DNA of 64,000 nucleotides, taken from a virus. The translations under genes and the position numbers were made by a program. Below are positions 1-64,000 of the stretch, one piece after another. The DNA is taken from IMG/VR virus record IMGVR_UViG_3300032069_000001, positions 33,214-97,213 of that record; one strand, 5' to 3'. Under the pieces are notes generated by a model that was not told the origin of the DNA, did no database searches, and was given only the letters and a program-made list of their open reading frames with translations. The first letter of the stretch is position 1; each line of letters opens with the position of its first letter.

Positions 1-570
1 GCTTGTAACAGGATTATCCAAAAGAAAAATCGGAGTATAAACCCCTGCGGTTGGTAAGTTTACATCTTCTATAATACTGCCAAACATTTTTGCGTCATCT
101 GTAAATTTTGCTACTTTGCTTAAAACGAGAACTTCTAATCTGTTTACACCAAAATTCACAGCAGAACCGATAGCAACGCCAGCACCATCAAATAATCCAA
201 GAACCTTTGTAGTCAACTGTGTTGTTATATCTTTTAATCTTTTCAATAAAGTATAATCCGCTGGAACATCTACAACTTCTCCAACTCTTTGAGTAAGGGC
301 GGTTTCAGACAATCTGGTTGCTAAAGTCGCTTGAGTTGCGACCAAACCTATTTTTGTATCAAAATCTGTCTGCGTAAGAAGTGTCAACAATGTCGTTTCT
401 TTCGCAACCAAATCTATTTTTGTATTAAAACCCGAATTAGTCAATATACCGCTTAAAATGTTTTCCTGTTCTGTAGATATAACAACAGCTATTGACCCAG
501 CAGTATTTCTTTGACCTAAAGTCCCGTCAGCGTTATAATTTCTTACTTCCGATAATTGTCCTTCAAACAT
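1..570 (-). CDS. Virion-type protein, C-terminus beyond left edge
   Basis: An open frame of 190 codons starts at an ATG at 570, with an AGGAGG-type site just upstream, and runs off the left end without a stop. The start reads MFEGQLSEVRNYNADG. Two adjacent segments, around residues 44-60 and 65-82, resemble each other (FNTKIDLVAKETTLLTLL and FDTKIGLVATQATLATRL), suggesting an internal repeat of helical or fibrous type. It follows three small genes downstream of the large terminase in the same direction, a position usual for head or neck genes. No family is recognised. Its length and C-terminus are unknown because it is cut by the window. Confidence 0.75.
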   Translation of the reverse strand, partial: MFEGQLSEVRNYNADGTLGQRNTAGSIAVVISTEQENILSGILTNSGFNTKIDLVAKETTLLTLLTQTDFDTKIGLVATQATLATRLSETALTQRVGEVVDVPADYTLLKRLKDITTQLTTKVLGLFDGAGVAIGSAVNFGVNRLEVLVLSKVAKFTDDAKMFGSIIEDVNLPTAGVYTPIFLLDNPVTS

Positions 571-580
571 AAATTACCTC

Positions 581-970
581 CTATCCGTTTGCATAAATAC
601 CTATTTTTGTATTTGCCAACGTTGTTGTAATATAGATTTTATTTGCAAATTGTTTTTCAAAATTAAAATAACCATTGGGTAAAACAACAGAAGGCGAACT
701 GGTTGAATTAAATTTAACAGAAATCTTTTTATTTGTTTGTATGTGAATATCTCTGATTACAGCACCCAAAAGATATTCTTTGTCATTTTCAACACTAACC
801 ACAGTTTCCTCAACACTAAAATAAGGTTTTGGAACTAAAACTTGTTCATTTTCTATTTCAACAAGCAATGTCCCATCAGTTTTTGTCTTAATCTTCTTAT
901 CAGTTGTTCCGTCATTACCGAACAGTATTGACTTAACCTTACCTTCTATTAAAGCAAATAAATTAGGCAA
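581..970 (-). CDS. Small beta-rich phage protein, unknown function
   Basis: A 129-residue protein of short alternating hydrophobic segments, with no membrane segment or cysteine motif. The start codon is TTG at 970, preceded by a GGTGGTG site that lies inside the end of the upstream gene. The two genes overlap by 8 bases, which implies translational coupling. The central part (LLVEIENEQVLVPKPYFSVE) and the C-terminus look like beta-sandwich strands, as in phage decoration or fibre proteins. That is inference from composition only. It sits between the terminase cluster and the virion-type gene at the left edge. Confidence 0.7.
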   Translation of the reverse strand: MPNLFALIEGKVKSILFGNDGTTDKKIKTKTDGTLLVEIENEQVLVPKPYFSVEETVVSVENDKEYLLGAVIRDIHIQTNKKISVKFNSTSSPSVVLPNGYFNFEKQFANKIYITTTLANTKIGIYANG

Positions 971-1292
971 CTGTCACCACCAGGCTTGAGACATCTCCAT
1001 TCACGTCTCTTATAAAATTAGTTGTAATCGTTTTACCTTTTACGGTTTCAATGGTCTTATTGACATCTCCATTACCGTCTCTTGTAATAGTTAAAGTTCC
1101 TGGCATTGCAACTTCTATAATGGGAACGGGGTCACCAATATCATTAGTGACTTCCACTTCAGGAGGCATTATAATCCCTTCAACCTTTGTCTGAATAGCC
1201 CAAGTTCCATCTGACAGTTTTACCACTACTGCCTGCCAGATTTCATCTCCCGTAAAACGCCTGCCCTCTAATGGAATTCCTCCTGGTGGCAT
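963..1292 (-). CDS. Small protein with C-terminal strand repeat
   Basis: A 109-residue protein beginning MPPGGIPLEGRRF at an ATG with an AGG-type site. The C-terminal half contains two similar units, TITRDGNGDVNKTIETV and NFIRDVNGDVSSLVVTV, so it probably forms a small repeated beta structure. The first 45 residues hold a WQAVVVKLSDGTWAI segment. No family is recognised. Its place in a chain of tightly spaced genes below the terminase suggests a virion or assembly component. Its stop overlaps the start of the next gene. Confidence 0.7.
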   Translation of the reverse strand: MPPGGIPLEGRRFTGDEIWQAVVVKLSDGTWAIQTKVEGIIMPPEVEVTNDIGDPVPIIEVAMPGTLTITRDGNGDVNKTIETVKGKTITTNFIRDVNGDVSSLVVTVA

Positions 1293-1295
1293 AGA

Positions 1296-2591
1296 TTACC
1301 TCAACCCCTTTTTATACATATTCGTTAAATATTCACGTGCGAGTTCTTTTAGCTTATCTTCCGCAAGTGCAGGATAAGACATTCTCAACTGACCAACAAC
1401 ATTAACTTCCCTTGATTTAACCCAGTCTTCCATTCCCTCATCATTTCCGAAGGATTTTTTAACAGATGCTTCCGCTTCTTTTTCCATCTTTGTAAGCCTT
1501 GTGTAATAATCGCTAAATTCCTTTAAATGGTCTTTTGCAATTCCCTTTACATAATGTTCAAGCGGTTTAAGTTTGCCAGCATCACAATCCTTTTTCATAT
1601 CTTTCAATGTGGGTAAATGTTCTTTTTCAACTTCTTTACCCATCTTTATTTGTTCTTTCTGCGATTTTTCCACAGGCGGTTGTGCTGACGGCGTGTAATC
1701 TTCCTTCACGCCTGGAAGTGCTCCGAGAGCTCCGCTGGCTATCCTTTCGGCTATCTGTTCATCTTCGGATTTCTCAAGAGACTGATTTACGGAAACATCA
1801 AGGGATTTATTCACATCAGGGCTTGTCCTTATCTGCGACCTTATCTTGCCCGCAATTTCAGTCGGCAGTTTTGACAAGAATATTTCCTGTTCTTTAATCG
1901 TTTTTTTCTTAAGATTTTCAATAATCTTAATAATATTTATACTCTTTGGTATCTTTGCCGTAGGCTTCAACTGTGCGGGTGTCGGTGCTTTTTCGCCTGG
2001 TTTTTTCTGTTCCTGCATCTTTGCTTCAGTTTTAACTCCTGGTCTTTTATAAACATATCTCCAATGACCCGCTTTTGTTTTCACCCTGTCAAGATACCTG
2101 TGAGGCATTTTCATAATACCTGGCATAACCGCCTTCAGCATATCAGATATGGGATTAAATTTGTTATCAGCAAAAGAACTGGCAATATTGGATTTTGTAA
2201 TTTCATCGTGAGACATTAAACCCTCTGTATTCATATCTTCTTCGGATTTTTGGATATAATGACCACCAGAAATAGCATAATTTATGGTATGAAGCAACAT
2301 ACCATTGGGACTATTTACGTCCACACCGAGTTCTTGAATATCTTTACTGATTTCCTGCCAGAGAGACTTGTCCATAATAACTGACGGCGTGGACTTCTCA
2401 AGCTGTTCACACTTGGCAATAATATCCGCTATGGACTTTTCCGCCTTTTTTGAAAATGCTCCGCCCATTTTTTGATAAATGGAAGAAACAACCTTCCAGT
2501 ATCTTGGATTTTCCCTTCCAAATTCTGGATACTGTTTTCTTGCTTGTTTTTTTGCTCTTTCCCATATACTCTCATTCACTTTACCAGGCAT
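1296..2591 (-). CDS. Large hydrophilic phage protein near terminase
   Basis: A 431-residue, very charged protein starting MPGKVNESIWERAKKQARK, with a clear AGGAGG site. The N-terminal 45 residues (QYPEFGRENPRYWKVVSSIY) form a compact helical motif that I associate with phage head-region proteins of unknown role. Around residue 165-180 a GHWRYVYK stretch follows a basic linker. The rest is helical, lysine- and glutamate-rich and probably coiled-coil in part. No protease or transferase motif is visible. Its position two genes after the large terminase is where portal or scaffold genes often lie, but I see no portal signature. Function is unassigned. Confidence 0.75.
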   Translation of the reverse strand: MPGKVNESIWERAKKQARKQYPEFGRENPRYWKVVSSIYQKMGGAFSKKAEKSIADIIAKCEQLEKSTPSVIMDKSLWQEISKDIQELGVDVNSPNGMLLHTINYAISGGHYIQKSEEDMNTEGLMSHDEITKSNIASSFADNKFNPISDMLKAVMPGIMKMPHRYLDRVKTKAGHWRYVYKRPGVKTEAKMQEQKKPGEKAPTPAQLKPTAKIPKSINIIKIIENLKKKTIKEQEIFLSKLPTEIAGKIRSQIRTSPDVNKSLDVSVNQSLEKSEDEQIAERIASGALGALPGVKEDYTPSAQPPVEKSQKEQIKMGKEVEKEHLPTLKDMKKDCDAGKLKPLEHYVKGIAKDHLKEFSDYYTRLTKMEKEAEASVKKSFGNDEGMEDWVKSREVNVVGQLRMSYPALAEDKLKELAREYLTNMYKKGLR

Positions 2592-2603
2592 AATAAACCT
2601 CCT

Positions 2604-2939
2604 TTAAATAACTTGTTCACGTGTGTCCTTGTATCTAACAATTCCTTCCTTATCAATAATTATCTCCCTGCCAATATCAATCCCCATAGATTTCTTTTTC
2701 TGTGGCGGATTTTTTATCTGAACCTTGCCTTCATCAGCTATAATCTTGCCGTTTACTTTCATTTTAATTCCGTTATCAACCAGCCATTCTATTACATCAG
2801 CATCTTTAATGTCCTGGACAACAACCTGATTAAGCAGGACGAATTGAATAATTAGGTTGCCGTTCAAATCCCTTCCGATAATCTGGGGGTGAACTTCAAC
2901 AACCTTTCCGACTATTTTTGGTTGTTTTTGTTCGTTCAT
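2604..2939 (-). CDS. Small protein coupled to terminase
   Basis: Start chosen at the ATG at 2939 (MNEQKQPKIVGKVVEV) rather than an in-frame ATG 12 codons upstream. The ATGA there overlaps the terminase stop, and GGAGGCGG sits correctly spaced before it. The 111-residue product is mostly short beta strands with a basic centre (KNPPQKKKSMGIDIG), compatible with a small OB-like or SH3-like fold. No family is recognised. Coupling to terL suggests a role in packaging or head assembly. Confidence 0.75.
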   Translation of the reverse strand: MNEQKQPKIVGKVVEVHPQIIGRDLNGNLIIQFVLLNQVVVQDIKDADVIEWLVDNGIKMKVNGKIIADEGKVQIKNPPQKKKSMGIDIGREIIIDKEGIVRYKDTREQVI

Positions 2940-4951
2940 AAAATACCGCCTCCGCCACCGCAAATATCTCTGCAACTTTTACCCTGGCTACAGTTATAAC
3001 AAAGTTCGCTTGTCTCGTCATATTTCAAACCATAACACTCGCCCTTCAGAATTCCTTTAATAACGCTTCTTTGTATCAATTCTTCCGAACCACGAAAACC
3101 TGGAACCTCGGGAGCTGATGTTGCAGTTGTTCTCCTTTTTTCTTTAATCGCCTGTGCTATTTCTTTTTCACCGTCCCAATATTCAGACTTGGGAAGTTTG
3201 TCAAACTTGCTTATTCCCGTAACCATATAGTTATAAGCGTGACCAAAGTGGTCTTGTCCCATATTCGCTATCCATTCTTCTATCGTGCCGTCTTTTTCAT
3301 CAATATCTTTTACCAACACAAGATTTGTAAGATGCCTTACAAACTGCTGGAATAATTTCTGGTCAAGATTTCTCGCTACAAGTATTTCCTGTTGCCTGAA
3401 ATATCCAAGACCGACCTTTAAGCTGGTTGTCCTGTCCACGTTGACTTTTGACTGGTCGTCCTGCCATTGCGGTTCAAATATTTTTGAACCTCTCTCTGTG
3501 CTCGGATAAAAGCAGGAGAAAATCTTTTCGGGGAACGCTTTCAATAATTTTGAATTCCTGTCCTTGCCATATCCAGCGTCGCATACCGCTATATCCGCAT
3601 CATACCTGGAAATAATCTGTGCAACTTGTTTTGGGTGCTCATCTGGGTCATCGTGCACTATTTTATAAAGCCCTATGATAAGCGGTTTATTCTTGTGGGT
3701 TGTGCCCACAACAACATACGACGTATCGCCCCAGTCAACTCCCACGCTCACACGCCCGATATAACTGTCATCAACAGGATAAGAAAGCCTTGCGTCCTTT
3801 GACAGACAGTTCATTATATTCGCTTCCGTTACAAGAACGTTATCTCCGAGATACGGAACTCCAAGACAGTAATTAAAGAACAACTGCTTGAACGGATAAT
3901 CTTCCTGCTTGTCCCAAAGGTTCTGTGCCGAAATCCAGGGAGCCATAAGTTGCGTAAGCTGGTAGAATGAAGGTTCTCTATTGGGAAATTTTGCAACCCA
4001 CTCCCCAGACAACCTGTCATCTATGGTCAATTCCTTATCGCAATATTTACACACGTAAATATGCTGACCAAGAAGGTTCTGTGCTAATGAAGTCTTTCCG
4101 TTGCACTCATCATCAGGCAACCAAGTCAACTGTTGCCTTTTCCCGCACCTTCCACATTTAATATACCAGAAATACTGCTTTGATTTCTCCCAGCCTACGT
4201 CCACCCCGTAATTCGGCACAGAAGGGGTTGAAATATCCCTTACCCAACCCCACCTTGAAGATTGTAAACTTTCTTCAAACGCTATTTTTATCCTGGGCGA
4301 CATTCTATCCAGCTCATCAAAGAACGTTATGTCGCTGTCTATGCCTTCACCCAATCTCTCCAACGCACCGCTTCTTAAAAATATGAAACTGTCTCCAATC
4401 TGTTTAAGGTTGACGTTTTGAATATCACCTTTCTTACCCTGGAGATATAAACTCTCGTCAATAGCTGGAGCGATACGTGTATTTGAAAAGTCCTGAACCT
4501 GGCGACCAGAGGGAAGCGTATAGCAGGCTTTAGTATGATTGTGAACATCAAGAAACCACAAAACTTCCGTAATGCAATTTTCAGATAACCCGAGCTGACG
4601 TGCTTTACGGAAGCCTTTGTAAGGAGACATATCCTCCAGCGGTTGAATAAGGAAAGGGCGTTTTTGGTTAAGATGTTCTCCATCAAAATCAAAGGGACGC
4701 CCCTTTAAACTTCTCTTATCAAGAGCCCAAACATAAGGGCTCTCGTTTTGAATTTCCTGTATGAGGACATCTTCGCTTACATCAAGCCTTTCTTTCTCCT
4801 CAAAAACTTTTTCATTGTTCTGTCGGAGATTGGCGAGCCTTTTGTCCGCAGGAGTATTGACAGGAATTCTTGGTTCCTTCTTCTCCGTAAAATTGTCCTC
4901 AATATGTTCATTGATGATTTGCAAATCATCAAGGATTTCGTTTTCCGCCAT
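2936..4951 (-). CDS. terL: Terminase large subunit (GpA-like packaging ATPase/nuclease)
   Basis: A 671-residue packaging motor that would cut concatemeric phage DNA and pump it into the prohead. A deviant Walker A-like loop lies near residues 114-125 (FRKARQLGLSEN). A Walker B strand ending in acidic residues is at about 207-214 (DITFFDEL). Two CxxC pairs follow, near 266/269 and 301/304, forming a zinc knuckle as in GpA-type terminases. An RNase H-like nuclease half follows, with VGVDWGDTSYVVVG near 400, IAVCDAGYGKDRN, and a late GQDHFGHAYNYM segment. The C-terminus is unusually cysteine- and glycine-rich (CYNCSQGKSC...CGGGGGIL). It overlaps the genes on both sides. The family call is firm; the exact subfamily is an inference from the motifs. 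Confidence 0.93.
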   Translation of the reverse strand: MAENEILDDLQIINEHIEDNFTEKKEPRIPVNTPADKRLANLRQNNEKVFEEKERLDVSEDVLIQEIQNESPYVWALDKRSLKGRPFDFDGEHLNQKRPFLIQPLEDMSPYKGFRKARQLGLSENCITEVLWFLDVHNHTKACYTLPSGRQVQDFSNTRIAPAIDESLYLQGKKGDIQNVNLKQIGDSFIFLRSGALERLGEGIDSDITFFDELDRMSPRIKIAFEESLQSSRWGWVRDISTPSVPNYGVDVGWEKSKQYFWYIKCGRCGKRQQLTWLPDDECNGKTSLAQNLLGQHIYVCKYCDKELTIDDRLSGEWVAKFPNREPSFYQLTQLMAPWISAQNLWDKQEDYPFKQLFFNYCLGVPYLGDNVLVTEANIMNCLSKDARLSYPVDDSYIGRVSVGVDWGDTSYVVVGTTHKNKPLIIGLYKIVHDDPDEHPKQVAQIISRYDADIAVCDAGYGKDRNSKLLKAFPEKIFSCFYPSTERGSKIFEPQWQDDQSKVNVDRTTSLKVGLGYFRQQEILVARNLDQKLFQQFVRHLTNLVLVKDIDEKDGTIEEWIANMGQDHFGHAYNYMVTGISKFDKLPKSEYWDGEKEIAQAIKEKRRTTATSAPEVPGFRGSEELIQRSVIKGILKGECYGLKYDETSELCYNCSQGKSCRDICGGGGGIL

Positions 4952-5171
4952 TATCTTTTCTCTCCACGACCGTCTGCGTGTAGGTTATATCTTTCCCAGA
5001 AATCACGTGAAGTTCCTTTATCGGAAAATTCGTGTGTCGGAAGATATAAGCCAGTTCACGTATTATCTCGTCCGTGTTGTGAATTTTTAAAGCCGTTCCC
5101 GTTCTCTCATAAGTCACAAGCTTGACAACTTTCTCGTTATCTTCAGCTATGACTTCTTCCTTCACTTTCAT
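4929..5171 (-). CDS. Small protein upstream of terL
   Basis: An 80-residue protein, MKVKEEVIAEDNEKVVKLVTY, overlapping the terminase start by 23 bases and the upstream gene by 4. It is soluble and mixed alpha/beta, with a basic C-terminal tail (ERKDNGGKRNP). No family is recognised. The double overlap argues that it is translated and coupled with terL. Confidence 0.7.
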   Translation of the reverse strand: MKVKEEVIAEDNEKVVKLVTYERTGTALKIHNTDEIIRELAYIFRHTNFPIKELHVISGKDITYTQTVVERKDNGGKRNP

Positions 5172-5611
5172 TTAAGCCTTTCGTCAATATGTTTTATATT
5201 TTTTTTAGCCAATTCAATAGTTTTTTCTTTAACGCCTTTCACAGCCAGACATTGTTCTAATAGTTTTTTAGCGTTTTCATAGTCGGCTTTAAACAAGTCT
5301 TTTGCGTCCCACTTATCCAATGCGTGCTTTTTGATTAGCATATAGCCAGCATTGTTAAGTCCCCACGCTTTTAAATCCATTCTGTTCAACTGTTCGCCAA
5401 TACTGGAATATTTCAAATAAAGCTCGGAAGCCTTATCATAATCATAAATCGCACACGCTTGTTCGGCTTCTTTACAGACCTTATTCCAGTCCGCATACAA
5501 TTTTGCTTCGGTCGTGGTCAACTCTTTCGGGGCGACGAGTTTATCCTCCGCAAAACTTATCCCGCAGAACAGAAGAACCAAAATCAAAAACATCTCTACG
5601 CACTTTTTCAT
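5168..5611 (-). CDS. Exported TPR-like helical protein
   Basis: 147 residues with a classic N-terminal signal peptide: a basic start (MKKCVEMF), a hydrophobic core (LILVLLFCGISF), then AED, where signal peptidase I would cut. The mature part is all-helical, with pairs of helices such as ACAIYDYDKASELYLKYSSI and DYENAKKLLEQCLAVKGV, which resemble tetratricopeptide units. An exported protein among packaging genes is unusual. It may act in the host envelope, for example in superinfection exclusion, but nothing in the sequence proves this. It overlaps its neighbours by 4 bases on each side. Confidence 0.75.
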   Translation of the reverse strand: MKKCVEMFLILVLLFCGISFAEDKLVAPKELTTTEAKLYADWNKVCKEAEQACAIYDYDKASELYLKYSSIGEQLNRMDLKAWGLNNAGYMLIKKHALDKWDAKDLFKADYENAKKLLEQCLAVKGVKEKTIELAKKNIKHIDERLK

Positions 5612-5844
5612 TTCTTTACCTCCTTTTTAACTTCTTTTTTGGCGTCAGCTTTCGCATCTGCCTTTACATCTTTCTTCGCTTCAACTGCGACCGAGACGGG
5701 CTGGAGGGTCAGGGATTTCTTGCACGATTTTATTACAATCCCCGCAACCAGACCGACAACAATCACGATGAGAACCCCGATTAACCAGGGCTTCATTATC
5801 TTCTTTGCCACTTTCTTAACTTCTACCTTCGCTTGTGCTACCAT
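5608..5844 (-). CDS. Single-pass membrane protein with Lys/Ala-rich tail
   Basis: 78 residues. One strong transmembrane helix lies at about residues 19-38 (PWLIGVLIVIVVGLVAGIVI). After it comes a low-complexity tail of repeated KADAKADAKKEVKKEVKK type. The basic tail probably lies in the cytoplasm or binds nucleic acid or membrane phosphates. The start has an AAAGGAGGA site. It overlaps the exported protein gene downstream, so the two may work together in the envelope. Confidence 0.75.
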   Translation of the reverse strand: MVAQAKVEVKKVAKKIMKPWLIGVLIVIVVGLVAGIVIKSCKKSLTLQPVSVAVEAKKDVKADAKADAKKEVKKEVKK

Positions 5845-6013
5845 ACTTTAAGTCCTCCTTTAATAGAGGGAGCGGGAACATAGGCTAACGCCCGCCCAGA
5901 CCTCCCTTGAGATTTAATATCGGGAATGGAGCAGGGGTTTTTATCTCTCTTTTGTATAAGTAATTATTTACTTAACTGTTTTGCAAGAAACAACCTTTTC
6001 CTGCTCCATCTCG
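5845..6013 (-). other. Structured intergenic leader
   Basis: A 169-base gap with no convincing gene. On the minus-strand transcript a 10-bp inverted repeat (ATGGAGCAGG at 6009-6000 with CCTGCTCCAT at 5934-5925) encloses a smaller AAGTAA/TTACTT stem. A second GC-rich hairpin (GGGAG and GCGGG pairing with CCCGC and CTCCC) lies just before the ribosome site of the membrane-protein gene. The shape suggests an RNA that controls translation or processing. No known riboswitch class was recognised. Confidence 0.45.
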
Positions 6014-6400
6014 TTATTCAATATAAGTTGCTGTTCTCAAGGCGTCAAAAATCGCTTCGGCGGTCTTTGCTTCCAGGACGAACGCTTTATCGTCCATCTT
6101 TTCCGTGCCCGAAGCAACCTGAACGCATTGCTGGTCGCCCACCATCTTTACCTGCTCCCCGAAATCAGGAAGGGTAAATGCAATGGATTTTGCAATCAGG
6201 ACAGCGATAAGAGCCTGGTTGGTTTTATGCAACTGGTCTATCGGGGTATCCCCTACTGCAACTGCTGGAAGAACAACTGGAACTGCGTTTGCCTCCAGAG
6301 CTTCAATACATTGCTTCTGTATTGATTTTGTTTTTGTGAAATCGTCTGCGATTTCATTGCCGAACAATGCTTCGCTTGGTTTCTGTGGAACTATAGCCAT
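6014..6400 (-). CDS. Hypothetical protein, virion-type
   Basis: 128 residues, MAIVPQKPSEALFGNEIADD, with a GGAGGAAAATT site before the ATG. It has a hydrophobic middle (AVPVVLPAVAVGDTPIDQL and ALIAVLIAKSIAFTLPDFG) and an acidic, helical C-terminus. No cysteine motif, signal peptide or clear membrane helix is present. No family is recognised. Confidence 0.7.
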   Translation of the reverse strand: MAIVPQKPSEALFGNEIADDFTKTKSIQKQCIEALEANAVPVVLPAVAVGDTPIDQLHKTNQALIAVLIAKSIAFTLPDFGEQVKMVGDQQCVQVASGTEKMDDKAFVLEAKTAEAIFDALRTATYIE

Positions 6401-6418
6401 AAAATTTTCCTCCTTTTA

Positions 6419-6598
6419 TTAAATTCGCTCTACGCTTGGGTTAATTTTTTTATTTTCTCTCTCCTCTGCCCTCCTTTTTCTCTCACGTTTATCTTTCAAT
6501 GCCTGTAAATGACGCTGGAACCAGTTTTCGCCCTCTGGTTTTACGGGCTTCGGCTCCTCTTTTATTTTTTCCTCCAAAACAAAGGCGTCGTTCAACAT
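6419..6598 (-). CDS. Small basic helical protein (59 aa)
   Basis: A short gene of 59 codons plus stop. The ATG at 6598 lies inside the end of the upstream gene, with GAGGAT in front. The product starts MLNDAFVLEEKIKEEPKPVK and then becomes strongly basic and helical (KDKRERKRRAEERENKK), so it may bind nucleic acid. It fills the gap between two genes exactly. No family is recognised. Confidence 0.6.
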   Translation of the reverse strand: MLNDAFVLEEKIKEEPKPVKPEGENWFQRHLQALKDKRERKRRAEERENKKINPSVERI

Positions 6599-6897
6599 AT
6601 CGCTATCCTCACATATCGTTTATTTTCAAATCTGCACAAAATATGCAACTTTTTGTCCTTAAAGTCGTATAAGTAATCAAGTATCTCCCCGTGATGCTTG
6701 GCTGTGATGATGAATTGGACTTTATCCCAGGGGTCAAGGTCGTCTCCAATATATCTTTCAACAACATAAGAATTAACAAACCTTCCAATATTGTCTGCAT
6801 TTCCCCAATCGTCCTCATCTGTTTCAGATATGTCGCTGTAACGCTCGCCATATTTGGATTTAAAGCTTGCGATAAAGGCTTCTGGTGTCTTCTGCAT
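6592..6897 (-). CDS. Hypothetical protein, 101 aa
   Basis: 101 residues starting MQKTPEAFIASFKSKYGERY, with a GGGG-type site upstream. It is acidic in the first half (SETDEDDWGNADNIG) and has two tryptophans. An alternative frame over the same bases (6609-6932) has poorer composition and no better start, so this frame is preferred. No family is recognised. It overlaps the next gene by 7 bases. Confidence 0.65.
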   Translation of the reverse strand: MQKTPEAFIASFKSKYGERYSDISETDEDDWGNADNIGRFVNSYVVERYIGDDLDPWDKVQFIITAKHHGEILDYLYDFKDKKLHILCRFENKRYVRIAIC

Positions 6898-6949
6898 ACG
6901 TTATACCCCGAATTATCTCCTACGCCCTCCACAAAAGCTCCTTTTTCCG

Positions 6950-7330
6950 TTAATTTGTTTTAAACGGTTCTTTTTTCTCTCCAAAATAGGGTTTTGCATA
7001 ACCCTTATCAACCAATTCCTTATTCAACCATCTTTCAACGGCTTTTTCGTCCTTAAAATACACGTCTGCAAGGTATCTTCCGAATTTCTCCTGTTTATCC
7101 GACTTCGTAACGACCCTGATACGCTTGTTTAATATGCAATTCTCCACATATTTCTTGGCATTTGTGCCCGCTAACAGCTCCTCATCGCTCACTTTGCCGT
7201 GTATTTCAGGAGTATCTACGCCCAATAAACGCACTCTTTGCTCTATCCCAATGCGAAATCCGAGGTCAATAATCACATCAATCGTATCCCCATCTTTTAC
7301 CGCCTTGACTATTGCCTCGTATTCATACAT
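6950..7330 (-). CDS. Thermonuclease (staphylococcal nuclease family)
   Basis: The start is the ATG at 7330 after an AAGGGGGTC site, giving 126 residues; a longer in-frame reading only extends into the upstream gene. The family cleaves DNA and RNA with calcium. The active-site set is visible: VKDGDTIDVIIDLG near 11-24, the loop RLLGVDTPE with Arg34, Asp39 and Glu42, and Arg85 in KFGRYLADV. The length matches a single SNase domain with no signal peptide, so it acts inside the cell. A role in host DNA degradation or in packaging clean-up is inference. Confidence 0.9.
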   Translation of the reverse strand: MYEYEAIVKAVKDGDTIDVIIDLGFRIGIEQRVRLLGVDTPEIHGKVSDEELLAGTNAKKYVENCILNKRIRVVTKSDKQEKFGRYLADVYFKDEKAVERWLNKELVDKGYAKPYFGEKKEPFKTN

Positions 7331-7892
7331 CTTTAGACCCCCTTCTATTCCCCCTCTTAAATTTCTTAACCAACTCGTCCATAGTTTCGCCCTTTTCGGA
7401 GCCAGTTTCAACCGCATCTATTGACAACCCCGACCGCAGAGCAGTCACATCTTGAACCTCATAGTGCCTTGTAACCGCCGTTTTCGGGTCAACGATGCTG
7501 AACTTGTGCCCCTTTTTGAACCGTAGCACCTTGCTATTGTCGGGGAGCTCCGTCAACTCCCGTATCTTGGACGCATCACGAACACCTACCATTCCAGCGA
7601 CTTGCAGAAACTTGGAACACGCCTCATTGTAGCCCTTTGCATACCACTCCAGCTCCACCTTGCGTATATCAGCTCTTGCTTCCTCAACCTTCTTCATTGC
7701 CCGCAGTTCCCAGTCAGCTGGAACATAATCAACAAGCCAATGCCACAGAGCCCGAGCCCAACGAACGACTAAATTTATCCCTACAGGATAACAGACCATT
7801 CCATCAAACGTGTCCGCTACATACGCTACCCCGTAGAACCTCGGTCGCCTTCCTCCTTCCACAACCTCTCTCCTCATAAGTAAGAACCTCAT
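7323..7892 (-). CDS. Hypothetical protein with Trp-rich hydrophobic segment
   Basis: 189 residues from an ATG at 7892 after GGGAGGCGTAGAGT, a leader form shared with several other minus-strand genes. Residues 35-57 (VCYPVGINLVVRWARALWHW) are hydrophobic and tryptophan-rich and could lie in or on a membrane. The middle is a charged helix (MKKVEEARADIRKVELEWYA). No known family is recognised. It overlaps the thermonuclease start by 8 bases. Confidence 0.7.
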   Translation of the reverse strand: MRFLLMRREVVEGGRRPRFYGVAYVADTFDGMVCYPVGINLVVRWARALWHWLVDYVPADWELRAMKKVEEARADIRKVELEWYAKGYNEACSKFLQVAGMVGVRDASKIRELTELPDNSKVLRFKKGHKFSIVDPKTAVTRHYEVQDVTALRSGLSIDAVETGSEKGETMDELVKKFKRGNRRGSKDV

Positions 7893-7947
7893 ACTCTACG
7901 CCTCCCCTCCCCTACTACTACCCGACTACTACCTTACTACTCCCGTA

Positions 7948-8085
7948 TTAGTAGAGAACTTTTAACGCTAACTGCCACACCCATAAACTACCTTCCGTAA
8001 ATAGAAAACTTTCAATACCTATAAGCATAATTATAATCAGCCCTTCTGAACTTACATAACCCTTATCACTATCGCATCTTCTCAT
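7948..8085 (-). CDS. Small membrane protein (45 aa)
   Basis: A 45-codon gene. Its ATG at 8085 overlaps the stop of the upstream zinc-ribbon gene as ATGA, with AAAGGAGGAAAA directly before it, an ideal ribosome site. The product begins MRRCDSDKGYVSSEG and continues into one hydrophobic helix (LIIIMLIGIESFLF). It probably inserts in the inner membrane. No family is recognised. Confidence 0.65.
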   Translation of the reverse strand: MRRCDSDKGYVSSEGLIIIMLIGIESFLFTEGSLWVWQLALKVLY

Positions 8086-8369
8086 TTTTCCTCCTTTAAA
8101 ACACAGGGCAGGATAGTGAGAGATTTGTCTTTGGCAAAGACAGATATAGTAGAATTTTCCTGCTCAAATTGAAGTGGAGCAACTTCAACCTTTAACTCCT
8201 GCCCTGTTTTGGTAAAACCTGAATAATTCCCGAATGTATAATAAACATTTATAATTCCGCTGATTACATTACCATAACAGTCATAATGCTTCCCGCATTT
8301 TGGACAGTAATATCCACCTGTATAAGCAATCAATTTTTCCCCACAAGAAAAACAATTTACTATAATCAT
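8082..8369 (-). CDS. Zinc-ribbon protein
   Basis: 95 residues from the ATG at 8369. The GAGGTGG ribosome site is contained in the last codons of the upstream frame. Two CxxC pairs (CFSCGEKL and CPKCGKHYDC) within the first 33 residues form a zinc ribbon. The rest is beta-rich (IINVYYTFGNYSGF) and ends in a charged tail. Likely binds nucleic acid or protein; the target is unknown. Confidence 0.75.
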   Translation of the reverse strand: MIIVNCFSCGEKLIAYTGGYYCPKCGKHYDCYGNVISGIINVYYTFGNYSGFTKTGQELKVEVAPLQFEQENSTISVFAKDKSLTILPCVLKEEK

Positions 8370-8370
8370 T

Positions 8371-9258
8371 TTAAGCCACCTCAAAACCTTTATAAAATCT
8401 ACAGAATAAATGACTGGAAGTGCTGATATTTACTGGGGTTCGGAGAAGCCTCCAGAAATGTAAAAATGAGGCGGATTTCCGATAGTCCCCACCCCCCAAC
8501 GAGCCGTTCCGCCGTAGTGTTCCGCCCGTTTTACGCAAGCCCCGCCCCGACCAGACCGACCCGAGCCTCTGAAAGCCCTGTTGCTGTATGACGTATTGAA
8601 GCCCTGCCCTGTTGACCCTTAAGCCCGCCGTATTATAGCAGTAATAAGCCCCATCAATAGCATCAGCCCGAGAAAAGCCCTGATAAAATAAGGACTTCTG
8701 AACGTCTCCGCCCGCCCGCTGTTGTTTTTCCCCTTGTTTTTCCTTGCTTATTCTTAAGAATTTCTTAAGAATATTAAGAATACTTAAGCCCCTATATAGC
8801 ATATTAAGAAGCCAGCACGCCCCGCTTTCACCTGTTGCCCATTGCCCACCGTTGCCCGTTTGCGACGCCCGCCCGCTATTATTAAGAATATTAAGAGCAC
8901 GCCCGCCCCTGTTGCCTGCTATTGTTTGAGCTGTTGCCGTTGCCGTTGTTGTTGCCTGCTGTTGCCTGTAATAAGCCCCGCCCGCTGTTGCTTGTTTGTT
9001 AGTGTTTGATATTCTTATTATTCTTAAGAGCACGCCGACCCCGCCCGCCCCTGCTTTAGACCCGCCCGCCCCGCTTTTAGCTGTTTTAATATTCTTAAGA
9101 AGCTTTAGGACGCCCGCCGTTGCTATTCTTAAGAAGCCCGCCCCTGTATTAAGACCCTTAAGAAGCCCCGCCAAGAGCCAAGAGCTACAAGAGCCAAGAG
9201 CTAAAAGCTTCCTTGTATTCTTTACCTTGTTATATTTGCCCGCTTGTTTTACTTTCAT
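8371..9258 (-). CDS. Doubtful low-complexity reading frame (295 codons)
   Basis: The frame is open for 295 codons. It starts with an ATG overlapping the previous stop and ends so that its last codons form the next gene's ribosome site, as real genes here do. However, the translation is full of Gly, Ala, Arg, Asn and Leu runs that come from repeated DNA words (GCGGGC, TTCTTAAGAA, CTATATAGCATATTA). Its C-terminus does not look like a folded protein. It could be a gene expanded by repeats, or non-coding repeat DNA that happens to stay open. I do not assign a function. Confidence 0.35.
   Translation of the reverse strand: MKVKQAGKYNKVKNTRKLLALGSCSSWLLAGLLKGLNTGAGFLRIATAGVLKLLKNIKTAKSGAGGSKAGAGGVGVLLRIIRISNTNKQATAGGAYYRQQQATTTATATAQTIAGNRGGRALNILNNSGRASQTGNGGQWATGESGACWLLNMLYRGLSILNILKKFLRISKEKQGEKQQRAGGDVQKSLFYQGFSRADAIDGAYYCYNTAGLRVNRAGLQYVIQQQGFQRLGSVWSGRGLRKTGGTLRRNGSLGGGDYRKSASFLHFWRLLRTPVNISTSSHLFCRFYKGFEVA
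9172..9203. repeat. Two-copy 16-bp tandem repeat
   Basis: CAAGAGCCAAGAGCTA occurs twice head to tail at 9172-9187 and 9188-9203. Each unit also contains an internal near-repeat (CAAGAGC/CAAGAGC). It lies inside the doubtful 295-codon frame. Confidence 0.8.
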
Positions 9259-10073
9259 ATTTGCCCCGCTTCTGTATTTGCCCCGCCGACGTTGCCCGCT
9301 TCTATTACATCATCAAGCGACAAGCCCGAGACGTTGCCCGCTTCATTATTGCCCGCCCCGCTTGCGACCGCTTTTTTTTCTTTTTGCCCGCCGTTGCCGT
9401 TGCCCGCTTCTGTATTGCTTGCGACGCTTGCGACCGCTTCAATTATATTTTCATTATTTATACCGAGCACGCCCCGCTTTCGCTTTATTGCTTCAATTAC
9501 TGCTTCTTTTAGATTTTTTTTCAATTCAGCTTTATTCCCTGATTGCATATTATTTATTATTGCAATTAAATTTATTGAACGCCCGCCCGAGCTTCCGACC
9601 CCGCCCGCCCCTGCTTCCGTATCTTTTCTTAATTCTTGTATTCCCTGATAATACTTGCTTAATAATGGAGTAGGTTTAATAAACCTTAATTCAGCTGTAT
9701 TATTAAGCTTGTCAAGTAATATCGTTTCAATTTTTTCTAAAATATTCTTTTGACCCGAGACCCTGCGGACTTTATCCGACAAGCCCGTTGTTAAAATAAA
9801 TTCATTTACTTTTTTAATAAATTCAGCTTGTTTTTTCCACTTTGCCAGAGTTTGCGGGGCAATATGCAGAGCTTTTGAAATATCAGAATTATTGTATTTG
9901 TCAAGAGACAAGAGAAAAGCAGATTGAAGCTTTTTAGTATTCCATTTGAAAATTTTTTCCGAGCCAGACGCCGACGCTTCTAAATAATTTTGACCTAATT
10001 CAAGAGCCGAGTTTATCCCCGCCCCTGTATCAGCGACTACGCCCGCCGTGTTTTCCGTTTTTGGTTTTACCAT
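9255..10073 (-). CDS. HTH protein, possible small terminase subunit, with Gly/Ala insertions
   Basis: 272 residues. Residues about 50-90 hold a helix-turn-helix (NNSDISKALHIAPQTLAKWK) followed by a long helix, as in many phage small terminase subunits that recognise packaging sites. The position upstream of terL on the same strand supports this. Alternatively it is a transcriptional regulator, since it is the first gene behind the promoter at 10223-10251 and next to an inverted repeat. The N-terminus and the last third carry glycine/alanine-rich stretches (EAGAGGVGSSGG, EAGNGNGG, EAGNVGGANTEAG) encoded by GAAGCGGGCAA-type words. These look like repeat insertions into an otherwise normal protein. 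Confidence 0.6.
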   Translation of the reverse strand: MVKPKTENTAGVVADTGAGINSALELGQNYLEASASGSEKIFKWNTKKLQSAFLLSLDKYNNSDISKALHIAPQTLAKWKKQAEFIKKVNEFILTTGLSDKVRRVSGQKNILEKIETILLDKLNNTAELRFIKPTPLLSKYYQGIQELRKDTEAGAGGVGSSGGRSINLIAIINNMQSGNKAELKKNLKEAVIEAIKRKRGVLGINNENIIEAVASVASNTEAGNGNGGQKEKKAVASGAGNNEAGNVSGLSLDDVIEAGNVGGANTEAGQI

Positions 10074-10179
10074 AATAAATAAGCCCGCCCCTGTTTAAAT
10101 TATTTTTATTGTTTTGGTTTTTGGTTTTATTATGGTTTTGGTTTTGACCCCGAGACCGTGAAGCCCCGAGCACGCCCCG

Positions 10180-10200
10180 CTTGTCTATCCGATAGACAAG
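10180..10200. promoter_or_regulatory. 21-bp inverted repeat in leader of leftward operon
   Basis: CTTGTCTATC, one base, then GATAGACAAG: perfect 10-bp arms around a single C. It lies about 20 bases downstream of the leftward -10 box, a typical repressor operator position; as RNA it would be a hairpin in the leader. The core GTCTATC/GATAGAC pair recurs at 34424-34439. Confidence 0.6.
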
Positions 10201-10222
10201 CCCGAGCCGTTTAATATGTTTT

Positions 10223-10251
10223 ATTATACAGTATTTAATTGAGCTTGTCAA
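10223..10251 (-). promoter_or_regulatory. Consensus sigma70-type leftward promoter
   Basis: On the minus strand, TTGACA (10251-10246), a 17-base spacer and TATAAT (10228-10223). Both boxes match the consensus exactly. It should drive the HTH gene and possibly the whole left operon toward the terminase. The transcript would start near 10216, leaving a leader of about 140 bases with the inverted repeat at 10180-10200. Confidence 0.8.
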
Positions 10252-10513
10252 TAGTAAAACGCTTTATTTTATCTTATCTTATAAGAGATAATACGCCTGC
10301 TACCGTATAGCATTTAAGCAAGCGAAAACCCTTATAGTATATAGCGTTTTAAGCATATTCTTAATAGTTATTATTCTTAATTACTAATAACTAATAAGCT
10401 ATATAAATTAAGACGTTTTAAGCATATTAAGAATAAGCTATATACTATATAGCATATTACATTTTTAGCATATTAAGAAAATAAATTTATTTTTGAAAAA
10501 ATACGATTTACTA
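10252..10513. other. AT-rich divergent control region with iteron-like repeats
   Basis: No gene is seen here. A 15-base direct repeat, CGTTTTAAGCATATT, occurs at 10345-10359 and 10414-10428. Shorter AGCATATT copies follow at 10452 and 10468. A perfect inverted repeat, GCTATATA-C-TATATAGC, spans 10437-10453. The region lies between two divergent consensus promoters. It could hold operators, and its AT-richness with iterons would also suit a replication origin. Both readings are inference. Confidence 0.6.
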
Positions 10514-10541
10514 TTGACAATTAGGAAATAAGTGTTATAAT
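10514..10541 (+). promoter_or_regulatory. Consensus extended -10 rightward promoter
   Basis: TTGACA at 10514-10519, a 16-base spacer, and TATAAT at 10536-10541, preceded by TGT so that it is an extended -10. No other plus-strand promoter of this quality was seen up to 22 kb, so it probably drives the long rightward operon. The inverted repeat at 10437-10453 lies about 60 bases upstream of the -35. Confidence 0.82.
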
Positions 10542-10566
10542 ATATTATGAGAAGGGATAAGAAAAG

Positions 10567-10647
10567 ATGAGAAAAGAAAAAAAAGAAAATAAAAAAATCA
10601 AAGAGCCCGAGAAAATAAAAACAGCGGGCAAAGGAGCGGAAAAATGA
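10567..10647 (+). CDS. Possible 26-aa lysine-rich leader peptide
   Basis: The first sizeable frame after the rightward promoter: MRKEKKENKKIKEPEKIK and a KGAEK end. Its TGA overlaps the start of the AAA+ gene as ATGA, and its last codons contain that gene's AAAGGAGCG ribosome site, the same design as the next genes. A 7-codon frame (10547-10570) precedes it. Translation is not certain. If real, it may couple initiation of the operon. Confidence 0.4.
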   Translation: MRKEKKENKKIKEPEKIKTAGKGAEK

Positions 10648-11735
10648 AAACGGAAATAAAAGCAGTAGCCGACAAGTTTAAAGAATTGCAGGACATAAAC
10701 AAAGTAGCAAAGGCATTGAGCATACATATAAGCAATGCTTACAGACGTTTAGCCCAAGCCCGAGCATTAGGACTGCTTGACGATAAGAAGCCCGCCGACG
10801 CTTCCGAGCTTACCGACAATAACCCTATTACAAGCGAGGACGCCGTTTTTTATCCCGCCGATTTTATCCCGAAAACAGACGACCCCGATATTTTAAACTA
10901 TAAGCCCCGCCCCGAGTATAAAATTATGGTTGACGCTTTAGAGCACGGCGAAAATGTTATGTTGATAGGCGAAGCGGGCACGGGCAAAACAAGCGGAGTT
11001 AAATTTTACGCAAGCCAAGCGAAGCTTCCTTTTTTACATATCTCTTGTGATAATCTTTTAGAGTTTGGCGAGGTTTTAGGTTATCAAGGATTGAAAAACG
11101 GCAATACTCATTTTACGGAAGGGGCATTGATAAAGCTTGCTTGCGAAAATCCTGCAATAGTTTTATTTGATGAAATTACAATGATTGACGCAGGCAAAAA
11201 CGGACGCCTGAACGTGTTTGCAGAAAATAGGAAATTTTTTGTAAAAGAAGCGAACGGCGGGGCAGGGCGATATTACACGCTACACCCGAAAACAAAAATA
11301 GTATTTGCAGGCAACCCGCCGACAGCTTTATATGTAGGGGCGGGCAAGCTTAACATTGCTTTAATATCCCGAACACGTGTAATATGGACGCCGACCTTTA
11401 CGCCCGCCGAATTGAAAAGAATTTTTAACGGCGAGCCGAGAAGCGACGAGGTAATTAAATTTTACACGGAAGCAAAGGAAGCCATTGAAACGCAAAAATT
11501 AAGGACGACATTTTCAATAAGAGACGTTAAAAAAATATTTGACGCCTTAAAGCGAGGTTATAGCATTAAGGACGCCTTAACGACAAGCTACCTTAACGCC
11601 GTGAAAATGACCGCAGGGCAGGAAGTTTATGACAGCTTTTTAAAATTATCTTTAATGATATTTAAGCAAGCAGACGAAAAAAATAAAACGCCCGCAGACC
11701 CGAACGCAGAAGCGGACAAGGGAGCGACGAAATGA
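10644..11735 (+). CDS. MoxR-type AAA+ ATPase with N-terminal HTH
   Basis: 363 residues. Residues 1-45 resemble a winged helix (VAKALSIHISNAYRRLAQAR). The AAA+ core follows: Walker A at about 109-116 (GEAGTGKT), Walker B at 172-177 (IVLFDEIT), a sensor-like IVFAGNPP and an ISRTRVIW segment. MoxR ATPases remodel or activate partner proteins carrying von Willebrand A domains, and the very next gene encodes such a partner with a 4-base overlap. The HTH suggests a link to DNA or to gene control. It starts at an ATG with AAAGGAGCG. The C-terminus ends KGATK because the next ribosome site is embedded there. Confidence 0.85.
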   Translation: MKTEIKAVADKFKELQDINKVAKALSIHISNAYRRLAQARALGLLDDKKPADASELTDNNPITSEDAVFYPADFIPKTDDPDILNYKPRPEYKIMVDALEHGENVMLIGEAGTGKTSGVKFYASQAKLPFLHISCDNLLEFGEVLGYQGLKNGNTHFTEGALIKLACENPAIVLFDEITMIDAGKNGRLNVFAENRKFFVKEANGGAGRYYTLHPKTKIVFAGNPPTALYVGAGKLNIALISRTRVIWTPTFTPAELKRIFNGEPRSDEVIKFYTEAKEAIETQKLRTTFSIRDVKKIFDALKRGYSIKDALTTSYLNAVKMTAGQEVYDSFLKLSLMIFKQADEKNKTPADPNAEADKGATK

Positions 11736-13531
11736 AAAACAGAGACCTTGAAATTTTAGCCAGAGCATTAAGCAAAAATACTGGTATAAATATTTTTTTC
11801 AAAGGCGAGGGAGCTTACACGGACGGCAATAATATTTATTTACCCGAGAATATTAACCCCGATATTATTGAGCCCTTACTTGCGACGCTATTGCACGAAG
11901 CATACCACATTAAGCATACGCAGTTTACCATTGAAATACACCCCGAGACATTAAAATTTATTGCTAACGCATTAGAGGATATAAGAATTGACGCCCGAGC
12001 CATTGGCGATTATAACGGGGCACGTGATTTATACAAAAAACTAATTGACTACTACAGCCGAACATTGCACAGCCCCGAAGCCGTAGCAAAGGCAGACAAG
12101 GGAATTTTAGCCCTTAAGGATTTAATATTGAAAGGTTATGGAGCGGACTTTTACGACGCTTACAAGGCGACACGTCCCGACGTTTTAGAGCTTCACGCCA
12201 AGCACGCCGAGCTTTTTGACTACATCATTAAGAAAGTAAAAGAAGCAAAGAACACGGACGACCTTAAACAATACGCTTTAAAAATACACGACGTAATTTT
12301 TGGACATTTAAAAGAGCAAGCGGAAAAAGAAAAGCAGGAAGCTAAAGAACAGGCAAAGCAGGCGAGACAGGGAGCAGGACAAGCAGGCAAAGACGCCGAC
12401 GCCAAGCAGGACGCCGTAAACGAGCTTTACGAAAAAGCCGACGACGTTAAAAGGGAGCATAACAAAAAAGCGGGAGCGTATAAGCGAGCGAAAGACCCCG
12501 AGAAGCAAAAAGAGCTTGAAAAGGAAATGAACGAGCTTAAAAAAGATTTTGAACAAAAGAAAAAAGAGCTTGACAAGGCGAACAAAGAAAGAGACAACGC
12601 CCGAGAAAATGCACGCCGAGCCCAAAACAACGCCGACGAAAAAGAAAGGCGAGCCGATAATAATAATCTTGACAGGGAGCTTGATAATATTATTGACGAA
12701 ATAGCGGGAGCGGATATTGAGTATAAGAACGAAAAGGGGCAAAACGTGAAAGCGACGGCGGGCGACCTTGCGGGATACGGTTTAAACGGTTTAAATAACG
12801 GCGACCTTGTAGCCCCGCCAGACGCTAAATTATGGACGGAAATAAGCTTTAGCGTAAAAGAATTATTTTTACAATTCTTAAAAAATCACAAAGCACAGCC
12901 CCGAATACATCAGCAGGGAAAAATTAACGCTAAAAGAATACATCAATATTTTGACCTTGACCATTTATTTAAACAATACAAAAAAGACGCTATAAAGCCG
13001 ACCGAGCTAATTTTTGTTTTAGATAATAGCGGGAGTATGAAAGGCAATAATAAAAGAGAAACGACAATAAACGCATTTTTGGAGCTTCACAAAGCCATTG
13101 ACGAAGCAATTTACAACGGCGATATAAACGCCGATACGTTTAAATATTCTGTTATGCTTTTTGGACGTGAAGCGGAATATTTTAAAACATTTGACGAGGA
13201 ATTTAACGAAAATAACTTTAGGAAAAATTATACTTGCGAGGAAGGAAGCACGAACATTGAGCCCGCTATAAATTTAATTGAAAAAGACGAGCCAGACACG
13301 AACACAAAAAGAATTGTTATTATTTTAACCGACGGCGAATTACAATTTGATAATTATGAAAAGCTTTATAAAACTATTGACGACAGCCCCGCAAAGTATA
13401 TTTTAATTGGAATAATGCACAGCGGACACGACAGAGACGGCGACCTTGCGAAAAGGTTTGAAAGCTATAATATAAGAGATATTAAAGAGCTTGACGACGT
13501 ATTTTTAAAAGCTATTGAGGAAAACATTTAA
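11732..13531 (+). CDS. CobT-like protein: HEAYH motif plus von Willebrand A domain
   Basis: 599 residues, partner of the AAA+ ATPase. The N-terminal part has LLHEAYHIKHT (His55, Glu56, His59) and, 23 residues on, ALEDIRIDAR with Glu82, the spacing of a zincin-type metallopeptidase. The centre (about 190-320) is a charged coiled coil rich in Lys, Glu and Gln. The C-terminal VWA domain has the metal-dependent DNSGSM site at 431-436 and TDGE at 533-536. AAA/VWA pairs act like chelatases or chaperones in known systems (CobN-T-S, RavA-ViaA). The extra HExxH suggests a regulated protease or a degenerate one. The substrate is unknown. Confidence 0.85.
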   Translation: MKNRDLEILARALSKNTGINIFFKGEGAYTDGNNIYLPENINPDIIEPLLATLLHEAYHIKHTQFTIEIHPETLKFIANALEDIRIDARAIGDYNGARDLYKKLIDYYSRTLHSPEAVAKADKGILALKDLILKGYGADFYDAYKATRPDVLELHAKHAELFDYIIKKVKEAKNTDDLKQYALKIHDVIFGHLKEQAEKEKQEAKEQAKQARQGAGQAGKDADAKQDAVNELYEKADDVKREHNKKAGAYKRAKDPEKQKELEKEMNELKKDFEQKKKELDKANKERDNARENARRAQNNADEKERRADNNNLDRELDNIIDEIAGADIEYKNEKGQNVKATAGDLAGYGLNGLNNGDLVAPPDAKLWTEISFSVKELFLQFLKNHKAQPRIHQQGKINAKRIHQYFDLDHLFKQYKKDAIKPTELIFVLDNSGSMKGNNKRETTINAFLELHKAIDEAIYNGDINADTFKYSVMLFGREAEYFKTFDEEFNENNFRKNYTCEEGSTNIEPAINLIEKDEPDTNTKRIVIILTDGELQFDNYEKLYKTIDDSPAKYILIGIMHSGHDRDGDLAKRFESYNIRDIKELDDVFLKAIEENI

Positions 13532-13624
13532 CGGACAAAGCGGGGAGCACAGGGCGGGCACGGACGGACACAGCCCCCGCCCAAGCCCCGCAAAGCCCGC
13601 CAGAGCGGGCAAAGGAGCGAAAAA
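13532..13624. other. GC-spiked intergenic spacer
   Basis: A 93-base gap with no start codon in the plus direction. It is packed with GCGGGC, CCCGCC and GGACGGAC words like those of the 8.4-9.3 kb repeat region, and ends in the AAAGGAGCG ribosome site of the next gene. It is the longest gap between the AAA/VWA pair and the genes behind it. Confidence 0.5.
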
Positions 13625-14101
13625 ATGAGCAATCTAACAGAGCAAGCCAAAAGATTTACGGAAAAGAAAAGCATTAACGCCTTAATTGGCGGGAGCTTGA
13701 CCGTAAAAGAAGCGGACACGGACACCGAGACCGCAAGCAAGCCCGAGACAGCAGGCAAGGGAGCGAGCCGATACTTTAGGTACGCCCGCAAAGACGAGCC
13801 CGCACAGGACACAGCGGAAACCAGCAGAGGCGACGACAGCGAGATAAAAGGCACGGCGAAAAATAAGAATATTAAGAAAAATAAGAACGCCGAGCCCGAT
13901 TTTAGTAATGTTGACCCGATATTTTTTGTTGAGCCGTTTAATAAGTGTTGTTTTTGCGACGAACGAGACCCGAGAAATTTAACAGCAGTAATAAGCGAAC
14001 TTGCGAGCTACTGCGATAAACATTGGGAAAGCCGTTATTTAATTAAGCAAGGTTTGCTTTTAACAACGGGCAAGCCCGAGACAAAGGGAGCGACGAAATG
14101 A
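13625..14101 (+). CDS. Protein with C-terminal cysteine cluster
   Basis: 158 residues. The first 100 are low-complexity, acidic and alanine/lysine-rich (EADTDTETASKPETAGKG), then comes a lysine-rich run. The C-terminal 60 residues look folded and carry CCFCDERDP and YCDKHW, a probable zinc site. It ends KGATK with the ribosome site for the next gene. No family is recognised. Confidence 0.7.
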   Translation: MSNLTEQAKRFTEKKSINALIGGSLTVKEADTDTETASKPETAGKGASRYFRYARKDEPAQDTAETSRGDDSEIKGTAKNKNIKKNKNAEPDFSNVDPIFFVEPFNKCCFCDERDPRNLTAVISELASYCDKHWESRYLIKQGLLLTTGKPETKGATK

Positions 14102-14283
14102 AAACAGCGACGGCAGGACATAAGCCGAGCATTTACGCCGAGAAGCCAGACGGCGAGCTTTACGGACTTTTGACAAAGTATTTTAACGAAGCCCGAGAAA
14201 AGCCGAGCCGTGTTTTTTATTACTTAAAGCAATGTTATTTAATAGAGCGGGAATTTAAAGCCCGCAAGGGAGCGAGAAAATGA
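14098..14283 (+). CDS. Small protein, 61 aa
   Basis: MKTATAGHKPSIYAEKPDGE, mostly helical after residue 20 (LLTKYFNEAREKPSRVFYYL). ATGA overlaps join it to both neighbours, and it ends KGARK. No family is recognised. Confidence 0.65.
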   Translation: MKTATAGHKPSIYAEKPDGELYGLLTKYFNEAREKPSRVFYYLKQCYLIEREFKARKGARK

Positions 14284-14417
14284 CCTTTTCACTTTTAGCA
14301 TTACTTACAGCGATTTTAATTGCAATAGGTTTGCTTAAATGCACGGACGCCGAAACCGTAAAAGCCGACGAGCCAAGACACCAAGAGACCGACGAAAACC
14401 CGTTAAAACGAATTTAA
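14280..14417 (+). CDS. Small membrane protein (45 aa)
   Basis: The ATG at 14280 overlaps the previous stop as ATGA, and AAGGGAGCG is correctly placed. The product has one N-terminal hydrophobic helix (MTFSLLALLTAILIAIGLLK), a cysteine right after it, then a short acidic tail (ADEPRHQETDENPL). It could be a membrane anchor or a lipoprotein-like peptide; the LKC context is only weakly like a lipobox. Confidence 0.6.
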   Translation: MTFSLLALLTAILIAIGLLKCTDAETVKADEPRHQETDENPLKRI

Positions 14418-14458
14418 GAAAGGTTTTTAAGCCGAGAAAACGGCAAAGGAGCGATAAA

Positions 14459-14908
14459 ATGAAAAACGAAGCGAAAGACGAGAAGCTTAAAAAGTATAAC
14501 GACCCGCTTGTTTACAGTAGCACAGAATTATTTGAAGCTATTGACACGATACCGATACCGCACCCATATTGCATAACGCCCCGCCATATTGCAACGGCGA
14601 GCGATAAGCACAGCGGAATTTTAGACGCCGACGCCATAAGAGACGCCGAGAAAACTAACAAAGCCGTTTGTGATATTTGCAAGCATATAAATAAAAAAGA
14701 CCCGAGTAAACCGATTTTATCTTATGACGAGCACGGGCAAGCTTTACTTTTAGCAGTTAAAAGCGACAAAGAGCTTAAAGACATACCCGAGTTAAAAGAT
14801 TATTTGCTTGAAATTAAGCCCTTACTTATTACCGATAATTTTCAGGGCATAGCATTTAAACAGATTAAGCCCGCCGAAGCCGAAGCGAGCAAGGGAGCGG
14901 AAAAATGA
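14459..14908 (+). CDS. Hypothetical protein, 149 aa
   Basis: Start at the ATG 14459 (MKNEAKDEKLKKYNDPLVY), which has AAAGGAGCG before it. A longer frame from 14339 would run through the small membrane gene and has an arginine-rich, implausible start. Around residue 36-80 it has HPYCITPRHI and VCDICKHI, so a Cys/His metal site is possible. The end is KGAEK. No family is recognised. Confidence 0.7.
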   Translation: MKNEAKDEKLKKYNDPLVYSSTELFEAIDTIPIPHPYCITPRHIATASDKHSGILDADAIRDAEKTNKAVCDICKHINKKDPSKPILSYDEHGQALLLAVKSDKELKDIPELKDYLLEIKPLLITDNFQGIAFKQIKPAEAEASKGAEK

Positions 14909-15108
14909 AAAAAGATATTTTAGAGCTTAATAAACTGATAGCAGACCTAAAAATTGAGCTTTACCATTTATTATTAGTAAAAGCGGAAAAAACAAAAAAC
15001 AATCTTACGAATAACGAAATTGATATTGCTTTTAAATTGGCGGGCGATAAAGATATTCAAAATCTTTTAAAAGCAAAAATGCAAGCCAAAAAAAAGGGAG
15101 CTGATTAA
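14905..15108 (+). CDS. Small helical protein, 67 aa
   Basis: MKKDILELNKLIADLKIELY starts a long amphipathic helix, then a second helix with basic residues (LLKAKMQAKKKGAD). Probably a small dimeric coiled-coil protein. It overlaps the previous gene by 4 bases and lies directly in front of ruvB. No family is recognised. Confidence 0.65.
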   Translation: MKKDILELNKLIADLKIELYHLLLVKAEKTKNNLTNNEIDIAFKLAGDKDIQNLLKAKMQAKKKGAD

Positions 15109-15109
15109 A

Positions 15110-16072
15110 ATGGAAAACGCCGAGATTTTAAGACCAAAAAAATTGAGCGACTTTATAGGCAAGCCAAAACTTAAGCTTGTTTTAAATGCAATGATTGAAG
15201 CGACAAAGAGCCGAGCCGAGCCCATAGACCATATTTTATTTACAGGCAACGCAGGATTAGGAAAAACAACGCTTGCGAAAATCATTGCTAATGAGCTTCA
15301 CAAAGACATTAAAGCAATGATAGGCAATAACATCAATGAAAGCATTGCCCGAGAACTTACAACGCTTAAGGACGGCGATATTTTATTCATTGACGAAATA
15401 CACAGAATACCGACGAAATGGCAAGAGCTTCTTTATCCTGCAATGGAAAGCTTTAAAACGTTTTACAACGTAGGAAATAGACGCTTTAGCACAAACATTG
15501 AAATTGACACGCCCCGCTTTACTTTAATTGGAGCGACAACGGACATAGGACTTTTAACAAAGCCCTTGCGAGACCGTTTTGGAATTGTTTTTGAGCTTGA
15601 CCCTTACACGATAGACGAGCTTAAAAAGATTATTGAAAATAATATTTTGACGCTTGACTTAAAGCTTAAGCCCCTGCAATTTGACGACATAAGCACAGCG
15701 ATAGCACAGCGGGCACGCTTTACGCCGAGAATTGCTAACAATCTTTTAAAACGTATAAGAGATTTTACAGCGGGCGACGTCAACGACATCACGCTTGACC
15801 GTGTTTTAAGAGTTTTTGAAATACTTGAAATCAACGAAAACGGAATTGACAGCAACGACATTAAATATTTAACGCTACTTGAAAAATACGGGATACCTTT
15901 AGGCATTACTAATTTATCAGCGAGCACGGGCATTGACAGAACGACTGTTGAAAGAGTTATTGAGCCGTATTTATTGCAAAACGAATATATCTTAAGAACG
16001 GGCAGGGGGCGAATTATAACACAAAAAGGAAAAGACGTTATTAAGAATATTAAGAAAGGGGGCAAGGTATGA
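15110..16072 (+). CDS. ruvB: RuvB-like Holliday-junction branch-migration ATPase
   Basis: 320 residues, close to the full length of bacterial RuvB. It begins ILRPKKLSDFIGKPK. Walker A is at about 46-53 (GNAGLGKT) and Walker B plus sensor region at 90-100 (DILFIDEIHRI). GATTDIG follows, then the arginine finger in RDRFG. The C-terminal winged helix (GIDRTTVERVIEPYLL, then RGRIITQKG) is the DNA-contacting part of RuvB. RuvB drives branch migration with RuvA and normally RuvC resolves the junction. No RuvA or RuvC was seen here, but a RusA-type resolvase lies at 28640-29044. The phage RuvB may use host RuvA or act alone. Confidence 0.92.
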   Translation: MENAEILRPKKLSDFIGKPKLKLVLNAMIEATKSRAEPIDHILFTGNAGLGKTTLAKIIANELHKDIKAMIGNNINESIARELTTLKDGDILFIDEIHRIPTKWQELLYPAMESFKTFYNVGNRRFSTNIEIDTPRFTLIGATTDIGLLTKPLRDRFGIVFELDPYTIDELKKIIENNILTLDLKLKPLQFDDISTAIAQRARFTPRIANNLLKRIRDFTAGDVNDITLDRVLRVFEILEINENGIDSNDIKYLTLLEKYGIPLGITNLSASTGIDRTTVERVIEPYLLQNEYILRTGRGRIITQKGKDVIKNIKKGGKV

Positions 16073-16641
16073 ACTATCAAGACCGTTTTAAAAATGTAAA
16101 TTCTTTTCAAGGGGGGCGAAATATGAGCAAAGCAGGGAGCACGGAAATTGAAGCAGTAAAGGAATTGGCATTGATACAAAAACAAAAAGCTATTGAGCTT
16201 TTTAATAACATTGGCGAGGTTAAAGCCGTAATTTATTTTGTTGACAGGCAAAAACGGCAGGGGATTATCCCTGTTTTTCAGCTTAACGCCCCAAAAGAAA
16301 TACAGCGGGCAATAGTCAACGACATTTTAAACGACGTTAAGCCCGCCGTAGTTATTTTTATATCCGAAGCATACGCCTTAAGTGGCGACAAAGAGCACCC
16401 CTTGACGCCCGAGCAGTTAGCCGAAGCCGAAAAAAACGGACTTAAGGACATAACAGGGCGAAAGGAAATACTTATTATAAACGCCGAAAGCAAAAATTGC
16501 AGTTATACCGTGAGTATTGAAATAAACAGAGACCCGACAGGCAAGGGAACTTTAGGACAAGAGCATTATTTAATTAAAAACGGCAAAGCTACCGACAGCA
16601 GAGATATAAATAAATTTATTAACCCTGCTATTTTTGAGTAA
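16069..16641 (+). CDS. Hypothetical protein with two possible starts
   Basis: Two in-frame ATGs each have their own strong site: 16069 (overlapping the ruvB stop, GGGGGCAAGGT) and 16123 (AAGGGGGGCGAAAT). The products are 190 or 172 residues. The body is alpha/beta, with a VVIFISEAYAL strand, a helical LTPEQLAEAEKNGLKD segment and a C-terminal beta part. No catalytic motif is recognised. The second start gives the better N-terminus (MSKAGSTEIEAVKEL). Both may be used. Confidence 0.7.
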   Translation: MNYQDRFKNVNSFQGGRNMSKAGSTEIEAVKELALIQKQKAIELFNNIGEVKAVIYFVDRQKRQGIIPVFQLNAPKEIQRAIVNDILNDVKPAVVIFISEAYALSGDKEHPLTPEQLAEAEKNGLKDITGRKEILIINAESKNCSYTVSIEINRDPTGKGTLGQEHYLIKNGKATDSRDINKFINPAIFE

Positions 16642-16652
16642 TGGGGGCATTT

Positions 16653-16709
16653 ATGAGTAATAGGAGCACTTTAAGAATAAGAAACAATATGAAAAATACT
16701 TTAAAATAA
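16653..16709 (+). CDS. Possible 18-aa peptide
   Basis: MSNRSTLRIRNNMKNTLK, preceded by a GGGGGC site. Too short to judge. It may be a spacer between two genes with GGGGGC leaders. Confidence 0.25.
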   Translation: MSNRSTLRIRNNMKNTLK

Positions 16710-16719
16710 GGGGGGCAAA

Positions 16720-16935
16720 ATGTTTAATATTTATTCTGATTGGGAAAAATATCACAATGTTGAAATATCAACGCCATTATCACAAGAGACAATTATAATT
16801 ATAAGACCTTTTGACAAAAGTAAAAAAGTAATAACTTTTAGCGTCAATACAAGGGAAATAATGAAAAGGGGATTAAAAAGAACTGTAAATAAATTATTAA
16901 AAGGGGGGAGCTATGAAAATAAGAGCACAGTATAA
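16720..16935 (+). CDS. Small protein, 71 aa
   Basis: MFNIYSDWEKYHNVEISTPL, then beta strands (TIIIIRPFDKSKKVITFSVN) and a basic helix. A GGGGGGC site precedes the ATG. It overlaps the next gene by 23 bases. No family is recognised. Confidence 0.6.
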   Translation: MFNIYSDWEKYHNVEISTPLSQETIIIIRPFDKSKKVITFSVNTREIMKRGLKRTVNKLLKGGSYENKSTV

Positions 16936-17323
16936 AGGAAAAAAAGAAAGCTACAAAATGGATAAGCTTACTTTTGCCGAGTTTATGCGAATATACCGAC
17001 CGAACGGCACAGGGAGCATTGGAATAATGGTTGACGGAAAAATGGACTTGATTGACGAAATAACCGAAGTAGTTTGCGACTTTTGCAACGACGAAATCCC
17101 GCCGAGCACTTGCGAAGCGGACAAATGCAACGGCAAAACCAGAACAGCGGGCACAGCTTGCGACCTGCAAGAAAATTGTCAGCACAAAAAGCAAAGCACT
17201 ATTTACATCACAGGCACTTATGCTTTTTGTCAAAAATGTTTTGACGAAAGCTATGAAATTGTTGAACGAGACCCGAACGACTTGAAGCTTAAGACGATAA
17301 AGACAGAAGGAGGAAAACAATGA
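16913..17323 (+). CDS. Cysteine-rich zinc-binding protein
   Basis: 136 residues with ten cysteines: CDFCNDE, CEADKCNG, ACDLQENCQH and FCQKCFDE. The first and last CxxC pairs could form one zinc ribbon, with a second metal site inserted between them. The N-terminal 50 residues form a small basic beta/alpha segment. It overlaps the next gene by 4 bases. Role unknown; possibly nucleic-acid or protein binding. Confidence 0.72.
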   Translation: MKIRAQYKGKKESYKMDKLTFAEFMRIYRPNGTGSIGIMVDGKMDLIDEITEVVCDFCNDEIPPSTCEADKCNGKTRTAGTACDLQENCQHKKQSTIYITGTYAFCQKCFDESYEIVERDPNDLKLKTIKTEGGKQ

Positions 17324-17628
17324 AAACAAAAGAAAAGAAAGCCGAACAGTTAAGTTTTCTTGATAATTTTAAGAATATCAAGAAAACCGAGAAAGCCAAG
17401 CCCGCAGGAGCGAGCGACGAGAAAAAGGGAGCTTGTCAACGGTGTGGACGAACATTGACGAGACCCGAGAGCATACAGGCGGGATATGGCGAGACGTGTT
17501 ATAAAAAGATACACGGCACAGGATTTACAACGTCAACGAGACGAGCGAGAAAGCCCGAGCCCATTGACGAGAGACAAGGAAAGCTTTTTGACGACAAAGG
17601 GGGCGAGAACAATGGCAATAAAAAGTAA
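17320..17628 (+). CDS. DUF6011-like zinc protein with clamp-type motifs
   Basis: 102 residues. The core CQRCGRTLTRPESIQAGYGE followed by TCYKKI matches the short DUF6011 zinc-binding pattern seen in phage and plasmid proteins. Upstream it has QLSFLDNF, close to the bacterial sliding-clamp motif QL(S/D)LF. Near the C-terminus is QGKLFDD, a second weaker match. If these bind DnaN, the protein is recruited to replication forks; that is inference. It overlaps the genes on both sides. Confidence 0.72.
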   Translation: MKTKEKKAEQLSFLDNFKNIKKTEKAKPAGASDEKKGACQRCGRTLTRPESIQAGYGETCYKKIHGTGFTTSTRRARKPEPIDERQGKLFDDKGGENNGNKK

Positions 17629-17791
17629 AGTTATCAATCAAAGTGAAATGACGGGCGAGTGTTGGAATATTCAATTTTGGGGAAAAGAAGCTTGCGAAAA
17701 ATGCGAATACAAAAACACGAAACAATGCGGGGGCAAGGCAATAAGAAAAACAGGCAAAAATGCGAACGGTTTTAAAATACCGCTTAATTAA
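17612..17791 (+). CDS. Tiny four-cysteine protein (59 aa)
   Basis: Starts at the ATG 17612 (MAIKSKVINQSEMTGECWNI) inside the end of the previous gene, behind AAAGGGGGCGAG. Cysteines in ECWN, ACEKCEY and QCGG give a C-x9-C-x2-C-x6-C pattern. A zinc or iron-sulfur site is likely. Two more tiny proteins in the window (19526, 27357) have the same style. Confidence 0.65.
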   Translation: MAIKSKVINQSEMTGECWNIQFWGKEACEKCEYKNTKQCGGKAIRKTGKNANGFKIPLN

Positions 17792-17805
17792 AGGGGGTGT
17801 TTAAT

Positions 17806-18084
17806 ATGCACTTTACGATTGAACTACCGAGAACTGTAAAAGGTTTGAAATGTGGCAGATGTAGCGAACAAAAACACGAGCCCGTTATTAACGCACACGA
17901 CGGTTTTACGGGTGTTAGCGGGAACTGTTGCTTGACCTGTATAAAAGAGCTTCTTATTGTTGCGAACACGACAAAAGAAAATCCTGCATTTATGGAGCTT
18001 CAAAAGAGACGAAAAGAAGCCGAGCAAAAGAAAAAGGAAATTAAAAAAGCAGGAAAATTCAAAGTGGAGCTGTTAAAACTATGA
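17806..18084 (+). CDS. Zinc-binding protein, 92 aa
   Basis: The start is the ATG at 17806 behind AAAGGGGGTG; a GTG three codons earlier overlaps that site and is rejected. CGRCSEQKH and CCLTCIKE form a probable zinc pair. The C-terminus is a long charged helix (QKRRKEAEQKKKEIKKAGKF). No family is recognised. Confidence 0.68.
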   Translation: MHFTIELPRTVKGLKCGRCSEQKHEPVINAHDGFTGVSGNCCLTCIKELLIVANTTKENPAFMELQKRRKEAEQKKKEIKKAGKFKVELLKL

Positions 18085-18233
18085 TTTATAAAGTGATTGT
18101 AAAGAAAGAAAAGAGAAACGTGATTTTTGCGATTATTAGGGAGCTTAACATTGCCCTTGAAATAATCAAGTATTGGAAAAAGAAAGGTTTTACTGCCGAG
18201 CTTTTAGGCGGGAAGCCGAAAAGACGGCAATAA
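18081..18233 (+). CDS. Small basic protein (50 aa)
   Basis: The ATG at 18081 overlaps the previous stop as ATGA. MIYKVIVKKEKRNVIFAIIR, then a helix and a basic tail (GGKPKRRQ). It fills a gap otherwise without a gene. A GGAGC site is embedded in the previous gene. Confidence 0.6.
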   Translation: MIYKVIVKKEKRNVIFAIIRELNIALEIIKYWKKKGFTAELLGGKPKRRQ

Positions 18234-18255
18234 TTTATCACGGGGGGTGGAGAAA

Positions 18256-18627
18256 ATGTTATATAAAGCGATTTGCGACGGGGATATTGGAATTAAGGGA
18301 ACGCCGAAAATAAAAAGCGACAAGCAAAACGGATATAAACAGACAGCTTGCTATTTTGTTGACAGTAGCGGTTTTGGACGTGATGACGAGCTTGCTTTAC
18401 CGTTTGCAAAGTTTTTAAAACAAGTTAAAAAGGGATATTATTACGGGATTGCGAAAGCGGGGCAATTTCAAGTTTATATTAACGAATACAAAAAAATTGA
18501 AGCTGATGATACGTCTTTGCTTAAGCTTGACAATAAAGAATACAAAATAAAAAAGAAAAAAAGAATAAGGTGCAAGATATGCGGGAACTTTCACGGCGAC
18601 GGCACTTATGGAAATTGCGGAAATTAA
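18256..18627 (+). CDS. Hypothetical protein with C-terminal zinc knuckle
   Basis: 123 residues from the ATG at 18256 after CGGGGGGTGG. The N-terminal 90 residues look like a small beta-barrel (CYFVDSSGFGRDDELALPFA, KKGYYYGIAKAGQFQVYINE). The C-terminus RCKICGNFHGDGTYGNCGN probably binds zinc. It may be an OB-like nucleic-acid binder, inferred from shape only. Confidence 0.68.
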   Translation: MLYKAICDGDIGIKGTPKIKSDKQNGYKQTACYFVDSSGFGRDDELALPFAKFLKQVKKGYYYGIAKAGQFQVYINEYKKIEADDTSLLKLDNKEYKIKKKKRIRCKICGNFHGDGTYGNCGN

Positions 18628-18644
18628 AAAGGGGGTGGTAAAAA

Positions 18645-19082
18645 ATGAATACTTTATACTTTGACCTTGAAACGTTTGGAATAACACAAAAGAGCTTAAA
18701 GCTTTTTCGTGATGAGATTTGCAAAAGAATTGAACACGAAATTGCAATATTCTGCGTGCCGACAGCGGATATTGTTTGCGGATTTTTGATTGTAGATAAA
18801 ACGACCAATGACTTGACTTGGACTGGAGACGGCTTCCGAAGTGATGAAGGGGGAGAAGGCGGGGCGGGATACCGAACGGCGAGAGAATTATTAAGAATTT
18901 TAGGAATACAGACGTTTGACTTAATGCTTGATGATATGCCGAAGCCGTTAGTAGAAAACGGAATTAGCAATGAAACGGAGCTTAAAAAACTTGTTAAGTA
19001 TGTTATGGATACTTACAAAGACGAGATACTTTATAATAAGCCCGCAAGCCATAACATAAGATATATAAGGTTAGACAAATAA
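18645..19082 (+). CDS. Hypothetical protein, 145 aa
   Basis: MNTLYFDLETFGITQKSLKL with a GGGGGTGG leader. The opening FDLETFG resembles the first motif of DnaQ-type exonucleases, but I do not see the later exonuclease motifs, so I do not call it a nuclease. A glycine-rich GDGFRSDEGGEGGAGYRT segment follows. No family is assigned. Confidence 0.65.
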   Translation: MNTLYFDLETFGITQKSLKLFRDEICKRIEHEIAIFCVPTADIVCGFLIVDKTTNDLTWTGDGFRSDEGGEGGAGYRTARELLRILGIQTFDLMLDDMPKPLVENGISNETELKKLVKYVMDTYKDEILYNKPASHNIRYIRLDK

Positions 19083-19103
19083 AATTAAAAGGGGGTGGTT
19101 TAA

Positions 19104-19514
19104 ATGACAAGGAAACAGGAAAGGAAAAAAGCAAAAGAAGTTTTAAAGGAGCTTAACGAATTAAAAAAGCTTTACGAAAAGGAAAAAGAGCAAAAGGACG
19201 TGTTAGTCAATCTTAAGACGCTAATATTGGACGGAAGCGACGACAAGCTTGGAGCTGAACTTGCGAAGCTTGACGGCGAGGTGCTTGCTGATTTGATAGG
19301 AGAAATTGCCCGAACAAAAAAGGTGTGGGTTGCGAACTGGTTTAATAAAGGACACGTTGAGGACTTGACGGGCGAAACCTTGACCGACGAACAAATGGCT
19401 GACTTTGTGAACTATGCAGAGGACGACACGGGGGAAATGGACGACATAAGCGAACACGTGAGCGAGATTTTTCAAAATGCCGTTGACGACGGAAGCATAA
19501 CGGGCAAAAAATAA
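19104..19514 (+). CDS. Acidic helical protein, 136 aa
   Basis: Begins with a strongly charged coiled-coil helix (RKQERKKAKEVLKELNELKK), then an acidic part (YAEDDTGEMDDISEHV). GGGGGTGG precedes the ATG. No family is recognised. Its acidic half might mimic DNA or contact a basic partner; this is speculation. Confidence 0.65.
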   Translation: MTRKQERKKAKEVLKELNELKKLYEKEKEQKDVLVNLKTLILDGSDDKLGAELAKLDGEVLADLIGEIARTKKVWVANWFNKGHVEDLTGETLTDEQMADFVNYAEDDTGEMDDISEHVSEIFQNAVDDGSITGKK

Positions 19515-19525
19515 AAGGGGGTATT

Positions 19526-19666
19526 GTGAAAAATTATACAGGTGGCAAAACAAAATGTAAATATTATGATACTTGCGGAACTAAAGAAAATTGTGCAAGA
19601 TGTAAAGGATATGAAATAAAAGAACAAAAAGGGGGTGGTAAAAATGACCTTAAAAGAAAAAATTAA
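19526..19666 (+). CDS. Tiny four-cysteine protein (46 aa)
   Basis: GTG start at 19526 with AAAAGGGGGT. VKNYTGGKTKCKYYDTCGTK, then ENCARCKGYEI: a C-x5-C-x5-C-x2-C pattern. The end overlaps the start of the next gene and includes its GGGGGTGG site. Related in style to 17612-17791 and 27357-27491. Probably binds a metal. Confidence 0.6.
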   Translation: MKNYTGGKTKCKYYDTCGTKENCARCKGYEIKEQKGGGKNDLKRKN

Positions 19667-19856
19667 GGAATTTTCACGGGAAATTGACCTATACGAGCTT
19701 GATAAAAATGATAAGCAAAAAATAAAGGACACGGGAAGCAGGGCAGACGTTTACATAAGCGGTATGGAGCGAGCATTTGAACTTGTTGCCGACTTAATAG
19801 AGGAATTTAAGGTTGATATTGACCTTGATACAAAAAGGAAAGTAAGAAAACAATAA
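19644..19856 (+). CDS. Small helical protein, 70 aa
   Basis: Start at ATG 19644 (MTLKEKIKEFSREIDLYELD), ten bases behind GGGGGTGG; an upstream in-frame GTG lies inside that site. Mostly helical and charged. No family is recognised. Confidence 0.6.
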   Translation: MTLKEKIKEFSREIDLYELDKNDKQKIKDTGSRADVYISGMERAFELVADLIEEFKVDIDLDTKRKVRKQ

Positions 19857-19872
19857 AAAGGGGGTGGTTAAA

Positions 19873-20082
19873 ATGGTTATGGCAATAGCTTATGGCAAAA
19901 AGAAAAAGAATTACAGGGTTGCTTTTACCGTTTATGCAACGGTTGAACTTGAAGCAAAAAACAAAGATGAAGCGGAAACAAAAGCAAAAGAGTATATGAA
20001 CGGCAAAGCTAATTTTGTTGACCATAAAGATTTTTACACGACAATAAAAGAAACAGAGTGTAATGACGTATTTAAAATTTAA
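19873..20082 (+). CDS. Small protein, 69 aa
   Basis: The ATG at 19873 follows GGGGGTGGTTAAA. MVMAIAYGKKKKNYRVAFTV has a beta-strand pattern, then a helix (ATVELEAKNKDEAETKAKEY). It resembles small ferredoxin-like nucleic-acid binding folds in layout only. Confidence 0.6.
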   Translation: MVMAIAYGKKKKNYRVAFTVYATVELEAKNKDEAETKAKEYMNGKANFVDHKDFYTTIKETECNDVFKI

Positions 20083-20097
20083 AAGGGGGTGGTTAAA

Positions 20098-20376
20098 ATG
20101 ATTAAAATAGCGAACAGCAATAAGAAAATAATTGCGACGGGTAATATGAAAATAAAGAACTCAATGATTGGCGGGATTGATGAAACGAAACAGCTTGCTA
20201 TTGACATAATTGACGAATTTGAGAACTTGCTTGACGAAAAGAATATTACGATACCGAGCCGAGACCGTGAAGGCGGGAAAGACGAAGCCAGAATATACGG
20301 CGAGGAGTATTACAATCTTGAGGATAGCATTACTAATATTCTTAAGAAAAATCTTAAAAGGGGGGCAATAAAATGA
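20098..20376 (+). CDS. Hypothetical protein, 92 aa
   Basis: Start at ATG 20098 after GGGGGTGG. It opens with strands (MIKIANSNKKIIATGNMKIK), then an acidic helix (AIDIIDEFENLLDEKNI). It overlaps the next gene by 4 bases. No family is recognised. Confidence 0.62.
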   Translation: MIKIANSNKKIIATGNMKIKNSMIGGIDETKQLAIDIIDEFENLLDEKNITIPSRDREGGKDEARIYGEEYYNLEDSITNILKKNLKRGAIK

Positions 20377-20711
20377 AAAATGAAAAGTGGGTAAAAATTG
20401 GGGAGTGCGGTGTTGACAGCGGGCAACTAATGATTGTTGACCCTTGCTATGTAAAAGATTTTAGAAATGACAGCTACACAGGGAAAAAAGACCGAGACGG
20501 TATGGCAGGGGAATTTTCTTACAGCGGTATTTGCGGGCTAACGATAGGCAAAGAAATGGGCGGGCAGATTAAGAATAAGATTGGAGCAGAGATTGCCGTT
20601 GCCTTTAGTAGCGGTTGGGGCGACGGTGTTTATCCTGTTTATGCGAGGATAAAAGATTTTGGAAAAGACGGCGGGAAAAGAGTAATAGAAGTAAAAATTG
20701 TAATGGAATAA
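20373..20711 (+). CDS. DUF4241-like protein
   Basis: 112 residues. The pattern ECGVDSGQLMIVDPCYVKDF near the N-terminus and the late VAFSSGWGDGVYPVYARIKD segment match the short conserved boxes I associate with DUF4241-type proteins of phages and bacteria, whose function is unknown. It starts at an ATG behind AAAAGGGGGGC and overlaps the previous gene. Family assignment is from memory of the boxes. Confidence 0.68.
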   Translation: MKNEKWVKIGECGVDSGQLMIVDPCYVKDFRNDSYTGKKDRDGMAGEFSYSGICGLTIGKEMGGQIKNKIGAEIAVAFSSGWGDGVYPVYARIKDFGKDGGKRVIEVKIVME

Positions 20712-20724
20712 GGGGGTGGTTAAA

Positions 20725-21051
20725 ATGGAGCATACAGACGCAGTATATACGTATGAAGCCATTGCTAAAAAGGTTGGGCTTGACGAACTGACTACCTTGC
20801 GATACCTTAAGTTTATGAAAACAAGGTGGGCAGACCAAGAGGAACAGCATTGTAAATGCAGTTATGCGACCGAGTGGGCAAAAAGATTTAAGAGGAAAAG
20901 CGAATTTTCTGATGCCGACACAAGCGGACAGCAGACGTTGCTTGCGATTGACGCCGAGATAACGAAAGAAAGGTGTAAAGGATTGAAAGTTATTAAAACA
21001 AAGAAAGAAAATAAGAAACAAAAAGGGGGTGGGTGCAATGAAAAAAATTGA
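20725..21051 (+). CDS. Basic protein with HTH-like start
   Basis: 108 residues from ATG 20725 (MEHTDAVYTYEAIAKKVGLD). The segment YEAIAKKVGLDELTTLRYLK reads like a helix-turn-helix, followed by a basic C-terminus (ERCKGLKVIKTKKENKKQ). A DNA-binding regulator is plausible. GGGGGTGG precedes the start. Confidence 0.6.
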   Translation: MEHTDAVYTYEAIAKKVGLDELTTLRYLKFMKTRWADQEEQHCKCSYATEWAKRFKRKSEFSDADTSGQQTLLAIDAEITKERCKGLKVIKTKKENKKQKGGGCNEKN

Positions 21052-21313
21052 TGGATATAGTTTTACTCTCTTTTCAATTATTTTCTTTTACATAAGCTAT
21101 CGGGGTGTTGGCATTGCCTTAACGATATTTGATTTTACCTTAAGTATTGGCTATGACAAATACGAGGGCTTGCTATTTAACACTACGGCACAAGAAAATC
21201 AAATGCGAAAATGGAAAGAGCAGGAAAGAAAGGAGCGAGCGGAAAGAGACAAGAAGCTTTATGGAAATACCGAGTGGAAGCCCGAGCCGTTTGACCCTAA
21301 AAAAAGGAGATGA
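21038..21313 (+). CDS. Membrane protein, 91 aa
   Basis: Start at ATG 21038 behind GGGGGTGGG. Two short hydrophobic stretches (FTLFSIIFFYISYRGVGIAL and LTIFDFTLSIG) may span the membrane, followed by a very charged cytoplasmic helix (RKWKEQERKERAERDKKLYG). The ribosome site of the phosphatase gene lies at its end. Confidence 0.65.
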   Translation: MKKIDGYSFTLFSIIFFYISYRGVGIALTIFDFTLSIGYDKYEGLLFNTTAQENQMRKWKEQERKERAERDKKLYGNTEWKPEPFDPKKRR

Positions 21314-21318
21314 TTGGT

Positions 21319-22059
21319 ATGGATAAACTTATAACGCTTAAGAACGACATAAGAACTGTTTTTGTTGGAGACATACACGGAGACCTGATAACGTTAAACA
21401 AGGTTTTTAATCGTTATAACGTAGGAGATACCCGCTTTGTCTTTTTGGGCGACTACATTGACAGGGGAGAATATTCAAATGACGTTGTTGCTACGTTGCT
21501 TCAAGGTAAACAGATATTCCCCGACAGAATAATAATGCTACTTGGTAATCACGAACTTGGCGACTGCGGGGATTTTTGGTTTGATGAACGTTGCAATAAA
21601 TACAAGGAACTATTTAAAAGCTTGCCGTTAGCGGTTGAACTTGGAAACATTGTTGCAACGCACGGAGCTATCCCTATTCTTAATAATATTAAGAATTTTA
21701 ACGATATAGGTGTTAATATTGGCTTTGACCCATTACTTCAGATTATTGTTTGGGGAGACCTTGACCATTACGGCTTTGTCCAAAGTGGCATTGATAATAC
21801 GAACGGTTTAAGACCTTGCCTATCAAAGAAATACATTGATGAAGCTTTGGCAAGCATAAATAAGAAAATTCTAATACGAGGGCACGACCCTAAAAATCCT
21901 ACCGTCTCTATTGGTGGGAAATGTTTAACTCTTATGACTAACGACATTTGGGCAGAATATTACAAAGACGCTACGCCTAAAATTGCGGTGGTGGAAGCGG
22001 GGGAAAATCCCGAACAAGCAAGCGACATTAAAATTATTGATTTACAGGGGGCATTATGA
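21319..22059 (+). CDS. Calcineurin-like metallophosphatase
   Basis: 246 residues from the ATG at 21319, spaced 9 bases from AGGAG. The PPP-family metal and catalytic boxes are present: VFVGDIHGD near 14-22, FLGDYIDRGEYS near 45-56, LLGNHELGD near 78-86, a later THGAIP, and RGHDP. Such enzymes remove phosphate from proteins, or split dinucleotides (lambda phosphatase, ApaH-like). The substrate cannot be read from sequence. It is the last gene of the rightward operon and meets the leftward operon four bases after its stop. Confidence 0.88.
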   Translation: MDKLITLKNDIRTVFVGDIHGDLITLNKVFNRYNVGDTRFVFLGDYIDRGEYSNDVVATLLQGKQIFPDRIIMLLGNHELGDCGDFWFDERCNKYKELFKSLPLAVELGNIVATHGAIPILNNIKNFNDIGVNIGFDPLLQIIVWGDLDHYGFVQSGIDNTNGLRPCLSKKYIDEALASINKKILIRGHDPKNPTVSIGGKCLTLMTNDIWAEYYKDATPKIAVVEAGENPEQASDIKIIDLQGAL

Positions 22060-22063
22060 AACG

Positions 22064-22399
22064 TTAATCAACGACATTAAAATCGTCCAATGGCTCTAAC
22101 CACTTAATAAAAAAATATTCATTTGATTTAATTTTTGATTTTCTATCGTGGTTTTTTATCTTATGGCACATACCATTTGTTTCGCCTTTACGAATTGCCC
22201 ATACATCAAGGCATAATTTTTTACCGTCCAGAACCAACTCAATAAAGTTAATATTCTCTCTTATAAAAAGGGCTAAATCATCTAAAAGTAATCCGACAGT
22301 ATCATCATCTCTTTTGCTTTTAAGAATAAAAGTAGGATTATAAATAGCAACTCCGTCTTTTATTTTGTATCTTTCTTTGTCTCCAAATATTTCTCCCAC
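22064..22399 (-). CDS. Hypothetical protein, 111 aa
   Basis: GTG start at 22399 with a GAGG site in the previous gene. MGEIFGDKERYKIKDGVAIY, mixed alpha/beta, ending LDDFNVVD. That C-terminal peptide recurs at the end of the gene at 23190. It is the last leftward gene before the junction with the rightward operon. No family is recognised. Confidence 0.62.
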   Translation of the reverse strand: MGEIFGDKERYKIKDGVAIYNPTFILKSKRDDDTVGLLLDDLALFIRENINFIELVLDGKKLCLDVWAIRKGETNGMCHKIKNHDRKSKIKSNEYFFIKWLEPLDDFNVVD

Positions 22400-22695
22400 T
22401 CTAACCTCAACTTTTCTATTGCGTCTTTTTGCAATATCATATTGTCAACTATTTTTTTAAATAAATCCTTTGACATTTTAAAGTGCTCCCGAAGTATAGG
22501 ATTAAATTTCTTGGGTGGCAATTTATTAGAATACTCCTCAAGAATATTCAACGTCTTGCAATATTCAACCAGATAAAGAGTAGTAATTTGATAATCCTTT
22601 AAGAACACAGTAAAAAAATTGTTTCTTGCTTTAGGAATTTCCACTATCTTGCCTCCGCCATCACCAGAAGATTTTCCAGCATCTTCGTTCTCCAT
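22360..22695 (-). CDS. Helical protein, 111 aa
   Basis: An ATG behind AAAGGAGGCAAA. A glycine-rich start (EDAGKSSGDGGGKIVEIPK) is followed by long charged helices to the end. No family is recognised. It overlaps the next gene by 40 bases. Confidence 0.62.
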   Translation of the reverse strand: MENEDAGKSSGDGGGKIVEIPKARNNFFTVFLKDYQITTLYLVEYCKTLNILEEYSNKLPPKKFNPILREHFKMSKDLFKKIVDNMILQKDAIEKLRLEWEKYLETKKDTK

Positions 22696-22771
22696 TTTGC
22701 CTCCTTTCTTAATTTTATTCTTAATAATTCTTAAAATTTTTTAGGAATTCGTAGGAATTCTGCCCTAATTT

Positions 22772-23149
22772 TTACCCAGTCTTCCTCTCATCACCTTCTC
22801 CGCCCAGATGAAACAACTTCTTAAAAAATCCCTTTTTCGTTTCTACCTTTTCGCCAACAACTGTTCCATCTTTTTTCAAGGAGAGCAAATGAACTGCATT
22901 GTTCTTAAGAGCATTGAGACAGGAATTAGCAACAATGTTCCAAAAGGCATTAGTTAAAAGTAGGTTTTTATCTTTATCAAACTTCATCAAATAGGGATTA
23001 TCTTTCCCCTGCCTTTCCTTGATTAACTGGGAGCACTCAACATCAATCACTTCCGCAAATGGACTTAACACTTCATCAGGTTTTTCTATCACAGGGTTCT
23101 GCACATTTTTTTTCACCTGCGGTATTACTTTTTTATTTGTTCTTGGCAT
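22772..23149 (-). CDS. Hypothetical protein, 125 aa
   Basis: MPRTNKKVIPQVKKNVQNPV: a basic, unstructured start, then an acidic helix, a compact middle (LLTNAFWNIVANSCLNALKN) and a basic end (KKGFFKKLFHLGGEGDERK). GGGGG precedes the ATG. No family is recognised. Confidence 0.62.
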   Translation of the reverse strand: MPRTNKKVIPQVKKNVQNPVIEKPDEVLSPFAEVIDVECSQLIKERQGKDNPYLMKFDKDKNLLLTNAFWNIVANSCLNALKNNAVHLLSLKKDGTVVGEKVETKKGFFKKLFHLGGEGDERKTG

Positions 23150-23189
23150 ATTTCCCCCTTTTTTTCTTAAATTTCTTAATAATTCTTAA

Positions 23190-23507
23190 TCACACTACAT
23201 TAAAATCATCTAAATTTTCTACGACCAATGACCCACCAACGTCTTGTGGCGTTCCATCAGAATTTCCCTTTTTGACTACCGAATTATTAGGAATATTAGG
23301 AGCTGAACTCTTTAAAGCTTCAACAATCCTGTCTATTGTTTCCAACACAACATTATGAATTGCTATCGTAGCTTTATGAATATCAACTTTACGGCTTGCA
23401 ACATCATCAAGAGTATTAAGAATAAAAGTTTTTTGCATTGCCATTTCTTTATCCGAATGATAATGAACTTGTCCAACTGCGTCGTCTATCGCTTCTTTTA
23501 AATCCAT
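23190..23507 (-). CDS. Helical protein with LDDFNVV tail
   Basis: 105 residues, MDLKEAIDDAVGQVHYHSDK, mostly amphipathic helix, then a flexible Gly/Ser/Pro part and the ending ENLDDFNVV. The tail matches that of the gene at 22064. GGGGGC precedes the ATG. No family is recognised. Confidence 0.62.
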   Translation of the reverse strand: MDLKEAIDDAVGQVHYHSDKEMAMQKTFILNTLDDVASRKVDIHKATIAIHNVVLETIDRIVEALKSSAPNIPNNSVVKKGNSDGTPQDVGGSLVVENLDDFNVV

Positions 23508-23517
23508 AAAAGCCCCC

Positions 23518-23784
23518 TTATTCTACAAACGTTTTATCATCAGTAGTATCACCAAAATATTTACTTCTGACATTGTTTTTCATCTCTTTGTCTTTCTTTA
23601 ACAAAACACCGTGAGACATAAAACCCGTTTGAATTGCCATTCTAACAACACTTGTGCCATAGTATCCTTTTTCTTTTGTGCCACCGCATTTGCACTTCAT
23701 CTTGGACTTGCTATCCGAACTTGAGTGGAAGAACTCGTCCGTAATCTTCCCACACTTTTTGCATTTATACGTGTAAATAGGCAT
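23518..23784 (-). CDS. FmdB-family zinc ribbon protein
   Basis: 88 residues. It starts MPIYTYKCKKCGKITDEFFH, the hallmark opening of FmdB/CxxC_CxxC_SSSS zinc ribbons, and continues with MKCKCGGTKEKGYYG. FmdB proteins are thought to be regulators, but their role is poorly known. It overlaps the nuclease-like gene by one base. Confidence 0.82.
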   Translation of the reverse strand: MPIYTYKCKKCGKITDEFFHSSSDSKSKMKCKCGGTKEKGYYGTSVVRMAIQTGFMSHGVLLKKDKEMKNNVRSKYFGDTTDDKTFVE

Positions 23785-24629
23785 TATCCTCTCCTAATTT
23801 TCTTACAATTATTAAGAATAAGCTTCCTGTGCTTCAAATACCAATGCTTCTGCGTCGCCTTCAATCTTTCCCTCCTGCAATAAAAACAGTATCTTGGTCT
23901 CATTGTGTTATAATCTATTGTCTGACCACACTTTTTACACACCGTAATCTTTACAGTAGGTATCGGTTCTCTCCTTCTTTCACCAACCAAACGTAAATCT
24001 AAATCTGGATTATACCAACAGTCATACTTGGAATGATTGTTTCTATAAATGCTAATAGCATTAACTTCTGGAATACGTTTAGACGGAATAACATAAAAGA
24101 ACTCTATTTCATTATTCTCATCTATTGCCACACAAATAAGAAAATCGCATATCTTTGGGTAATCTCTCCTGACTGTCGTCGTGTTTCCTAATCTTCTTTT
24201 GTATCCAACAAGACTATTCAAACTCTTTGTGCCGTCATCTGCAAGAGCAAAACAAAAGAAAGGATAATCTCTTTGGGCATACTTCCCTCCTTTTTTCATC
24301 ATTACCTTACTTCCCTTGACTTCTATTCTTAATTTTCCTAATAATACGTCGCAGGTTGAGTGAGGGTCTATCTTGTTTAAGTCAACTATTTTTTCGTTTG
24401 GGTATTTATCTTTCAAATACCTAATAGCTATTTTTTCCGCTTGTCTGCCAACACCTTTTAAGATAGTTTTAATATTGTTATCCTTCCGCTTTTGCTGAAC
24501 ATAAGCTTCAGAACAACTATATTTCTCCGCAATTAAAGCGTCTGACAATCCAGCTTTATACTCCTTCTCCAAAACAGAAGGAATAAGCGTCTTTGCTTTA
24601 TCTGATAAATTAACTCCCTTTTTAGCCAT
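23784..24629 (-). CDS. HTH / PD-(D/E)XK-like / zinc-finger protein, putative endonuclease
   Basis: 281 residues from ATG 24629; an earlier in-frame start would lie deep in the upstream gene. Residues 1-60 hold a helix-turn-helix (SDALIAEKYSCSEAYVQQKR). Around residues 90-110, HSTCDVLLGKLRIEVKGSKV gives the D...ExK pattern of PD-(D/E)XK nucleases. The C-terminus has VCKKCGQTIDYN and RYCFYCRRERLK, a zinc finger followed by a basic tail. The build resembles site-specific or mobile endonucleases. Host-DNA degradation or exclusion of other phages are possible roles. Confidence 0.68.
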   Translation of the reverse strand: MAKKGVNLSDKAKTLIPSVLEKEYKAGLSDALIAEKYSCSEAYVQQKRKDNNIKTILKGVGRQAEKIAIRYLKDKYPNEKIVDLNKIDPHSTCDVLLGKLRIEVKGSKVMMKKGGKYAQRDYPFFCFALADDGTKSLNSLVGYKRRLGNTTTVRRDYPKICDFLICVAIDENNEIEFFYVIPSKRIPEVNAISIYRNNHSKYDCWYNPDLDLRLVGERRREPIPTVKITVCKKCGQTIDYNTMRPRYCFYCRRERLKATQKHWYLKHRKLILNNCKKIRRG

Positions 24630-24864
24630 CAACTTTCCCTTGAATATTATTGCACTCATTGTATCTGCCACATTGTATCCCAAGACAATTTACGGCAAAC
24701 ACAACCATCTGCGGAGTATTAAATCCCCCCGCCTTAATGGTGAACTGCATCATAGCTGGGCATACCTTCTTGCCAATCGGAATACGAATATCTACAATGT
24801 TAAATCCACCCGTATCTTCTGGCGGAGGAAGTCCCTTCTCTTTTTCATCATTTTTTCCCACCAT
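24622..24864 (-). CDS. Small cysteine-containing protein (80 aa)
   Basis: ATG 24864 (MVGKNDEKEKGLPPPEDTGG) behind GGAGGGCAAG. The C-terminal part has CPAMMQF, NCLGIQCGRYNEC: four cysteines, possibly one metal site. It contains FNIVD, like the LDDFNVV tails nearby. It overlaps the nuclease start. Confidence 0.62.
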   Translation of the reverse strand: MVGKNDEKEKGLPPPEDTGGFNIVDIRIPIGKKVCPAMMQFTIKAGGFNTPQMVVFAVNCLGIQCGRYNECNNIQGKVDG

Positions 24865-25141
24865 CTTGCCCTCCTTTCTTATTTTTATTAGGAATATTAA
24901 GAACTCTTGAAACATTTTTAGGTAATCCTACCTTCATTAAATAATCTATATGCTCTGCCAAATCATCAACCATTAAAAGCAATTCCTCTACAACAATAGC
25001 TATCATTGCCAAATCAATCACACCTGTCTCGTGTTTCTTATCCAACTGCGTGTAAAGCTGTTTGGCTTTCTCTCTTATATCTTTTAATGTTTTCTTCCCT
25101 TCAAATAATTCCTGTATCTCTTTCAGTTTATTTACGTCCAC
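24848..25141 (-). CDS. Helical protein, 97 aa
   Basis: GTG start behind GGAGGCGAGTT. MDVNKLKEIQELFEGKKTLK begins an all-helical protein with a hydrophobic helix (DLAMIAIVVEELLLMVDDLA), too acidic for a membrane span. The end RVLNIPNKNKKGG is encoded by the dispersed TTAGGAATATTAAGAA word. No family is recognised. Confidence 0.62.
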   Translation of the reverse strand: MDVNKLKEIQELFEGKKTLKDIREKAKQLYTQLDKKHETGVIDLAMIAIVVEELLLMVDDLAEHIDYLMKVGLPKNVSRVLNIPNKNKKGGQDGGKK

Positions 25142-25514
25142 AACTCGCCTCCTCTACGGTCTCCAATGTTCCGTAATTCAACTTCCAGTCATCAGGGTCA
25201 ACAATATTTAAAACTTTAATTACCCTTAAAACAAAGCTATCATTAAATTTTCTTAATACGTAAGTTTCTTTTCTCTCCGCAATGGCGTGGTGCAACTCAT
25301 CATAAACACCCTTGCCAATGTGTTTCTTGTGTTCCATTGCAACAACAACAGAACACGTATCTATTTTTTCCAAATAAGGTTGTATTGAACCAAGCTCACC
25401 CAAATCTCTGTTCGGGCATATTACCTTAAACTTCCCTTCAAGATATTTACGGGCTTCCTTTTCGGTCTGACTTCCATACGAAAGCTTGCTATGTGCAAAA
25501 TAAGCTCTTTTCAT
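25128..25514 (-). CDS. Nucleoside deoxyribosyltransferase-like protein
   Basis: 128 residues. MKRAYFAHSKLSYGSQTEKE, then KVICPNRDLGELGS, DTCSVVVAMEH and GKGVYDELHHA follow the order of the Rossmann-like nucleoside 2-deoxyribosyltransferase/DUF4406 fold. The late Glu in YDELHHA fits the catalytic nucleophile position. It may exchange or hydrolyse nucleobases, a possible nucleotide-salvage or base-modification function. The assignment is by fold pattern only. Confidence 0.65.
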   Translation of the reverse strand: MKRAYFAHSKLSYGSQTEKEARKYLEGKFKVICPNRDLGELGSIQPYLEKIDTCSVVVAMEHKKHIGKGVYDELHHAIAERKETYVLRKFNDSFVLRVIKVLNIVDPDDWKLNYGTLETVEEASCGRK

Positions 25515-25693
25515 TTAATCCCCTTATAAATCCGATAGTCGTATCCTTCTCTCAAAAGCACACCATTAAGCATTATAAAATCTCTTTTCTCTATCCTCAT
25601 ATTATTAAACACAACTACTGTTTCATCTGGCTTTGCTTTTTCATCTTTCTTTTTTCTTTCCTTGCTCCCCATAAACCATTTTTTATTCAGCAT
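25511..25693 (-). CDS. Small protein, 60 aa
   Basis: ATG 25693 (MLNKKWFMGSKERKKKDEKA) after GGGAGGGAATTT, overlapping the upstream stop. A basic start, then a beta part (ETVVVFNNMRIEKRDFIMLN). No family is recognised. Confidence 0.58.
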   Translation of the reverse strand: MLNKKWFMGSKERKKKDEKAKPDETVVVFNNMRIEKRDFIMLNGVLLREGYDYRIYKGIK

Positions 25694-26747
25694 AAATTCC
25701 CTCCCACCCACTTACTCTTTCAAGCATAAAAACAACATTCTTATCCCAACGTCCATCGTCCTTTTTATCCATTTTGTCAATAACTCTTTTTTCGTCAACC
25801 AATAATCTCATCATTGCACAAATTTCAGGGTCTAACAACCACCTGTTCCATTTGTCGCTCCACAAACCAAGCTGTGTAAGTCTGGCGAGCGTCCAATTAA
25901 CATTACAATCATTTACTTGTAGCCAGCCATAATCTTTTGTAGTCTTAATAAGATGTTTCTTTAGTTCCTCAAAAGATATTACTACAACCCTTTCCTTTTC
26001 GTCTCCTTTTTCTCTGTAATACAATGTCCAAGTTCCGTCCTTATTCCTAATAGCCCTTTTCCCTGACTTAACAACATATTCGTATGATATTGTTTTCTTT
26101 CCACCCTCAACGACATACCAATCATAATAATCGCTTCCAGTTTTTACCTTCTCTATTTTTCTATTCTCGTCCTCCATTATGTAATTTCCGTATTTATCCT
26201 TAAGATAATTCTGGCAAATAAGTTGAAATGTATAATCGCTTTCTGATTTACCTTCTCCCAACAAACGCAATGCTGTTTGTCTCGGACTTTTAGCATAATA
26301 TTTTATTTCTCCCTTTTCCCATAGTTTCATTGAAGCACTAAAAGCAACGTCAACTGCTGTTTCAAGGTCTTTCTCTTTGCGGTGCATACCCCAAGCCCCA
26401 TACAAACCAATCAAGCGGTCTCTTAAACCAAAACAATAGTTTTTTTTCTTTTCTATCTTTTTATCTTCCTCTTGTTTTTTTATCATATCAATTATATCTG
26501 ATTGCAATTTTATTTTATCATCTTGAACTTTTGAAAGCTTTGCTTCCGTATCATCAATAACAGTAATGGAATTACCATACTTCTTAATTAAATCTGAAAG
26601 GTCTTTACGTATTTTATTAAGCTGTCCCCATTCAAGAACAATAACAACGCAAAGAGCCAAGATAATACCAACCAAAACCAAGCTAACCAAAACCTTAACT
26701 CTTATTAAAGTCTGGACGGCTTTAATGACGGCTCTTATATCAAACAT
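25683..26747 (-). CDS. Membrane-anchored protein with transglycosylase-like segment
   Basis: 354 residues from ATG 26747. A transmembrane helix lies at about 15-38 (VKVLVSLVLVGIILALCVVI), followed by a coiled coil to about residue 95, and then a large extracytoplasmic part. Near 275-320, TKDYGWLQVNDCNVNW and LLDPEICAMMRLLVD recall the GLMQV and late DP boxes of soluble lytic transglycosylases. The catalytic glutamate is not clear to me, so the enzyme call is tentative. A wall-acting role early in infection is possible. Confidence 0.6.
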   Translation of the reverse strand: MFDIRAVIKAVQTLIRVKVLVSLVLVGIILALCVVIVLEWGQLNKIRKDLSDLIKKYGNSITVIDDTEAKLSKVQDDKIKLQSDIIDMIKKQEEDKKIEKKKNYCFGLRDRLIGLYGAWGMHRKEKDLETAVDVAFSASMKLWEKGEIKYYAKSPRQTALRLLGEGKSESDYTFQLICQNYLKDKYGNYIMEDENRKIEKVKTGSDYYDWYVVEGGKKTISYEYVVKSGKRAIRNKDGTWTLYYREKGDEKERVVVISFEELKKHLIKTTKDYGWLQVNDCNVNWTLARLTQLGLWSDKWNRWLLDPEICAMMRLLVDEKRVIDKMDKKDDGRWDKNVVFMLERVSGWEGIYAE

Positions 26748-27037
26748 CAAATCTCCTTTTTGCCGTCCTGTTCCTTAAGGAACTTCGCTATGTCTCCCTT
26801 CAACTGCTGAATATATGTTGAGTATTTAATAGCGTTGACTATCGGCTTCCCGCCCTTCCATTCTGAAAGCAAATCCCCAAGATTTTCTCCTTCAAAAATA
26901 AATATAATCTTACGACCGCCGACAACTTCCTTGCCTAAAAGTCTGCACTCCCGAGCCATAAAATAAGCCCCTTCGTAAATGCTGTCGGTGCGATACTTCC
27001 CCGTTTTTCTTACGTCATCAATTTCTTTATCTTGCAT
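26747..27037 (-). CDS. Hypothetical protein, 96 aa
   Basis: MQDKEIDDVRKTGKYRTDSI with GGGAGG before it. Helical start and end with a beta strand between (GGRKIIFIFEGENLGDLLSE). This KIIFIFE-type strand followed by an aspartate/leucine helix occurs in small phage proteins of unknown role. TGATG overlap with the membrane protein gene. Confidence 0.62.
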   Translation of the reverse strand: MQDKEIDDVRKTGKYRTDSIYEGAYFMARECRLLGKEVVGGRKIIFIFEGENLGDLLSEWKGGKPIVNAIKYSTYIQQLKGDIAKFLKEQDGKKEI

Positions 27038-27061
27038 TTAATCCTCCCGTCTATAATGATT

Positions 27062-27367
27062 TTATTTTTTCTTTTTCAAATCATCTTTTTGTTGCTTATC
27101 CCAACCACCAACGACCCTTATCAAGCCAACCAAACCGACGACTACCATACCGACCGAAGCGTATTGGTTAATATTGCTCTCAAACTTTATGTTGCCTTCC
27201 TGTTGCCAAAAAGATATTCTTGGCGTGGGTATTTGTGCATCAAGTTTTGCCTTCTCTGCGTCTAAAAATACCTTCTTTTCCTCAATCGTCATATCCTCAA
27301 ACTTTTTTAACGGAACATCTTTCTCTGCCATATTGTCCTCCTTCTTCTTAAATATTTTATTGAACAT
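27062..27367 (-). CDS. Membrane protein, 101 aa
   Basis: MFNKIFKKKEDNMAEKDVPL; the second Met (27331) is an alternative start with its own GGAGGACAAT. A charged helix leads to one transmembrane segment (YASVGMVVVGLVGLIRVVGG) and a lysine-rich end. No family is recognised. Confidence 0.62.
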   Translation of the reverse strand: MFNKIFKKKEDNMAEKDVPLKKFEDMTIEEKKVFLDAEKAKLDAQIPTPRISFWQQEGNIKFESNINQYASVGMVVVGLVGLIRVVGGWDKQQKDDLKKKK

Positions 27368-27491
27368 TGTCCTTACCCCCTTTTTGAACTTTTTTTATTT
27401 CGCATTTCTCGTCTCTATCTGGACAATCCTTACATCTCTTTTTATTCGTCTTAATACCTTTCTTAACGCAAATCGCCTTTTCTTCGGGCAT
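27357..27491 (-). CDS. Tiny four-cysteine protein (44 aa)
   Basis: ATG 27491 behind AAGGGGGTGAGTAAGGAG. MPEEKAICVKKGIKTNKKRC, then KDCPDRDEKCEIKK: C8, C20, C23 and C30. The end overlaps the start of the membrane protein gene. Similar to the tiny cysteine proteins of the rightward operon. Confidence 0.58.
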   Translation of the reverse strand: MPEEKAICVKKGIKTNKKRCKDCPDRDEKCEIKKVQKGGKDNVQ

Positions 27492-27495
27492 CTCC

Positions 27496-27756
27496 TTACT
27501 CACCCCCTTCTTGAATTTTCATACTCTTAATTTCCTCTGGACTTACATCAGTTAGTTTTAGCTCTTTCGGTTTATCCTGTATTGCGTCCATATCTGCATC
27601 TTTTTTCCCTTCAACCACTCCATTATGAACCATAATCATTACAATCTGCTTGATAAATTCCGCATCTGTTATTATATCTCTTTTTGTTTTTTGTTTCTTT
27701 ATCCAATCATAATCCTCTTGCTGTATCAAAACTTCGTGAAGCGTTATGTAATTCAT
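27496..27756 (-). CDS. Small protein, 86 aa
   Basis: MNYITLHEVLIQQEDYDWIK, a helical N-terminal half (AEFIKQIVMIMVHNGVVEGK) and an acidic, flexible C-terminus. AGGAGAAAT precedes the ATG. Overlaps the previous gene. No family is recognised. Confidence 0.6.
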   Translation of the reverse strand: MNYITLHEVLIQQEDYDWIKKQKTKRDIITDAEFIKQIVMIMVHNGVVEGKKDADMDAIQDKPKELKLTDVSPEEIKSMKIQEGGE

Positions 27757-28112
27757 TTCTCCTCCTTTGCTATTTTATCAAAATAATCCTCTGGCTTCAT
27801 ATCCAATACTTTTTCCGCAAACAATCTTAACCCCTTTTTCAATTCTTCAGTAGGTTTTGTATGAACTATATATTGCTTGCTGTCCTCGTAGGTCAATCCC
27901 CATTTTTTTACTAATTCTTTTATCTTGTTTAAATCTGCTCCCAACATTAACGCCTCTAAAACCAAAGTCCAGGCGTCTGCTCTATCATCTGTCTCTATTA
28001 ACCAAACCTTTTTTACAAAAGGACTACTAAAATATTCATCATCACTATCCACAACAACTGGATTTTTACCGATTAAATCTCCGTTAGTATGTAAATAATA
28101 ATACCATTTCAT
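27753..28112 (-). CDS. Hypothetical protein, 119 aa
   Basis: MKWYYYLHTNGDLIGKNPVV. The first half is beta-rich with an acidic loop (DSDDEYFSSPFVKKVWLIET), then come helices (AWTLVLEALMLGADLNKIKE). Proteins beginning WYYYLHTNGDLI occur in phage accessory regions, without known function. ATGA overlap with the 29-residue gene upstream. Confidence 0.65.
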   Translation of the reverse strand: MKWYYYLHTNGDLIGKNPVVVDSDDEYFSSPFVKKVWLIETDDRADAWTLVLEALMLGADLNKIKELVKKWGLTYEDSKQYIVHTKPTEELKKGLRLFAEKVLDMKPEDYFDKIAKEEK

Positions 28113-28198
28113 TTTATTCTCCTCCCTATTCTAACGTGTAAAAAAGGAAATTTTAAATCCCACCAACACATTACTTTCCCACCAAATAAAAATTTCAT
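28109..28198 (-). CDS. Micro-gene of 29 aa
   Basis: The ATG at 28198 overlaps the upstream TAA (TAATG), with AAAGGAAAAC before it; its TGA overlaps the next ATG (ATGA). It fills the gap exactly and carries the next gene's GGGAGGAG site. The product starts MKFLFGGKVMCWWDLKFPF and ends basic (HVRIGRRIK). Double coupling is good evidence that it is translated. Confidence 0.55.
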   Translation of the reverse strand: MKFLFGGKVMCWWDLKFPFLHVRIGRRIK

Positions 28199-28638
28199 TA
28201 GTTTTCCTTTGCCATTTCCGACAAAATGTATCCCTCTAAATCCTTTTCCTTTTTCTCAAATTTATCTTTATACAATACCCACAAATCAGCACCCACGATT
28301 TTGTTTTTCTTAAGCCACATCAACATATCCTTCCACTTTGGATTACCCCTAAACATCATCATCACGCCTATCGCACCAGGATTGCCATTTGATATTTCTA
28401 CAACAAGTTCCTTTATTTCGTGTATCTCTCTTGAGTTTTCATTGAAGTCATTAACACCCATTTCCTTGCCTTCCTCAAAGACCCAATTCGGTTCTATGTC
28501 TGCCCAAGACCAGCCTTCTTTACCGTCAATATGAATTTTAAAATACGGTTTCTCTGTCGGCATCTCGGGGTGCTTCAACTCCAAAAGCAATTCCTCAATC
28601 TTTTTTGCTATAAGTTTTTTCTCCTCTACGCTGAACAT
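28198..28638 (-). CDS. Hypothetical protein, 146 aa
   Basis: MFSVEEKKLIAKKIEELLLE, with an AAAGGAGGCGTAGA leader. The middle has KEGWSWADIEPNWVFEEGKE, then a helix and GNPGAIGVMMMFRGNPKWKD, a pattern typical of a conserved phage protein family without known function. Confidence 0.65.
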   Translation of the reverse strand: MFSVEEKKLIAKKIEELLLELKHPEMPTEKPYFKIHIDGKEGWSWADIEPNWVFEEGKEMGVNDFNENSREIHEIKELVVEISNGNPGAIGVMMMFRGNPKWKDMLMWLKKNKIVGADLWVLYKDKFEKKEKDLEGYILSEMAKEN

Positions 28639-28639
28639 T

Positions 28640-29044
28640 CTACGCCTCCTTTAATGCAAATATTTCTATTTCCAATCTCGGATTTTTCTTATCAATGCTA
28701 AAGTCTATAAATCTCGGCAAGCAATCCTTGTCGTCGTGAAATACCCACTTCTTCATACTATCCTCTGTAAGCTTAAGTAAGTTAGAACAATCTCCGTGCC
28801 TGCCATTCTCCCAATAGACTATAATATTCATTACAAACTTCGTGCCTTTAGGTATCATCATAAAGTCCTGCTTCTGCATTTCGCTAAAGGCATAAATCCC
28901 CATACCCTCTTTCCAGTCTTTTGCTTCCTCTGTTAGCACTCTCCCTGTATAACTCCTACCGTAAGCACTATAACGTGTAGCGTTCTTGTAGCAATGATTA
29001 ACGCTCTCTGGTAAAGGCATTGACAACTTCAATACATCGCCCAT
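28640..29044 (-). CDS. rusA: RusA-like Holliday junction resolvase
   Basis: 134 residues. RusA enzymes are dimeric magnesium-dependent endonucleases that cut four-way junctions. The expected order is seen: PLPESVNHCYKN at the start, YTGRVLTEEAKDWKEG, then the acidic box GRHGDCSNLLKLTEDSM with Asp and Asn, and VFHDDKDCLPRFIDF, followed by RLEIEIF. It would resolve intermediates made by phage recombination and by the branch-migration ATPase at 15110-16072. It sits between small genes and starts directly after the 44-residue gene. Confidence 0.85.
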   Translation of the reverse strand: MGDVLKLSMPLPESVNHCYKNATRYSAYGRSYTGRVLTEEAKDWKEGMGIYAFSEMQKQDFMMIPKGTKFVMNIIVYWENGRHGDCSNLLKLTEDSMKKWVFHDDKDCLPRFIDFSIDKKNPRLEIEIFALKEA

Positions 29045-29179
29045 TTACTTAACCACCCACATTATAGGATATTTTTCCTCTTTCTTTTTAATAAGCCACC
29101 CTAAAAAATATACGTGAACATTGATATATATGTTTTCTTTACCGCTACTAACCGTTACGTTTATCGTTATTAAATTCAT
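29045..29179 (-). CDS. Small protein, 44 aa
   Basis: ATG 29179 behind AAAAAGGAGAGCAG; its stop lies immediately before the rusA start. MNLITINVTVSSGKENIYIN, then a hydrophobic HVYFLGWLI and a basic/hydrophobic end. Possibly membrane-associated. No family is recognised. Confidence 0.58.
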   Translation of the reverse strand: MNLITINVTVSSGKENIYINVHVYFLGWLIKKKEEKYPIMWVVK

Positions 29180-29262
29180 CTGCTCTCCTTTTTAAAGAGG
29201 AGGCGGGACTTTTAACCGAACCGCCATCAGCTTTTTCCGAAAAGACAAGACGCAAAGTTCAG
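29180..29262 (-). other. Intergenic hairpin region
   Basis: 83 bases without a gene. The CCCGCCTC arm just upstream of the next ribosome site can pair with GAG(AA)GCGGG at the end of the upstream gene. Inside is a CTTTTCGGAAAAAG hairpin. It could modulate translation of the small gene and rusA. A tRNA-like reading was tried and rejected. Confidence 0.4.
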
Positions 29263-29439
29263 CTACGCCCGCTTCTCCCCCGTTTCAACATCAACAACAG
29301 CCTTCAAAGAATGAAGTTTGTGATTGCAAACAAAACGAACTTTCTTAATAATCTTAATATTCTTAAGAACATTGTCGTTTAAATGCTTCTTGATTATCCC
29401 TTCCAGGTTCTCCTGGCTAATTTCTATTTTTGCGTCCAC
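29263..29439 (-). CDS. Small protein, 58 aa
   Basis: GTG start at 29439 with GGAGGTAAAAA. It reads VDAKIEISQENLEGIIKKHL, then a hydrophobic/basic helix and VRFVCNHKLHSLKAVVDVE. It overlaps the upstream gene by 23 bases. The middle LKNIKIIKK is encoded by the dispersed CTTAAGAATATTAAG word. No family is recognised. Confidence 0.6.
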   Translation of the reverse strand: MDAKIEISQENLEGIIKKHLNDNVLKNIKIIKKVRFVCNHKLHSLKAVVDVETGEKRA

Positions 29440-30025
29440 TTTTTACCTCCTTTTCTTTTGCCACTTTTACAGCTTGCTCTTTTAATATATCGTGCTTATA
29501 CTTTTTAAAGAACGGACAAATATTTCCCCTGTGTATCGGGCAACCCATCTTGAGCCCATCAAGAACCAAGTCTTCGTCGTTGAACAATGTTCCAGTATAG
29601 TTTGGGTTAGACTTCATCTGGTCAACTTCTTTCCTTAAATCACTCCTGCTTAAATCCCTCGCCTTGTCCAACATTTCTTTATAGTTCTTGTCCGTCACAA
29701 CAGGAGCAATCATATTCAACTTCGTCCAATGAATATCCGCCAGCTCTGCCTGCGGAACCTTGTAGGTCTGGATATACATTCTGTAAATTTTCATTAACGC
29801 ATAAACCGTGCTTCTATCAAAACCAATCTCGGGCATACCCAAATATTCCTCAAAGGTGTCTGCCATACTTTCATACAGCTTGCCATCAAATATTTTCACA
29901 AAGGTTTTCCCAAACTCAATAAAGCTTATAACAACAACACGCTTCAACTCCAAAATATGATTATGGAGTTCGTGCATTTCCTCCGCCCGCTTTTGTTTCT
30001 CCGTCTTGTCCAGCTCTTTACCCAT
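29417..30025 (-). CDS. DUF3102-like helical protein
   Basis: 202 residues, with an AGGAGGCGTAG leader. Long charged helices, then YLGMPEIGFDRSTVYALMKI and YKVPQAELADIHWTKLNMIA, a layout like the DUF3102/plasmid-partition helper helices of phage proteins that pair HTH-like units with a basic tail. Near the end is CPIHRGNICPFFKKYKH with two cysteines and two histidines. A DNA-binding role is likely but not proven. Confidence 0.62.
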   Translation of the reverse strand: MGKELDKTEKQKRAEEMHELHNHILELKRVVVISFIEFGKTFVKIFDGKLYESMADTFEEYLGMPEIGFDRSTVYALMKIYRMYIQTYKVPQAELADIHWTKLNMIAPVVTDKNYKEMLDKARDLSRSDLRKEVDQMKSNPNYTGTLFNDEDLVLDGLKMGCPIHRGNICPFFKKYKHDILKEQAVKVAKEKEVKSGRKNRN

Positions 30026-30034
30026 CTACGCCTC

Positions 30035-30310
30035 CTATTTCATATCTGATAAATATTCAATTTTTCCATCACGAACAAAAATATGCAACCCACAACCATT
30101 CTCAAATCCATTAACAGTCTTTGGGTGTCCAATGCTCGGGCTTATCGTGACCTCTTTTTTATCGTTTATTGTGACAGTATGTTCCAATCGTAAAGCCATA
30201 CCGCACCTCGGACAAGCCAAATAATACCAATCTCCCCATTTTTGTATTTCTCCCTTCTTGAGTTCGTCTATTTTAAATACGCCTTCTTTTAATACAACAT
30301 TTCCAACCAT
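30035..30310 (-). CDS. DUF6527-like zinc protein
   Basis: 91 residues. ACPRCGMALRLEHTV, then VTISPSIGHPKTVNGFENGC, then GCGLHIFVRDGKIEYL follow the order of the small DUF6527 family, which has two cysteine pairs and a CGxHF box. Function unknown; often phage-borne. An AGGGGGAAT site precedes the ATG. Confidence 0.65.
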   Translation of the reverse strand: MVGNVVLKEGVFKIDELKKGEIQKWGDWYYLACPRCGMALRLEHTVTINDKKEVTISPSIGHPKTVNGFENGCGLHIFVRDGKIEYLSDMK

Positions 30311-30317
30311 ATTCCCC

Positions 30318-30581
30318 CTATTTTATGATAACAACCCTGCACTCAACTTTATATTCGCAGGAGTGTAAAAAACTCGTAATCTTCTGCGACCGCAACTCAA
30401 CGAGACCGTCCTGTGCCATTCTCTCAACAACCTCTTTTATTATGTCTTTTTTTACGGTGTCGTAATGTTCAAGTTGAATTGCGTTCACTATTTTAGAGCA
30501 ACCATAAATCCTTACCCTATCCCTGAAAGCCCACAACAGCACTCTCTTTACAATCCCATTGAAGTATTTTTTCATTTTCAC
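30318..30581 (-). CDS. Small protein, 87 aa
   Basis: MKMKKYFNGIVKRVLLWAFR, then helices (EHYDTVKKDIIKEVVERMAQ) and a beta end (YKVECRVVIIK). Basic N-terminus. It directly follows the primase-helicase and may be a replication accessory by position. No family is recognised. Confidence 0.6.
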   Translation of the reverse strand: MKMKKYFNGIVKRVLLWAFRDRVRIYGCSKIVNAIQLEHYDTVKKDIIKEVVERMAQDGLVELRSQKITSFLHSCEYKVECRVVIIK

Positions 30582-30583
30582 TC

Positions 30584-32614
30584 CTAATAATCCGTTATTC
30601 TTAATATCGGTTTCTCAAAATTAAGCTTAAATATCGCCCCGCCTGCTCCTGCTCTATTCTTAAGTATCCCGACATACATCTGACACACCTTGTCAAGTAT
30701 AAGCTTCTTCGCTTCGTCCAATCCTTCCACCAAATCATTTCTCCAAAGCCCAAGCACTATATCCCCGCTTTCCTCTACTACCCCACTATCACGTGCCATT
30801 CTAATCGTTACAGGCGTGCCACCTGTGCCTCCTTCTCTGTTCAACTGGAGCAAGACTATCAAAGCCACTCTTAATCGCTTTGCGAGGGCTTTAAGCTCCT
30901 TTGCGATGATGCTGGTGCTGACATACGGGTCTCCAAGATACTTGTGCTTGATATACCCCATATAATCAATCGCAACAACCTGAACTGGCTGTTTAACCAT
31001 ATTTGTTTGGATAATCAGTTTCTCAATCTGCTCTATCGTTAAGCTGTCTTTATCTATCGTATAAATCTTTCCAAAATCGCTCTGTAAAGTCCTTAATATT
31101 GCAGGCAAACCTTCTGACCCATTCAAGAACATTTGCTCAATCTCATACGCTTCCAAACCGCTTGAGATTGAAAGAGAACGCTCAAATATCTGTTCTCCTT
31201 GCTGTTCCAATGAAAACAACAAAGCATTAACGTCCTGATGTTTCGTAATATTCTTAAGAAGATTAAGAACAAAAGCCGTCTTTCCTACTCCTGACCTCGC
31301 CATCACAAACATCAGTTCTCCAGGGTTAAGTCCCCGTATGTCTTTATCTAATCCCCTGTAACTAAAATGTATCCTAATTTTAGACGAATTCTTAATAAAT
31401 ATTTCATACTTGTCAGACAAATCCAAGATACCATAGATGCCAACAGTATTAACATCGTCTATATTGGTCTTAAAATAATTCTCAATTACTTCGGTTGGCT
31501 TACCCCAAATATCAGCCAACTCGTCCATCACTTCCGCTTTGATAATCGGACTGTGTATTGTTTCCAAGAATTTCTTAATCTGCAAAAACTGTTTCTGTTT
31601 ATCTGTTTCTGCTTCGGCTATCTGACGAACCAAATACGTTTCTACGTGCTTTGTTTTGGTCATAAAATTAAAATCTGAACCATTGTTTATGTAATCGTTA
31701 AAGTCCTTACACGCAACATCGCCAGCTAAATCAGGGAACAAAGCAATATGTATTGGATTATTCGGTAAGAACATTCTTAAAAGCTGATAGTTCCGCATTA
31801 AGTTTTCTCTGCCCGCTTTATCTATTTTGGGATTATCTGGAACCAACACTATGCTTATTTCATTACTTATCGTTTCGCTTAAAATAGTTACTTGGTCTTT
31901 TGTAAATATACTCCCAAGTATCCCGACAGTAGTTTCAAATCCCGCTTGCCACGCTGACATTACGTCAAAATATCCCTCAACAATATACAATCTGTCTTTT
32001 ATTTTATTCCTAATCGCTGGAAGTCCATAAAGTATTTCCCGCTTCTTAAAGAAATCGTATTTGTCTGAACTTGCGTTCTTATACTTCGGGTCTGCGTCTG
32101 GTGCTAAAAATCTCAAACTTCCTCCGACAGTCTTACCGAACTTTTCTTTAATGGGTATATAAATAGCATCTATGTTATTTCCAAAATACCCTATTTCAAA
32201 GAACTCTATTGTGCGTTGCTCTATGCCACGCTCTTTTAAATAAGTCATCGCCCTTTCATTAAGCTGGCTCTTTGCGTTCTCTACAATCCTCTTATTCTTT
32301 TCCTGTAACTCCTGAACTGCCTTTGCTGTCTTGCTATCTTCCTCGGACAGCTTCACACCAAATTCCTGTGCCAAAGACTTCATTGCATCTGTTTTGCTGT
32401 AGTTATGATAACGCTCTACGAAATCAAAAATATCCCCGCCTGCACCACACCCAAAACAATACCACTTATCATCTTGCTCGTCCTTAACATAAAAACTTCT
32501 GGTCTTAACGTCTCCGTGAAAAGGACAAAGAGCGTGACCTGTGTTATCAAACTCCATATACTTCTTTAAATAAGTCAGCAAATTTACTTTTTGTTTTATT
32601 GCTTGGAATATCAT
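30584..32614 (-). CDS. Bifunctional primase-helicase (T7 gp4 type)
   Basis: 676 residues in three parts. An N-terminal CHC2-type zinc domain has Cys30, His33, Cys53 and Cys56 (ALCPFHGD...WYCFGCGAGG). A TOPRIM primase core has LYIVEGYFDVMSAW and SIVLVPDNPKIDKAG. A C-terminal DnaB-type hexameric helicase has Walker A FVMARSGVGKTAFVLNLL, ALLFSLEQQGEQIFERSL, Walker B VQVVAIDYMGYI and LIVLLQLNREGG. It would unwind DNA and make primers at the phage fork. It is the main replication protein in the window; no DNA polymerase gene was seen here. Confidence 0.93.
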   Translation of the reverse strand: MIFQAIKQKVNLLTYLKKYMEFDNTGHALCPFHGDVKTRSFYVKDEQDDKWYCFGCGAGGDIFDFVERYHNYSKTDAMKSLAQEFGVKLSEEDSKTAKAVQELQEKNKRIVENAKSQLNERAMTYLKERGIEQRTIEFFEIGYFGNNIDAIYIPIKEKFGKTVGGSLRFLAPDADPKYKNASSDKYDFFKKREILYGLPAIRNKIKDRLYIVEGYFDVMSAWQAGFETTVGILGSIFTKDQVTILSETISNEISIVLVPDNPKIDKAGRENLMRNYQLLRMFLPNNPIHIALFPDLAGDVACKDFNDYINNGSDFNFMTKTKHVETYLVRQIAEAETDKQKQFLQIKKFLETIHSPIIKAEVMDELADIWGKPTEVIENYFKTNIDDVNTVGIYGILDLSDKYEIFIKNSSKIRIHFSYRGLDKDIRGLNPGELMFVMARSGVGKTAFVLNLLKNITKHQDVNALLFSLEQQGEQIFERSLSISSGLEAYEIEQMFLNGSEGLPAILRTLQSDFGKIYTIDKDSLTIEQIEKLIIQTNMVKQPVQVVAIDYMGYIKHKYLGDPYVSTSIIAKELKALAKRLRVALIVLLQLNREGGTGGTPVTIRMARDSGVVEESGDIVLGLWRNDLVEGLDEAKKLILDKVCQMYVGILKNRAGAGGAIFKLNFEKPILRITDY

Positions 32615-32624
32615 ATTCGTCTCC

Positions 32625-32837
32625 TTATGGTTGTAATGCCCCTATCATAAACGCTTTAAACAATTCCCAAATCTGACCGAGTATCCCGCTTCTCCAAAGT
32701 GCCATAATCAAATTTACCCCCAACGCAACAAGACACCCCATTGTTAAATACATTATAGCCATTAGTATCTTTGCGACTATCCCAATATCCTCGTTATTTT
32801 TTTGTTTCCTTTTGCGTTTCAATTTACACCTTTCCAA
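32625..32837 (-). CDS. Membrane protein, 70 aa
   Basis: The start is probably TTG at 32837, inside the previous gene. A basic start (KLKRKRKQKN) precedes one or two hydrophobic segments (VAKILMAIMYLTMGCLVALG and IMALWRSGILGQIWELFKAF). No family is recognised. It overlaps the zinc-ribbon gene by 14 bases. Confidence 0.58.
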   Translation of the reverse strand: MERCKLKRKRKQKNNEDIGIVAKILMAIMYLTMGCLVALGVNLIMALWRSGILGQIWELFKAFMIGALQP

Positions 32838-33009
32838 AAGTTTCGTCTTGACACTTCTGGCATAATCCAGAAATTTTAAATTCTTTTTTGCTGGTTTCGT
32901 CTCTGAATTTATCTACATCAACCTTCTCCCTGCAAAAAGGGCAAAACCCTTGCTCAATCGCCTTAACCTCTTTCTCAAAACCAGCTTTTTTCATAATATC
33001 TTTATTCAT
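32824..33009 (-). CDS. Small zinc-ribbon protein (61 aa)
   Basis: CPFCREKVDVDKF and GLCQKCQDETFG form a zinc ribbon in a helical frame. Starts MNKDIMKKAGFEKEVKAIEQ. Probably nucleic-acid or protein binding. Confidence 0.65.
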   Translation of the reverse strand: MNKDIMKKAGFEKEVKAIEQGFCPFCREKVDVDKFRDETSKKEFKISGLCQKCQDETFGKV

Positions 33010-33217
33010 TGAGTTTCCTTAAGGCATCTATTATACCTTTGTGTATTGCACCTACTTCTTGGATTTTCTCATTCTCGTCCTCAATGACCCATCTCAAATA
33101 TTGTTCGTCCAGTTTCAACTCTACGGCTTTCTTAACAAGTTCCTCAACTGTATCAGCTTCGGCTTTTACATCGTATCTTATTCCGCAATCATAACTGACC
33201 AAAAGTTTGTATTTCAT
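33002..33217 (-). CDS. Small protein, 71 aa
   Basis: MKYKLLVSYDCGIRYDVKAE, a ferredoxin-like strand-helix-strand layout with a second helix (AIHKGIIDALRKLNE). Overlaps both neighbours. No family is recognised. Confidence 0.6.
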   Translation of the reverse strand: MKYKLLVSYDCGIRYDVKAEADTVEELVKKAVELKLDEQYLRWVIEDENEKIQEVGAIHKGIIDALRKLNE

Positions 33218-33360
33218 TTCTTATCCTCTTTCGGTTTCTGCTTTCTTAATCCAGTTTTAAAGTTCTTTCTGCAATATCTGCAATACTTTGGGCTCGGTCG
33301 TCCCTTATGAAAATATGTTTTCTTTCCACACTTCTTATTCCTACAGGTCATATATCTCAT
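33214..33360 (-). CDS. Tiny zinc protein (48 aa)
   Basis: Start moved to ATG 33360 (MRYMTCRNKKCGKKTYFHKG), which has AAAGGAGAAGC. CRNKKC plus YCRYCRKNF gives a four-cysteine zinc site with a basic tail (GLRKQKPKEDKK). Likely binds nucleic acid. Confidence 0.62.
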   Translation of the reverse strand: MRYMTCRNKKCGKKTYFHKGRPSPKYCRYCRKNFKTGLRKQKPKEDKK

Positions 33361-33632
33361 TGCTTCTCCTTTGCCTTGAGAATTTTTCTTTCCTCCATTA
33401 ACCAATCTAAAAAATTACAAATATCAGTAAGGCAGGTTTTCTCAAATATAGTGCCTGCTTCAGGGAAAAAAGAATATTTTCTAAACTTTGAAAACCATTT
33501 AATCACACCCAATCTTTCTCTGTTGCCAGTATAAACATCTGCTTTTGTTACTACCTGATAAACTTTAGTTTTAGACTTCCACTCAATAAATTCAAACTCT
33601 ATCCACTTCCCCTTTGGTGGTATATCGCTCAT
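33357..33632 (-). CDS. Hypothetical protein, 91 aa
   Basis: MSDIPPKGKWIEFEFIEWKS, a beta-rich first half (KVYQVVTKADVYTGNRERLG), then a helical end (ICNFLDWLMEERKILKAKEK). ATGA overlap with the tiny zinc gene downstream. No family is recognised. Confidence 0.62.
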   Translation of the reverse strand: MSDIPPKGKWIEFEFIEWKSKTKVYQVVTKADVYTGNRERLGVIKWFSKFRKYSFFPEAGTIFEKTCLTDICNFLDWLMEERKILKAKEKQ

Positions 33633-33830
33633 CTATTCCTCCAACACCTTCAACATTTTGTCACACTTCTCTTTCGTGATTTCCGTGTCAGTAAAGTGGC
33701 AACACGAACCAGGAGCGTGAGCCACCAAGCACTCCCTACCCTGATTTCTTGTGTTTACTGCATAATACTTGTCACAAATCGGACAATGTATCACAATCAA
33801 CAATGCTTCCTCTTTCTTTGGTATTATCAT
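33633..33830 (-). CDS. Small zinc protein (65 aa)
   Basis: HCPICDKYYAVNTRN, then CLVAHAPGSCCHFTD: a Cys/His-rich zinc site. Starts MIIPKKEEALLIV with an AGGGGAGCTAAT site. No family is recognised. Confidence 0.6.
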   Translation of the reverse strand: MIIPKKEEALLIVIHCPICDKYYAVNTRNQGRECLVAHAPGSCCHFTDTEITKEKCDKMLKVLEE

Positions 33831-33831
33831 A

Positions 33832-34026
33832 TTAGCTCCCCTTTAACAATCTCTTGCTCAACTCTCTGCGGGTTATCAAATTACCAATAGCCATCTTTCT
33901 CGCCTTGTCACTCTTTTTACCAAAAACTACCGTAAAAACTTCCAGCTCTGGATACTTTTCCATAAGTTTTGTATTGAACTTTCTTATGGTCTCTGATATT
34001 ACGCATAGTTCATTTTGGCTTATCAT
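33832..34026 (-). CDS. Small protein, 64 aa
   Basis: MISQNELCVISETIRKFNTK, helix then strand (YPELEVFTVVFGKKS) and a basic helical end (LITRRELSKRLLKGS). No family is recognised. Confidence 0.58.
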   Translation of the reverse strand: MISQNELCVISETIRKFNTKLMEKYPELEVFTVVFGKKSDKARKMAIGNLITRRELSKRLLKGS

Positions 34027-34231
34027 TTTTTATCGCCTCTTGTTCTTGCTTCTGCTTAAGCCCAAGAGAAGCCTTGTAAGCCTTCCCTTTCTTAAGTTTG
34101 AATTTTGAATACTGTCTGCGTGTCGGCTCTACCTTGCCTGCCTGACAACACTCGTTAAAGAATTTATCTGCCTGTGCCAGCTCCCTATAAGTCTGTCTCC
34201 TAAAGGTTTCTTTTTTTTCGGTTTCCTTCAT
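34010..34231 (-). CDS. Basic protein, 73 aa
   Basis: ATG 34231 (MKETEKKETFRRQTYRELAQ), with GGGAGGGGAA. Strongly basic and helical (RRQYSKFKLKKGKAYKASLG). Probably binds nucleic acid. No family is recognised. Confidence 0.58.
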   Translation of the reverse strand: MKETEKKETFRRQTYRELAQADKFFNECCQAGKVEPTRRQYSKFKLKKGKAYKASLGLKQKQEQEAIKNDKPK

Positions 34232-34410
34232 TTCCCCTCCCACTTAATAGCCTTACCACATCTCGGACATACCTCATTTTTCCTTGCCGTCATAATAGGA
34301 ACTTTTATGTCTTGACCAGTCAACCTACTGGTAATAACAGCAGTTTTTCCAGAATAAATATTCGTCCACAATTTATGCCCGAGTAAAAAACAAATTATAT
34401 CTTTCAGCAT
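34228..34410 (-). CDS. DUF1660-like small protein
   Basis: 60 residues. The opening MLKDIICFLLGHKLW with CxxxxGHK, and the ending NEVCPRCGKAIKWEGK, resemble the prophage DUF1660 layout (Cys...GHk...CxRCGk). A zinc site from these residues is likely. An inverted repeat at 34424-34439 sits just upstream of its ribosome site. Confidence 0.62.
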   Translation of the reverse strand: MLKDIICFLLGHKLWTNIYSGKTAVITSRLTGQDIKVPIMTARKNEVCPRCGKAIKWEGK

Positions 34411-34423
34411 ATCTCCCCCTTAA

Positions 34424-34439
34424 GTCTATCCAGATAGAC
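34424..34439. promoter_or_regulatory. Inverted repeat before ribosome site
   Basis: GTCTATC-CA-GATAGAC, with perfect 7-bp arms, in the 30-base gap upstream of the DUF1660-like gene. The same half-site forms the 21-bp inverted repeat at 10180-10200. It may be a shared operator, or a hairpin that gates translation. Confidence 0.5.
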
Positions 34440-34440
34440 A

Positions 34441-35418
34441 TTAAGTTACTGTCCGCCATTGACCGTCAACCAATACCTGCTCCTTTCCATCAACTACCCT
34501 TATTTCCCCTTCCTTCACAATATTATTTCTCTTTTCATCTGCTTCCTCTTTAAACTCCTCGCCCTTCTGAAACCAATTCTTAATCTGTGCTCTCGGGTGA
34601 CTTACCAAATGCCCTTTATTATCTATCTTAAGCGGACTACCCATTAAGTAATATTTCCATTTATCAAGCTGTTTAAATAGGTTTAAGGTTGGGTGGTCTG
34701 CTTTTAGACCTTCAAGCATTGGGACATCTATTTCCTCGTCATAAGGATAGTTACTTACTCCCTGCAATAAAGTGAGCTCTCTAATAAGTGGTTGCCTTCT
34801 TTCTTCTGTTATTGTAGGTTTAATATCATCTGTGGTAATGACGGTATCGTTGCCTTTACTTACCTTCTCTTTACTTAACTTAACTTTACTTAACTTAACT
34901 TTAGCTGGAGTGCTCTCCGACTGGTCTCCTACTACTCCCCCACTACTCCCCGATTGTGTAGAGTTTTCCTTACCTAAATCAATATTTATCAGAGGTATAT
35001 CTGTGTCTCCACTACTCCTCCCCGACTGCTCCCCGACTGGTAGCTTACCACTCGCCAACTCCTCTCCGACTATTACCCTACTCTTATCAGTATAGTTGGG
35101 GTATTTCTGCTTTGATGGCTTCTCTATGCGTTGGTGTTTGTGAAAGTTTTTGACATAGATGTAATTCCTATTGTCACTTTCGCTTATAAACACAATATAC
35201 TTTTTCGCATCAGAGAGCTCTTTAATCAAAGCCACAACATTTACCGTTTCGTAGGGAAATAGCTGTGCCTTAATCCATTCTGGTCTATAGGGGAAGGTGT
35301 GAGCGTGGTCATCAGCTATACACCAACTACCGATATAAAGCAGTCTGGCGTAAGGAGATAGTTTAGCGATGCCCTCGTCAAGCCAAAACTCGGGGTCTAT
35401 CATTCTCCTTCGTGCCAT
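34441..35418 (-). CDS. Phage replication-initiator-like protein
   Basis: 325 residues. The N-terminal 110 residues (IDPEFWLDEGIAKLSPYARL, LYIGSWCIADDHAHTFPYRP, KNFHKHQRIEKPSKQKYP) match the winged-helix N-terminal domain of phage replisome-organiser proteins. A low-complexity linker with repeats (SSGGVVGDQSES, KVKLSKVKLSKEKVSK) follows, then a C-terminal DnaD/DnaT-like part. It would bind the origin and load the helicase; that is the known role of related proteins and an inference here. Confidence 0.75.
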   Translation of the reverse strand: MARRRMIDPEFWLDEGIAKLSPYARLLYIGSWCIADDHAHTFPYRPEWIKAQLFPYETVNVVALIKELSDAKKYIVFISESDNRNYIYVKNFHKHQRIEKPSKQKYPNYTDKSRVIVGEELASGKLPVGEQSGRSSGDTDIPLINIDLGKENSTQSGSSGGVVGDQSESTPAKVKLSKVKLSKEKVSKGNDTVITTDDIKPTITEERRQPLIRELTLLQGVSNYPYDEEIDVPMLEGLKADHPTLNLFKQLDKWKYYLMGSPLKIDNKGHLVSHPRAQIKNWFQKGEEFKEEADEKRNNIVKEGEIRVVDGKEQVLVDGQWRTVT

Positions 35419-35430
35419 TTTAATCCCCCC

Positions 35431-36522
35431 TTATTCTGTAAGTTGATAGGTTTTGCAAGTTACGCAACCCCACCCCTTTACAAAGCCGTAAGGCTTTCCA
35501 GTTTTTGGATTTGTTTTATTTATTACCCCATCTTTCTTAATCATAGGTTGTTTGCACTTTGGACAAATAGGTATTGTGGGTTTCGGTGGCAACTGTTCCT
35601 GTGGTTTATCAAGGTCGTCCAAAGATATTTCTGTCTGTTGGGAAGCTGGTTTCTGTGCTGGCGGTGGCGTTTTATTCTGTGCCGTTTGTGCTGGCGGTGG
35701 CGTTCTTGGTGCTGAAGCAGGTATTTCTGGTTCTTGTTCTGCGTCTGCGGGAAGGTGCTCTGTTTCGGTTTGCTCGGCTTCTTCCTCGCCGTTAGGGAAC
35801 AAGTCCTCTGGTCTCTCATCAGCTTTAGGAAGCAATCCTACGTCTCCTGGCTGTTGTTTTTTTTGTCTCTCCAGCAAAGAAATCATACTTTCATTCAGCT
35901 TCAAATTAAGAACATATATGATTTTTTTTGCTCCTGCGACTTGTGCTTCCTGCGGTTGAATGACAAGGCTTAAAGGAACGCCTGATACTTTTCCGCAGAG
36001 AGCTTTAACCATTGAGATTGACGAGTTGATATTCACTATGGAGTTGTAGCTTGACGTGTCTATTTGCCAGACACCTACACCTTTTACTTCTGGCAATAAG
36101 AACTGGAGATTGGCAACCATACGGCAGGTTTTCTTTACATTCTTTTCAGGGTCGCCGTGCAAATGAACACACGGGCATTTTTTCTCAACCATTTCCCCGC
36201 CCTGCTGAACTTCCATTGCAGTATCTCCGTCTCCCTTGCAAAGAAGTCCTTTGGTCTGACCATATCTTTTATACCATTGCTGAAAGAACTGTGCTTCGTC
36301 CTCTGTTGGAAACATCACGTTCAAAGCTTTTGGTTGCTCCCCAAAAACTTTTTTAAACGCTTCTACCATATTCGCAGGGGTGTTTCCGTCCTCTGCTACT
36401 ACAAAATAGTCAACAGCTTTCGGGTAAGTTACCCCCGACTTCTGCGACAATGCCTTGATGCCGAGATGTATTTTGCCCAATCTCGGCAGTCTCCTTCTCT
36501 CACTTACTCCTTTTATTGGCAT
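35431..36522 (-). CDS. Gp3-like (recombination directionality factor-like) protein
   Basis: 363 residues. The N-terminal 230 residues (MPIKGVSERRRLPRLGKIHL, DYFVVAEDGN, VMFPTEDEAQFFQQWYKRYG, CPCVHLHGDPE, GVGVWQIDTSSYNSIVNINS) follow the Gp3-like family pattern, some of whose members are annotated as directionality factors for serine integrases. A Pro/Ala/Gln-rich linker (APRTPPPAQTAQNKTPPPAQ) leads to a C-terminal zinc ribbon (CPKCKQPM...WGCVTCK). No serine integrase was seen, so its role may instead be in replication. Confidence 0.72.
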   Translation of the reverse strand: MPIKGVSERRRLPRLGKIHLGIKALSQKSGVTYPKAVDYFVVAEDGNTPANMVEAFKKVFGEQPKALNVMFPTEDEAQFFQQWYKRYGQTKGLLCKGDGDTAMEVQQGGEMVEKKCPCVHLHGDPEKNVKKTCRMVANLQFLLPEVKGVGVWQIDTSSYNSIVNINSSISMVKALCGKVSGVPLSLVIQPQEAQVAGAKKIIYVLNLKLNESMISLLERQKKQQPGDVGLLPKADERPEDLFPNGEEEAEQTETEHLPADAEQEPEIPASAPRTPPPAQTAQNKTPPPAQKPASQQTEISLDDLDKPQEQLPPKPTIPICPKCKQPMIKKDGVINKTNPKTGKPYGFVKGWGCVTCKTYQLTE

Positions 36523-36670
36523 AGCTTTTCCCCTCCTTTTTTGATTTTGTTGCTTTTAATGCTATAACTATTTTTTCGTATGTTTCTTTTTGCTTTCTTG
36601 TCATTTGTCTCTTATCATTGCCATAGTAAATAGAAAAAGAACCATCTTCGTAATCTATTATTTCTGGCAT
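36500..36670 (-). CDS. Small protein, 56 aa
   Basis: ATG 36670 behind AAAGGAGAACGT. MPEIIDYEDGSFSIYYGNDK, then a basic helix (RKQKETYEKIVIALKATKSK) that contains the AAGGAGGGGAA site of the following gene. Overlaps it by 23 bases. No family is recognised. Confidence 0.6.
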   Translation of the reverse strand: MPEIIDYEDGSFSIYYGNDKRQMTRKQKETYEKIVIALKATKSKKEGKSYANKRSK

Positions 36671-36688
36671 ACGTTCTCCTTTAAAGAT

Positions 36689-36907
36689 TTATTCATTGTA
36701 ATATTTGTCTTGTTCAGCATCTTGCCAACCCAATATATTTACATAGTAAAATTTTTCTATTCTATCTACAACTTTTTCTCCTGCAACATACGACCAGATT
36801 ATAGGTTGAACTAATATTCCAGATAAAAACGCTATGATTAGGATTGAAATATAGATGATTATTAAGCAGAGAAATGTTTTTCCGATTTGTTTGATTATTG
36901 ATTTCAT
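36689..36907 (-). CDS. Membrane protein, 72 aa
   Basis: MKSIIKQIGKTFLCLIIIYI, then a second hydrophobic stretch (ILIIAFLSGILVQPIIWSYV) and a hydrophilic C-terminus. Likely an inner-membrane hairpin. Overlaps the next upstream gene by 4 bases. No family is recognised. Confidence 0.62.
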   Translation of the reverse strand: MKSIIKQIGKTFLCLIIIYISILIIAFLSGILVQPIIWSYVAGEKVVDRIEKFYYVNILGWQDAEQDKYYNE

Positions 36908-37101
36908 TTCGTTCTCCTTGCTTTTTTATTGTATGGTCTTTTGAGTTTTTGTCCGTAATATGGACAGAATTTTAGAAATAGAACAAAAACAAAACATTTA
37001 AGATTGATATAATGAACTGCGATGAATGAGCGGAAGTTTTTAGACCATTGTATTCTTTTGAGTTTGATGTCTCGGATAAATTCTTTGCAACAGTAATTCA
37101 T
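36904..37101 (-). CDS. Small basic protein with degenerate zinc knuckle
   Basis: 65 residues, MNYCCKEFIRDIKLKRIQWS, ending KFCPYYGQKLKRPYNKK. Many phage proteins of this build end in CPYCGxKL; here the second cysteine is tyrosine, so the metal site may be lost. The AT-rich middle is hydrophobic (LKCFVFVLFLKF). Confidence 0.55.
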   Translation of the reverse strand: MNYCCKEFIRDIKLKRIQWSKNFRSFIAVHYINLKCFVFVLFLKFCPYYGQKLKRPYNKKARRTK

Positions 37102-37360
37102 AAGTCCCCGTTTAGTAGTTAATTTTATTTAATCCTTACCTTACCGAACCTTACTTCACTCTGCATAACAAAACCCGACTTTGCAATACCGTAACGCACT
37201 TCACCTCACATCACAATACCAAACCGCACCTGACCTAACCTGACCTGACTTTGCTTCACAATACAACGCATAACCTTAAAATTTTTTATTAGTTCAATCC
37301 TTACCTTGCCAAACAATACATCACTTCACTTTACACGACACCACTCTACATCACATTATC
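37102..37360 (-). other. C-poor, repetitive intergenic region
   Basis: 259 bases without a gene. On the plus strand it is a run of short CCTTACC, TTCACTT, CTGACC-like words almost free of G. The minus-strand transcript is therefore nearly C-free (GGTAAGG, GTGAAGTGA, GGTCAGG). Two longer matches, AATCCTTACCTTRCC, lie near 37130 and 37298. No stem of note, no promoter and no known RNA family were recognised. It lies between the RAMP-like gene and the small-gene cluster. Confidence 0.55.
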
Positions 37361-37909
37361 TTAAGATTTAATTAGTTTGAATTGCGTTACTATGAATTTT
37401 CCAAAGCAACCCTTTTTATTGGGTCTCCAATCGCCTATACCTTGATATTTCCCTGCCCTATCCAACGCTTCTTTTAATACTTCCTCTGGTATTTCCTCGT
37501 CGCAAGAAATATTAAAGCTTAATTCCCATTCTTTAAACATAGGTCGGTATGTCATCATTCTCCCTTTTGTTACGGGATTAACCGCCAATATTTTATAAAT
37601 TTCATATTTTTGATTTTTGTGTATTATCGCATCAGGGCTGACCTGAACCATTGACCCCATCATACTTGAATAAGTTTTCTTACCCCTGCCTTTTATTTTT
37701 AAATCCGCACCCGCTCTTATCAGCGATTGCCAAATATGAGTTGACGGCTGATATATTTTTCCGTCTATGCTATACAATTTTTCTAAAGCTTTTTTCTCCT
37801 CATCGGAATTTGGATTTATTATTTTGAGTTTGCTGTCAAATCCGTATTCTGGCGGTTTGTTTTGCAGTAATGCAGTCACTCCTTTTATCGTTACATCGTA
37901 ATCTCTCAT
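37361..37909 (-). CDS. Conserved-looking protein next to Cas4-like nuclease
   Basis: 182 residues. MRDYDVTIKGVTALLQNKPP, then KIYQPSTHIWQSLIRAGADL, RPMFKEWELSFNISCDEEIP and the ending AGKYQGIGDWRPNKKGCFGK. The glycine-rich GIGDWRPxxKGxFG box after a beta-alpha-beta body recalls RAMP-type (Cas7-like) folds, but I cannot prove this. Pairing with a Cas4/RecB-like nuclease suggests recombination or DNA-end processing. Confidence 0.65.
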   Translation of the reverse strand: MRDYDVTIKGVTALLQNKPPEYGFDSKLKIINPNSDEEKKALEKLYSIDGKIYQPSTHIWQSLIRAGADLKIKGRGKKTYSSMMGSMVQVSPDAIIHKNQKYEIYKILAVNPVTKGRMMTYRPMFKEWELSFNISCDEEIPEEVLKEALDRAGKYQGIGDWRPNKKGCFGKFIVTQFKLIKS

Positions 37910-37933
37910 CTCCTTATCCTCCTTGTTATGGTT

Positions 37934-38755
37934 TTAGTAATTTACTTTTATTTTTCCACCTTCACAAAATTTCCAAAATCCGCACGACTTTTCCGAACAA
38001 AGATAATTATGCGGGTTCGGATAAAATATTCCCGCTTCAATAGCCCTTACAACTTGAACTAATGTAACTTTAAATGCTTCAATATGGGCTTCTGTTCTGG
38101 TAGTAGGATATTGCGGATATTGCGGTTTCTTGGTGCGAACTAAATAATCCATACGCAATCCTTTTGGTAGCTCTTTGTATTTTTCTTTGTAAGCCATTGA
38201 ATACATTGTGAGCTGTCCATCTTTATTGATTGTATCCTGCGTAGGGCTTTTCTTTGAAGTCTTGTGGTCAATAATAAAATCCTTGTCGTCTATCAAGTCT
38301 ATTCTCCCAACAATCGGTTTGCTTATTCCAGGAATGATTAAATTATCGGGAAACGGTTCCTCAACGACTAAAGGTTGAATTGTCGGTGCTACAAGTTCGT
38401 GGTAATTTGTGATGAGTTTTATGCCCTCATCAAGCATACTGTCTTTTGTTTCGTCCTCTGCGAATTCCATACCAACATTTTTCTTAAGGTTTAAATCCCA
38501 TTGATTTGCCCAAGCTCCCTGCACTTTAGAAAGCTCTACGTCTTGATGGCTCTCAATTTTCTGCTTAAAATTGTATTCAAGTGCTTCGTGAGTTGTGCTA
38601 CCGAAAACCAATGCGGAAGGCGGTGGTATTTTATACCCCAATATATACCTGAAAAGATATTGGTATGCACATCGGATAAAAGTATTTATTTGGGAGAAGC
38701 TGTAGTGGTCTCTTGCTTCAAACAAGTCGTCTAAACTTAACTCCTCGTCTGCCAT
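37934..38755 (-). CDS. Cas4/RecB-like PD-(D/E)XK exonuclease
   Basis: 273 residues. YSFSQINTFIRCAYQYLFRY with an early cysteine, FGSTTHEALEYNFKQ, GRIDLIDDKDFIIDHKTSKK (the D...xHK nuclease core of the PDDEXK_1 family), QLTMYSMAYKEKY, and a C-terminal CSEKSCGFWKFCEGG cluster that can hold iron-sulfur with the early cysteine. Such phage enzymes trim DNA ends for recombination. A promoter (38792-38820) lies directly upstream. Confidence 0.85.
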   Translation of the reverse strand: MADEELSLDDLFEARDHYSFSQINTFIRCAYQYLFRYILGYKIPPPSALVFGSTTHEALEYNFKQKIESHQDVELSKVQGAWANQWDLNLKKNVGMEFAEDETKDSMLDEGIKLITNYHELVAPTIQPLVVEEPFPDNLIIPGISKPIVGRIDLIDDKDFIIDHKTSKKSPTQDTINKDGQLTMYSMAYKEKYKELPKGLRMDYLVRTKKPQYPQYPTTRTEAHIEAFKVTLVQVVRAIEAGIFYPNPHNYLCSEKSCGFWKFCEGGKIKVNY

Positions 38756-38791
38756 ATTTAATTCTCCTTCTGGTTATAAATTGTAGTGTTC

Positions 38792-38820
38792 ATTCTATAC
38801 TTTTTGTTTTTTATTGTCAA
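38792..38820 (-). promoter_or_regulatory. Leftward promoter before Cas4-like gene
   Basis: Minus-strand TTGACA (38820-38815), a 17-base spacer, TAGAAT (38797-38792). The -35 is inside the end of the RHH gene. It would drive the nuclease gene and the cluster beyond. Confidence 0.68.
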
Positions 38821-39002
38821 GCTTTTTTCTTGGCAACTTTTTGTTCTGCTTCATAGACCTTGAGATAAGTTTCCAATGCCATTCCTACAAGCTTTGACAT
38901 TGAGACGCCCTTCTCCTCTTTAATCGCTTCAAGCTTCTCCAACACGGGCAATGTATCCTCGTTGAAGTATATCGTGAGCGTTCCCCCTTTTTGAATTGCC
39001 AT
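38817..39002 (-). CDS. Ribbon-helix-helix DNA-binding protein
   Basis: 61 residues from ATG 39002 (MAIQKGGTLTIYFNEDTLPV), after AAAGGGGGTGTTGATT. The strand TLTIYF followed by two helices (TLPVLEKLEAIKEEKG, SMSKLVGMALETYLKV) is the Arc/CopG fold. A repressor or partition-type regulator is likely. It has its own consensus promoter and a second promoter begins at its end, so it may control this divergent point. Confidence 0.75.
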   Translation of the reverse strand: MAIQKGGTLTIYFNEDTLPVLEKLEAIKEEKGVSMSKLVGMALETYLKVYEAEQKVAKKKA

Positions 39003-39043
39003 AATCAACACCCCCTTTCTTATACTATAATTTCATATAATAG

Positions 39044-39072
39044 ATTATAACACAATATCTTACGTTTGTCAA
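39044..39072 (-). promoter_or_regulatory. Consensus leftward promoter before RHH gene
   Basis: Minus-strand TTGACA (39072-39067), a 17-base spacer and TATAAT (39049-39044). The GTGT before the -10 is a near-extended form. It drives the RHH gene. The -35 overlaps the stop region of the upstream nuclease-like gene. Confidence 0.8.
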
Positions 39073-39737
39073 GAGAATAATTCAAGCTGTGTTGCGTTTG
39101 GTTTTGGCTTGAAAATGCTTATAAAATCAGCGTATTCCAAGATGTCCCTGTAAGCAATAGAGTAATGAGTTTTTTTGCAAACATACTGGATTGCTCCTTG
39201 CCAGTTGTAAACAGGTTCTCCTTCCTTGTGTATCTTAACCGCAGGGTTTACTCCATAAACAAAGTCGCTCATCTTTATCCACCCTGCTATCCAAAGCTGT
39301 TCGGGGTGTCTATCATCATTAACCTTAAGATGAGTAAAAAGAATAATATCTATAGTGATTTTTTTCTTTTCATAGGTTATAGCATCATAGTTATTTTCCA
39401 TTGTGGCGGAAGGTGGATTTTTCCACGTATTGTTTTTAACATCAATATTCCTTCCATTTATTGATAAATCCACTTTAGACCGCTTTTCATACATTCTCCC
39501 CACTTTTAACTTTTCGTTCTTTTCTATGTAGTCTGCAACAAGCTTTTGAGCCAACCAACCGTTAATACCGTCTTTTCTGGCGTTTTCATCGTGCCATTTA
39601 TAATCTGTTGCCTTCTGCATAATCTCTGTAGCCTCTTTAATGGCTTCTGGTGTTATGTCTATCTTAACATAATGCCTATGTTTTTTTGGCGTATCTATTT
39701 CCTTTTCTGCTGATACGTCGTTCAACTTTTCGTCCAT
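39069..39737 (-). CDS. PD-(D/E)XK-like nuclease with C-terminal clamp motif
   Basis: 222 residues from ATG 39737, with GGAGGGAAGG. Near residues 90-110 it has KVDLSINGRNIDVKNNTW, the D...(D/E)xK pattern of restriction-type nucleases, flanked by strands (TIDIILFTHLKVND, LWIAGWIKMSDFVYG). It ends NATQLELFS: QLELF fits the bacterial beta-clamp motif QL(S/D)LF almost exactly. A nuclease tethered to the replication clamp is a fair inference; the target is unknown. Confidence 0.68.
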   Translation of the reverse strand: MDEKLNDVSAEKEIDTPKKHRHYVKIDITPEAIKEATEIMQKATDYKWHDENARKDGINGWLAQKLVADYIEKNEKLKVGRMYEKRSKVDLSINGRNIDVKNNTWKNPPSATMENNYDAITYEKKKITIDIILFTHLKVNDDRHPEQLWIAGWIKMSDFVYGVNPAVKIHKEGEPVYNWQGAIQYVCKKTHYSIAYRDILEYADFISIFKPKPNATQLELFS

Positions 39738-39870
39738 ATCCTTCCCTCCACTCATAGAACTTCCTTTCCAGATGGAATTGAAGCCACGATAAGAAACCGA
39801 TTATTAAGAATATTGCGAGTAATGCGAAACTTCCTAAAATAAACCAACCAAGAACTTTCAATACTATCAT
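39676..39870 (-). CDS. Membrane protein, 64 aa
   Basis: MIVLKVLGWFILGSFALLAI, one long hydrophobic helix to about residue 30, then a basic tail (EGYGRKVERRISRKGNRYAK). Overlaps the next gene by 62 bases. No family is recognised. Confidence 0.6.
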   Translation of the reverse strand: MIVLKVLGWFILGSFALLAIFLIIGFLSWLQFHLERKFYEWREGYGRKVERRISRKGNRYAKKT

Positions 39871-40073
39871 TGCGTTACCTCCTTCAAGGTTTCATCAATC
39901 AGTCGTTTTAGGGTCTCCAAGTCCTTAATGCTTCCCAATTTCGCAACCACCTCTTTATCATCAGGAAATATAATAGATAAAGTAAAGGTGCTTAAGGAAA
40001 CTGTGTTATACAAAATCTTAAAAATAGTCCTGACTTTCCTGACGGAAACCTTTGTGAATAGTTTTTCGCTCAT
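39867..40073 (-). CDS. Small protein, 68 aa
   Basis: MSEKLFTKVSVRKVRTIFKI, then a helical end (KDLETLKRLIDETLKEVTQ). 4-base overlaps on both sides. No family is recognised. Confidence 0.58.
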   Translation of the reverse strand: MSEKLFTKVSVRKVRTIFKILYNTVSLSTFTLSIIFPDDKEVVAKLGSIKDLETLKRLIDETLKEVTQ

Positions 40074-40264
40074 TTTGGGGTCTCCTTTTCGCTGTCTAAT
40101 TTACTTTGCCAAACAGCAACTCCATCGTGAACAATTTTTCTATGACAGTTACCATCTGGACAAACAAAGAATTTACCTCTATCCATATAACCATCAGTAA
40201 TGTCCATTTGCACAGCTCCCTTTTTTCCACACACAATACATATATTATCATCTTTTTTGCTCAT
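40070..40264 (-). CDS. Small zinc protein (64 aa)
   Basis: ICIVCGKKGAVQMDITDGYM and FFVCPDGNCHRKI give two cysteine pairs plus a histidine. The pattern resembles small HNH-less zinc fingers of phages. Role unknown. Confidence 0.62.
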   Translation of the reverse strand: MSKKDDNICIVCGKKGAVQMDITDGYMDRGKFFVCPDGNCHRKIVHDGVAVWQSKLDSEKETPK

Positions 40265-40523
40265 TGACTTTCTCCTCGTGGCTCTCTATTATAGTGCCTG
40301 CTATTTGGAGCCCATCAGTCGTTACATCAACGCTGGCTATTTCTACTTTGTCTATTACAGTTATAACAGTTTGTTTTGGCAATACTAAAGTAACAGAGGA
40401 AAACTTTAAAAGACATTGATACAAATTCCATTGTATCTTTTCACAACATTTATCGCATATTATTCCGATTACACTATCCCCTACTTCTTGGTTTCTTTTG
40501 CATATCTTGCACTTTATTAACAT
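40248..40523 (-). CDS. Zinc-ribbon protein, 91 aa
   Basis: MLIKCKICKRNQEVGDSVIG, then IICDKCCEKIQWNLY: a C-terminal beta part follows (FSSVTLVLPKQTVITVIDKV). A zinc ribbon with a beta-sandwich partner domain. No family is recognised. Confidence 0.6.
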   Translation of the reverse strand: MLIKCKICKRNQEVGDSVIGIICDKCCEKIQWNLYQCLLKFSSVTLVLPKQTVITVIDKVEIASVDVTTDGLQIAGTIIESHEEKVNEQKR

Positions 40524-40531
40524 CTTTCCTC

Positions 40532-40735
40532 CTACTCCTTTTTTAATAGTTTCACAATTTGTTCTAATTGTTCTACATACATCTTACTGCCATTGTTCAT
40601 TATCTTTTGTTTATCTGCACCCTCATTGAACCCATTTGCTTTACCAACATAAGCCTTGCGTTCTCCTGTGGGGTTCTCAATCACAACTATTCCGATTGTT
40701 TCCAGTCCACTAAACCAAAATGTATCTATTATCAT
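40532..40735 (-). CDS. Small protein, 67 aa
   Basis: MIIDTFWFSGLETIGIVVIE, beta strands then helices (MYVEQLEQIVKLLKKE). Several phage proteins start with such a TIGIVxxEN strand; function unknown. Confidence 0.6.
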   Translation of the reverse strand: MIIDTFWFSGLETIGIVVIENPTGERKAYVGKANGFNEGADKQKIMNNGSKMYVEQLEQIVKLLKKE

Positions 40736-40747
40736 ACAACACCTCCC

Positions 40748-40987
40748 TTACTTCTTTTTCGTTTTTATTTTCTTTACAAACTTGCAAAGAATGGTTCTTA
40801 CACTTATCGTGTCTCCCTTAAAACCTCTATCAACATTTGCTATGCTAATGAAATTTGCCTTGCCTTCAACAATCTTAACGTCAACAAATTCATCTTTGCT
40901 TGTATCAACATTGCCAAGTAACTTTGCTGTGAACTTACCCTTTCTGCTATCGTTTATTTTCCACACCTCGCCCTTTTTTAGTTTCAT
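40748..40987 (-). CDS. Small SH3-like protein (79 aa)
   Basis: MKLKKGEVWKINDSRKGKFT, then KLLGNVDTSKDEFVDVKIVE and a basic tail. All-beta and small, SH3-barrel-like in pattern. It may bind nucleic acid. No family is recognised. Confidence 0.6.
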   Translation of the reverse strand: MKLKKGEVWKINDSRKGKFTAKLLGNVDTSKDEFVDVKIVEGKANFISIANVDRGFKGDTISVRTILCKFVKKIKTKKK

Positions 40988-41306
40988 CTGTCCCTCCTTC
41001 TATCTTAAAATTTTTTACATTCATCTTAAAATAATAATGACCGCCAACATAGGTTTTACGCCAGAACAAAGCAACAAACAAAGGATTTTTCCAAAGAGCA
41101 CGAATAACATCTTCGTTCCCGCTCCACCCGCCTGTATGAAGTTCAAGCCAGAATACGTTCTTTTTGCCTTTGAGTTTAAATCCCCACTCTGGCGTCCACC
41201 AATGATTTTCTATGTAATCAACAAGCTCCATAACGCCCTGTGTCATTATATCCCAATCAACTATTATTTGGAGCTGTTTCTCTGTCGGATACTCGTTCCC
41301 TATCAT
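40947..41306 (-). CDS. Hypothetical protein, 119 aa
   Basis: ATG 41306 (MIGNEYPTEKQLQIIVDWDI), with GGGAGGAAACACA, inside the end of the recombinase gene. A tryptophan-rich middle (NHWWTPEWGFKLKGKKNVFW, LELHTGGWSGNEDVIRALWK) and a beta end. This W/G pattern occurs in conserved phage proteins of unknown role. Confidence 0.62.
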   Translation of the reverse strand: MIGNEYPTEKQLQIIVDWDIMTQGVMELVDYIENHWWTPEWGFKLKGKKNVFWLELHTGGWSGNEDVIRALWKNPLFVALFWRKTYVGGHYYFKMNVKNFKIEGGTDETKKGRGVENKR

Positions 41307-42309
41307 TGTGTTTCCTCCCACTTTCTTTATCCTTTTCTCTGTCTTTTTCTTTGTATTCATTACTTCTTAACTTACCATCATAGCCGAGATACATTCCTTC
41401 GGGTGCAAATAAAGGATTTTTGTCGGTTGCAGAATGTTTAAGCTTATCTGTAATATGCAAGTATCTTTGCGTTGTAATCAACGAACTATGTCCTGCCTGT
41501 TCCTTTATTTCCATCAGATTTGCTCCGTGCGTAAGTTCAAGCGTGAAGCACGTATGTCGTAACGTATGAACGGACAGTCTTTTCTTTTTCCTTTTTTTAA
41601 GATTTGCCAAGTCAAGATAATGGCTAACCATACGTTGAACAGCTTGCGAATTCATCGGTTTCTTATATTGCGTAAGAAAAATATGTTCGTCCACTATACT
41701 GCTTTTATAGCTTGGCTCTTTTCTAAATTCCGCTATGTATTCTCGTATCATTTTAGCAAGCTCTGATTGAACTTTGAGCACTCTCTCCTTATTGCCTTTG
41801 CCTAATACATATAGAACGTCCACACCTTGCTGTGTAGTAAAATCTTTTATTTTTAAATTCACTATTTCGCTTACCCTTAACCCGCACCCAAGTAGAATAT
41901 TTACCATAACCCAATCTCTTGTTTTTGCTTCTGGTTTCAACATTTTCCATTGCTCAACTACCCTTAAGAGTTCTTTTGCTTCATTCATACTTAATACAGC
42001 GGGTTCCTCCTCTTGTTGTTTTGGTAACGCAAGAAACTCCGCAGGATTAGTTCCCAAATATTTCATTCTGTAGCAGAATGTCATAAAGGACTTTATGACA
42101 TTAAGCTTTGTCCTCTGTGATGAAATTTTATGTCTTGATATTGCCAACATTGCCTTAAACGTTACGAGGTCATCAAAAACAATAGAGCCAATGTCTTTGT
42201 TGCCAATATAATTTAAAAACAGTTTTATCTGGCTGACATAATATTTCTTTGTTGTGCCAGAGTTTAAATTCGCAATAAACTGATTGATTATGATGTCGTT
42301 TGTGTTCAC
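41257..42309 (-). CDS. Tyrosine recombinase (XerC/D-type)
   Basis: 350 residues. N-terminal SAM-like core-binding domain (NSGTTKKYYVSQIKLFLNYI), then the catalytic domain with Arg145 in CGLRVSEIVNLK, Lys in LGKGNKERVL, His248-x-x-Arg251 in HTLRHTCFTLEL, His274 in QAGHSSL and Tyr283 in TTQRYLHI. All six catalytic residues are present. Possible roles: phage integration, or resolution of dimers. A basic, low-complexity C-terminal tail (KEKDREKDKESGRKHNDR) is added. It overlaps the next gene by 50 bases. No attachment site was identified. Confidence 0.88.
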   Translation of the reverse strand: MNTNDIIINQFIANLNSGTTKKYYVSQIKLFLNYIGNKDIGSIVFDDLVTFKAMLAISRHKISSQRTKLNVIKSFMTFCYRMKYLGTNPAEFLALPKQQEEEPAVLSMNEAKELLRVVEQWKMLKPEAKTRDWVMVNILLGCGLRVSEIVNLKIKDFTTQQGVDVLYVLGKGNKERVLKVQSELAKMIREYIAEFRKEPSYKSSIVDEHIFLTQYKKPMNSQAVQRMVSHYLDLANLKKRKKKRLSVHTLRHTCFTLELTHGANLMEIKEQAGHSSLITTQRYLHITDKLKHSATDKNPLFAPEGMYLGYDGKLRSNEYKEKDREKDKESGRKHNDRERVSDRETAPNNS

Positions 42310-42521
42310 AGTTCCTTCCCTTTTATTATTTTGTATAGGTCTCCAAACCCTATGTCTCCGCCCAAATCTACTAACATTTCCGCTTCGTGGAGTATCCTTG
42401 CGTGCTCATATTCTTTGCAGAGAGCTTCAAGCTCACAAGCAAATTCCTTAATACTATCCCAAGATAAGCCAGACTTAACAACCAATTTTGCTCTTTCTGT
42501 CGCAAATTCCTCTTTAGTCAT
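42306..42521 (-). CDS. Small helical protein (71 aa)
   Basis: ATG 42521 (MTKEEFATERAKLVVKSGLS) overlaps the previous stop (TGATG), with GGAG correctly spaced. Helical; ends just before the recombinase start. No family is recognised. Confidence 0.58.
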   Translation of the reverse strand: MTKEEFATERAKLVVKSGLSWDSIKEFACELEALCKEYEHARILHEAEMLVDLGGDIGFGDLYKIIKGKEL

Positions 42522-42655
42522 CAGTATCTCCATATTTCAGAATATTTTTTACATACCCAACAGTAAAATTGTTTTAAACACGCTACATAAAATATATTAT
42601 CGCTATCACAATAAGGACAAATCACTTTACCATCTTTAACCTTAACGTCACTCAT
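42521..42655 (-). CDS. Tiny zinc-ribbon protein (44 aa)
   Basis: ATG 42655 overlaps the previous stop as ATGA, behind AAAGGGAAAGAA. VICPYCDSDNIFYV, then CLKQFYCWVCKKY: a compact zinc ribbon. Coupled to both neighbours. Confidence 0.6.
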   Translation of the reverse strand: MSDVKVKDGKVICPYCDSDNIFYVACLKQFYCWVCKKYSEIWRY

Positions 42656-42855
42656 TTCTTTCCCTTTAAGCAAGTGGAACATTTCAGAACACCAATCTTG
42701 TTTTGTCTCATACCACCAGCCATTGTCATTGTTTTAGGATATTTACCACACCAGTATCCATCACAATAGACTATATGGGGACATTCATTTTTTAGCGATA
42801 AGCACCACCCCTTTTGATGCTTTCCACAGTATTTTCCTTTTGGTATTGTTTTAAT
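42652..42855 (-). CDS. Cysteine-rich protein with probable ATT start (67 aa)
   Basis: After the methyltransferase-fold gene the frame has no ATG, GTG or TTG before residue 43. An ATT at 42855 lies seven bases from a perfect AAGGAG. The product begins (Met)KTIPKGKYCGKHQKGW and has cysteines at 10, 18, 25, 31, 36, 59 and 62, clearly conserved-looking. Initiation from AUU, or the neighbouring AUA, is the simplest reading. Overlaps the upstream gene by 5 bases and the zinc gene by 4. Confidence 0.55.
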   Translation of the reverse strand: MKTIPKGKYCGKHQKGWCLSLKNECPHIVYCDGYWCGKYPKTMTMAGGMRQNKIGVLKCSTCLKGKK

Positions 42856-43762
42856 AATTATTCTCCTTACGAAACTCTTTTTGTTCTTTTAAAGCTTCGT
42901 CCCACTTAAATAATTTTTCCCATTTCTCTGTGCCGACGTGATAAAGAAAAATATTAAGAACAGCCGTGTCAATATCCTCGCTTTTTGTTTCTGGAAACGA
43001 AATAATGGTTTTACGTGCTTTATAGAAAGCATTTAAGGTCGGGTCATATTTATAATCTGTGTCTGACCTTCCCATCAATTTTTCCATCTGCGGACGATTA
43101 AGAACCGACATTCTAATCTGTCCTTGCATTTCCGTTTCAGCCCAACATTCAACATCTTTAAATCCGTATTTTTTGTGAATAAGCCTGCGAAGCGGAACTA
43201 TGTATTCAGACCACTCCATTTGTCCAGTCGGATACCAGATGTCAATATAAGCGAAATCAAATTTTGCCTTCCCGCTCGCAAGATATTTGAACAGGTCTGC
43301 GTGAACTACTTTAATGTTTTTTGGAAGATAAGGAGCCACAAGCTTAATAACCTTCTCGTCTATTTCAACTACAGTAATTGATTTCACTTTTTTATTCTTT
43401 CCGTTTATCATATCTTTTGCGATTACGCTCGGGTAATACCCAAGACCGAGACCGCCAACAAGAATATCTCCGTGTGCTTTCTCAACGGCTTGGCTCATCA
43501 TAAAAGTTTCCTGTGGACTGTCTGTCATCAGTATCCCGTGACCTTGTTTGCAGAGTTTATGTATTATTCTTTCTCTCGGCAAGTTTACCTTACAGGAAGG
43601 AATTCCATAAAATAAAGAGTTACGGAGACTAACTACCGTAACCTCTGCTCCCCTCTTTAAAACATCGTGTTTGATTTCATACTTCCCAATTTTCTTCTCT
43701 GGAATATCCAATGGTGAGTAGAGCAATTTCTCATTCACTTCCACTTCGTATTTTGTTTTCAT
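42851..43762 (-). CDS. Spermidine-synthase-like methyltransferase-fold protein
   Basis: 303 residues from ATG 43762, spaced 8 from AAGGAG; longer readings begin upstream of the promoter. The Rossmann core is clear: ILVGGLGLGYYPSVIAKD (SAM-binding glycine loop), SITVVEIDEKVIKLVAPYLP, KVVHADLFKYL and FDFAYIDIWYPTG. The layout is most like spermidine-synthase-type or class I methyltransferases. The target could be a small molecule, RNA or protein; it lacks the DPPY/NPPY box of DNA adenine methylases, so DNA protection is not indicated. Confidence 0.72.
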   Translation of the reverse strand: MKTKYEVEVNEKLLYSPLDIPEKKIGKYEIKHDVLKRGAEVTVVSLRNSLFYGIPSCKVNLPRERIIHKLCKQGHGILMTDSPQETFMMSQAVEKAHGDILVGGLGLGYYPSVIAKDMINGKNKKVKSITVVEIDEKVIKLVAPYLPKNIKVVHADLFKYLASGKAKFDFAYIDIWYPTGQMEWSEYIVPLRRLIHKKYGFKDVECWAETEMQGQIRMSVLNRPQMEKLMGRSDTDYKYDPTLNAFYKARKTIISFPETKSEDIDTAVLNIFLYHVGTEKWEKLFKWDEALKEQKEFRKENNY

Positions 43763-43799
43763 TCTCATTCTCCTTTTGGGTTCTGTGTTCTTTACTTGT

Positions 43800-43828
43800 A
43801 GTATAACATAAGATATGTATTTTGTCAA
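43800..43828 (-). promoter_or_regulatory. Leftward promoter before methyltransferase-fold gene
   Basis: Minus-strand TTGACA (43828-43823), 17-base spacer, TATACT (43805-43800). The transcript would start near 43793, about 30 bases before the gene. Confidence 0.75.
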
Positions 43829-43846
43829 GTATTATTTTTAGAAAGG

Positions 43847-43872
43847 GGGGAGCAAGTTTTAGCCTGCTCCCC
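43847..43872 (-). terminator. Strong hairpin after the lysis region
   Basis: GGGGAGCA and TGCTCCCC arms (8 bp, 10-base loop) lie between the last lysis-region stop (43927) and the next promoter. On the minus strand the downstream run is CCTTTCTAAAAA, so the U-tract is poor. It is a likely imperfect terminator or RNA 3' stabiliser. Confidence 0.5.
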
Positions 43873-43926
43873 AAATATAGGTGGGTTGGGTTGGATAGCC
43901 CATCGGGAGGTGGATTAGTCCCCCCG

Positions 43927-44250
43927 TTAAAATTTTATACTTAAACCAACTGCTGGGTTGAAGACTGGCTTAAAACCAAACAAGTCGTTGTATTTAGTCA
44001 TCATATAAGCCCCAACATCTATCTTTATATTACCTTGTTCCAGAATATTCTTTGCTACTCCAAGACCAATCTTATCGTTTGTAAAACCGCTGTCAAGATA
44101 AAAACCGTTAGTAATATCGGTTATTTTCTTATACACGGCTCCTTGAACTCCGTCCTTATCTACGAGAATTCCTGCTCTTGCGTCGGATAAGGTCTCTACT
44201 ACTGCTTTAACGACGCCTCCTACACTTGTAAAGTCAGGGAGCCCCGTTAT
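43927..44250 (-). CDS. -1-frame extension of the lysis-region protein
   Basis: This frame has no ATG, TTG or GTG before a GTG 38 codons in, yet it is open from the codon after the upstream gene's slippery site. It reads ITGLPDFTSVGGVVKAVVET and ends with alternating strands (NIKIDVGAYMM, FNPAVGLSIKF) like an outer-membrane-type barrel end. A C CCA AAA heptamer at 44256-44250, directly before the TAA of the upstream gene, would shift ribosomes -1 into this frame. Initiation at the ATA is an alternative. Confidence 0.5.
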   Translation of the reverse strand: MTGLPDFTSVGGVVKAVVETLSDARAGILVDKDGVQGAVYKKITDITNGFYLDSGFTNDKIGLGVAKNILEQGNIKIDVGAYMMTKYNDLFGFKPVFNPAVGLSIKF

Positions 44251-44672
44251 TTTGGGTCAGGGTCAGCCTTACCTCCTCCAGTTCCCCCTGCGGGTTCATC
44301 AGCTTTATCTTTCGCAAGTGCCGTAGCCGAACTTATAGCTTCAGAACCCTTTGTATATATGAGGTTTACCGCAGATGCGATATTTTTGGCTTGCGTGACA
44401 TCGTTGTCGGTTACAACCCACCAGCCTGCTCTTTTCATAAACTCACGGAATTTCTGTGCAAACAGATTGATTTTATCATCTGTTTTAACCGTGTTTCCTT
44501 TTTCAGCGTCCACTCTGGCAAACTCCTCAACTGCCCTGAACGCCACTTCTGCCCACTTCTGGACAGCTCTGTTCTTGAGGTATTTCACACCCCCAACCAG
44601 AGAAATGATGAATATAACTATCTTTTGCACAAGTTCGTTGTTCAAAAGATTTACTACGGTATTCATATCCAT
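44247..44672 (-). CDS. Holin-like membrane protein (LL-H type)
   Basis: 141 residues. An N-terminal transmembrane helix (VQKIVIFIISLVGGVKYLKN), then a charged helical domain (WAEVAFRAVEEFARVDAEKG, FAQKFREFMKRAGWWVVTDN) as in the single-span LL-H-like phage holins, and a flexible Gly/Asp/Pro C-terminus. It sits directly downstream of the endolysin. Its last codons form the slippery sequence GAC CCA AAA TAA, which may yield a 248-residue fusion with the next frame. Confidence 0.7.
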   Translation of the reverse strand: MDMNTVVNLLNNELVQKIVIFIISLVGGVKYLKNRAVQKWAEVAFRAVEEFARVDAEKGNTVKTDDKINLFAQKFREFMKRAGWWVVTDNDVTQAKNIASAVNLIYTKGSEAISSATALAKDKADEPAGGTGGGKADPDPK

Positions 44673-44696
44673 AGCTCTACCCCTCCTTTTTTAATT

Positions 44697-44715
44697 TGCT
44701 TTGGGCAAATACCCA
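44697..44715. repeat. TTTGGG/CCCAAA inverted repeat
   Basis: CTTTGGG-CAAATA-CCCAAAAG forms a short stem in the gap upstream of the holin-like gene, with a T-run 7 bases farther on the plus side. It may be a weak terminator or leader hairpin. The rest of the gap (44738-44832) is made of TTCCTAAT/TTCTTAAT words. Confidence 0.4.
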
Positions 44716-44737
44716 AAAGCATTGTTTTTTATCGCAA

Positions 44738-44832
44738 TTCCTAATTCTTAATATTCCTAATAGCATTTTCTCAACTCTCCTAATGTTGACCTATTCCTAA
44801 TTTTATTCCTAATTTTCCTAATATTCCTAATA
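44738..44832. repeat. TTCCTAAT-type dispersed word cluster
   Basis: About eight close copies of TTCCTAAT or TTCTTAAT in 95 bases between the endolysin and holin-like genes. The same word occurs singly or in pairs at many gene joins from 8.7 to 54 kb. Confidence 0.6.
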
Positions 44833-45309
44833 TTATTGCAACTTGTAATGCCATAAATCAATCACCCTATTTAACCACCCCAGAAGGTTATCTTCTATTT
44901 TCATAATCGTTGGGTCTTTAGCTCTTGCCTGTCTATTGTTGTTGCATATCTCTGCATATCTTGCCATACGTCTTAACAAAATATCTTTTGCAATAAAATT
45001 TGAACCCAGTTCCGCTAACCACTTTTGAACCTGGGGAACTCCATTATTAACTGCACTATCAAAGATTGCAAGAGCAAGATTGTCTTCGTATTGGTCGCAC
45101 TTCATTGGAACCCAATAATTTTTATAGTAAATATCCTTTGCTACTACCTTTGCATCATCAGCCGACATCTTATCCATTAACGCTACTTCGGTGGGATAAT
45201 AAAGAGAAGCAATGCCCCAGATTGTTAATTTGCCAGGGTCATTTTTGCTGTTGCTTTTATAACCTTCGTGTTCAAAAACAAACGGTAAACATTTATTAAA
45301 CTTCTCCAT
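44833..45309 (-). CDS. GH108-type peptidoglycan lysozyme (endolysin)
   Basis: 158 residues from ATG 45309, which has AAGGAGGGACAAA; a longer frame to 45411 only adds a helix encoded by the dispersed TTAAGAA word. FVFEHEGYKSNSKNDPGKLT with the catalytic Glu, WGIASLYYPTEV, AKDIYYKNYWVPMKCDQYED, LALAIFDSAVNNGVPQVQKW match the GH108 order: glutamate, glycine-rich loop, Y(W) and the N-acetylmuramidase helices. No signal peptide, so release would need a holin, which neighbours provide. Confidence 0.85.
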   Translation of the reverse strand: MEKFNKCLPFVFEHEGYKSNSKNDPGKLTIWGIASLYYPTEVALMDKMSADDAKVVAKDIYYKNYWVPMKCDQYEDNLALAIFDSAVNNGVPQVQKWLAELGSNFIAKDILLRRMARYAEICNNNRQARAKDPTIMKIEDNLLGWLNRVIDLWHYKLQ

Positions 45310-45391
45310 TTTGTCCCTCCTTACTATCAGGTTTTGAACCGCAGTTGGTAAACTTGATTTCTTAATATTATTAAGAAAATTAAGAATTAAC

Positions 45392-45706
45392 TCAAACAGT
45401 TTTTTCAGCATCGTTACTCTCCCCAGAAGATTTCTGTTTGTTCAGCTCTTTCAAATAATCAGCTCCCGTAATAGTAATAATTTTGGTTTCTATTTTCAGA
45501 TTTTCAAAAGTCCTTATTAAGATTAACGAAAGAACGATGATGGTGAAATACAAATCCGAAAATGTTGGTTGAAAATATTTAAGCACTATCATTAGAATAC
45601 AGATGACAAATTTTCCTCCAAGCATCATTTTGGATACCCTGTCTTTGGTGACTTGGCTTAATGTCATTTTATTCATTAGTTGATTAACAAATTTAGGTGC
45701 TTCCAT
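45392..45706 (-). CDS. Holin-like membrane protein (104 aa)
   Basis: MEAPKFVNQLMNKMTLSQVT, then two hydrophobic helices (MMLGGKFVICILMIVLKYF, LYFTIIVLSLILIRTFENL) and a charged C-terminal tail. Size, two spans and position beside the endolysin fit a class II-type holin. AAGGAGGACGAAAA precedes the ATG. Confidence 0.68.
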   Translation of the reverse strand: MEAPKFVNQLMNKMTLSQVTKDRVSKMMLGGKFVICILMIVLKYFQPTFSDLYFTIIVLSLILIRTFENLKIETKIITITGADYLKELNKQKSSGESNDAEKTV

Positions 45707-45866
45707 CTTTTTCGTCCTCCTTTATTAACTCTGTTGTAACATTCCAATATCCGCACTTTGAACAACTATAAGCATAATTGATATAAAGTCCACCTTTACC
45801 CCAGAACTCTTTATCAAGATGCTCCTGATTACATTTTGGGCATAATTTGTTTGTCTTTTCTTTCAC
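45693..45866 (-). CDS. Zinc-ribbon protein with GTG start (57 aa)
   Basis: GTG 45866. LCPKCNQEHLDKEFW and SCSKCGYWNVT form a zinc ribbon. It overlaps the end of the upstream frame by 38 bases and the next start by 14. The ribosome site is weak, but the folded-looking motif supports it. Confidence 0.55.
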   Translation of the reverse strand: MKEKTNKLCPKCNQEHLDKEFWGKGGLYINYAYSCSKCGYWNVTTELIKEDEKDGST

Positions 45867-46038
45867 TTTTTATCTGTATTTTAAAATGATTTTTTTGCAA
45901 AGTTTCAAATAATTGTTGTGTCTGCCTTTTAGCCTCATATATATTGTTGTTATTTTTATGTCGTTTTTTGCAAAAAATTAGCTCACCAATTACAATCAAT
46001 AGAGCAAGTATTAAAATTACGATAATAGAGCAAACCAT
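45829..46038 (-). CDS. Small single-span membrane protein (69 aa)
   Basis: MVCSIIVILILALLIVIGEL, then a basic, helical tail (AKRQTQQLFETLQKNHFKIQ). The N-terminal span plus helical tail resembles inner-membrane spanin subunits in build, but no outer partner is visible. It follows the BhlA-like gene. Confidence 0.58.
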   Translation of the reverse strand: MVCSIIVILILALLIVIGELIFCKKRHKNNNNIYEAKRQTQQLFETLQKNHFKIQIKSERKDKQIMPKM

Positions 46039-46039
46039 T

Positions 46040-46216
46040 TTAGTTGCTATCCTCCCTGCTCACATCAATTTTATCTTTAATAACTGCAAGCGTTTTGGAT
46101 ATTTCGCCAAGAACGTCTGTCATTTCTTTCATTCGCATTTCGTATCTCCATAACAAATAAATTGCAACGGCTATAGGAAAACCAACCTGTTGAATTATCG
46201 TTACCCACTCATTCAT
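46040..46216 (-). CDS. BhlA/YvrJ-like holin (58 aa)
   Basis: MNEWVTIIQQVGFPIAVAIY, LLWRYEMRMKEM, then a helical tail (VLGEISKTLAVIKDKIDVSR). The layout (short N-terminus, one helix with QxGFPxAVAxYLL, charged helix) is that of small BhlA/UviB/YvrJ holin-type proteins. ATG 46216 with AAAAGGAGAATTT. Third holin-like product in the lysis cassette. Confidence 0.75.
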   Translation of the reverse strand: MNEWVTIIQQVGFPIAVAIYLLWRYEMRMKEMTDVLGEISKTLAVIKDKIDVSREDSN

Positions 46217-46234
46217 ATATAAATTCTCCTTTTC

Positions 46235-47806
46235 TTAAGATACTGGGATATACTCACAAAACAATACTGAACCAACTGAAGGAGCAACCAGTATCGTTAT
46301 TTGTGTTCCTGAAACAATGTATTCTGTTGCAGGAACCAACCTCAACCCGTCCCTATACAGTTTAATTTTATTGTTTTGTGGTGCAAAAGATATTGTAAAT
46401 ATTTGATTTCCACCACCTACAGCTCCCCCTGGTGTTTCCTGAACTTCAGCAAGACTTCCGTCTGCGTTTAACGAATTGTTCAATCTTGCCCACAGAGAAG
46501 TTCTGTTTCCTCTTGCCGTCACTACTTCGTCCAGGTCAATAATAAATACTCTTTGGTCGGTTATGTTAGCCTGGATAATGGTAATCACGGCTTCACCAAC
46601 AAAAACATCTGCTAATTTGAAATTATCGCTGTCAACAGACGGAACAGCAGGAGTATGGTTTGCTATTCCTTTTTTTACGCTAATTAAAGAAGTGATATAG
46701 TTTACCTGAACTATATCGTATCTCGGAAGATAATACCTATAATCAACAAGCACAGCATCGGGAACATTAACAGTATCTATTCTTGTAATTTGTCCTGTTG
46801 CTGTAGTTATATTTATTTGCAATGCTGTCCCTGGATTATCGTAATCAACAGTATAATGAACTGTGCCAGTTACATCTGTTACATCAATACCGCTTCCCCT
46901 TACTTGATGAGGCGGGGTGCTATCTTCCTGTAGTTGTTGTGTATCACTTCCAGAAAAGTTAATCGGCTCATCAACAATATCCACAAAGGAAGCAACATCA
47001 ATCGCTAAAGTATTTGCAGTTATAAAGTTTGCAAGGTATCCATCTACTAAAAGACGACCGTCGGCTACAACCACACTCATATCTTGTGGAGTATTTTCCG
47101 TTACGTTCAATTCCCCGAGAAATCCTTTAAACACACCGTCAGAATGAAGTAAGTCTGTGCCCGCAGATATTGGAGCATTTGCTTTCATAAATTGGTCAAC
47201 ACGAGGAATATTGATTATTGTGTTGGGGCTTATTACACCAGGAGTAATTGTTGTCACTCCTGCACCCACATATATAGTAGCGAGTTTCATATAGCCAGAT
47301 GGAGTAGCGGGTTCTGCTGGAGTAGAAGAAGGCGTTCCGTGAACAACAGCTATTGTGTAATATCTTTCTATTCTGGTCTTAACAACCTGGTCATATTCAG
47401 TCGGAGGAATTGTTGTTGGATTTATAAAATGTTTCGTTTGAGAAGAACCTTCTTTATAGGCAAAATTTATACAGACAATATCTTTTCTTGGGTCTGTTGG
47501 GTGAGACGTCTGTCCGTTACCCCAAATATTCGCATCTTGGTCTTCTACGCCAGTCAAAATATTAAGAGTTGCTTCATTTGCTATCGTAAAGAATTTGCCG
47601 TCAAGTGCAACAAAATCTCCAACTTGTAATTTACAGAGACCGCTAACGGGATTGGTTGCTACAACATTTCCTCCGTTAATCCTGTAATTGCTTCCGTATA
47701 TCAACCGCTTTACCAAGTCAAAAGATGTATCCTCTGGTAAATCCGATAGTGCCTGCATTGTCTCCTGGTCTGCTTGCATTAAGTCTGTTATTTTTACTTT
47801 GCCCAT
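46235..47806 (-). CDS. Tail fibre / baseplate appendage protein
   Basis: 523 residues, beta-rich throughout (FVALDGKFFTIANEATLNIL, YYTIAVVHGTPSSTPAEPAT, IKLYRDGLRLVPATEYIVSG). An N-terminal part (ITDLMQADQETMQALSDLPE) may attach to the baseplate; the C-terminus FSIS..FAPQNNKIKLYRDG...CEYIPVS repeats a common receptor-binding strand pattern. It follows the I-like gene, the usual place of a fibre. Receptor unknown. Confidence 0.75.
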   Translation of the reverse strand: MGKVKITDLMQADQETMQALSDLPEDTSFDLVKRLIYGSNYRINGGNVVATNPVSGLCKLQVGDFVALDGKFFTIANEATLNILTGVEDQDANIWGNGQTSHPTDPRKDIVCINFAYKEGSSQTKHFINPTTIPPTEYDQVVKTRIERYYTIAVVHGTPSSTPAEPATPSGYMKLATIYVGAGVTTITPGVISPNTIINIPRVDQFMKANAPISAGTDLLHSDGVFKGFLGELNVTENTPQDMSVVVADGRLLVDGYLANFITANTLAIDVASFVDIVDEPINFSGSDTQQLQEDSTPPHQVRGSGIDVTDVTGTVHYTVDYDNPGTALQINITTATGQITRIDTVNVPDAVLVDYRYYLPRYDIVQVNYITSLISVKKGIANHTPAVPSVDSDNFKLADVFVGEAVITIIQANITDQRVFIIDLDEVVTARGNRTSLWARLNNSLNADGSLAEVQETPGGAVGGGNQIFTISFAPQNNKIKLYRDGLRLVPATEYIVSGTQITILVAPSVGSVLFCEYIPVS

Positions 47807-47815
47807 AAAATCCTC

Positions 47816-49342
47816 CTATTCTATTATTTGAACGCTGTATCGGACACCAGCACATTTCATATCATTGATTGCATCAAGAATTCTTTGTAACTGTGTCCCT
47901 TGTCTTATCTTTACTAAAACATTAAAAAAGAACGGCTGTTCTCCTGCCGAACTTACTATTATATCTGCTTTTGTTTCCCACCCTATTGCACCGATAAATC
48001 CTATGTAACTGTGTCCAACAAACATAGAACTTAATCCAGAGCCTTCTCTTAATTGAACATAAATCACGCCATCTACAAGTTGAATAGCTTGTTCAATACT
48101 GCTCTTAATAGTTTTTGGCTGGATAACTGTATTTAGCAATCTCTTTGACATTTGTGCATCAGTTTCATTTTCATATCTCTTTGTTCCAAACCAGCTTCCC
48201 CAAGCATCAAGAAATTCTGCTTCTGCTGTGTTAATATTAAATTGTTTAATTGCAGAAGCGTAATCAATAAGACCAAGAGCCGTTAAAGCTCTCGCAAGAG
48301 AGTAATAAAGAGCATAAGATATTGTTGGGTAAGCTCTTGAAAATCTTCTCGTTATATTATTAAATAACGAAAATAATATTGGCATAGTTGCATCTTGTCC
48401 AGCTATTGTATATTTATCTGGATACTTTGCATAACCAGCATAGTAAATTACACCTTTACCAATATATGTATCTTCCACTATTTCATCTACGGTATCAGCT
48501 ATTATAGTGCCATCGTTTTCATCTAAAGGATAAGAACCGAGTTTTTTAATAATTCTTGTTTCAATAAAATCAGGGTCAATCGGGTTTGTCCAAAGTATAG
48601 TGACCTTGCCTTCGTTGACGTGTTGTCTGACCTCAAAATTAGTGATTGCAGGATATTGAATAACGGTAATAAGTATATCTCCATTTACAATTTTAATATT
48701 TGTGCAAATAATTTCTATGTCTGCCTGGATAGACACGTCTTGTAAATTTCTTAAATGGAAGTAGTTAAATAATGTTGTGAACGCTATAGTTGTTTCCGCA
48801 CTTCCAAGAATACCGACATCAGCTTGGTCATACGGAGTAGCAGGTGTATAATCTGTTCCAAGCTGTTGATAAACTTCATCTTCCGCAGATTTATAAAGAA
48901 ATAACACTTTGCCGTTCAACCATTTTATCCTCAAAACAATATTGTTATCATCGGGGAATAATCCAGCAAATAATTGTGAAAGCGTTCCACTTACACACTC
49001 ATAAGCACTTATTTTGTTTACGCCTGCAATCCTTTCTTTTGCAAAAAAGATGTAATCGCTTGCTCCGATTTGCATAAATACACCAGCTAATTGTCCGTCG
49101 GCGGTTGGAGTAAATGTGTTGATTAAGATTTCCACAGCGAAATACTGGCTTTCGTTTGATTGAATAATATAAGGAACATTGTTAAGATTTGCACCAATAG
49201 ACGAAGTTGCCCCTACATTTAATTTGAAATTACCTGGAGCATCTATAAGACTATAACTGCAATCTGCTATAGTATCATTATGCCAAATCCACTTGGTATC
49301 TAATATACTGCTTGTAAATTCGTCATCTCTTGGTGTCGGCAT
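47816..49342 (-). CDS. P2 I-like tail protein with N-terminal beta-sandwich
   Basis: 508 residues. The N-terminal 200 residues (DDEFTSSILDTKWIWHNDTI, VFMQIGASDYIFFAKERIAG, VDIGILGS...) look like a lectin/concanavalin-type sandwich, then a fibronectin-like segment (TNFEVRQHVNEGKVTILWTN). The C-terminal part (YYSLARALTALGLIDYASAI, AEAEFLDAWGSWFGTKRYEN, SIEQAIQLVDGVIYVQLREG) matches phage tail protein I, which joins baseplate and fibres. The lectin fusion is unusual. Confidence 0.78.
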   Translation of the reverse strand: MPTPRDDEFTSSILDTKWIWHNDTIADCSYSLIDAPGNFKLNVGATSSIGANLNNVPYIIQSNESQYFAVEILINTFTPTADGQLAGVFMQIGASDYIFFAKERIAGVNKISAYECVSGTLSQLFAGLFPDDNNIVLRIKWLNGKVLFLYKSAEDEVYQQLGTDYTPATPYDQADVGILGSAETTIAFTTLFNYFHLRNLQDVSIQADIEIICTNIKIVNGDILITVIQYPAITNFEVRQHVNEGKVTILWTNPIDPDFIETRIIKKLGSYPLDENDGTIIADTVDEIVEDTYIGKGVIYYAGYAKYPDKYTIAGQDATMPILFSLFNNITRRFSRAYPTISYALYYSLARALTALGLIDYASAIKQFNINTAEAEFLDAWGSWFGTKRYENETDAQMSKRLLNTVIQPKTIKSSIEQAIQLVDGVIYVQLREGSGLSSMFVGHSYIGFIGAIGWETKADIIVSSAGEQPFFFNVLVKIRQGTQLQRILDAINDMKCAGVRYSVQIIE

Positions 49343-49352
49343 TTACTACTCC

Positions 49353-50816
49353 TTAATTAACTATTATTGTTCCAGCTCTTAAAACTTCATCGGAAGATGT
49401 AATGTAATTTTCCGTCGGAGAATTTATTATTACTTCCCAAATATTTGTATCTAAATTTTCAATATATTGAACCAGTTCTGACAAAATCAAATCTCTATCT
49501 AATGTAAATTCCGTTAGCCAGTCAGATATGCTTTGCTTGACCGTATCTTTAATTACTGTAATATTTGCATCTGGAGCAATAGTTAAAGTTATAGTAATGT
49601 TTAAATTCGTAACAACAGGTGGCTTAACTACAACTTTAATACCGCTTGCTCTGTAATTTTCAATAGCTTGCGTTATTTCGCTAATTAAAGCAGGCGAAGC
49701 TGTCATTGTGCTGTCATAAGCAATAATGTAAATAATCCCCTGGAATGGGGGTAATGTAATCATAAATATTTTTGGAACCTGCGATATTCCTGCCGAAGTC
49801 ACCCGTAACCTTATCCAGAACTTTTTTACTCCGTTAATTATTGTCATCTTCCAGTCAGTTGGCATAGTAAATGATACAATCCCGTCATTTGCAAGAAAGT
49901 TTGTATCATCTGTTGTTGCTAAAGATTGCCAAGCGGAACCATCAAAATACTCCCAAACTAATGCACTACCAACACGCACTACGGACATATCAAATCTTAT
50001 AGCGTCAAAATGACTATCTGCACCGATATACATACTGTCATCAATATTTGCAGGAACAGACAAAGCATAAAACGGAATACCTGTTGGCATATTTGCTTCA
50101 AAACTGTTATCAGTATAAATATCTGTGCTGTCATCATAAGCAAAGCACGAGCAATTCGGAGTTTCAACAGCTATCGCATCAATAACATCTGGGACTGTTT
50201 TTGCTCCATATTCAAGAGCTGGTAGCGTTGCTCTTGAAAGATTGTCAATATAATTCTGAAATCTTGTTTTTCTTGCATCTTCCGTCTCCTCATCTCTACC
50301 AGTAGAAAACTTATTAGAATTAGTTACATTTTCTATTCCAGCGGGAGCTGATGTCATAATTATTATTTTATTTGCTTCAACATTGCCTACTGCTCCTTCT
50401 ACTTCGCATATTACTTCCACATCAACAAAAGTATCTCCAGTCAGTAATGTTGCATCTTCAAGAGTATGGTAGCTAACCGATGATTGTAAATCTGTAGCTT
50501 CTGTTATCACAGTAGTTCCAGCAGGAATTGGATAATCAACGCCAGCAGGAGTTGAACGGGAAAATCTTACTATACCTGTAGCTTGTTTTGCTGGCAACAG
50601 CGGAAAGTTAAAGGAATTAAAAATAGCGTCCTTTATTCCATCATTGATACCTATATAGAGCTGATAATAAACTTGCTCTATTTCTATTGCAACAGCTTCA
50701 AATATCGTTCTTATTTTTGAACCGACATTAAAGTCTGTTACTTTCTGACTAACGCCAGAGAAATAATTTATAATAGATGCGGTAATAGTTTGGAAATGTT
50801 TGACCCCAAAGCTCAT
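49353..50816 (-). CDS. Baseplate J-like protein
   Basis: 487 residues. J-type markers: RFSRSTPAGVDYPIPAGTTV, VEGAVGNVEANKIIIMTSAP, RDEETEDARKTRFQNYIDNL, RASGIKVVVKPPVVTNLNIT, and DWLTEFTLDRDLILSELVQY at the end. It forms the baseplate wedge edge. A domain inserted near 220-350 (YFDGSAWQSLATTDDTNFL) is extra. ATGA overlap with the HNH gene, which carries its ribosome site. Confidence 0.85.
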   Translation of the reverse strand: MSFGVKHFQTITASIINYFSGVSQKVTDFNVGSKIRTIFEAVAIEIEQVYYQLYIGINDGIKDAIFNSFNFPLLPAKQATGIVRFSRSTPAGVDYPIPAGTTVITEATDLQSSVSYHTLEDATLLTGDTFVDVEVICEVEGAVGNVEANKIIIMTSAPAGIENVTNSNKFSTGRDEETEDARKTRFQNYIDNLSRATLPALEYGAKTVPDVIDAIAVETPNCSCFAYDDSTDIYTDNSFEANMPTGIPFYALSVPANIDDSMYIGADSHFDAIRFDMSVVRVGSALVWEYFDGSAWQSLATTDDTNFLANDGIVSFTMPTDWKMTIINGVKKFWIRLRVTSAGISQVPKIFMITLPPFQGIIYIIAYDSTMTASPALISEITQAIENYRASGIKVVVKPPVVTNLNITITLTIAPDANITVIKDTVKQSISDWLTEFTLDRDLILSELVQYIENLDTNIWEVIINSPTENYITSSDEVLRAGTIIVN

Positions 50817-51439
50817 AATGTCCTCCTGTATTTTTTACCATATTTTTTGTGCCACTTGCCGTGACAATCGGAACAATGAGTTATGCCGTTTTTAATATTC
50901 CAAAATGGTTCATAAATCATAGCACCATCATACAGCGACAATAATGGCAGGTTAAATAAAACTTCATCAAGTAATTGAGAAAAAGATTTTTCTGAATGAT
51001 GAGCCGTCAAATATCCTCCTTTTTTACCGCATATTTGACAAGTAAATTCATCTCTTATAAATATTTTTTGTCTCCATTCCGAATACTTCGCAGAACTTCT
51101 TATTCTGTTGGTATCAGGAGTTCTTCCATCTTTCCAGGTTGAAGAACCATTGCCTTTCCGTGCTATACTTTTTTTAATTTTTACTATTACGCTATCCTTT
51201 TTACCCATCTCTTTTTCGCTTATTTTCCTTTTTATATTATCAGACCAATGCTTGCCATAATTCCAATGTTTATTGCCTTTACGTAAATTGCTTAATATCT
51301 TTTTTGTGGTTTCAGACGCACGTTTACCGTAATTATGATTTCTTTTACCCTTTTGACAACAAGATTTACATAAACCAGTTTTACTTCTATCTGGTCTTAT
51401 TATTTTTCGTCCACAGTCTATACAATATTTTTCTTTCAT
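50813..51439 (-). CDS. HNH homing endonuclease with NUMOD3 repeats
   Basis: 208 residues. N-terminal zinc pairs (CIDCGRKIIRPDRSKTGLCK), then three NUMOD3-type units (NHNYGKRASETTKKILSNLR, HWNYGKHWSDNIKRKIS) that read DNA, and an HNH core (FTCQICGKKGGYLTAHHSEK, NGITHCSDCHGKWHKKY). A mobile endonuclease inserted between baseplate genes. A similar gene lies at the right edge. Confidence 0.88.
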   Translation of the reverse strand: MKEKYCIDCGRKIIRPDRSKTGLCKSCCQKGKRNHNYGKRASETTKKILSNLRKGNKHWNYGKHWSDNIKRKISEKEMGKKDSVIVKIKKSIARKGNGSSTWKDGRTPDTNRIRSSAKYSEWRQKIFIRDEFTCQICGKKGGYLTAHHSEKSFSQLLDEVLFNLPLLSLYDGAMIYEPFWNIKNGITHCSDCHGKWHKKYGKKYRRTL

Positions 51440-51446
51440 AGCACCC

Positions 51447-53441
51447 TTATAAATTCATAATTATACTTCTTGAAACCTCATCAATTAAAGTTGAGTTTAT
51501 TTCAACATTTATAACATCATTTGATTTTTTAACATTAACCGCATCTATTGATTTTATTCTTTTGTCCAAAGATATGCTTCTTGCTATCTCAAGTTCTGCT
51601 ACAGTTACAGCGTTTTTGTCGCCAGGTCTTCCTATAATCCTATCAATAGGAATTCCATATTCAAGATGTTTTATAAGTTCACCTTGTTCTGCTCCAAGCC
51701 TGTCTTTCATTGCAGTTTCAACATTGATTAGTCCAGAAACAACAACAAAGTCTCCTGTTGTGTCAGCTTCAAAATCTCCAGAGTTATCTAAAGCTAAATC
51801 TATTCCAAATAAACTGATTTCTAACGCTTGTGTCTGTGAAACAAAAGTTTGGCTTGTTGTTTCAATAACCACAACGGGTATTTTGACCTTATCTCCTGGC
51901 TTTAATATTCTCCATATCTTGCCACCAGAAACAGCAAGTTTATTTGTAACTGCTTGCAGTCCAGATATAGCATTTACTATTTCAGTTATGGCATATTGTT
52001 CTACGTTGCCTATTTCTCCAGCTTTTGTGCATTGTGCATTAACAACAGCTTTACCATTTACAATCGTTACATCATTCATTGTGACAAACTGAACACTCTC
52101 CCTTATGTCAGTAGTCGGTGTCTCAAATAATGTCCCCTCTGATATTACCGTGCCATTTACGCCATATAAAGTCAAAGAAGCAATAGCATTTATATTCTTA
52201 ACAAAATTTGTATCCTGGGTAATGTAGGGATATTCAAGATTATTTATTGATACAATTTCCTGCCATATATTTACAACATCAGGGCTAACGCCTTCACGGT
52301 TCATAATCCCTTCTAACGTATCCCCTTCTGTTACTGTAACATCTTTTAATCTGTATTGTGTTGCTGGAGCTCTGCTTGATACTCCTGTAGCTCTATTAAC
52401 AGGAAGCGGTGTCACAGGTATAGTCATAGTTGAAGAACAATTTAAGTGTTTCCAGGGTGTTCCGTCAACAAGAGCTTCCCAAGCTTTTTGATAAATTGAA
52501 ACATTTAATAATCCCGAAATAGCACAATTTGTTTCGTGTAAAATATTTATTATTTCGTTTCTTATATTTATTGGTAAAGCAAGTGTATTTGCTATGATAT
52601 TATCAAGATTTTGTATTCTATCTACTATTTGCTGAACAGACCCAAGAGTTGTCCCTGTAAAATCAGCTCCATTTTGAATTATATTGTAAACCGACATTAC
52701 TGCATCATCTAACTCTTGCAACAGGTTTTTTGTCGGCGTTGATACGGAAGCCACCGTTTTTATTGCATCTTGTAGTGCATCGCTATTAGTTTTAAGGGCA
52801 TCTCCAATCTTTGTAAATCTATTTGTCAAATCAAAATTATCACTCTGCGGGTCGGGTGGTTGTGTAGCATTACCAATATGACCAATTACTGTCATTGTTA
52901 TTTGATAATCATACAATAAAGGTCTCTGTGCATTACGCTTTAAAATGAAATCGTCAATAAGAACAACAACGTAATCTCTTGTATCCCACGCATAAAATCT
53001 TAACTGAAGTTGATTTTGTATTCTCTGTTCAAAATTGTATTTATTTTTATCATTAAGCAATACGGCATATTTTCTGAATATTGTGTTTCTCAATCTTATA
53101 AATTCTGCCAAACCTGTTGGTTTTGTGTTCGTAGCTCTTTTTGCAAACGGGAACCAACCAGTTGTTCCTGACATAGTAATTCTGGGAAGTCCAAGACCAT
53201 AAAAATCAACCCACGCACCACCCAGGGTTTGTGTTGTTCCCTGCCTGGTTGGTTCGTGCATCTGATATTCCTGTGGGTTAATAGTGAAATCAAATAGTTC
53301 AATAGGATTAGCGTTCTCTTTTCTCGGTTTATTTGGTTCTAATATTTCAAACCTATAAGTCTTGAGATTTTCTGCCATCTCTATCTGGTCAGGTTCAAAA
53401 GCGTTTATTGGTGGCGTTATGTCAAAAAATTCTTCTGCCAT
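51447..53441 (-). CDS. Baseplate protein with LysM and gp25-like ends
   Basis: 664 residues. The N-terminus (FDFTINPQEYQMHEPTRQGT, RFYAWDTRDYVVVLIDDFIL) resembles XkdP/baseplate attachment domains. A LysM-type module is near 366-405 (VTVTEGDTLEGIMNREGVSP). The C-terminal 120 residues (LFGIDLALDNSGDFEADTTG, LIKHLEYGIPIDRIIGRPGD) fit gp25/XkdS-type wedge proteins. It looks like a fusion of functions that are separate genes in other phages. Confidence 0.75.
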   Translation of the reverse strand: MAEEFFDITPPINAFEPDQIEMAENLKTYRFEILEPNKPRKENANPIELFDFTINPQEYQMHEPTRQGTTQTLGGAWVDFYGLGLPRITMSGTTGWFPFAKRATNTKPTGLAEFIRLRNTIFRKYAVLLNDKNKYNFEQRIQNQLQLRFYAWDTRDYVVVLIDDFILKRNAQRPLLYDYQITMTVIGHIGNATQPPDPQSDNFDLTNRFTKIGDALKTNSDALQDAIKTVASVSTPTKNLLQELDDAVMSVYNIIQNGADFTGTTLGSVQQIVDRIQNLDNIIANTLALPINIRNEIINILHETNCAISGLLNVSIYQKAWEALVDGTPWKHLNCSSTMTIPVTPLPVNRATGVSSRAPATQYRLKDVTVTEGDTLEGIMNREGVSPDVVNIWQEIVSINNLEYPYITQDTNFVKNINAIASLTLYGVNGTVISEGTLFETPTTDIRESVQFVTMNDVTIVNGKAVVNAQCTKAGEIGNVEQYAITEIVNAISGLQAVTNKLAVSGGKIWRILKPGDKVKIPVVVIETTSQTFVSQTQALEISLFGIDLALDNSGDFEADTTGDFVVVSGLINVETAMKDRLGAEQGELIKHLEYGIPIDRIIGRPGDKNAVTVAELEIARSISLDKRIKSIDAVNVKKSNDVINVEINSTLIDEVSRSIIMNL

Positions 53442-53442
53442 A

Positions 53443-54285
53443 TCAATCTCCTGCCTTCACAGAACCACTTGCTCCGTTTATTTTACCAGTAGCAATATAC
53501 TGATTTGTATTTGCACCAGTAGGGGTTATTATTGCACCTATTGGTATTGTAACTTCAACCGCATCATCTTTCCTTGCCACGCCTTTAGAACCGTTGTTTA
53601 AATTAACTTCATCTGCGGTCACATTTGCATTTGTAGCATTAACATTCACATCACCTTCAATGTTCACGGTCACATCTTTTGCGTTGGTAATCGTTACGTT
53701 TCCTTCTGCATCAGCAGTCAATTCAACTGCTGGGGTTCCATCATCTTTAAACAGTTTAATATCAAGATTGCCAGCTTCGTCCAAATCAAACCATAAATTC
53801 GGTTTTGCTGGGTCTGTTTCCAGCGACGCTTTTCTTAAGAAATTTAAGAAAAACTTTCCTAATTTATTAAGAAAAACGGTTGTTCCAGTTTCGTGCTTCC
53901 AGTAAAATCTGTTTTTTAATTTATCTTTGATTTCCTGTAGCGTGCCTGTTTCTTTATTGTCATCACACGTAATCATATTTTGAGGATTTTCACTTTCTAC
54001 AAAACCGTGAATTACCCAGGTTTTTTCGTCCCCTTCAATAAAACTAATCAAACATAAATCTCCAACATTCGGCATATCATAAGACCCAGCTTTTTGACGA
54101 GAACATTTTGGTTTCATAAGCATAGCCCAATTACTGCCTCTGCCAGTTTGAACCTGAACCATCTGGGTTATATTATTAACATCTGTAACCAAGCCAAATG
54201 TCATACTTGAAGCAACATTCATATTTATCAGCCTTTTAGCTTCGCTACTTACCGCTATCCCACCTAAAGCATTTTGAAATCTCAT
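53443..54285 (-). CDS. Baseplate spike protein (gpV-like)
   Basis: 280 residues. An OB-fold start (MTFGLVTDVNNITQMVQVQT, PNVGDLCLISFIEGDEKTWV) followed by a needle of short repeats (EGNVTITNAKDVTVNIEGDV, NVNATNANVTADEVNLNNGS) typical of the triple beta-helix of spike proteins that puncture the cell. Ends in a Gly/Ser part. Confidence 0.78.
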   Translation of the reverse strand: MRFQNALGGIAVSSEAKRLINMNVASSMTFGLVTDVNNITQMVQVQTGRGSNWAMLMKPKCSRQKAGSYDMPNVGDLCLISFIEGDEKTWVIHGFVESENPQNMITCDDNKETGTLQEIKDKLKNRFYWKHETGTTVFLNKLGKFFLNFLRKASLETDPAKPNLWFDLDEAGNLDIKLFKDDGTPAVELTADAEGNVTITNAKDVTVNIEGDVNVNATNANVTADEVNLNNGSKGVARKDDAVEVTIPIGAIITPTGANTNQYIATGKINGASGSVKAGD

Positions 54286-56129
54286 TATTTTGGCTCCGAA
54301 TATAGGTTTTCACCTTTTTGTATTGTCTGGTCAAGTTTAATATTTTCCAAATCTTGCAATACGTTTCCAAACTTAAATTGCCCTGGAGTATGTCCTCTTG
54401 TAACAAGGGCTGTTGTCTCCATTGGAAAGTATTGAGTATAAGTATTTGTAACGGCTTCTACATAATATTCCATATCTTCATCTTTATTATAAAGCATATC
54501 TCCCACGTGCAAATCAGGAGTGCCTTTTATTGTTAAACTTCCACTTACAAGATGTGCGTTCCATTTGTGCCAATTTACCAACGCAAGCAATAATCTATTA
54601 GCTACTCTTTTTACATCTGTATTCTGTTGCTTTAATGACCATCTCCAAACTCTTGTTTGAACCTCAAGTGGATTAAATCCATATTTTTCAACAGCACTCG
54701 GAACTTGTCTAATCCTGGGAACTCCTTGTCTAATAACGGGGTCTGGTTGTATTAGCTCATTTTTATTTTTATCGGCAGTATGCGATAACTCTGTTTTAAC
54801 ATCATTATCTCTTGATAATAATACAGGATTTATTCCAAGACCCTTTAGCGGTATTTCATTAGGAATAGCCAGCAAAGGATAGACCCAATAAAAATTAAAT
54901 ACTTCGTGGTCTTGCTTTCCCAAATCCTGTTCCTTTATATCATCATTCTTTATTTCGTATCTCCTGTAAGTCCTTAATAAATCCCATCTTCGGTCATCAA
55001 AAGGCGTCTGTCTGCAAAATACCATAATGCACGAATTGTCTATTCTTGGAGCTTCGTGAATTCTGACTGGAAATTGTTTCAGGTCTTGATTAAGATTTGT
55101 AACACCAAATTCATTCATTCTTTCTTTTAATAATTTTTCTTTTACGGGTGCTTGACCTGCTGGAGCTGTCTTCCAACCATTAAGAAGTTTTTCCCATTCT
55201 TGCTGACGTGAACGGCTTGCTTTATCCATCAATATTCCAGTTGTTTCAGCGTCTCCAGTATTTATAGGAGATGAATAATCTTCTCTGCAAATACCTTTTG
55301 TTTTTAGTTTTCCATTTTCATATACATCTCCAGGGATTACTCTATTGGGAGCTGTAATAGTATCAATCCATAACTCATTCCAGGGTGGATTTGAATAATT
55401 TTTAAGAATATCCCAAAGATGCCCCTCCTGACTTTGTAAAGGAATATTAAATGGAATATGTCCCATATCCTTGCTAAATCTGTAAGAAATAATTTTATTG
55501 AGCTGTAGGGTTAATCCGTTTACATTGAATTCCATATTAACTGCGTTCATCAATAATCTTAATAAATTGTTTCTCATCAAATAAGCTATATCTCCACCAG
55601 TAATCAAACCGCTACACAACCACGTAAGAAGTTTTTTTACTGCTGAAGATACTCTTTCTGTTCCCTCATTGCCTATTAGCCAGGGAATATATCTAATCTG
55701 ATGTTTAATAAATAGTTTTCCAAAGTCCCTTCCCCTTATTTCGCAATATACTTGAGGTTTACCGTTTTGGTCTATCGTTCTTTTCCTTTTTACGCTATCA
55801 ATCAATCCCACCATAGTTGCGTGAGTAAGTCCTTCGTGACGAGTATAATTGTTCACATTCGGATTGTAAGATATGTGATTTGACATTATTATAGAAACAA
55901 CGTCCATTGGTTCAACCATTTTATCGTATCTCTGATGGTCAACAAGATGAATGATAAACATACCAGCTGGTTGCGATAAATCTTTAAAAGTCTGGCAAGT
56001 AATAATATCATCTTCTACTCCAGATATTGTTTTTGTTCCAACAGTTAAAGCACCTTTTGCAGTATGAAAAGTTATTTTAACCTGTGGTCTAAAAACATCA
56101 ACAGTATTTATTCTGCGTATTTCAACCAT
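54285..56129 (-). CDS. Baseplate hub protein (gp27/gpD-like)
   Basis: 614 residues. FRPQVKITFHTAKGALTVGT, ITCQTFKDLSQPAGMFIIHL, PMDVVSIIMSNHISYNP and YCEIRGRDFGKLFIKHQIRY fit hub proteins that cap the tail tube and hold the spike. The C-terminus (LVSGSLTIKGTPDLHVGDML, EYYVEAVTNTYTQYF) matches the hub's late beta domain. Located directly next to the spike gene; 1-base overlaps. Confidence 0.78.
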   Translation of the reverse strand: MVEIRRINTVDVFRPQVKITFHTAKGALTVGTKTISGVEDDIITCQTFKDLSQPAGMFIIHLVDHQRYDKMVEPMDVVSIIMSNHISYNPNVNNYTRHEGLTHATMVGLIDSVKRKRTIDQNGKPQVYCEIRGRDFGKLFIKHQIRYIPWLIGNEGTERVSSAVKKLLTWLCSGLITGGDIAYLMRNNLLRLLMNAVNMEFNVNGLTLQLNKIISYRFSKDMGHIPFNIPLQSQEGHLWDILKNYSNPPWNELWIDTITAPNRVIPGDVYENGKLKTKGICREDYSSPINTGDAETTGILMDKASRSRQQEWEKLLNGWKTAPAGQAPVKEKLLKERMNEFGVTNLNQDLKQFPVRIHEAPRIDNSCIMVFCRQTPFDDRRWDLLRTYRRYEIKNDDIKEQDLGKQDHEVFNFYWVYPLLAIPNEIPLKGLGINPVLLSRDNDVKTELSHTADKNKNELIQPDPVIRQGVPRIRQVPSAVEKYGFNPLEVQTRVWRWSLKQQNTDVKRVANRLLLALVNWHKWNAHLVSGSLTIKGTPDLHVGDMLYNKDEDMEYYVEAVTNTYTQYFPMETTALVTRGHTPGQFKFGNVLQDLENIKLDQTIQKGENLYSEPK

Positions 56130-58690
56130 TATACACTTCCTTGTAATCCGTAGAAAGCACCTCTTGCTTGAATAGAGGAACTCATACCGCTTAATTCAAT
56201 GCTCTCTTTGTTTTCTGCTTTTCTTCTTTCTTCTTTCAGTCCGTCTTTAAGCCCTTGTGCTACTGCTTGCCCACCATCATAGCTTGCCTGTGCTCCGTTC
56301 ACATAAACATTTATTGTTCCTATATTTACACCGCCAGCAGAAGCTAAACCCCCATAGCCTTCATCTTCTCCACCTGCAAGCCTTCCAAATCTCTTTCTTT
56401 TTTCCATTGAGGAAAAACCTGCTTCAAGTGTTGATATAGGTTGCTCTCTTAAATATCTTTTAGTAGTTTCACCACCAAATTCTTCTAATGCTTGAGCTGA
56501 CCTGGTAAATGGACTTACACCCCATTCTTCCCCGCCAAAAAACATATTAACAGCTTCCCACCAACCAGGTTCCCGAAGTCCACCAAAAGCCTCGCTTCCC
56601 CACTTCTCTTTTCTGTATTTAGCACCCATTGTCTTTTGGTAATCTACTATTTGTTTTTTATAAGCAACAGTTTCTCCTCTTGCAATTCTGGCTCCTCTAC
56701 TTCTTTCTTCAAATGCAGAACCAATTATACCAACGCCAGTTCCTATAAGACCACCAATAACAGTTCCAATCCCAGGAGCAATCAATGTTCCAATGCCAGC
56801 ACCAACAAGCGGAGCCATTGCAGATAGAGTTGTGGCAGTTCTTTCTCCACCCGTTCTTTCTGGGTCGGTATAAGCTTTAGCTACATCTAAACCACCAGCC
56901 ACAATTTGACCGACTGTGTTATATCTGACAGCTTGTCTAATGCCAACATTAGCACCAGTCCTCATCATAGTTCTCATTAAATTTGCTCCAACAGCCATTC
57001 TGCCAGTTATGCCAACTTTCATACCTATTTGTCCAGCACCAAACATACCTTGAGCAAGACCCATTCCAGTCCCCATTGCCATTGCTTGAGTTCTTGTTTC
57101 GCTTAATGAGTTGACACCCCAAAGACCAGCACCCAAAATTTTTGCACCAAGCCCAACAAGGGGATAAAGCTTATTTGTCATTCCGCTTAATTGCTGTTGT
57201 AAAAATGTTATATCTTGTGTCATTCCATATCGCTGTCTTGTCATTCCTGCAACACCACCCATTTGTTGCATTTGTCGTATTGCTTCTTTATCGCTTACAT
57301 CGCCAGCAAGTAATCGTTTCATTAAGCCTGTATCATACATTCTTTCTATCATAGGTTGGGGCATACCCAAAATAGATGAAGCCATTACACGTGCTATTTC
57401 TTCTCCCTGATTTTCTGTTATAAACTTAAGAGTTTCTTTTGCTAACCTAAAACCATCATTAGTTGCCAATCCTTCTGATTTTAATATTTGAGCTAATCTG
57501 TATCGTCCAACACCAGTTTCTATATCAATCCCACGTCTTTTTGCAACATCTCCAAAACCCCTTCCAACTATTTCTGTCTGAATAGCAACCATTGCTTCAC
57601 TTTGGTCGCCCATCATCTTTTCAAATCCCTGGACTACTTGTGTTGCTCCAAGCCCTCTTAAAGCGGGTATTCCAGCTCTGTTTACTTCAGCCAGAATAGC
57701 AGTTATTGTATCTGGTTTTACTTCTGGTATTTTTGTGAAATAACTTTGCATTAACGTAGTAACGGATTGCATAAATTCATCTGAACGGCGGGTCATTCCG
57801 CCTTTTTCCATAGCACCAGCAAAAAGATTTGCCATTTCTTGTTGTGTTGCTCTGTCAAATTTTGTTCCACCCATACGAGCCATCATAGCAAATTGCTGTC
57901 CCATACGTTCAACAGGAATACCATATCCCCTGGCAAGACCCATTATTGCTCGTTCATTGGGTAACACATCAGATAATCTTGAAAACGCATCAACCAGTTG
58001 TAATCCTTGTTTACCCGTATAACCAAATTGAGCAGAAACATCAACAGTATGCCTTCTTAATGCCTCTATTCTTTCGCCCATTATTTCAAAAGATACGTTC
58101 GTATCTTCCAGTCTTGGTGCTAAACTTTGCAATATTTTCTGTTGTGCTGTCCATTCTCCAATGGTTCTGCGAGCCATATAATACATTGCTGGAATAGCAA
58201 CAGTCATACCCAATCTTCCAGCAGTATCAAATACCGCCTGTCTTTGTGCTCTTTTTTCTTCTATTTCCTGTTGAACTTTCTCTGGATAGGTTCTTGCACG
58301 GGAAATCTTTTCTTCTAATTGCGTTTTTCTCTTGAGAAAACCTTCATACTTTCTTAACAAATCCAAATCTACAGCTCGTTCAAGAATTTGTTGTTTTTGT
58401 TTTGGAGCTACTCCTTCCAATTCTTTATTCAGTTGCCTTAAAAGTTTTGTCTGTTCTTTATATTTTTCATTATTCTTTTTAAGAAAGCCGTCTATAGCAC
58501 CAAGCTTAATACCGAGGTCTTTTTGTGTCCTTACATAATTCTCATACACTCTCGGTTCGCCAAAAAACTTTTGCCTTACTTGTTGGGAGATTTTATCAAT
58601 CTGCCCACGCATACGGTCAAAAACATTTCCCAGTTCTTTAACCTGTTGTTGACCCCTGACATAAGCCTGTATTTCTATTCTTGTCGCCAT
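56129..58690 (-). CDS. Tape measure protein
   Basis: 853 residues. A long helical N-terminus (YVRGQQQVKELGNVFDRMRG), then a TMP-like core (YTGKQGLQLVDAFSRLSDVL, MGLARGYGIPVERMGQQFAM), and hydrophobic Gly/Ala segments (VGAGIGTLIAPGIGTVIGGL, IGTGVGIIGSAFEE) able to cross a membrane. It sets tail length and is ejected first. Its place after the chaperone is standard. Overlaps the chaperone's second frame by 16 bases. Confidence 0.85.
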   Translation of the reverse strand: MATRIEIQAYVRGQQQVKELGNVFDRMRGQIDKISQQVRQKFFGEPRVYENYVRTQKDLGIKLGAIDGFLKKNNEKYKEQTKLLRQLNKELEGVAPKQKQQILERAVDLDLLRKYEGFLKRKTQLEEKISRARTYPEKVQQEIEEKRAQRQAVFDTAGRLGMTVAIPAMYYMARRTIGEWTAQQKILQSLAPRLEDTNVSFEIMGERIEALRRHTVDVSAQFGYTGKQGLQLVDAFSRLSDVLPNERAIMGLARGYGIPVERMGQQFAMMARMGGTKFDRATQQEMANLFAGAMEKGGMTRRSDEFMQSVTTLMQSYFTKIPEVKPDTITAILAEVNRAGIPALRGLGATQVVQGFEKMMGDQSEAMVAIQTEIVGRGFGDVAKRRGIDIETGVGRYRLAQILKSEGLATNDGFRLAKETLKFITENQGEEIARVMASSILGMPQPMIERMYDTGLMKRLLAGDVSDKEAIRQMQQMGGVAGMTRQRYGMTQDITFLQQQLSGMTNKLYPLVGLGAKILGAGLWGVNSLSETRTQAMAMGTGMGLAQGMFGAGQIGMKVGITGRMAVGANLMRTMMRTGANVGIRQAVRYNTVGQIVAGGLDVAKAYTDPERTGGERTATTLSAMAPLVGAGIGTLIAPGIGTVIGGLIGTGVGIIGSAFEERSRGARIARGETVAYKKQIVDYQKTMGAKYRKEKWGSEAFGGLREPGWWEAVNMFFGGEEWGVSPFTRSAQALEEFGGETTKRYLREQPISTLEAGFSSMEKRKRFGRLAGGEDEGYGGLASAGGVNIGTINVYVNGAQASYDGGQAVAQGLKDGLKEERRKAENKESIELSGMSSSIQARGAFYGLQGSV

Positions 58691-58923
58691 TTTACCTCTT
58701 TGTTTTCACTAATATCCCTAATATTGACTTGCTTAATTTCAAGGTCTATCTTTTTATCCAGGTAGTAATCCTTGCCCTTTATTACCTTACTTATATCAAT
58801 CTCAAGGTTCTTTTCCATCAAGTCATAAGACGTTGTTTCAAAATGCTCTTTTGAAGCCAAGTCAATCGCAGGATTATCAATTAACCAATGCTCATAAAGC
58901 AAATCAACCTGTTCTTCCGTCAA
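58675..58923 (-). CDS. Tail assembly chaperone, second (shifted) frame
   Basis: The annotated start would be a TTG, but the same frame is open upstream to a TAG near 59083 and there reads AKLPKQRKLWWIQREFKVLP, then TSKDYLNLTEEQVDLLYEHW, which looks like the start of the T-part of phage tail chaperones. No ATG or GTG is present, so it should be made by a +1 (or -2) frameshift from the first frame. A candidate slip site is GAG AAA GCT at 58987-58979. Confidence 0.6.
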   Translation of the reverse strand: MTEEQVDLLYEHWLIDNPAIDLASKEHFETTSYDLMEKNLEIDISKVIKGKDYYLDKKIDLEIKQVNIRDISENKEVKWRQE

Positions 58924-58936
58924 GTTTAAGTAATCT

Positions 58937-59449
58937 TTACTTGTTGGCAGAACTTTGAACTCTCTCTGTATCCACCAGAGCTTTCTCTGCTTCGGCAGTT
59001 TTGCTATCGTCCTTATGTCTTGGATTACGGAACCTACGAAAGGAGTTACGCCACTCGGCGTATTCCTCCCATACGAACTCTATGAGTTCGTAATCATAAA
59101 GTTCGTGCGGTTTCCACCAGTCAGGAGATACATCTATCACGACATCAAAGGTAGCCAAAAATAAACACACGTTGTCTGTGACAATATCAACCATTGTTTC
59201 CTGTTTGTATCTGTTATATCTAATGCCGATTTCCCGTTCCTCGCCAATAGTTGGACGATGAAACGTTATGTCTCCTTTAAAGTCCTCAAACTCCAGATGA
59301 ATGGTTTTTGTAAACCTTCCACCTTTGTTGACGTTATCGCCAACAGTTTTAAGAACTTTTTGCTTCTCTGCTTCTTTTTCTTCCTCTGTCATTTCTGACA
59401 CAGGTTTTTTCACTTCCTTTATGTTCTTCACTTCGTTTATTCCACCCAT
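58937..59449 (-). CDS. Tail assembly chaperone, first frame
   Basis: 170 residues. MGGINEVKNIKEVKKPVSEM, an acidic helix, then KTIHLEFEDFKGDITFHRPT, IGEEREIGIRYNRYKQETMV, WWKPHELYDYELIEFVWEEY: the G-type part of the chaperone between tube and tape measure genes. The leader is GGAGGCGTAGAT. The fused product with the next frame would wrap the tape measure protein. Confidence 0.75.
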   Translation of the reverse strand: MGGINEVKNIKEVKKPVSEMTEEEKEAEKQKVLKTVGDNVNKGGRFTKTIHLEFEDFKGDITFHRPTIGEEREIGIRYNRYKQETMVDIVTDNVCLFLATFDVVIDVSPDWWKPHELYDYELIEFVWEEYAEWRNSFRRFRNPRHKDDSKTAEAEKALVDTERVQSSANK

Positions 59450-59473
59450 ATCTCTACGCCTCCTTTTTTATTT

Positions 59474-59968
59474 TTAGGCGAAACCAACTGGTCTCCCCGT
59501 TTGATACTTTACTGGTATTCCTTCTTCTCCTATTTTACAATCACGAAACAACCATACAGCATTTTCGCCTGATACAGCATTTGCTCTAACAGTCTCGGTA
59601 TATTCGTGAATTATACACCCGATATACAACCTTACCGTTTTTTCATATTTTTTGCCTTCCGCTATCACAGCCATCACATCATTGACTTCAATATTGATTA
59701 ACCCAAGCTTCAATACATCTTTACCGACACCAGCTAACCCAAGTTCTGCCAATCCCTTGTTGCGGATAAAAAACTTTGCAACAGTAAGCTGTCCCAAAAA
59801 TCTTTGTTGAAGTATTTCAGAGGGCGTAAAACTTCCAACACCGTATAAAGGCTCGGCGTGAAACATTTTACGCCCCTCTAAACTTTGGCATAAACCGACC
59901 GCTTGTCCGTTAATTATTATTTGGGCAACGGTTCCAGTAAAAACTTTTTGTTCTTGTAAATTAGCGAT
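59474..59968 (-). CDS. Tail tube paralogue with ATC start
   Basis: 164 residues if started at ATC 59968. The frame has an in-frame TAG (stop of the previous gene) at 59983-59981, no ATG, GTG or TTG before residue 35, and a GGGGGTG site six bases from the ATC. Aligned from ATC, (I)ANLQEQKVFTGTVAQIIING matches MADINSQKVITGNVINILIA of the first tube gene residue for residue. Later boxes are also shared (LYGVGSFTPSE, TVAKFFIRNKGLAELGLAGV, EYTETVRANAVSGENAVWLF). AUU two bases earlier is an alternative start. Confidence 0.72.
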   Translation of the reverse strand: MANLQEQKVFTGTVAQIIINGQAVGLCQSLEGRKMFHAEPLYGVGSFTPSEILQQRFLGQLTVAKFFIRNKGLAELGLAGVGKDVLKLGLINIEVNDVMAVIAEGKKYEKTVRLYIGCIIHEYTETVRANAVSGENAVWLFRDCKIGEEGIPVKYQTGRPVGFA

Positions 59969-59980
59969 AATACACCCCCG

Positions 59981-60403
59981 CTACACAGATGCCTTGCACT
60001 CAAGGTAATGCCAAGTGCCATTTTCGCCCGCTATTGCGTTAGCCCTGAATGTTTCGGTGTAATCCGAACAGGTGCAGTTTTTATACACCCTTATTGTTAC
60101 ATTCTTAACTACATCAAGAACCTGTATGTCAAGAACGCCGAGCTGGAGTATATCCTCTCCGAGCTTTGCTATGCCCAGTTTTTCCAAGTCCTTCGTTCTG
60201 ATGAAGAACCTGTCAACGGTGAACGTGCCATCGTATCTTAACTGGACGTGCTCTGTAGGCATAAAGTTGCCGATGCCATAGACGCCTTCTGTGCCGTAAG
60301 TTCTTCTTCCGTCACCCGTCTGGCACAAACCGACAACTACTCCTGCTATCAGAATATTGATAACGTTCCCAGTTATCACTTTTTGACTGTTAATGTCTGC
60401 CAT
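59981..60403 (-). CDS. Tail tube protein
   Basis: 140 residues, directly after the sheath. MADINSQKVITGNVINILIA, VYGIGNFMPTEHVQLRYDGT, FTVDRFFIRTKDLEKLGIAK, DYTETFRANAIAGENGTWHY: a small beta-sandwich as in tube subunits of contractile tails. A second copy follows, so one may be tube and the other a tube initiator or terminator. Confidence 0.72.
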   Translation of the reverse strand: MADINSQKVITGNVINILIAGVVVGLCQTGDGRRTYGTEGVYGIGNFMPTEHVQLRYDGTFTVDRFFIRTKDLEKLGIAKLGEDILQLGVLDIQVLDVVKNVTIRVYKNCTCSDYTETFRANAIAGENGTWHYLECKASV

Positions 60404-60427
60404 TTTAAAATCCCCCCTTTTATTTAA

Positions 60428-61867
60428 TTAGGCAACAATGTTCGTTGCTCTGAAGTGTCCAGTAATAAGCACGTAGTTAATCGGCGTCACAGGGCTTGCC
60501 TCAAATTCAAAATACACAATTTGAGACGCACTATCAAACCTTACGATAAGGTTCCTGTAAGCAGGCTGGAAGTTTCCAGCATTATCAACTCCGTCGGTTA
60601 TCCAACCATTTAACTTGATTAAATCAAGTTTAGACGCAAGTCTTATCTTGATAGAACCAATCGTGGTTTTAGAACCTGGACGCCCAACAAATGCCAGAGC
60701 ATCACCTCTGACCTCTCCCATTATAGCATCAGCAATGCCTCTGACGCTTTCCTCTCTGAACAGGACGTTGGTATCCTGTAGATAGGTTGTTTGACCGTGA
60801 GCAATTCTATAACCTTTGTTTGGAACCGCTTCAACTGCACAAACACCTGCCTGGTCAAACTCATCAATCTGGTCGGGTGTGTAGTTTACTTCTAAACCGA
60901 CACCGTTTAGATATTTAAAGGTAATAGGTTCCTCTAAAGGCAACCCAGCCCTTAAACCCGCTATCATACAAGCGGTAAAAACAGCACCTTCGGTTGCTAA
61001 TACACCGTTATCGTCATACTGTTTTACGCCAGGAGTTGCTATTAAAACCCTGGAAGAACCGAAAGCAAGAGCTCTTGCTTTAATCTGGGCGACAGTTTCG
61101 CCAGCGGTGTATCCGACATACATTCTTGCTTCGTGCTGACCTGTTGTGCTCATATAGTTCACAACAGTCAGGAGCAACGCCTGTATTGAGGCGGTATCCG
61201 TTGTTGCGGTATAAAGGTCGGCTGGGTTGGTTTTTGCCAACTCAAAAGATGCCTGCCAATCCGCACTTACCGCTGTTCCGTCCAAGCCAAGTGTCAGCGG
61301 TGCATAAGAAGCGATTGCAAGCGTTCCCTCAAGAATAAGGGTTGCACTTACGAGCCCGCTCAATGCGTTAATTGCTGAAACAGCACTCGCTACGGTCGCA
61401 AGATTGTCATAAACCTCGTATGTGGTCAGATAGTTTACGGTAATCTTTAAACCTGACGTTGAGCCAGTCTCAACCTTAACCTGTATGGAATTCGTCCATA
61501 CGCCGTAATCCAGCGAGGTCAACTTAAGCAAGTCTGTGGGAACAGAACTCTTAAGAGTGATTTCTCCCTGGTGTATTCCTGTTGCTCCTATCCTGACCAT
61601 CTTAATTACAGATGCTCCAGAAAGGTTCGGGGACGGGTTCCACGCCCTTTGTGCCCCTTTCAGAAGGTCTCCGCTTCTGAATATTGCTTTTGCCTGTGCT
61701 GGGTCGGAAAGCGTATAAACGTGGTTAGGGATACCTCCACTCGCTATTCCGAAAATCATTAGCACATTTGCGGAGCCAAGAACTACAGGGGTCAACCCTG
61801 AAGCATCAACTTTGCTCCTCACTTGCGGTCTTACAACATTCTGTCCATCAAAGTATATTCCGCTCAT
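60428..61867 (-). CDS. Tail sheath protein
   Basis: 479 residues. MSGIYFDGQNVVRPQVRSKV, LKGAQRAWNPSPNLSGASVI, TTTGQHEARMYVGYTAG-type middle, SRVLIATPGVKQYDDNG, and the C-terminal subtilisin-like/sheath domain (GYRIAHGQTTYLQDTNVLFR, FVGRPGSKTTIGSIKIRLAS). Forms the contractile sheath. The strongest marker that the phage is a myovirus. Confidence 0.88.
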   Translation of the reverse strand: MSGIYFDGQNVVRPQVRSKVDASGLTPVVLGSANVLMIFGIASGGIPNHVYTLSDPAQAKAIFRSGDLLKGAQRAWNPSPNLSGASVIKMVRIGATGIHQGEITLKSSVPTDLLKLTSLDYGVWTNSIQVKVETGSTSGLKITVNYLTTYEVYDNLATVASAVSAINALSGLVSATLILEGTLAIASYAPLTLGLDGTAVSADWQASFELAKTNPADLYTATTDTASIQALLLTVVNYMSTTGQHEARMYVGYTAGETVAQIKARALAFGSSRVLIATPGVKQYDDNGVLATEGAVFTACMIAGLRAGLPLEEPITFKYLNGVGLEVNYTPDQIDEFDQAGVCAVEAVPNKGYRIAHGQTTYLQDTNVLFREESVRGIADAIMGEVRGDALAFVGRPGSKTTIGSIKIRLASKLDLIKLNGWITDGVDNAGNFQPAYRNLIVRFDSASQIVYFEFEASPVTPINYVLITGHFRATNIVA

Positions 61868-61888
61868 ATTAACTTACCTCCTTTTTGA

Positions 61889-62116
61889 TTAAGTTGTCGG
61901 CTTATTTTTAAAGTCCTCCAACACTCTTTTCCATTCAGAAAGAGTTTTTGGCTCTAATCCTGCGTGAGATTTCAAGCCATCAACCCACATTTTTTCCGAA
62001 GGAAAGTTTACCATAAATTCTTCAATGGTAATTTTGTTTTCCTTTGGTTTTTCAACCCTTGCTTCTTCCTTTATATCTTTTTCGTGCCTTTTTTCTACGC
62101 CCTCTCTTTTAACCAT
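61889..62116 (-). CDS. Small charged protein before sheath
   Basis: 75 residues, MVKREGVEKRHEKDIKEEAR, then FMVNFPSEKMWVDGLKSHAG and KTLSEWKRVLEDFKNKPTT. Helical; positions like this often hold small tail or neck accessory proteins. GGAGGTGTCCAA precedes the ATG. Confidence 0.62.
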   Translation of the reverse strand: MVKREGVEKRHEKDIKEEARVEKPKENKITIEEFMVNFPSEKMWVDGLKSHAGLEPKTLSEWKRVLEDFKNKPTT

Positions 62117-62134
62117 TTGGACACCTCCTTTGGC

Positions 62135-62710
62135 TTATGTGCCAGCCATATCTTCTTCTGTTTCCTCTATGCCATTCATAGCAAAACTTCCATCTACTCC
62201 CAGTATCGGCTTTACGCCAGTAGTAGGAACGGAAGGTTTAACTTCCAGAGGATTAAGAGCTATGAAGTTCAGGACACTCCAGTAAATAAAGTAGGGTTCA
62301 AACGTTTTGAAATCTTGCTCGTCCCGCCCTCCCGTTATTCTCATATTACCGAGCCCCTGACCTTTCTTAATCAACTCTTGTTTTGCCAGAATAGCAATTT
62401 CTTTCATAATAAAATAAATGTCATCTCTTTGGTTCGCATTTTCCGTCCAAAGCCTTAATTCTATAGTTTCCGTCATTAAAGCAAGATAAGCTGGACTTTC
62501 TTCTTCGGTTGCTTCATTAAATTCTTGTTCATAAATATTATTAAATCCTATTTGTCCTTCATCATCATTAACCCTATTTATTGCTAAACAAGGCAATTCC
62601 CCGTGCGTTCTCGGGTCAGCCGTTATTACCTTAATTTGTATTTTCCTTGCTATAAGTTCACGAGCAAATATTCTCACAAGTTCTTTTTTTAAATCAAGTC
62701 CGTCTATCAT
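62135..62710 (-). CDS. Neck/tail-completion-like protein
   Basis: 191 residues. MIDGLDLKKELVRIFARELI, then EIAILAKQELIKKGQGLGNM, EPYFIYWSVLNFIALNPLEV. The alpha/beta body before the sheath gene fits tail terminator or completion proteins. ATGA overlap with the upstream neck gene. The family call rests mainly on position. Confidence 0.62.
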   Translation of the reverse strand: MIDGLDLKKELVRIFARELIARKIQIKVITADPRTHGELPCLAINRVNDDEGQIGFNNIYEQEFNEATEEESPAYLALMTETIELRLWTENANQRDDIYFIMKEIAILAKQELIKKGQGLGNMRITGGRDEQDFKTFEPYFIYWSVLNFIALNPLEVKPSVPTTGVKPILGVDGSFAMNGIEETEEDMAGT

Positions 62711-63462
62711 ATTGACATATCCTTCTCATAACCAGCAACTATCATACCTTTTATCGTCGGTTCAAGATTTTCTTTTAATGCTTTTGATACAGGTTTTGCT
62801 GTAACGCCTGGGTGCACCCACGCATTATCGGGTGTCTTACTGCTTATTCTTCTGAACTTTATAACCCCGCCTCCGCCTCCTGCTTCCTGTGTTAATCCTG
62901 CATACTGTCCCGATTTCCAAGTATAAGCTGGCATACCAAATTCTTTCGGCAAAAGCTGGCTTCTCTTTCCTATATCATAGGTCTTAAGAGCTCCCTCCAC
63001 CCTTACATTTGCCAATCTTCCAGCAGTTATATTTGTTTTAACAACTGTTGGCATATCCGTTAATTTTTCATCATCAAAAGGAACATCAACATATCCTTTT
63101 GCCATAGCTACTTTTCCTGCAAGCATTTTATCTTTAAGTTCAAATGCCGAAAAACCACGCTCAAGTATATCAACATAATCAAGGTTTACCTCTACAGCTC
63201 CCTGAAGTTTATCGCTATGATATGGGTATTGTAAACCATTCGCAACTGCTTGAGCATACATACCCGAGCCTCTGTTTATCCTAAATTTCCCGCCAGAATA
63301 AACTACATCAACACCCGAAATATATTCAAGCCATTTCGCCTGAACAAGTTGTGTAGCTGACTTAACAGCCGAAGCGGTGTTTGTCAGGTCTTTCAAGTCT
63401 TTCTTTAAGACCTTCGTCACCTTCGCTAACGCTTCCACGTCAACTTTAATTGTTACTTCCAT
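62707..63462 (-). CDS. HK97 gp10-like neck protein
   Basis: 251 residues. MEVTIKVDVEALAKVTKVLK, TQLVQAKWLEYISGVDVVY, then KTPDNAWVHPGVTAKPVSKA and LEPTIKGMIVAGYEKDM: helix-rich ends with a central beta part, as in gp10-type head-tail connectors that are larger than the usual 100-150 residues. The HNH frame overlaps its start. Confidence 0.65.
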   Translation of the reverse strand: MEVTIKVDVEALAKVTKVLKKDLKDLTNTASAVKSATQLVQAKWLEYISGVDVVYSGGKFRINRGSGMYAQAVANGLQYPYHSDKLQGAVEVNLDYVDILERGFSAFELKDKMLAGKVAMAKGYVDVPFDDEKLTDMPTVVKTNITAGRLANVRVEGALKTYDIGKRSQLLPKEFGMPAYTWKSGQYAGLTQEAGGGGGVIKFRRISSKTPDNAWVHPGVTAKPVSKALKENLEPTIKGMIVAGYEKDMSI

Positions 63463-64000
63463 AATTCCACCTTATTTGATTTTTCTATTATTTTAAGTTG
63501 TTTATGATATTCGTCGTGACAATCCTTGCAATAAGTTATGCCATTATTGGTATCCCAAAGCGGAGCATACAACATACAGGCATCATATAGGGATAAAAAA
63601 GAAAACATTTGTTGTGCCTCCTGTAATAATTTGCAAAATAATTTAATATGGTGTGCACGCAAAATCCCGCCTCTTTTACCACAATCCATACAAGTAAAAT
63701 TGTCTCGTTTAAATATTTCATCACGCCATTGCTTATATTCAAAGCTTTGTCTTATTTTTTTCTCTACGGGGGTTATTCCACCTTTCCAAGTATAGCTTTT
63801 CTCCCCTTTCAATGATAAGCTTATGTTTTTTCTTTGCTCAATGGTTCTTTTTGACCCAGTATTATATTTATTTTTCTGCATCAACTCACTAATTTTTTTT
63901 CTTGTTTCTGGAGAATTTATATAGCCCAACTGTATCTTTTTATTTATCCTTGCTATTCCTATTTTTTTCTTATGTTCTTCTTTTTGTGGGTGCTTACTGC
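63453..64000 (-). CDS. HNH homing endonuclease, 5' end beyond right edge
   Basis: The frame continues to the right edge without a start: SKHPQKEEHKKKIGIARINK, then NUMOD3-type units (NSPETRKKISELMQKNKYNT, SKRTIEQRKNISLSLKGEKS) and the HNH core (FTCMDCGKRGGILRAHHIKL, NGITYCKDCHDEYHKQL). A TTG at 63929 is a false internal start. A paralogue of the gene at 50813. It interrupts the neck gene cluster. Confidence 0.88.
   Translation of the reverse strand, partial: SKHPQKEEHKKKIGIARINKKIQLGYINSPETRKKISELMQKNKYNTGSKRTIEQRKNISLSLKGEKSYTWKGGITPVEKKIRQSFEYKQWRDEIFKRDNFTCMDCGKRGGILRAHHIKLFCKLLQEAQQMFSFLSLYDACMLYAPLWDTNNGITYCKDCHDEYHKQLKIIEKSNKVELWK

What the first reader, a model, noticed from the sequence alone, without database searches (positions are those of the whole stretch)
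43927..44672. Slippery C CCA AAA directly before the stop of a holin-like gene, with a -1 frame open beyond
The 0-frame ends GAC CCA AAA TAA, an in-register X XXY YYZ heptamer. Shifting -1 gives CCC AAA ATA and continues for 107 residues in a frame lacking its own normal start for 38 codons. The fusion (248 residues) would join a membrane helix to a domain ending in outer-membrane-like strands, which would suit an envelope-spanning lysis factor.
Basis: partly seen in the sequence, partly recalled or inferred. Interest (0 to 1): 0.65.

Follow-up and report, generated by a model that had tools for sequence, protein, structure and literature searches.

The report
Ribosomal frameshift in phage holin-like gene
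A phage's holin-like lysis gene appears to make a second, longer protein by having some ribosomes slip back one base just before its stop codon; a much-diverged relative keeps the same slip site and the same hidden second half, so this is very unlikely to be chance or a sequencing error.

Summary
A 141-aa holin-like ORF (44672..44247) ends GAC CCA AAA TAA. The heptamer CCCAAAA is in register, and the -1 frame runs on for 107 codons. The -1 frame has a TGA directly 5' of the heptamer, so the only place to cross is inside CCCAAA.

The decisive evidence is a relative, G020 (an IMG/VR contig). Its LLH-like protein is 49% identical and its -1 domain 31%. Its C-terminal tail is unrelated and 21 codons shorter, yet it keeps CCCAAAATAAC at the junction and the -1 frame open into the homologous domain (shuffle z = 12). 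An RNA hairpin follows in both (about -17.5 kcal/mol; z -2.2 and -5). In both, the -1 ORF is followed by a strong hairpin and then a consensus promoter, so it is the end of the lysis operon. Own-start alternatives look poor.

Best reading: programmed -1 frameshifting makes a long isoform of a holin-like membrane protein. The envelope-spanning idea is only weakly supported: the OMP-like C-terminus is conserved, but the positive-inside rule puts that domain in the cytoplasm. Lysis-gene frameshifting of this kind was not found in the literature searched. Only two genomes carry it; nothing is shown experimentally.

The parts
44247..44672 (-). 0-frame ORF: 141-aa LLH-like, holin-like protein (one N-terminal TM at residues ~14-32, helical charged middle, G/A/P-rich variable tail, ends ..PDPK*)
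   Evidence: 49% identical homolog in G020 (L190:5574-5933)
44250..44256 (-). slippery heptamer C CCA AAA, in register
   Evidence: identical in G020 at L190:5924-5930; C_CC.A_AA.A is a shift-prone E. coli motif (PMC4066793)
44247..44249 (-). 0-frame stop TAA directly 3' of the heptamer
44257..44259 (-). -1 frame stop TGA directly 5' of the heptamer: frame crossing is possible only inside the heptamer
44271..44279 (-). internal Shine-Dalgarno-like GGAGGAGGT, 14 nt upstream of the heptamer (possible stimulator; not conserved in G020)
   Evidence: SD window of 6-17 nt from PMC4066793
44208..44249 (-). RNA hairpin from the stop codon onward, about -17 kcal/mol, z about -2.2
   Evidence: a hairpin with z about -5 lies at the same place in G020
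43927..44256 (-). -1 frame ORF (109 codons + stop): conserved domain with predicted N-terminal helices and about 4 C-terminal beta strands, ending AVGLSIKF (P0001)
44134..44136 (-). first possible start codon (GTG) in the -1 frame; SD-like AAGGAG only 2 nt away
43847..43872 (-). strong stem-loop (10 bp) downstream of the -1 ORF: likely end of the lysis transcript; a counterpart exists in G020
43800..43828 (-). sigma-70-type promoter TTGACA-17-TATACT (11/12) of the next unit, directly after the -1 ORF
   Evidence: 12/12 promoter at the same place in G020
44833..45411 (-). GH108 endolysin (neighbouring lysis gene)
46040..46216 (-). YvrJ/holin-family small membrane protein (neighbouring lysis gene)
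45392..45706 (-). small membrane protein between the holin and the endolysin; similar protein at the same place in G020

Best explanation
The last gene of the phage's lysis operon is decoded in two ways. Most ribosomes stop at TAA and make a 141-aa LLH-like, holin-like membrane protein. A minority slip -1 on C CCA AAA (Pro-Lys tRNAs re-pairing to CCC AAA), helped by the adjacent stop codon, a 3' RNA hairpin and, in this phage, an upstream SD-like GGAGGAGGT. They then add a 107-aa domain that ends in about four predicted beta strands. The result would be two co-produced isoforms in a ratio set by frameshift efficiency. Shown by sequence: the signal, its conservation, and homology of the hidden domain. 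Inferred: that slippage occurs, its efficiency, and that the long isoform is a partner or regulator of the short one in lysis. An envelope-bridging role for the long form is possible but less likely.
For: Same heptamer, stop and following base (CCCAAAATAAC) in G020, although the LLH tail before it is unalignable and 21 codons shorter. The -1 frame in G020 encodes a homologous domain (31% identity; shuffle z = 12, 0/1000; tblastn E 9.7e-5). 15 of the 29 identical residues use different codons, the same share as in the LLH part. The residues just after the site (PKIT, then D-F-S) are conserved ahead of any start codon (z 2.5-3). A hairpin follows in both. C_CC.A_AA.A is shift-prone in E. coli without stimulators, and V_VV.A_AA.R is in the most efficient class (PMC4066793). 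Terminator-like hairpins and consensus promoters follow the -1 ORF in both. G020 has a different endolysin (Amidase_2 instead of GH108) but the same arrangement here.
Against: Only two genomes carry it; none of 48 other related viral contigs searched has a homolog of either half (many are fragments). The hairpin in this window is modest, and its significance is lost once the first 6 nt are covered by the ribosome (z 0.1). The SD-like stimulator is not conserved. No expression data exist. Which isoform does what is unknown.
Confidence: 0.82

Rival explanations
1. The -1 ORF is a separate gene with its own internal start (GTG 44136, 69 aa, here; ATG at codon 34 in G020), and the heptamer is incidental.
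For: The two starts lie within a few codons of each other in the alignment, and each has a weak SD-like sequence. The C-terminal part alone is the best conserved (z = 10).
Against: SD energies (-6.1 with 2-nt spacing; -4.2) are poorer than most genes of this phage (typically -8 to -13). The 38 codons before the GTG are open and conserved in residue identity with G020 (z 2.5-3). It does not explain the conserved CCCAAAATAAC (base rate of any such heptamer at ORF ends about 1-2%).
Confidence: 0.09
2. Termination-reinitiation at AUA in the ATAA overlap (analogous to ATGA coupling), giving a separate 107-aa protein.
For: ATAA is conserved in both genomes. This phage uses ATGA overlaps elsewhere, one of them behind CCCAAAATGA at contig 73292.
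Against: AUA is a very poor start. There is no SD at usable spacing in either genome (-3.1, -3.3 kcal/mol). It leaves the conserved CCC and the 3' hairpin unexplained.
Confidence: 0.05
3. Sequencing or assembly error, or a recent frameshift mutation, in what is really one continuous ORF (one base missing from CCCAAAA).
For: One extra A or C would fuse the frames in register. The site is a pair of homopolymer runs.
Against: The same site and frame relation occur in a separately assembled relative that is 49%/31% identical in protein. A shared error at the same base is implausible, and a shared old mutation would not keep the -1 frame open.
Confidence: 0.02
4. The frameshift is real and the long isoform is an envelope-spanning (unimolecular-spanin-like) lysis factor: N-terminal inner-membrane helix, C-terminal beta domain in the outer membrane. 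(A sub-case of the best explanation, not an alternative to the frameshift.)
For: The C-terminus fits the OMP end pattern (F at -1, hydrophobic at -3, -5, -7) in both genomes, against 1 of 139 other ORFs. Four C-terminal strands are predicted (low confidence). No other spanin candidate was noticed in the cassette. The endolysins show no wall-binding domain, as is usual for phages of Gram-negative hosts (own knowledge).
Against: Charges flanking the TM predict N-out/C-in in all three LLH-like proteins, which leaves the domain cytoplasmic. There is no lipobox. The host is unknown. The structure is unresolved (pLDDT 39).
Confidence: 0.2

Closest known systems
Programmed -1 frameshift of tail assembly chaperone genes (lambda G/GT; Xu, Hendrix and Duda 2004, cited in PMC3483164), including KL1 GGGAAAC directly before a TGA stop
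   Same: X XXY YYZ heptamer at or near the end of an upstream ORF; a minor C-terminally extended isoform; heptamer directly before the stop in KL1
   Different: The gene here is in the lysis cassette, not before the tape measure. This phage has its separate tail-chaperone frameshift, in the other direction (+1/-2)
IS3/IS1-family and dnaX -1 frameshift signals of bacteria
   Same: A-rich shift codons, 3' structure and optional upstream SD at 6-17 nt (PMC4066793)
   Different: CCCAAAA heptamer with the 0-frame stop immediately adjacent; phage lysis gene
Lambda S105/S107 holin-antiholin pair (dual start; own knowledge)
   Same: One holin gene, two isoforms in a fixed ratio
   Different: There the isoforms differ at the N-terminus through two starts; here they would differ at the C-terminus through frameshifting
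MS2 lysis gene (translation coupled to termination of the coat gene; cited in PMC5009743)
   Same: A phage lysis function made to depend on an unusual decoding event in an upstream gene
   Different: MS2 L is a separate product made by reinitiation, not a -1 fusion
LLH holins (Pfam PF09682 Phage_holin_6_1; PHROG 608)
   Same: Position after the endolysin, one N-terminal TM, charged helical middle, variable tail
   Different: No significant profile match for this protein; no member with a -1 extension found in the searches made
Unimolecular spanins (T1 gp11; PMC6139136)
   Same: A single protein that could touch both membranes; beta-rich part
   Different: u-spanins have an N-terminal lipobox and a C-terminal TM; here the order is reversed, with no lipobox and the opposite predicted orientation

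Membership tests
Programmed -1 ribosomal frameshift signal | In-register X XXY YYZ heptamer where the 0-frame ORF ends and a -1 ORF is open | tested here: met
Programmed -1 ribosomal frameshift signal | Heptamer of a kind that slips in bacteria | tested here: met
   C_CC.A_AA.A is in the >0.10% unstimulated set and the V_VV.A_AA.R efficient class in E. coli (PMC4066793); the real host is unknown
Programmed -1 ribosomal frameshift signal | Conserved heptamer and -1 ORF in a diverged relative | tested here: met
   G020:
Programmed -1 ribosomal frameshift signal | 3' RNA structure at suitable spacing | tested here: met
   G020: hairpin 7 nt after the heptamer, z about -5; window: hairpin from the stop, z about -2.2, not significant if the first nucleotides are excluded
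Programmed -1 ribosomal frameshift signal | Upstream SD-like stimulator 6-17 nt away (optional) | tested here: inconclusive
   GGAGGAGGT ends 14 nt upstream in the window; none in G020
Programmed -1 ribosomal frameshift signal | Fusion product made in cells | not testable with these tools
   needs a reporter assay or mass spectrometry
LLH holin family (PF09682 / PHROG holins) | Significant profile match | tested here: not met
   none for this protein or the G020 protein; only the positional counterpart in G004 is near (PHROG 608 E 0.0022, PF09682 E 0.05)
LLH holin family (PF09682 / PHROG holins) | Short protein with one N-terminal TM, in the lysis cassette | tested here: met
Unimolecular spanin | N-terminal lipobox and C-terminal TM | tested here: not met
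   N-terminal TM without lipobox, no C-terminal TM
Tail assembly chaperone frameshift | Located just upstream of the tape-measure gene | tested here: not met
   Locus is downstream of the endolysin; the chaperone pair is at 59449..58675
Outer-membrane beta protein (C-terminal signature) | C-terminal aromatic with alternating hydrophobics | tested here: met
   SIKF / TARF ends; background 1 of 139 ORFs; the barrel fold itself is not shown

The most novel reading that the evidence does not exclude
A phage lysis protein is made as two C-terminal isoforms by programmed -1 frameshifting, and the minor long isoform is an envelope-bridging factor of a new layout (inner-membrane helix plus outer-membrane-like beta end). 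Frameshift efficiency would then set the ratio of holin-like protein to outer-membrane disruptor.
Probability: 0.17. Interest if true: 0.85.

Novelty: new variant of a known kind. Interest (0 to 1): 0.62.

Why it matters
Programmed frameshifting in tailed phages is known mainly from tail chaperones. A conserved case inside a lysis gene would show recoding used to set isoform ratios in host lysis, a role so far known from dual starts. It also exposes a protein family (the -1 domain) that ordinary gene callers miss because it has no start codon, and it gives a simple reporter-testable cassette.

Tried and rejected
P0001 and the LLH protein gave no hit in 50,697 phage records or in single-protein viral scans. 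Portal and single-protein TerL scans gave only distant or no relatives. Relatives were reached through TerL and tail-tube alignments.

Two genome-contig scans found no host-linked relative. Structure prediction gave pLDDT 39 with one or two sequences, so no fold search was run. PDB sequence searches were empty or insignificant.

Two weak phage hits were rejected: the Flavobacterium phage hit lies on the strand opposite to the annotated genes, and the faecal-phage hit (MT836435) falls in an unrelated larger ORF. Homology of the G020 secreted protein to the -1 domain was tested and not supported (hhalign probability 0.1%). Readthrough of TAA was rejected (0 frame closes within 9 codons). Transcriptional slippage was judged unlikely because the run is only 4 A.

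Full report
WHAT IS THERE. The window is positions 33214-97213 of a 97,213-base viral record, a contractile-tailed phage whose terminase is 36-37% identical to SPO1-like phages. The finding lies on the minus strand. A 141-aa ORF (44672..44247) ends GAC CCA AAA TAA. The heptamer CCCAAAA (44256..44250) is in register. In the -1 frame a TGA abuts it on the 5' side and the frame then stays open for 109 codons to 43927. The frames can therefore be crossed only within the six bases CCCAAA. The first possible start in the -1 frame is a GTG at codon 41.

NEIGHBOURHOOD. Going with transcription: DUF4815-like tail protein, YvrJ/holin-family protein, a small membrane protein, GH108 endolysin (44833-45411), then this gene. 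It is the last gene of the lysis operon. Directly after the -1 ORF come a strong stem-loop (43872..43847) and a near-consensus promoter (43828..43800) for the next unit.

RELATIVES. Direct searches found nothing. A tail-tube alignment led to IMGVR_UViG_3300037225_000234 (G020, tube 83% identical), and P0001 matched there. In G020 (L190) an LLH-like ORF (5574-5933) ends AGC CCA AAA TAA. CCC AAA ATA ACA... opens a -1 frame to 6211 that encodes the homologous domain. The LLH parts are 49% identical and the -1 domains 31% (local-alignment shuffle z = 12, none of 1000 shuffles as good). The LLH tails just before the junction are unalignable and differ by about 21 codons, but 11 bases at the junction, CCCAAAATAAC, are identical. 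Half of the identical residues of the -1 domain use different codons, as in the LLH part, so the protein is what is conserved.

CHANCE. An in-register heptamer of the A/T type before a stop occurs at 6 of 282 ORF ends of the two genomes, these two included. One of them alone would be unremarkable. Recurrence of the same heptamer at the same gene end together with a homologous -1 ORF is not.

STIMULATORS. G020 has a hairpin starting 7 nt after the heptamer (-17.7 kcal/mol, z about -5). The window has one starting at the stop codon (-17.5 kcal/mol, z about -2.2, lowest 2-3% of gene ends), weaker if the bases covered by the ribosome are excluded. The window also has GGAGGAGGT ending 14 nt upstream, within the 6-17 nt range used for stimulatory SDs (PMC4066793); G020 lacks it. 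C_CC.A_AA.A slips in E. coli even without stimulators (PMC4066793).

ALTERNATIVES. Own start: the GTG (SD -6.1, spacing 2) and the G020 ATG at codon 34 (SD -4.2) are poor next to most genes of this phage, and residues ahead of them are conserved (z 2.5-3). Some additional internal initiation cannot be excluded. AUA initiation: no SD in either genome. Sequencing error: excluded in practice by the second genome. Readthrough: the 0 frame closes within nine codons.

FUNCTION. The 0-frame protein has one N-terminal TM, a helical charged middle and a variable tail, in a holin-like position. No family model reaches significance for it. The positional counterpart in a more distant phage (G004) matches LLH-type holin profiles weakly (PHROG 608 E 0.0022; PF09682 E 0.05) and lacks the -1 domain. 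The -1 domain has predicted helices then about four strands, at low confidence, and ends like an outer-membrane protein in both genomes. Charges around the TM predict the C-terminus inside the cell, which argues against the envelope-spanning idea. I commit to a minor, C-terminally extended isoform that partners or regulates the short one during lysis (inferred), with envelope bridging as a less likely reading.

WHAT IS KNOWN. Tail-chaperone frameshifts are standard in tailed phages, including a heptamer directly before the stop (PMC3483164). The large recoding review, as far as its text is held here, does not mention holins, and literature searches for frameshifting in holin genes turned up none in the titles, abstracts and passages read, within an open-access library only. 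I therefore call it a new variant of a known kind.

Noticed in passing
window 58675-59449 (minus): The tail-assembly chaperone gene has an extension in the +1/-2 frame (..RKLWWIQREFKVLPTSKDYL..), conserved in G020: the canonical pre-tape-measure frameshift, in the other direction from the lysis one.
   Followed up: partly
window 44700-44830: Several ATTAGGAATA-type repeats in the non-coding gap between the GH108 endolysin and the holin-like gene; an ATTAGGAAT also precedes the G020 homolog.
   Followed up: no
L190:5074-5535 (G020): A 153-aa protein with a signal peptide sits between the amidase endolysin and the holin-like gene in G020; no homolog found and not shown to be related to the -1 domain.
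   Followed up: partly
window ~40070-40079 (minus): CCCAAAATGA: the same heptamer directly before an ATGA stop-start overlap; the next gene has its own ATG, so this one is probably incidental.
   Followed up: partly
window 50813-51439 and 63453-63929 (minus): HNH-endonuclease-like ORFs inserted among tail genes, similar to each other and to copies in contig G001.
   Followed up: no
window 44833-45411 versus L190:4176-4907: The endolysin differs in type between the two phages (GH108 versus Amidase_2) while the frameshifted gene next to it is kept.
   Followed up: yes
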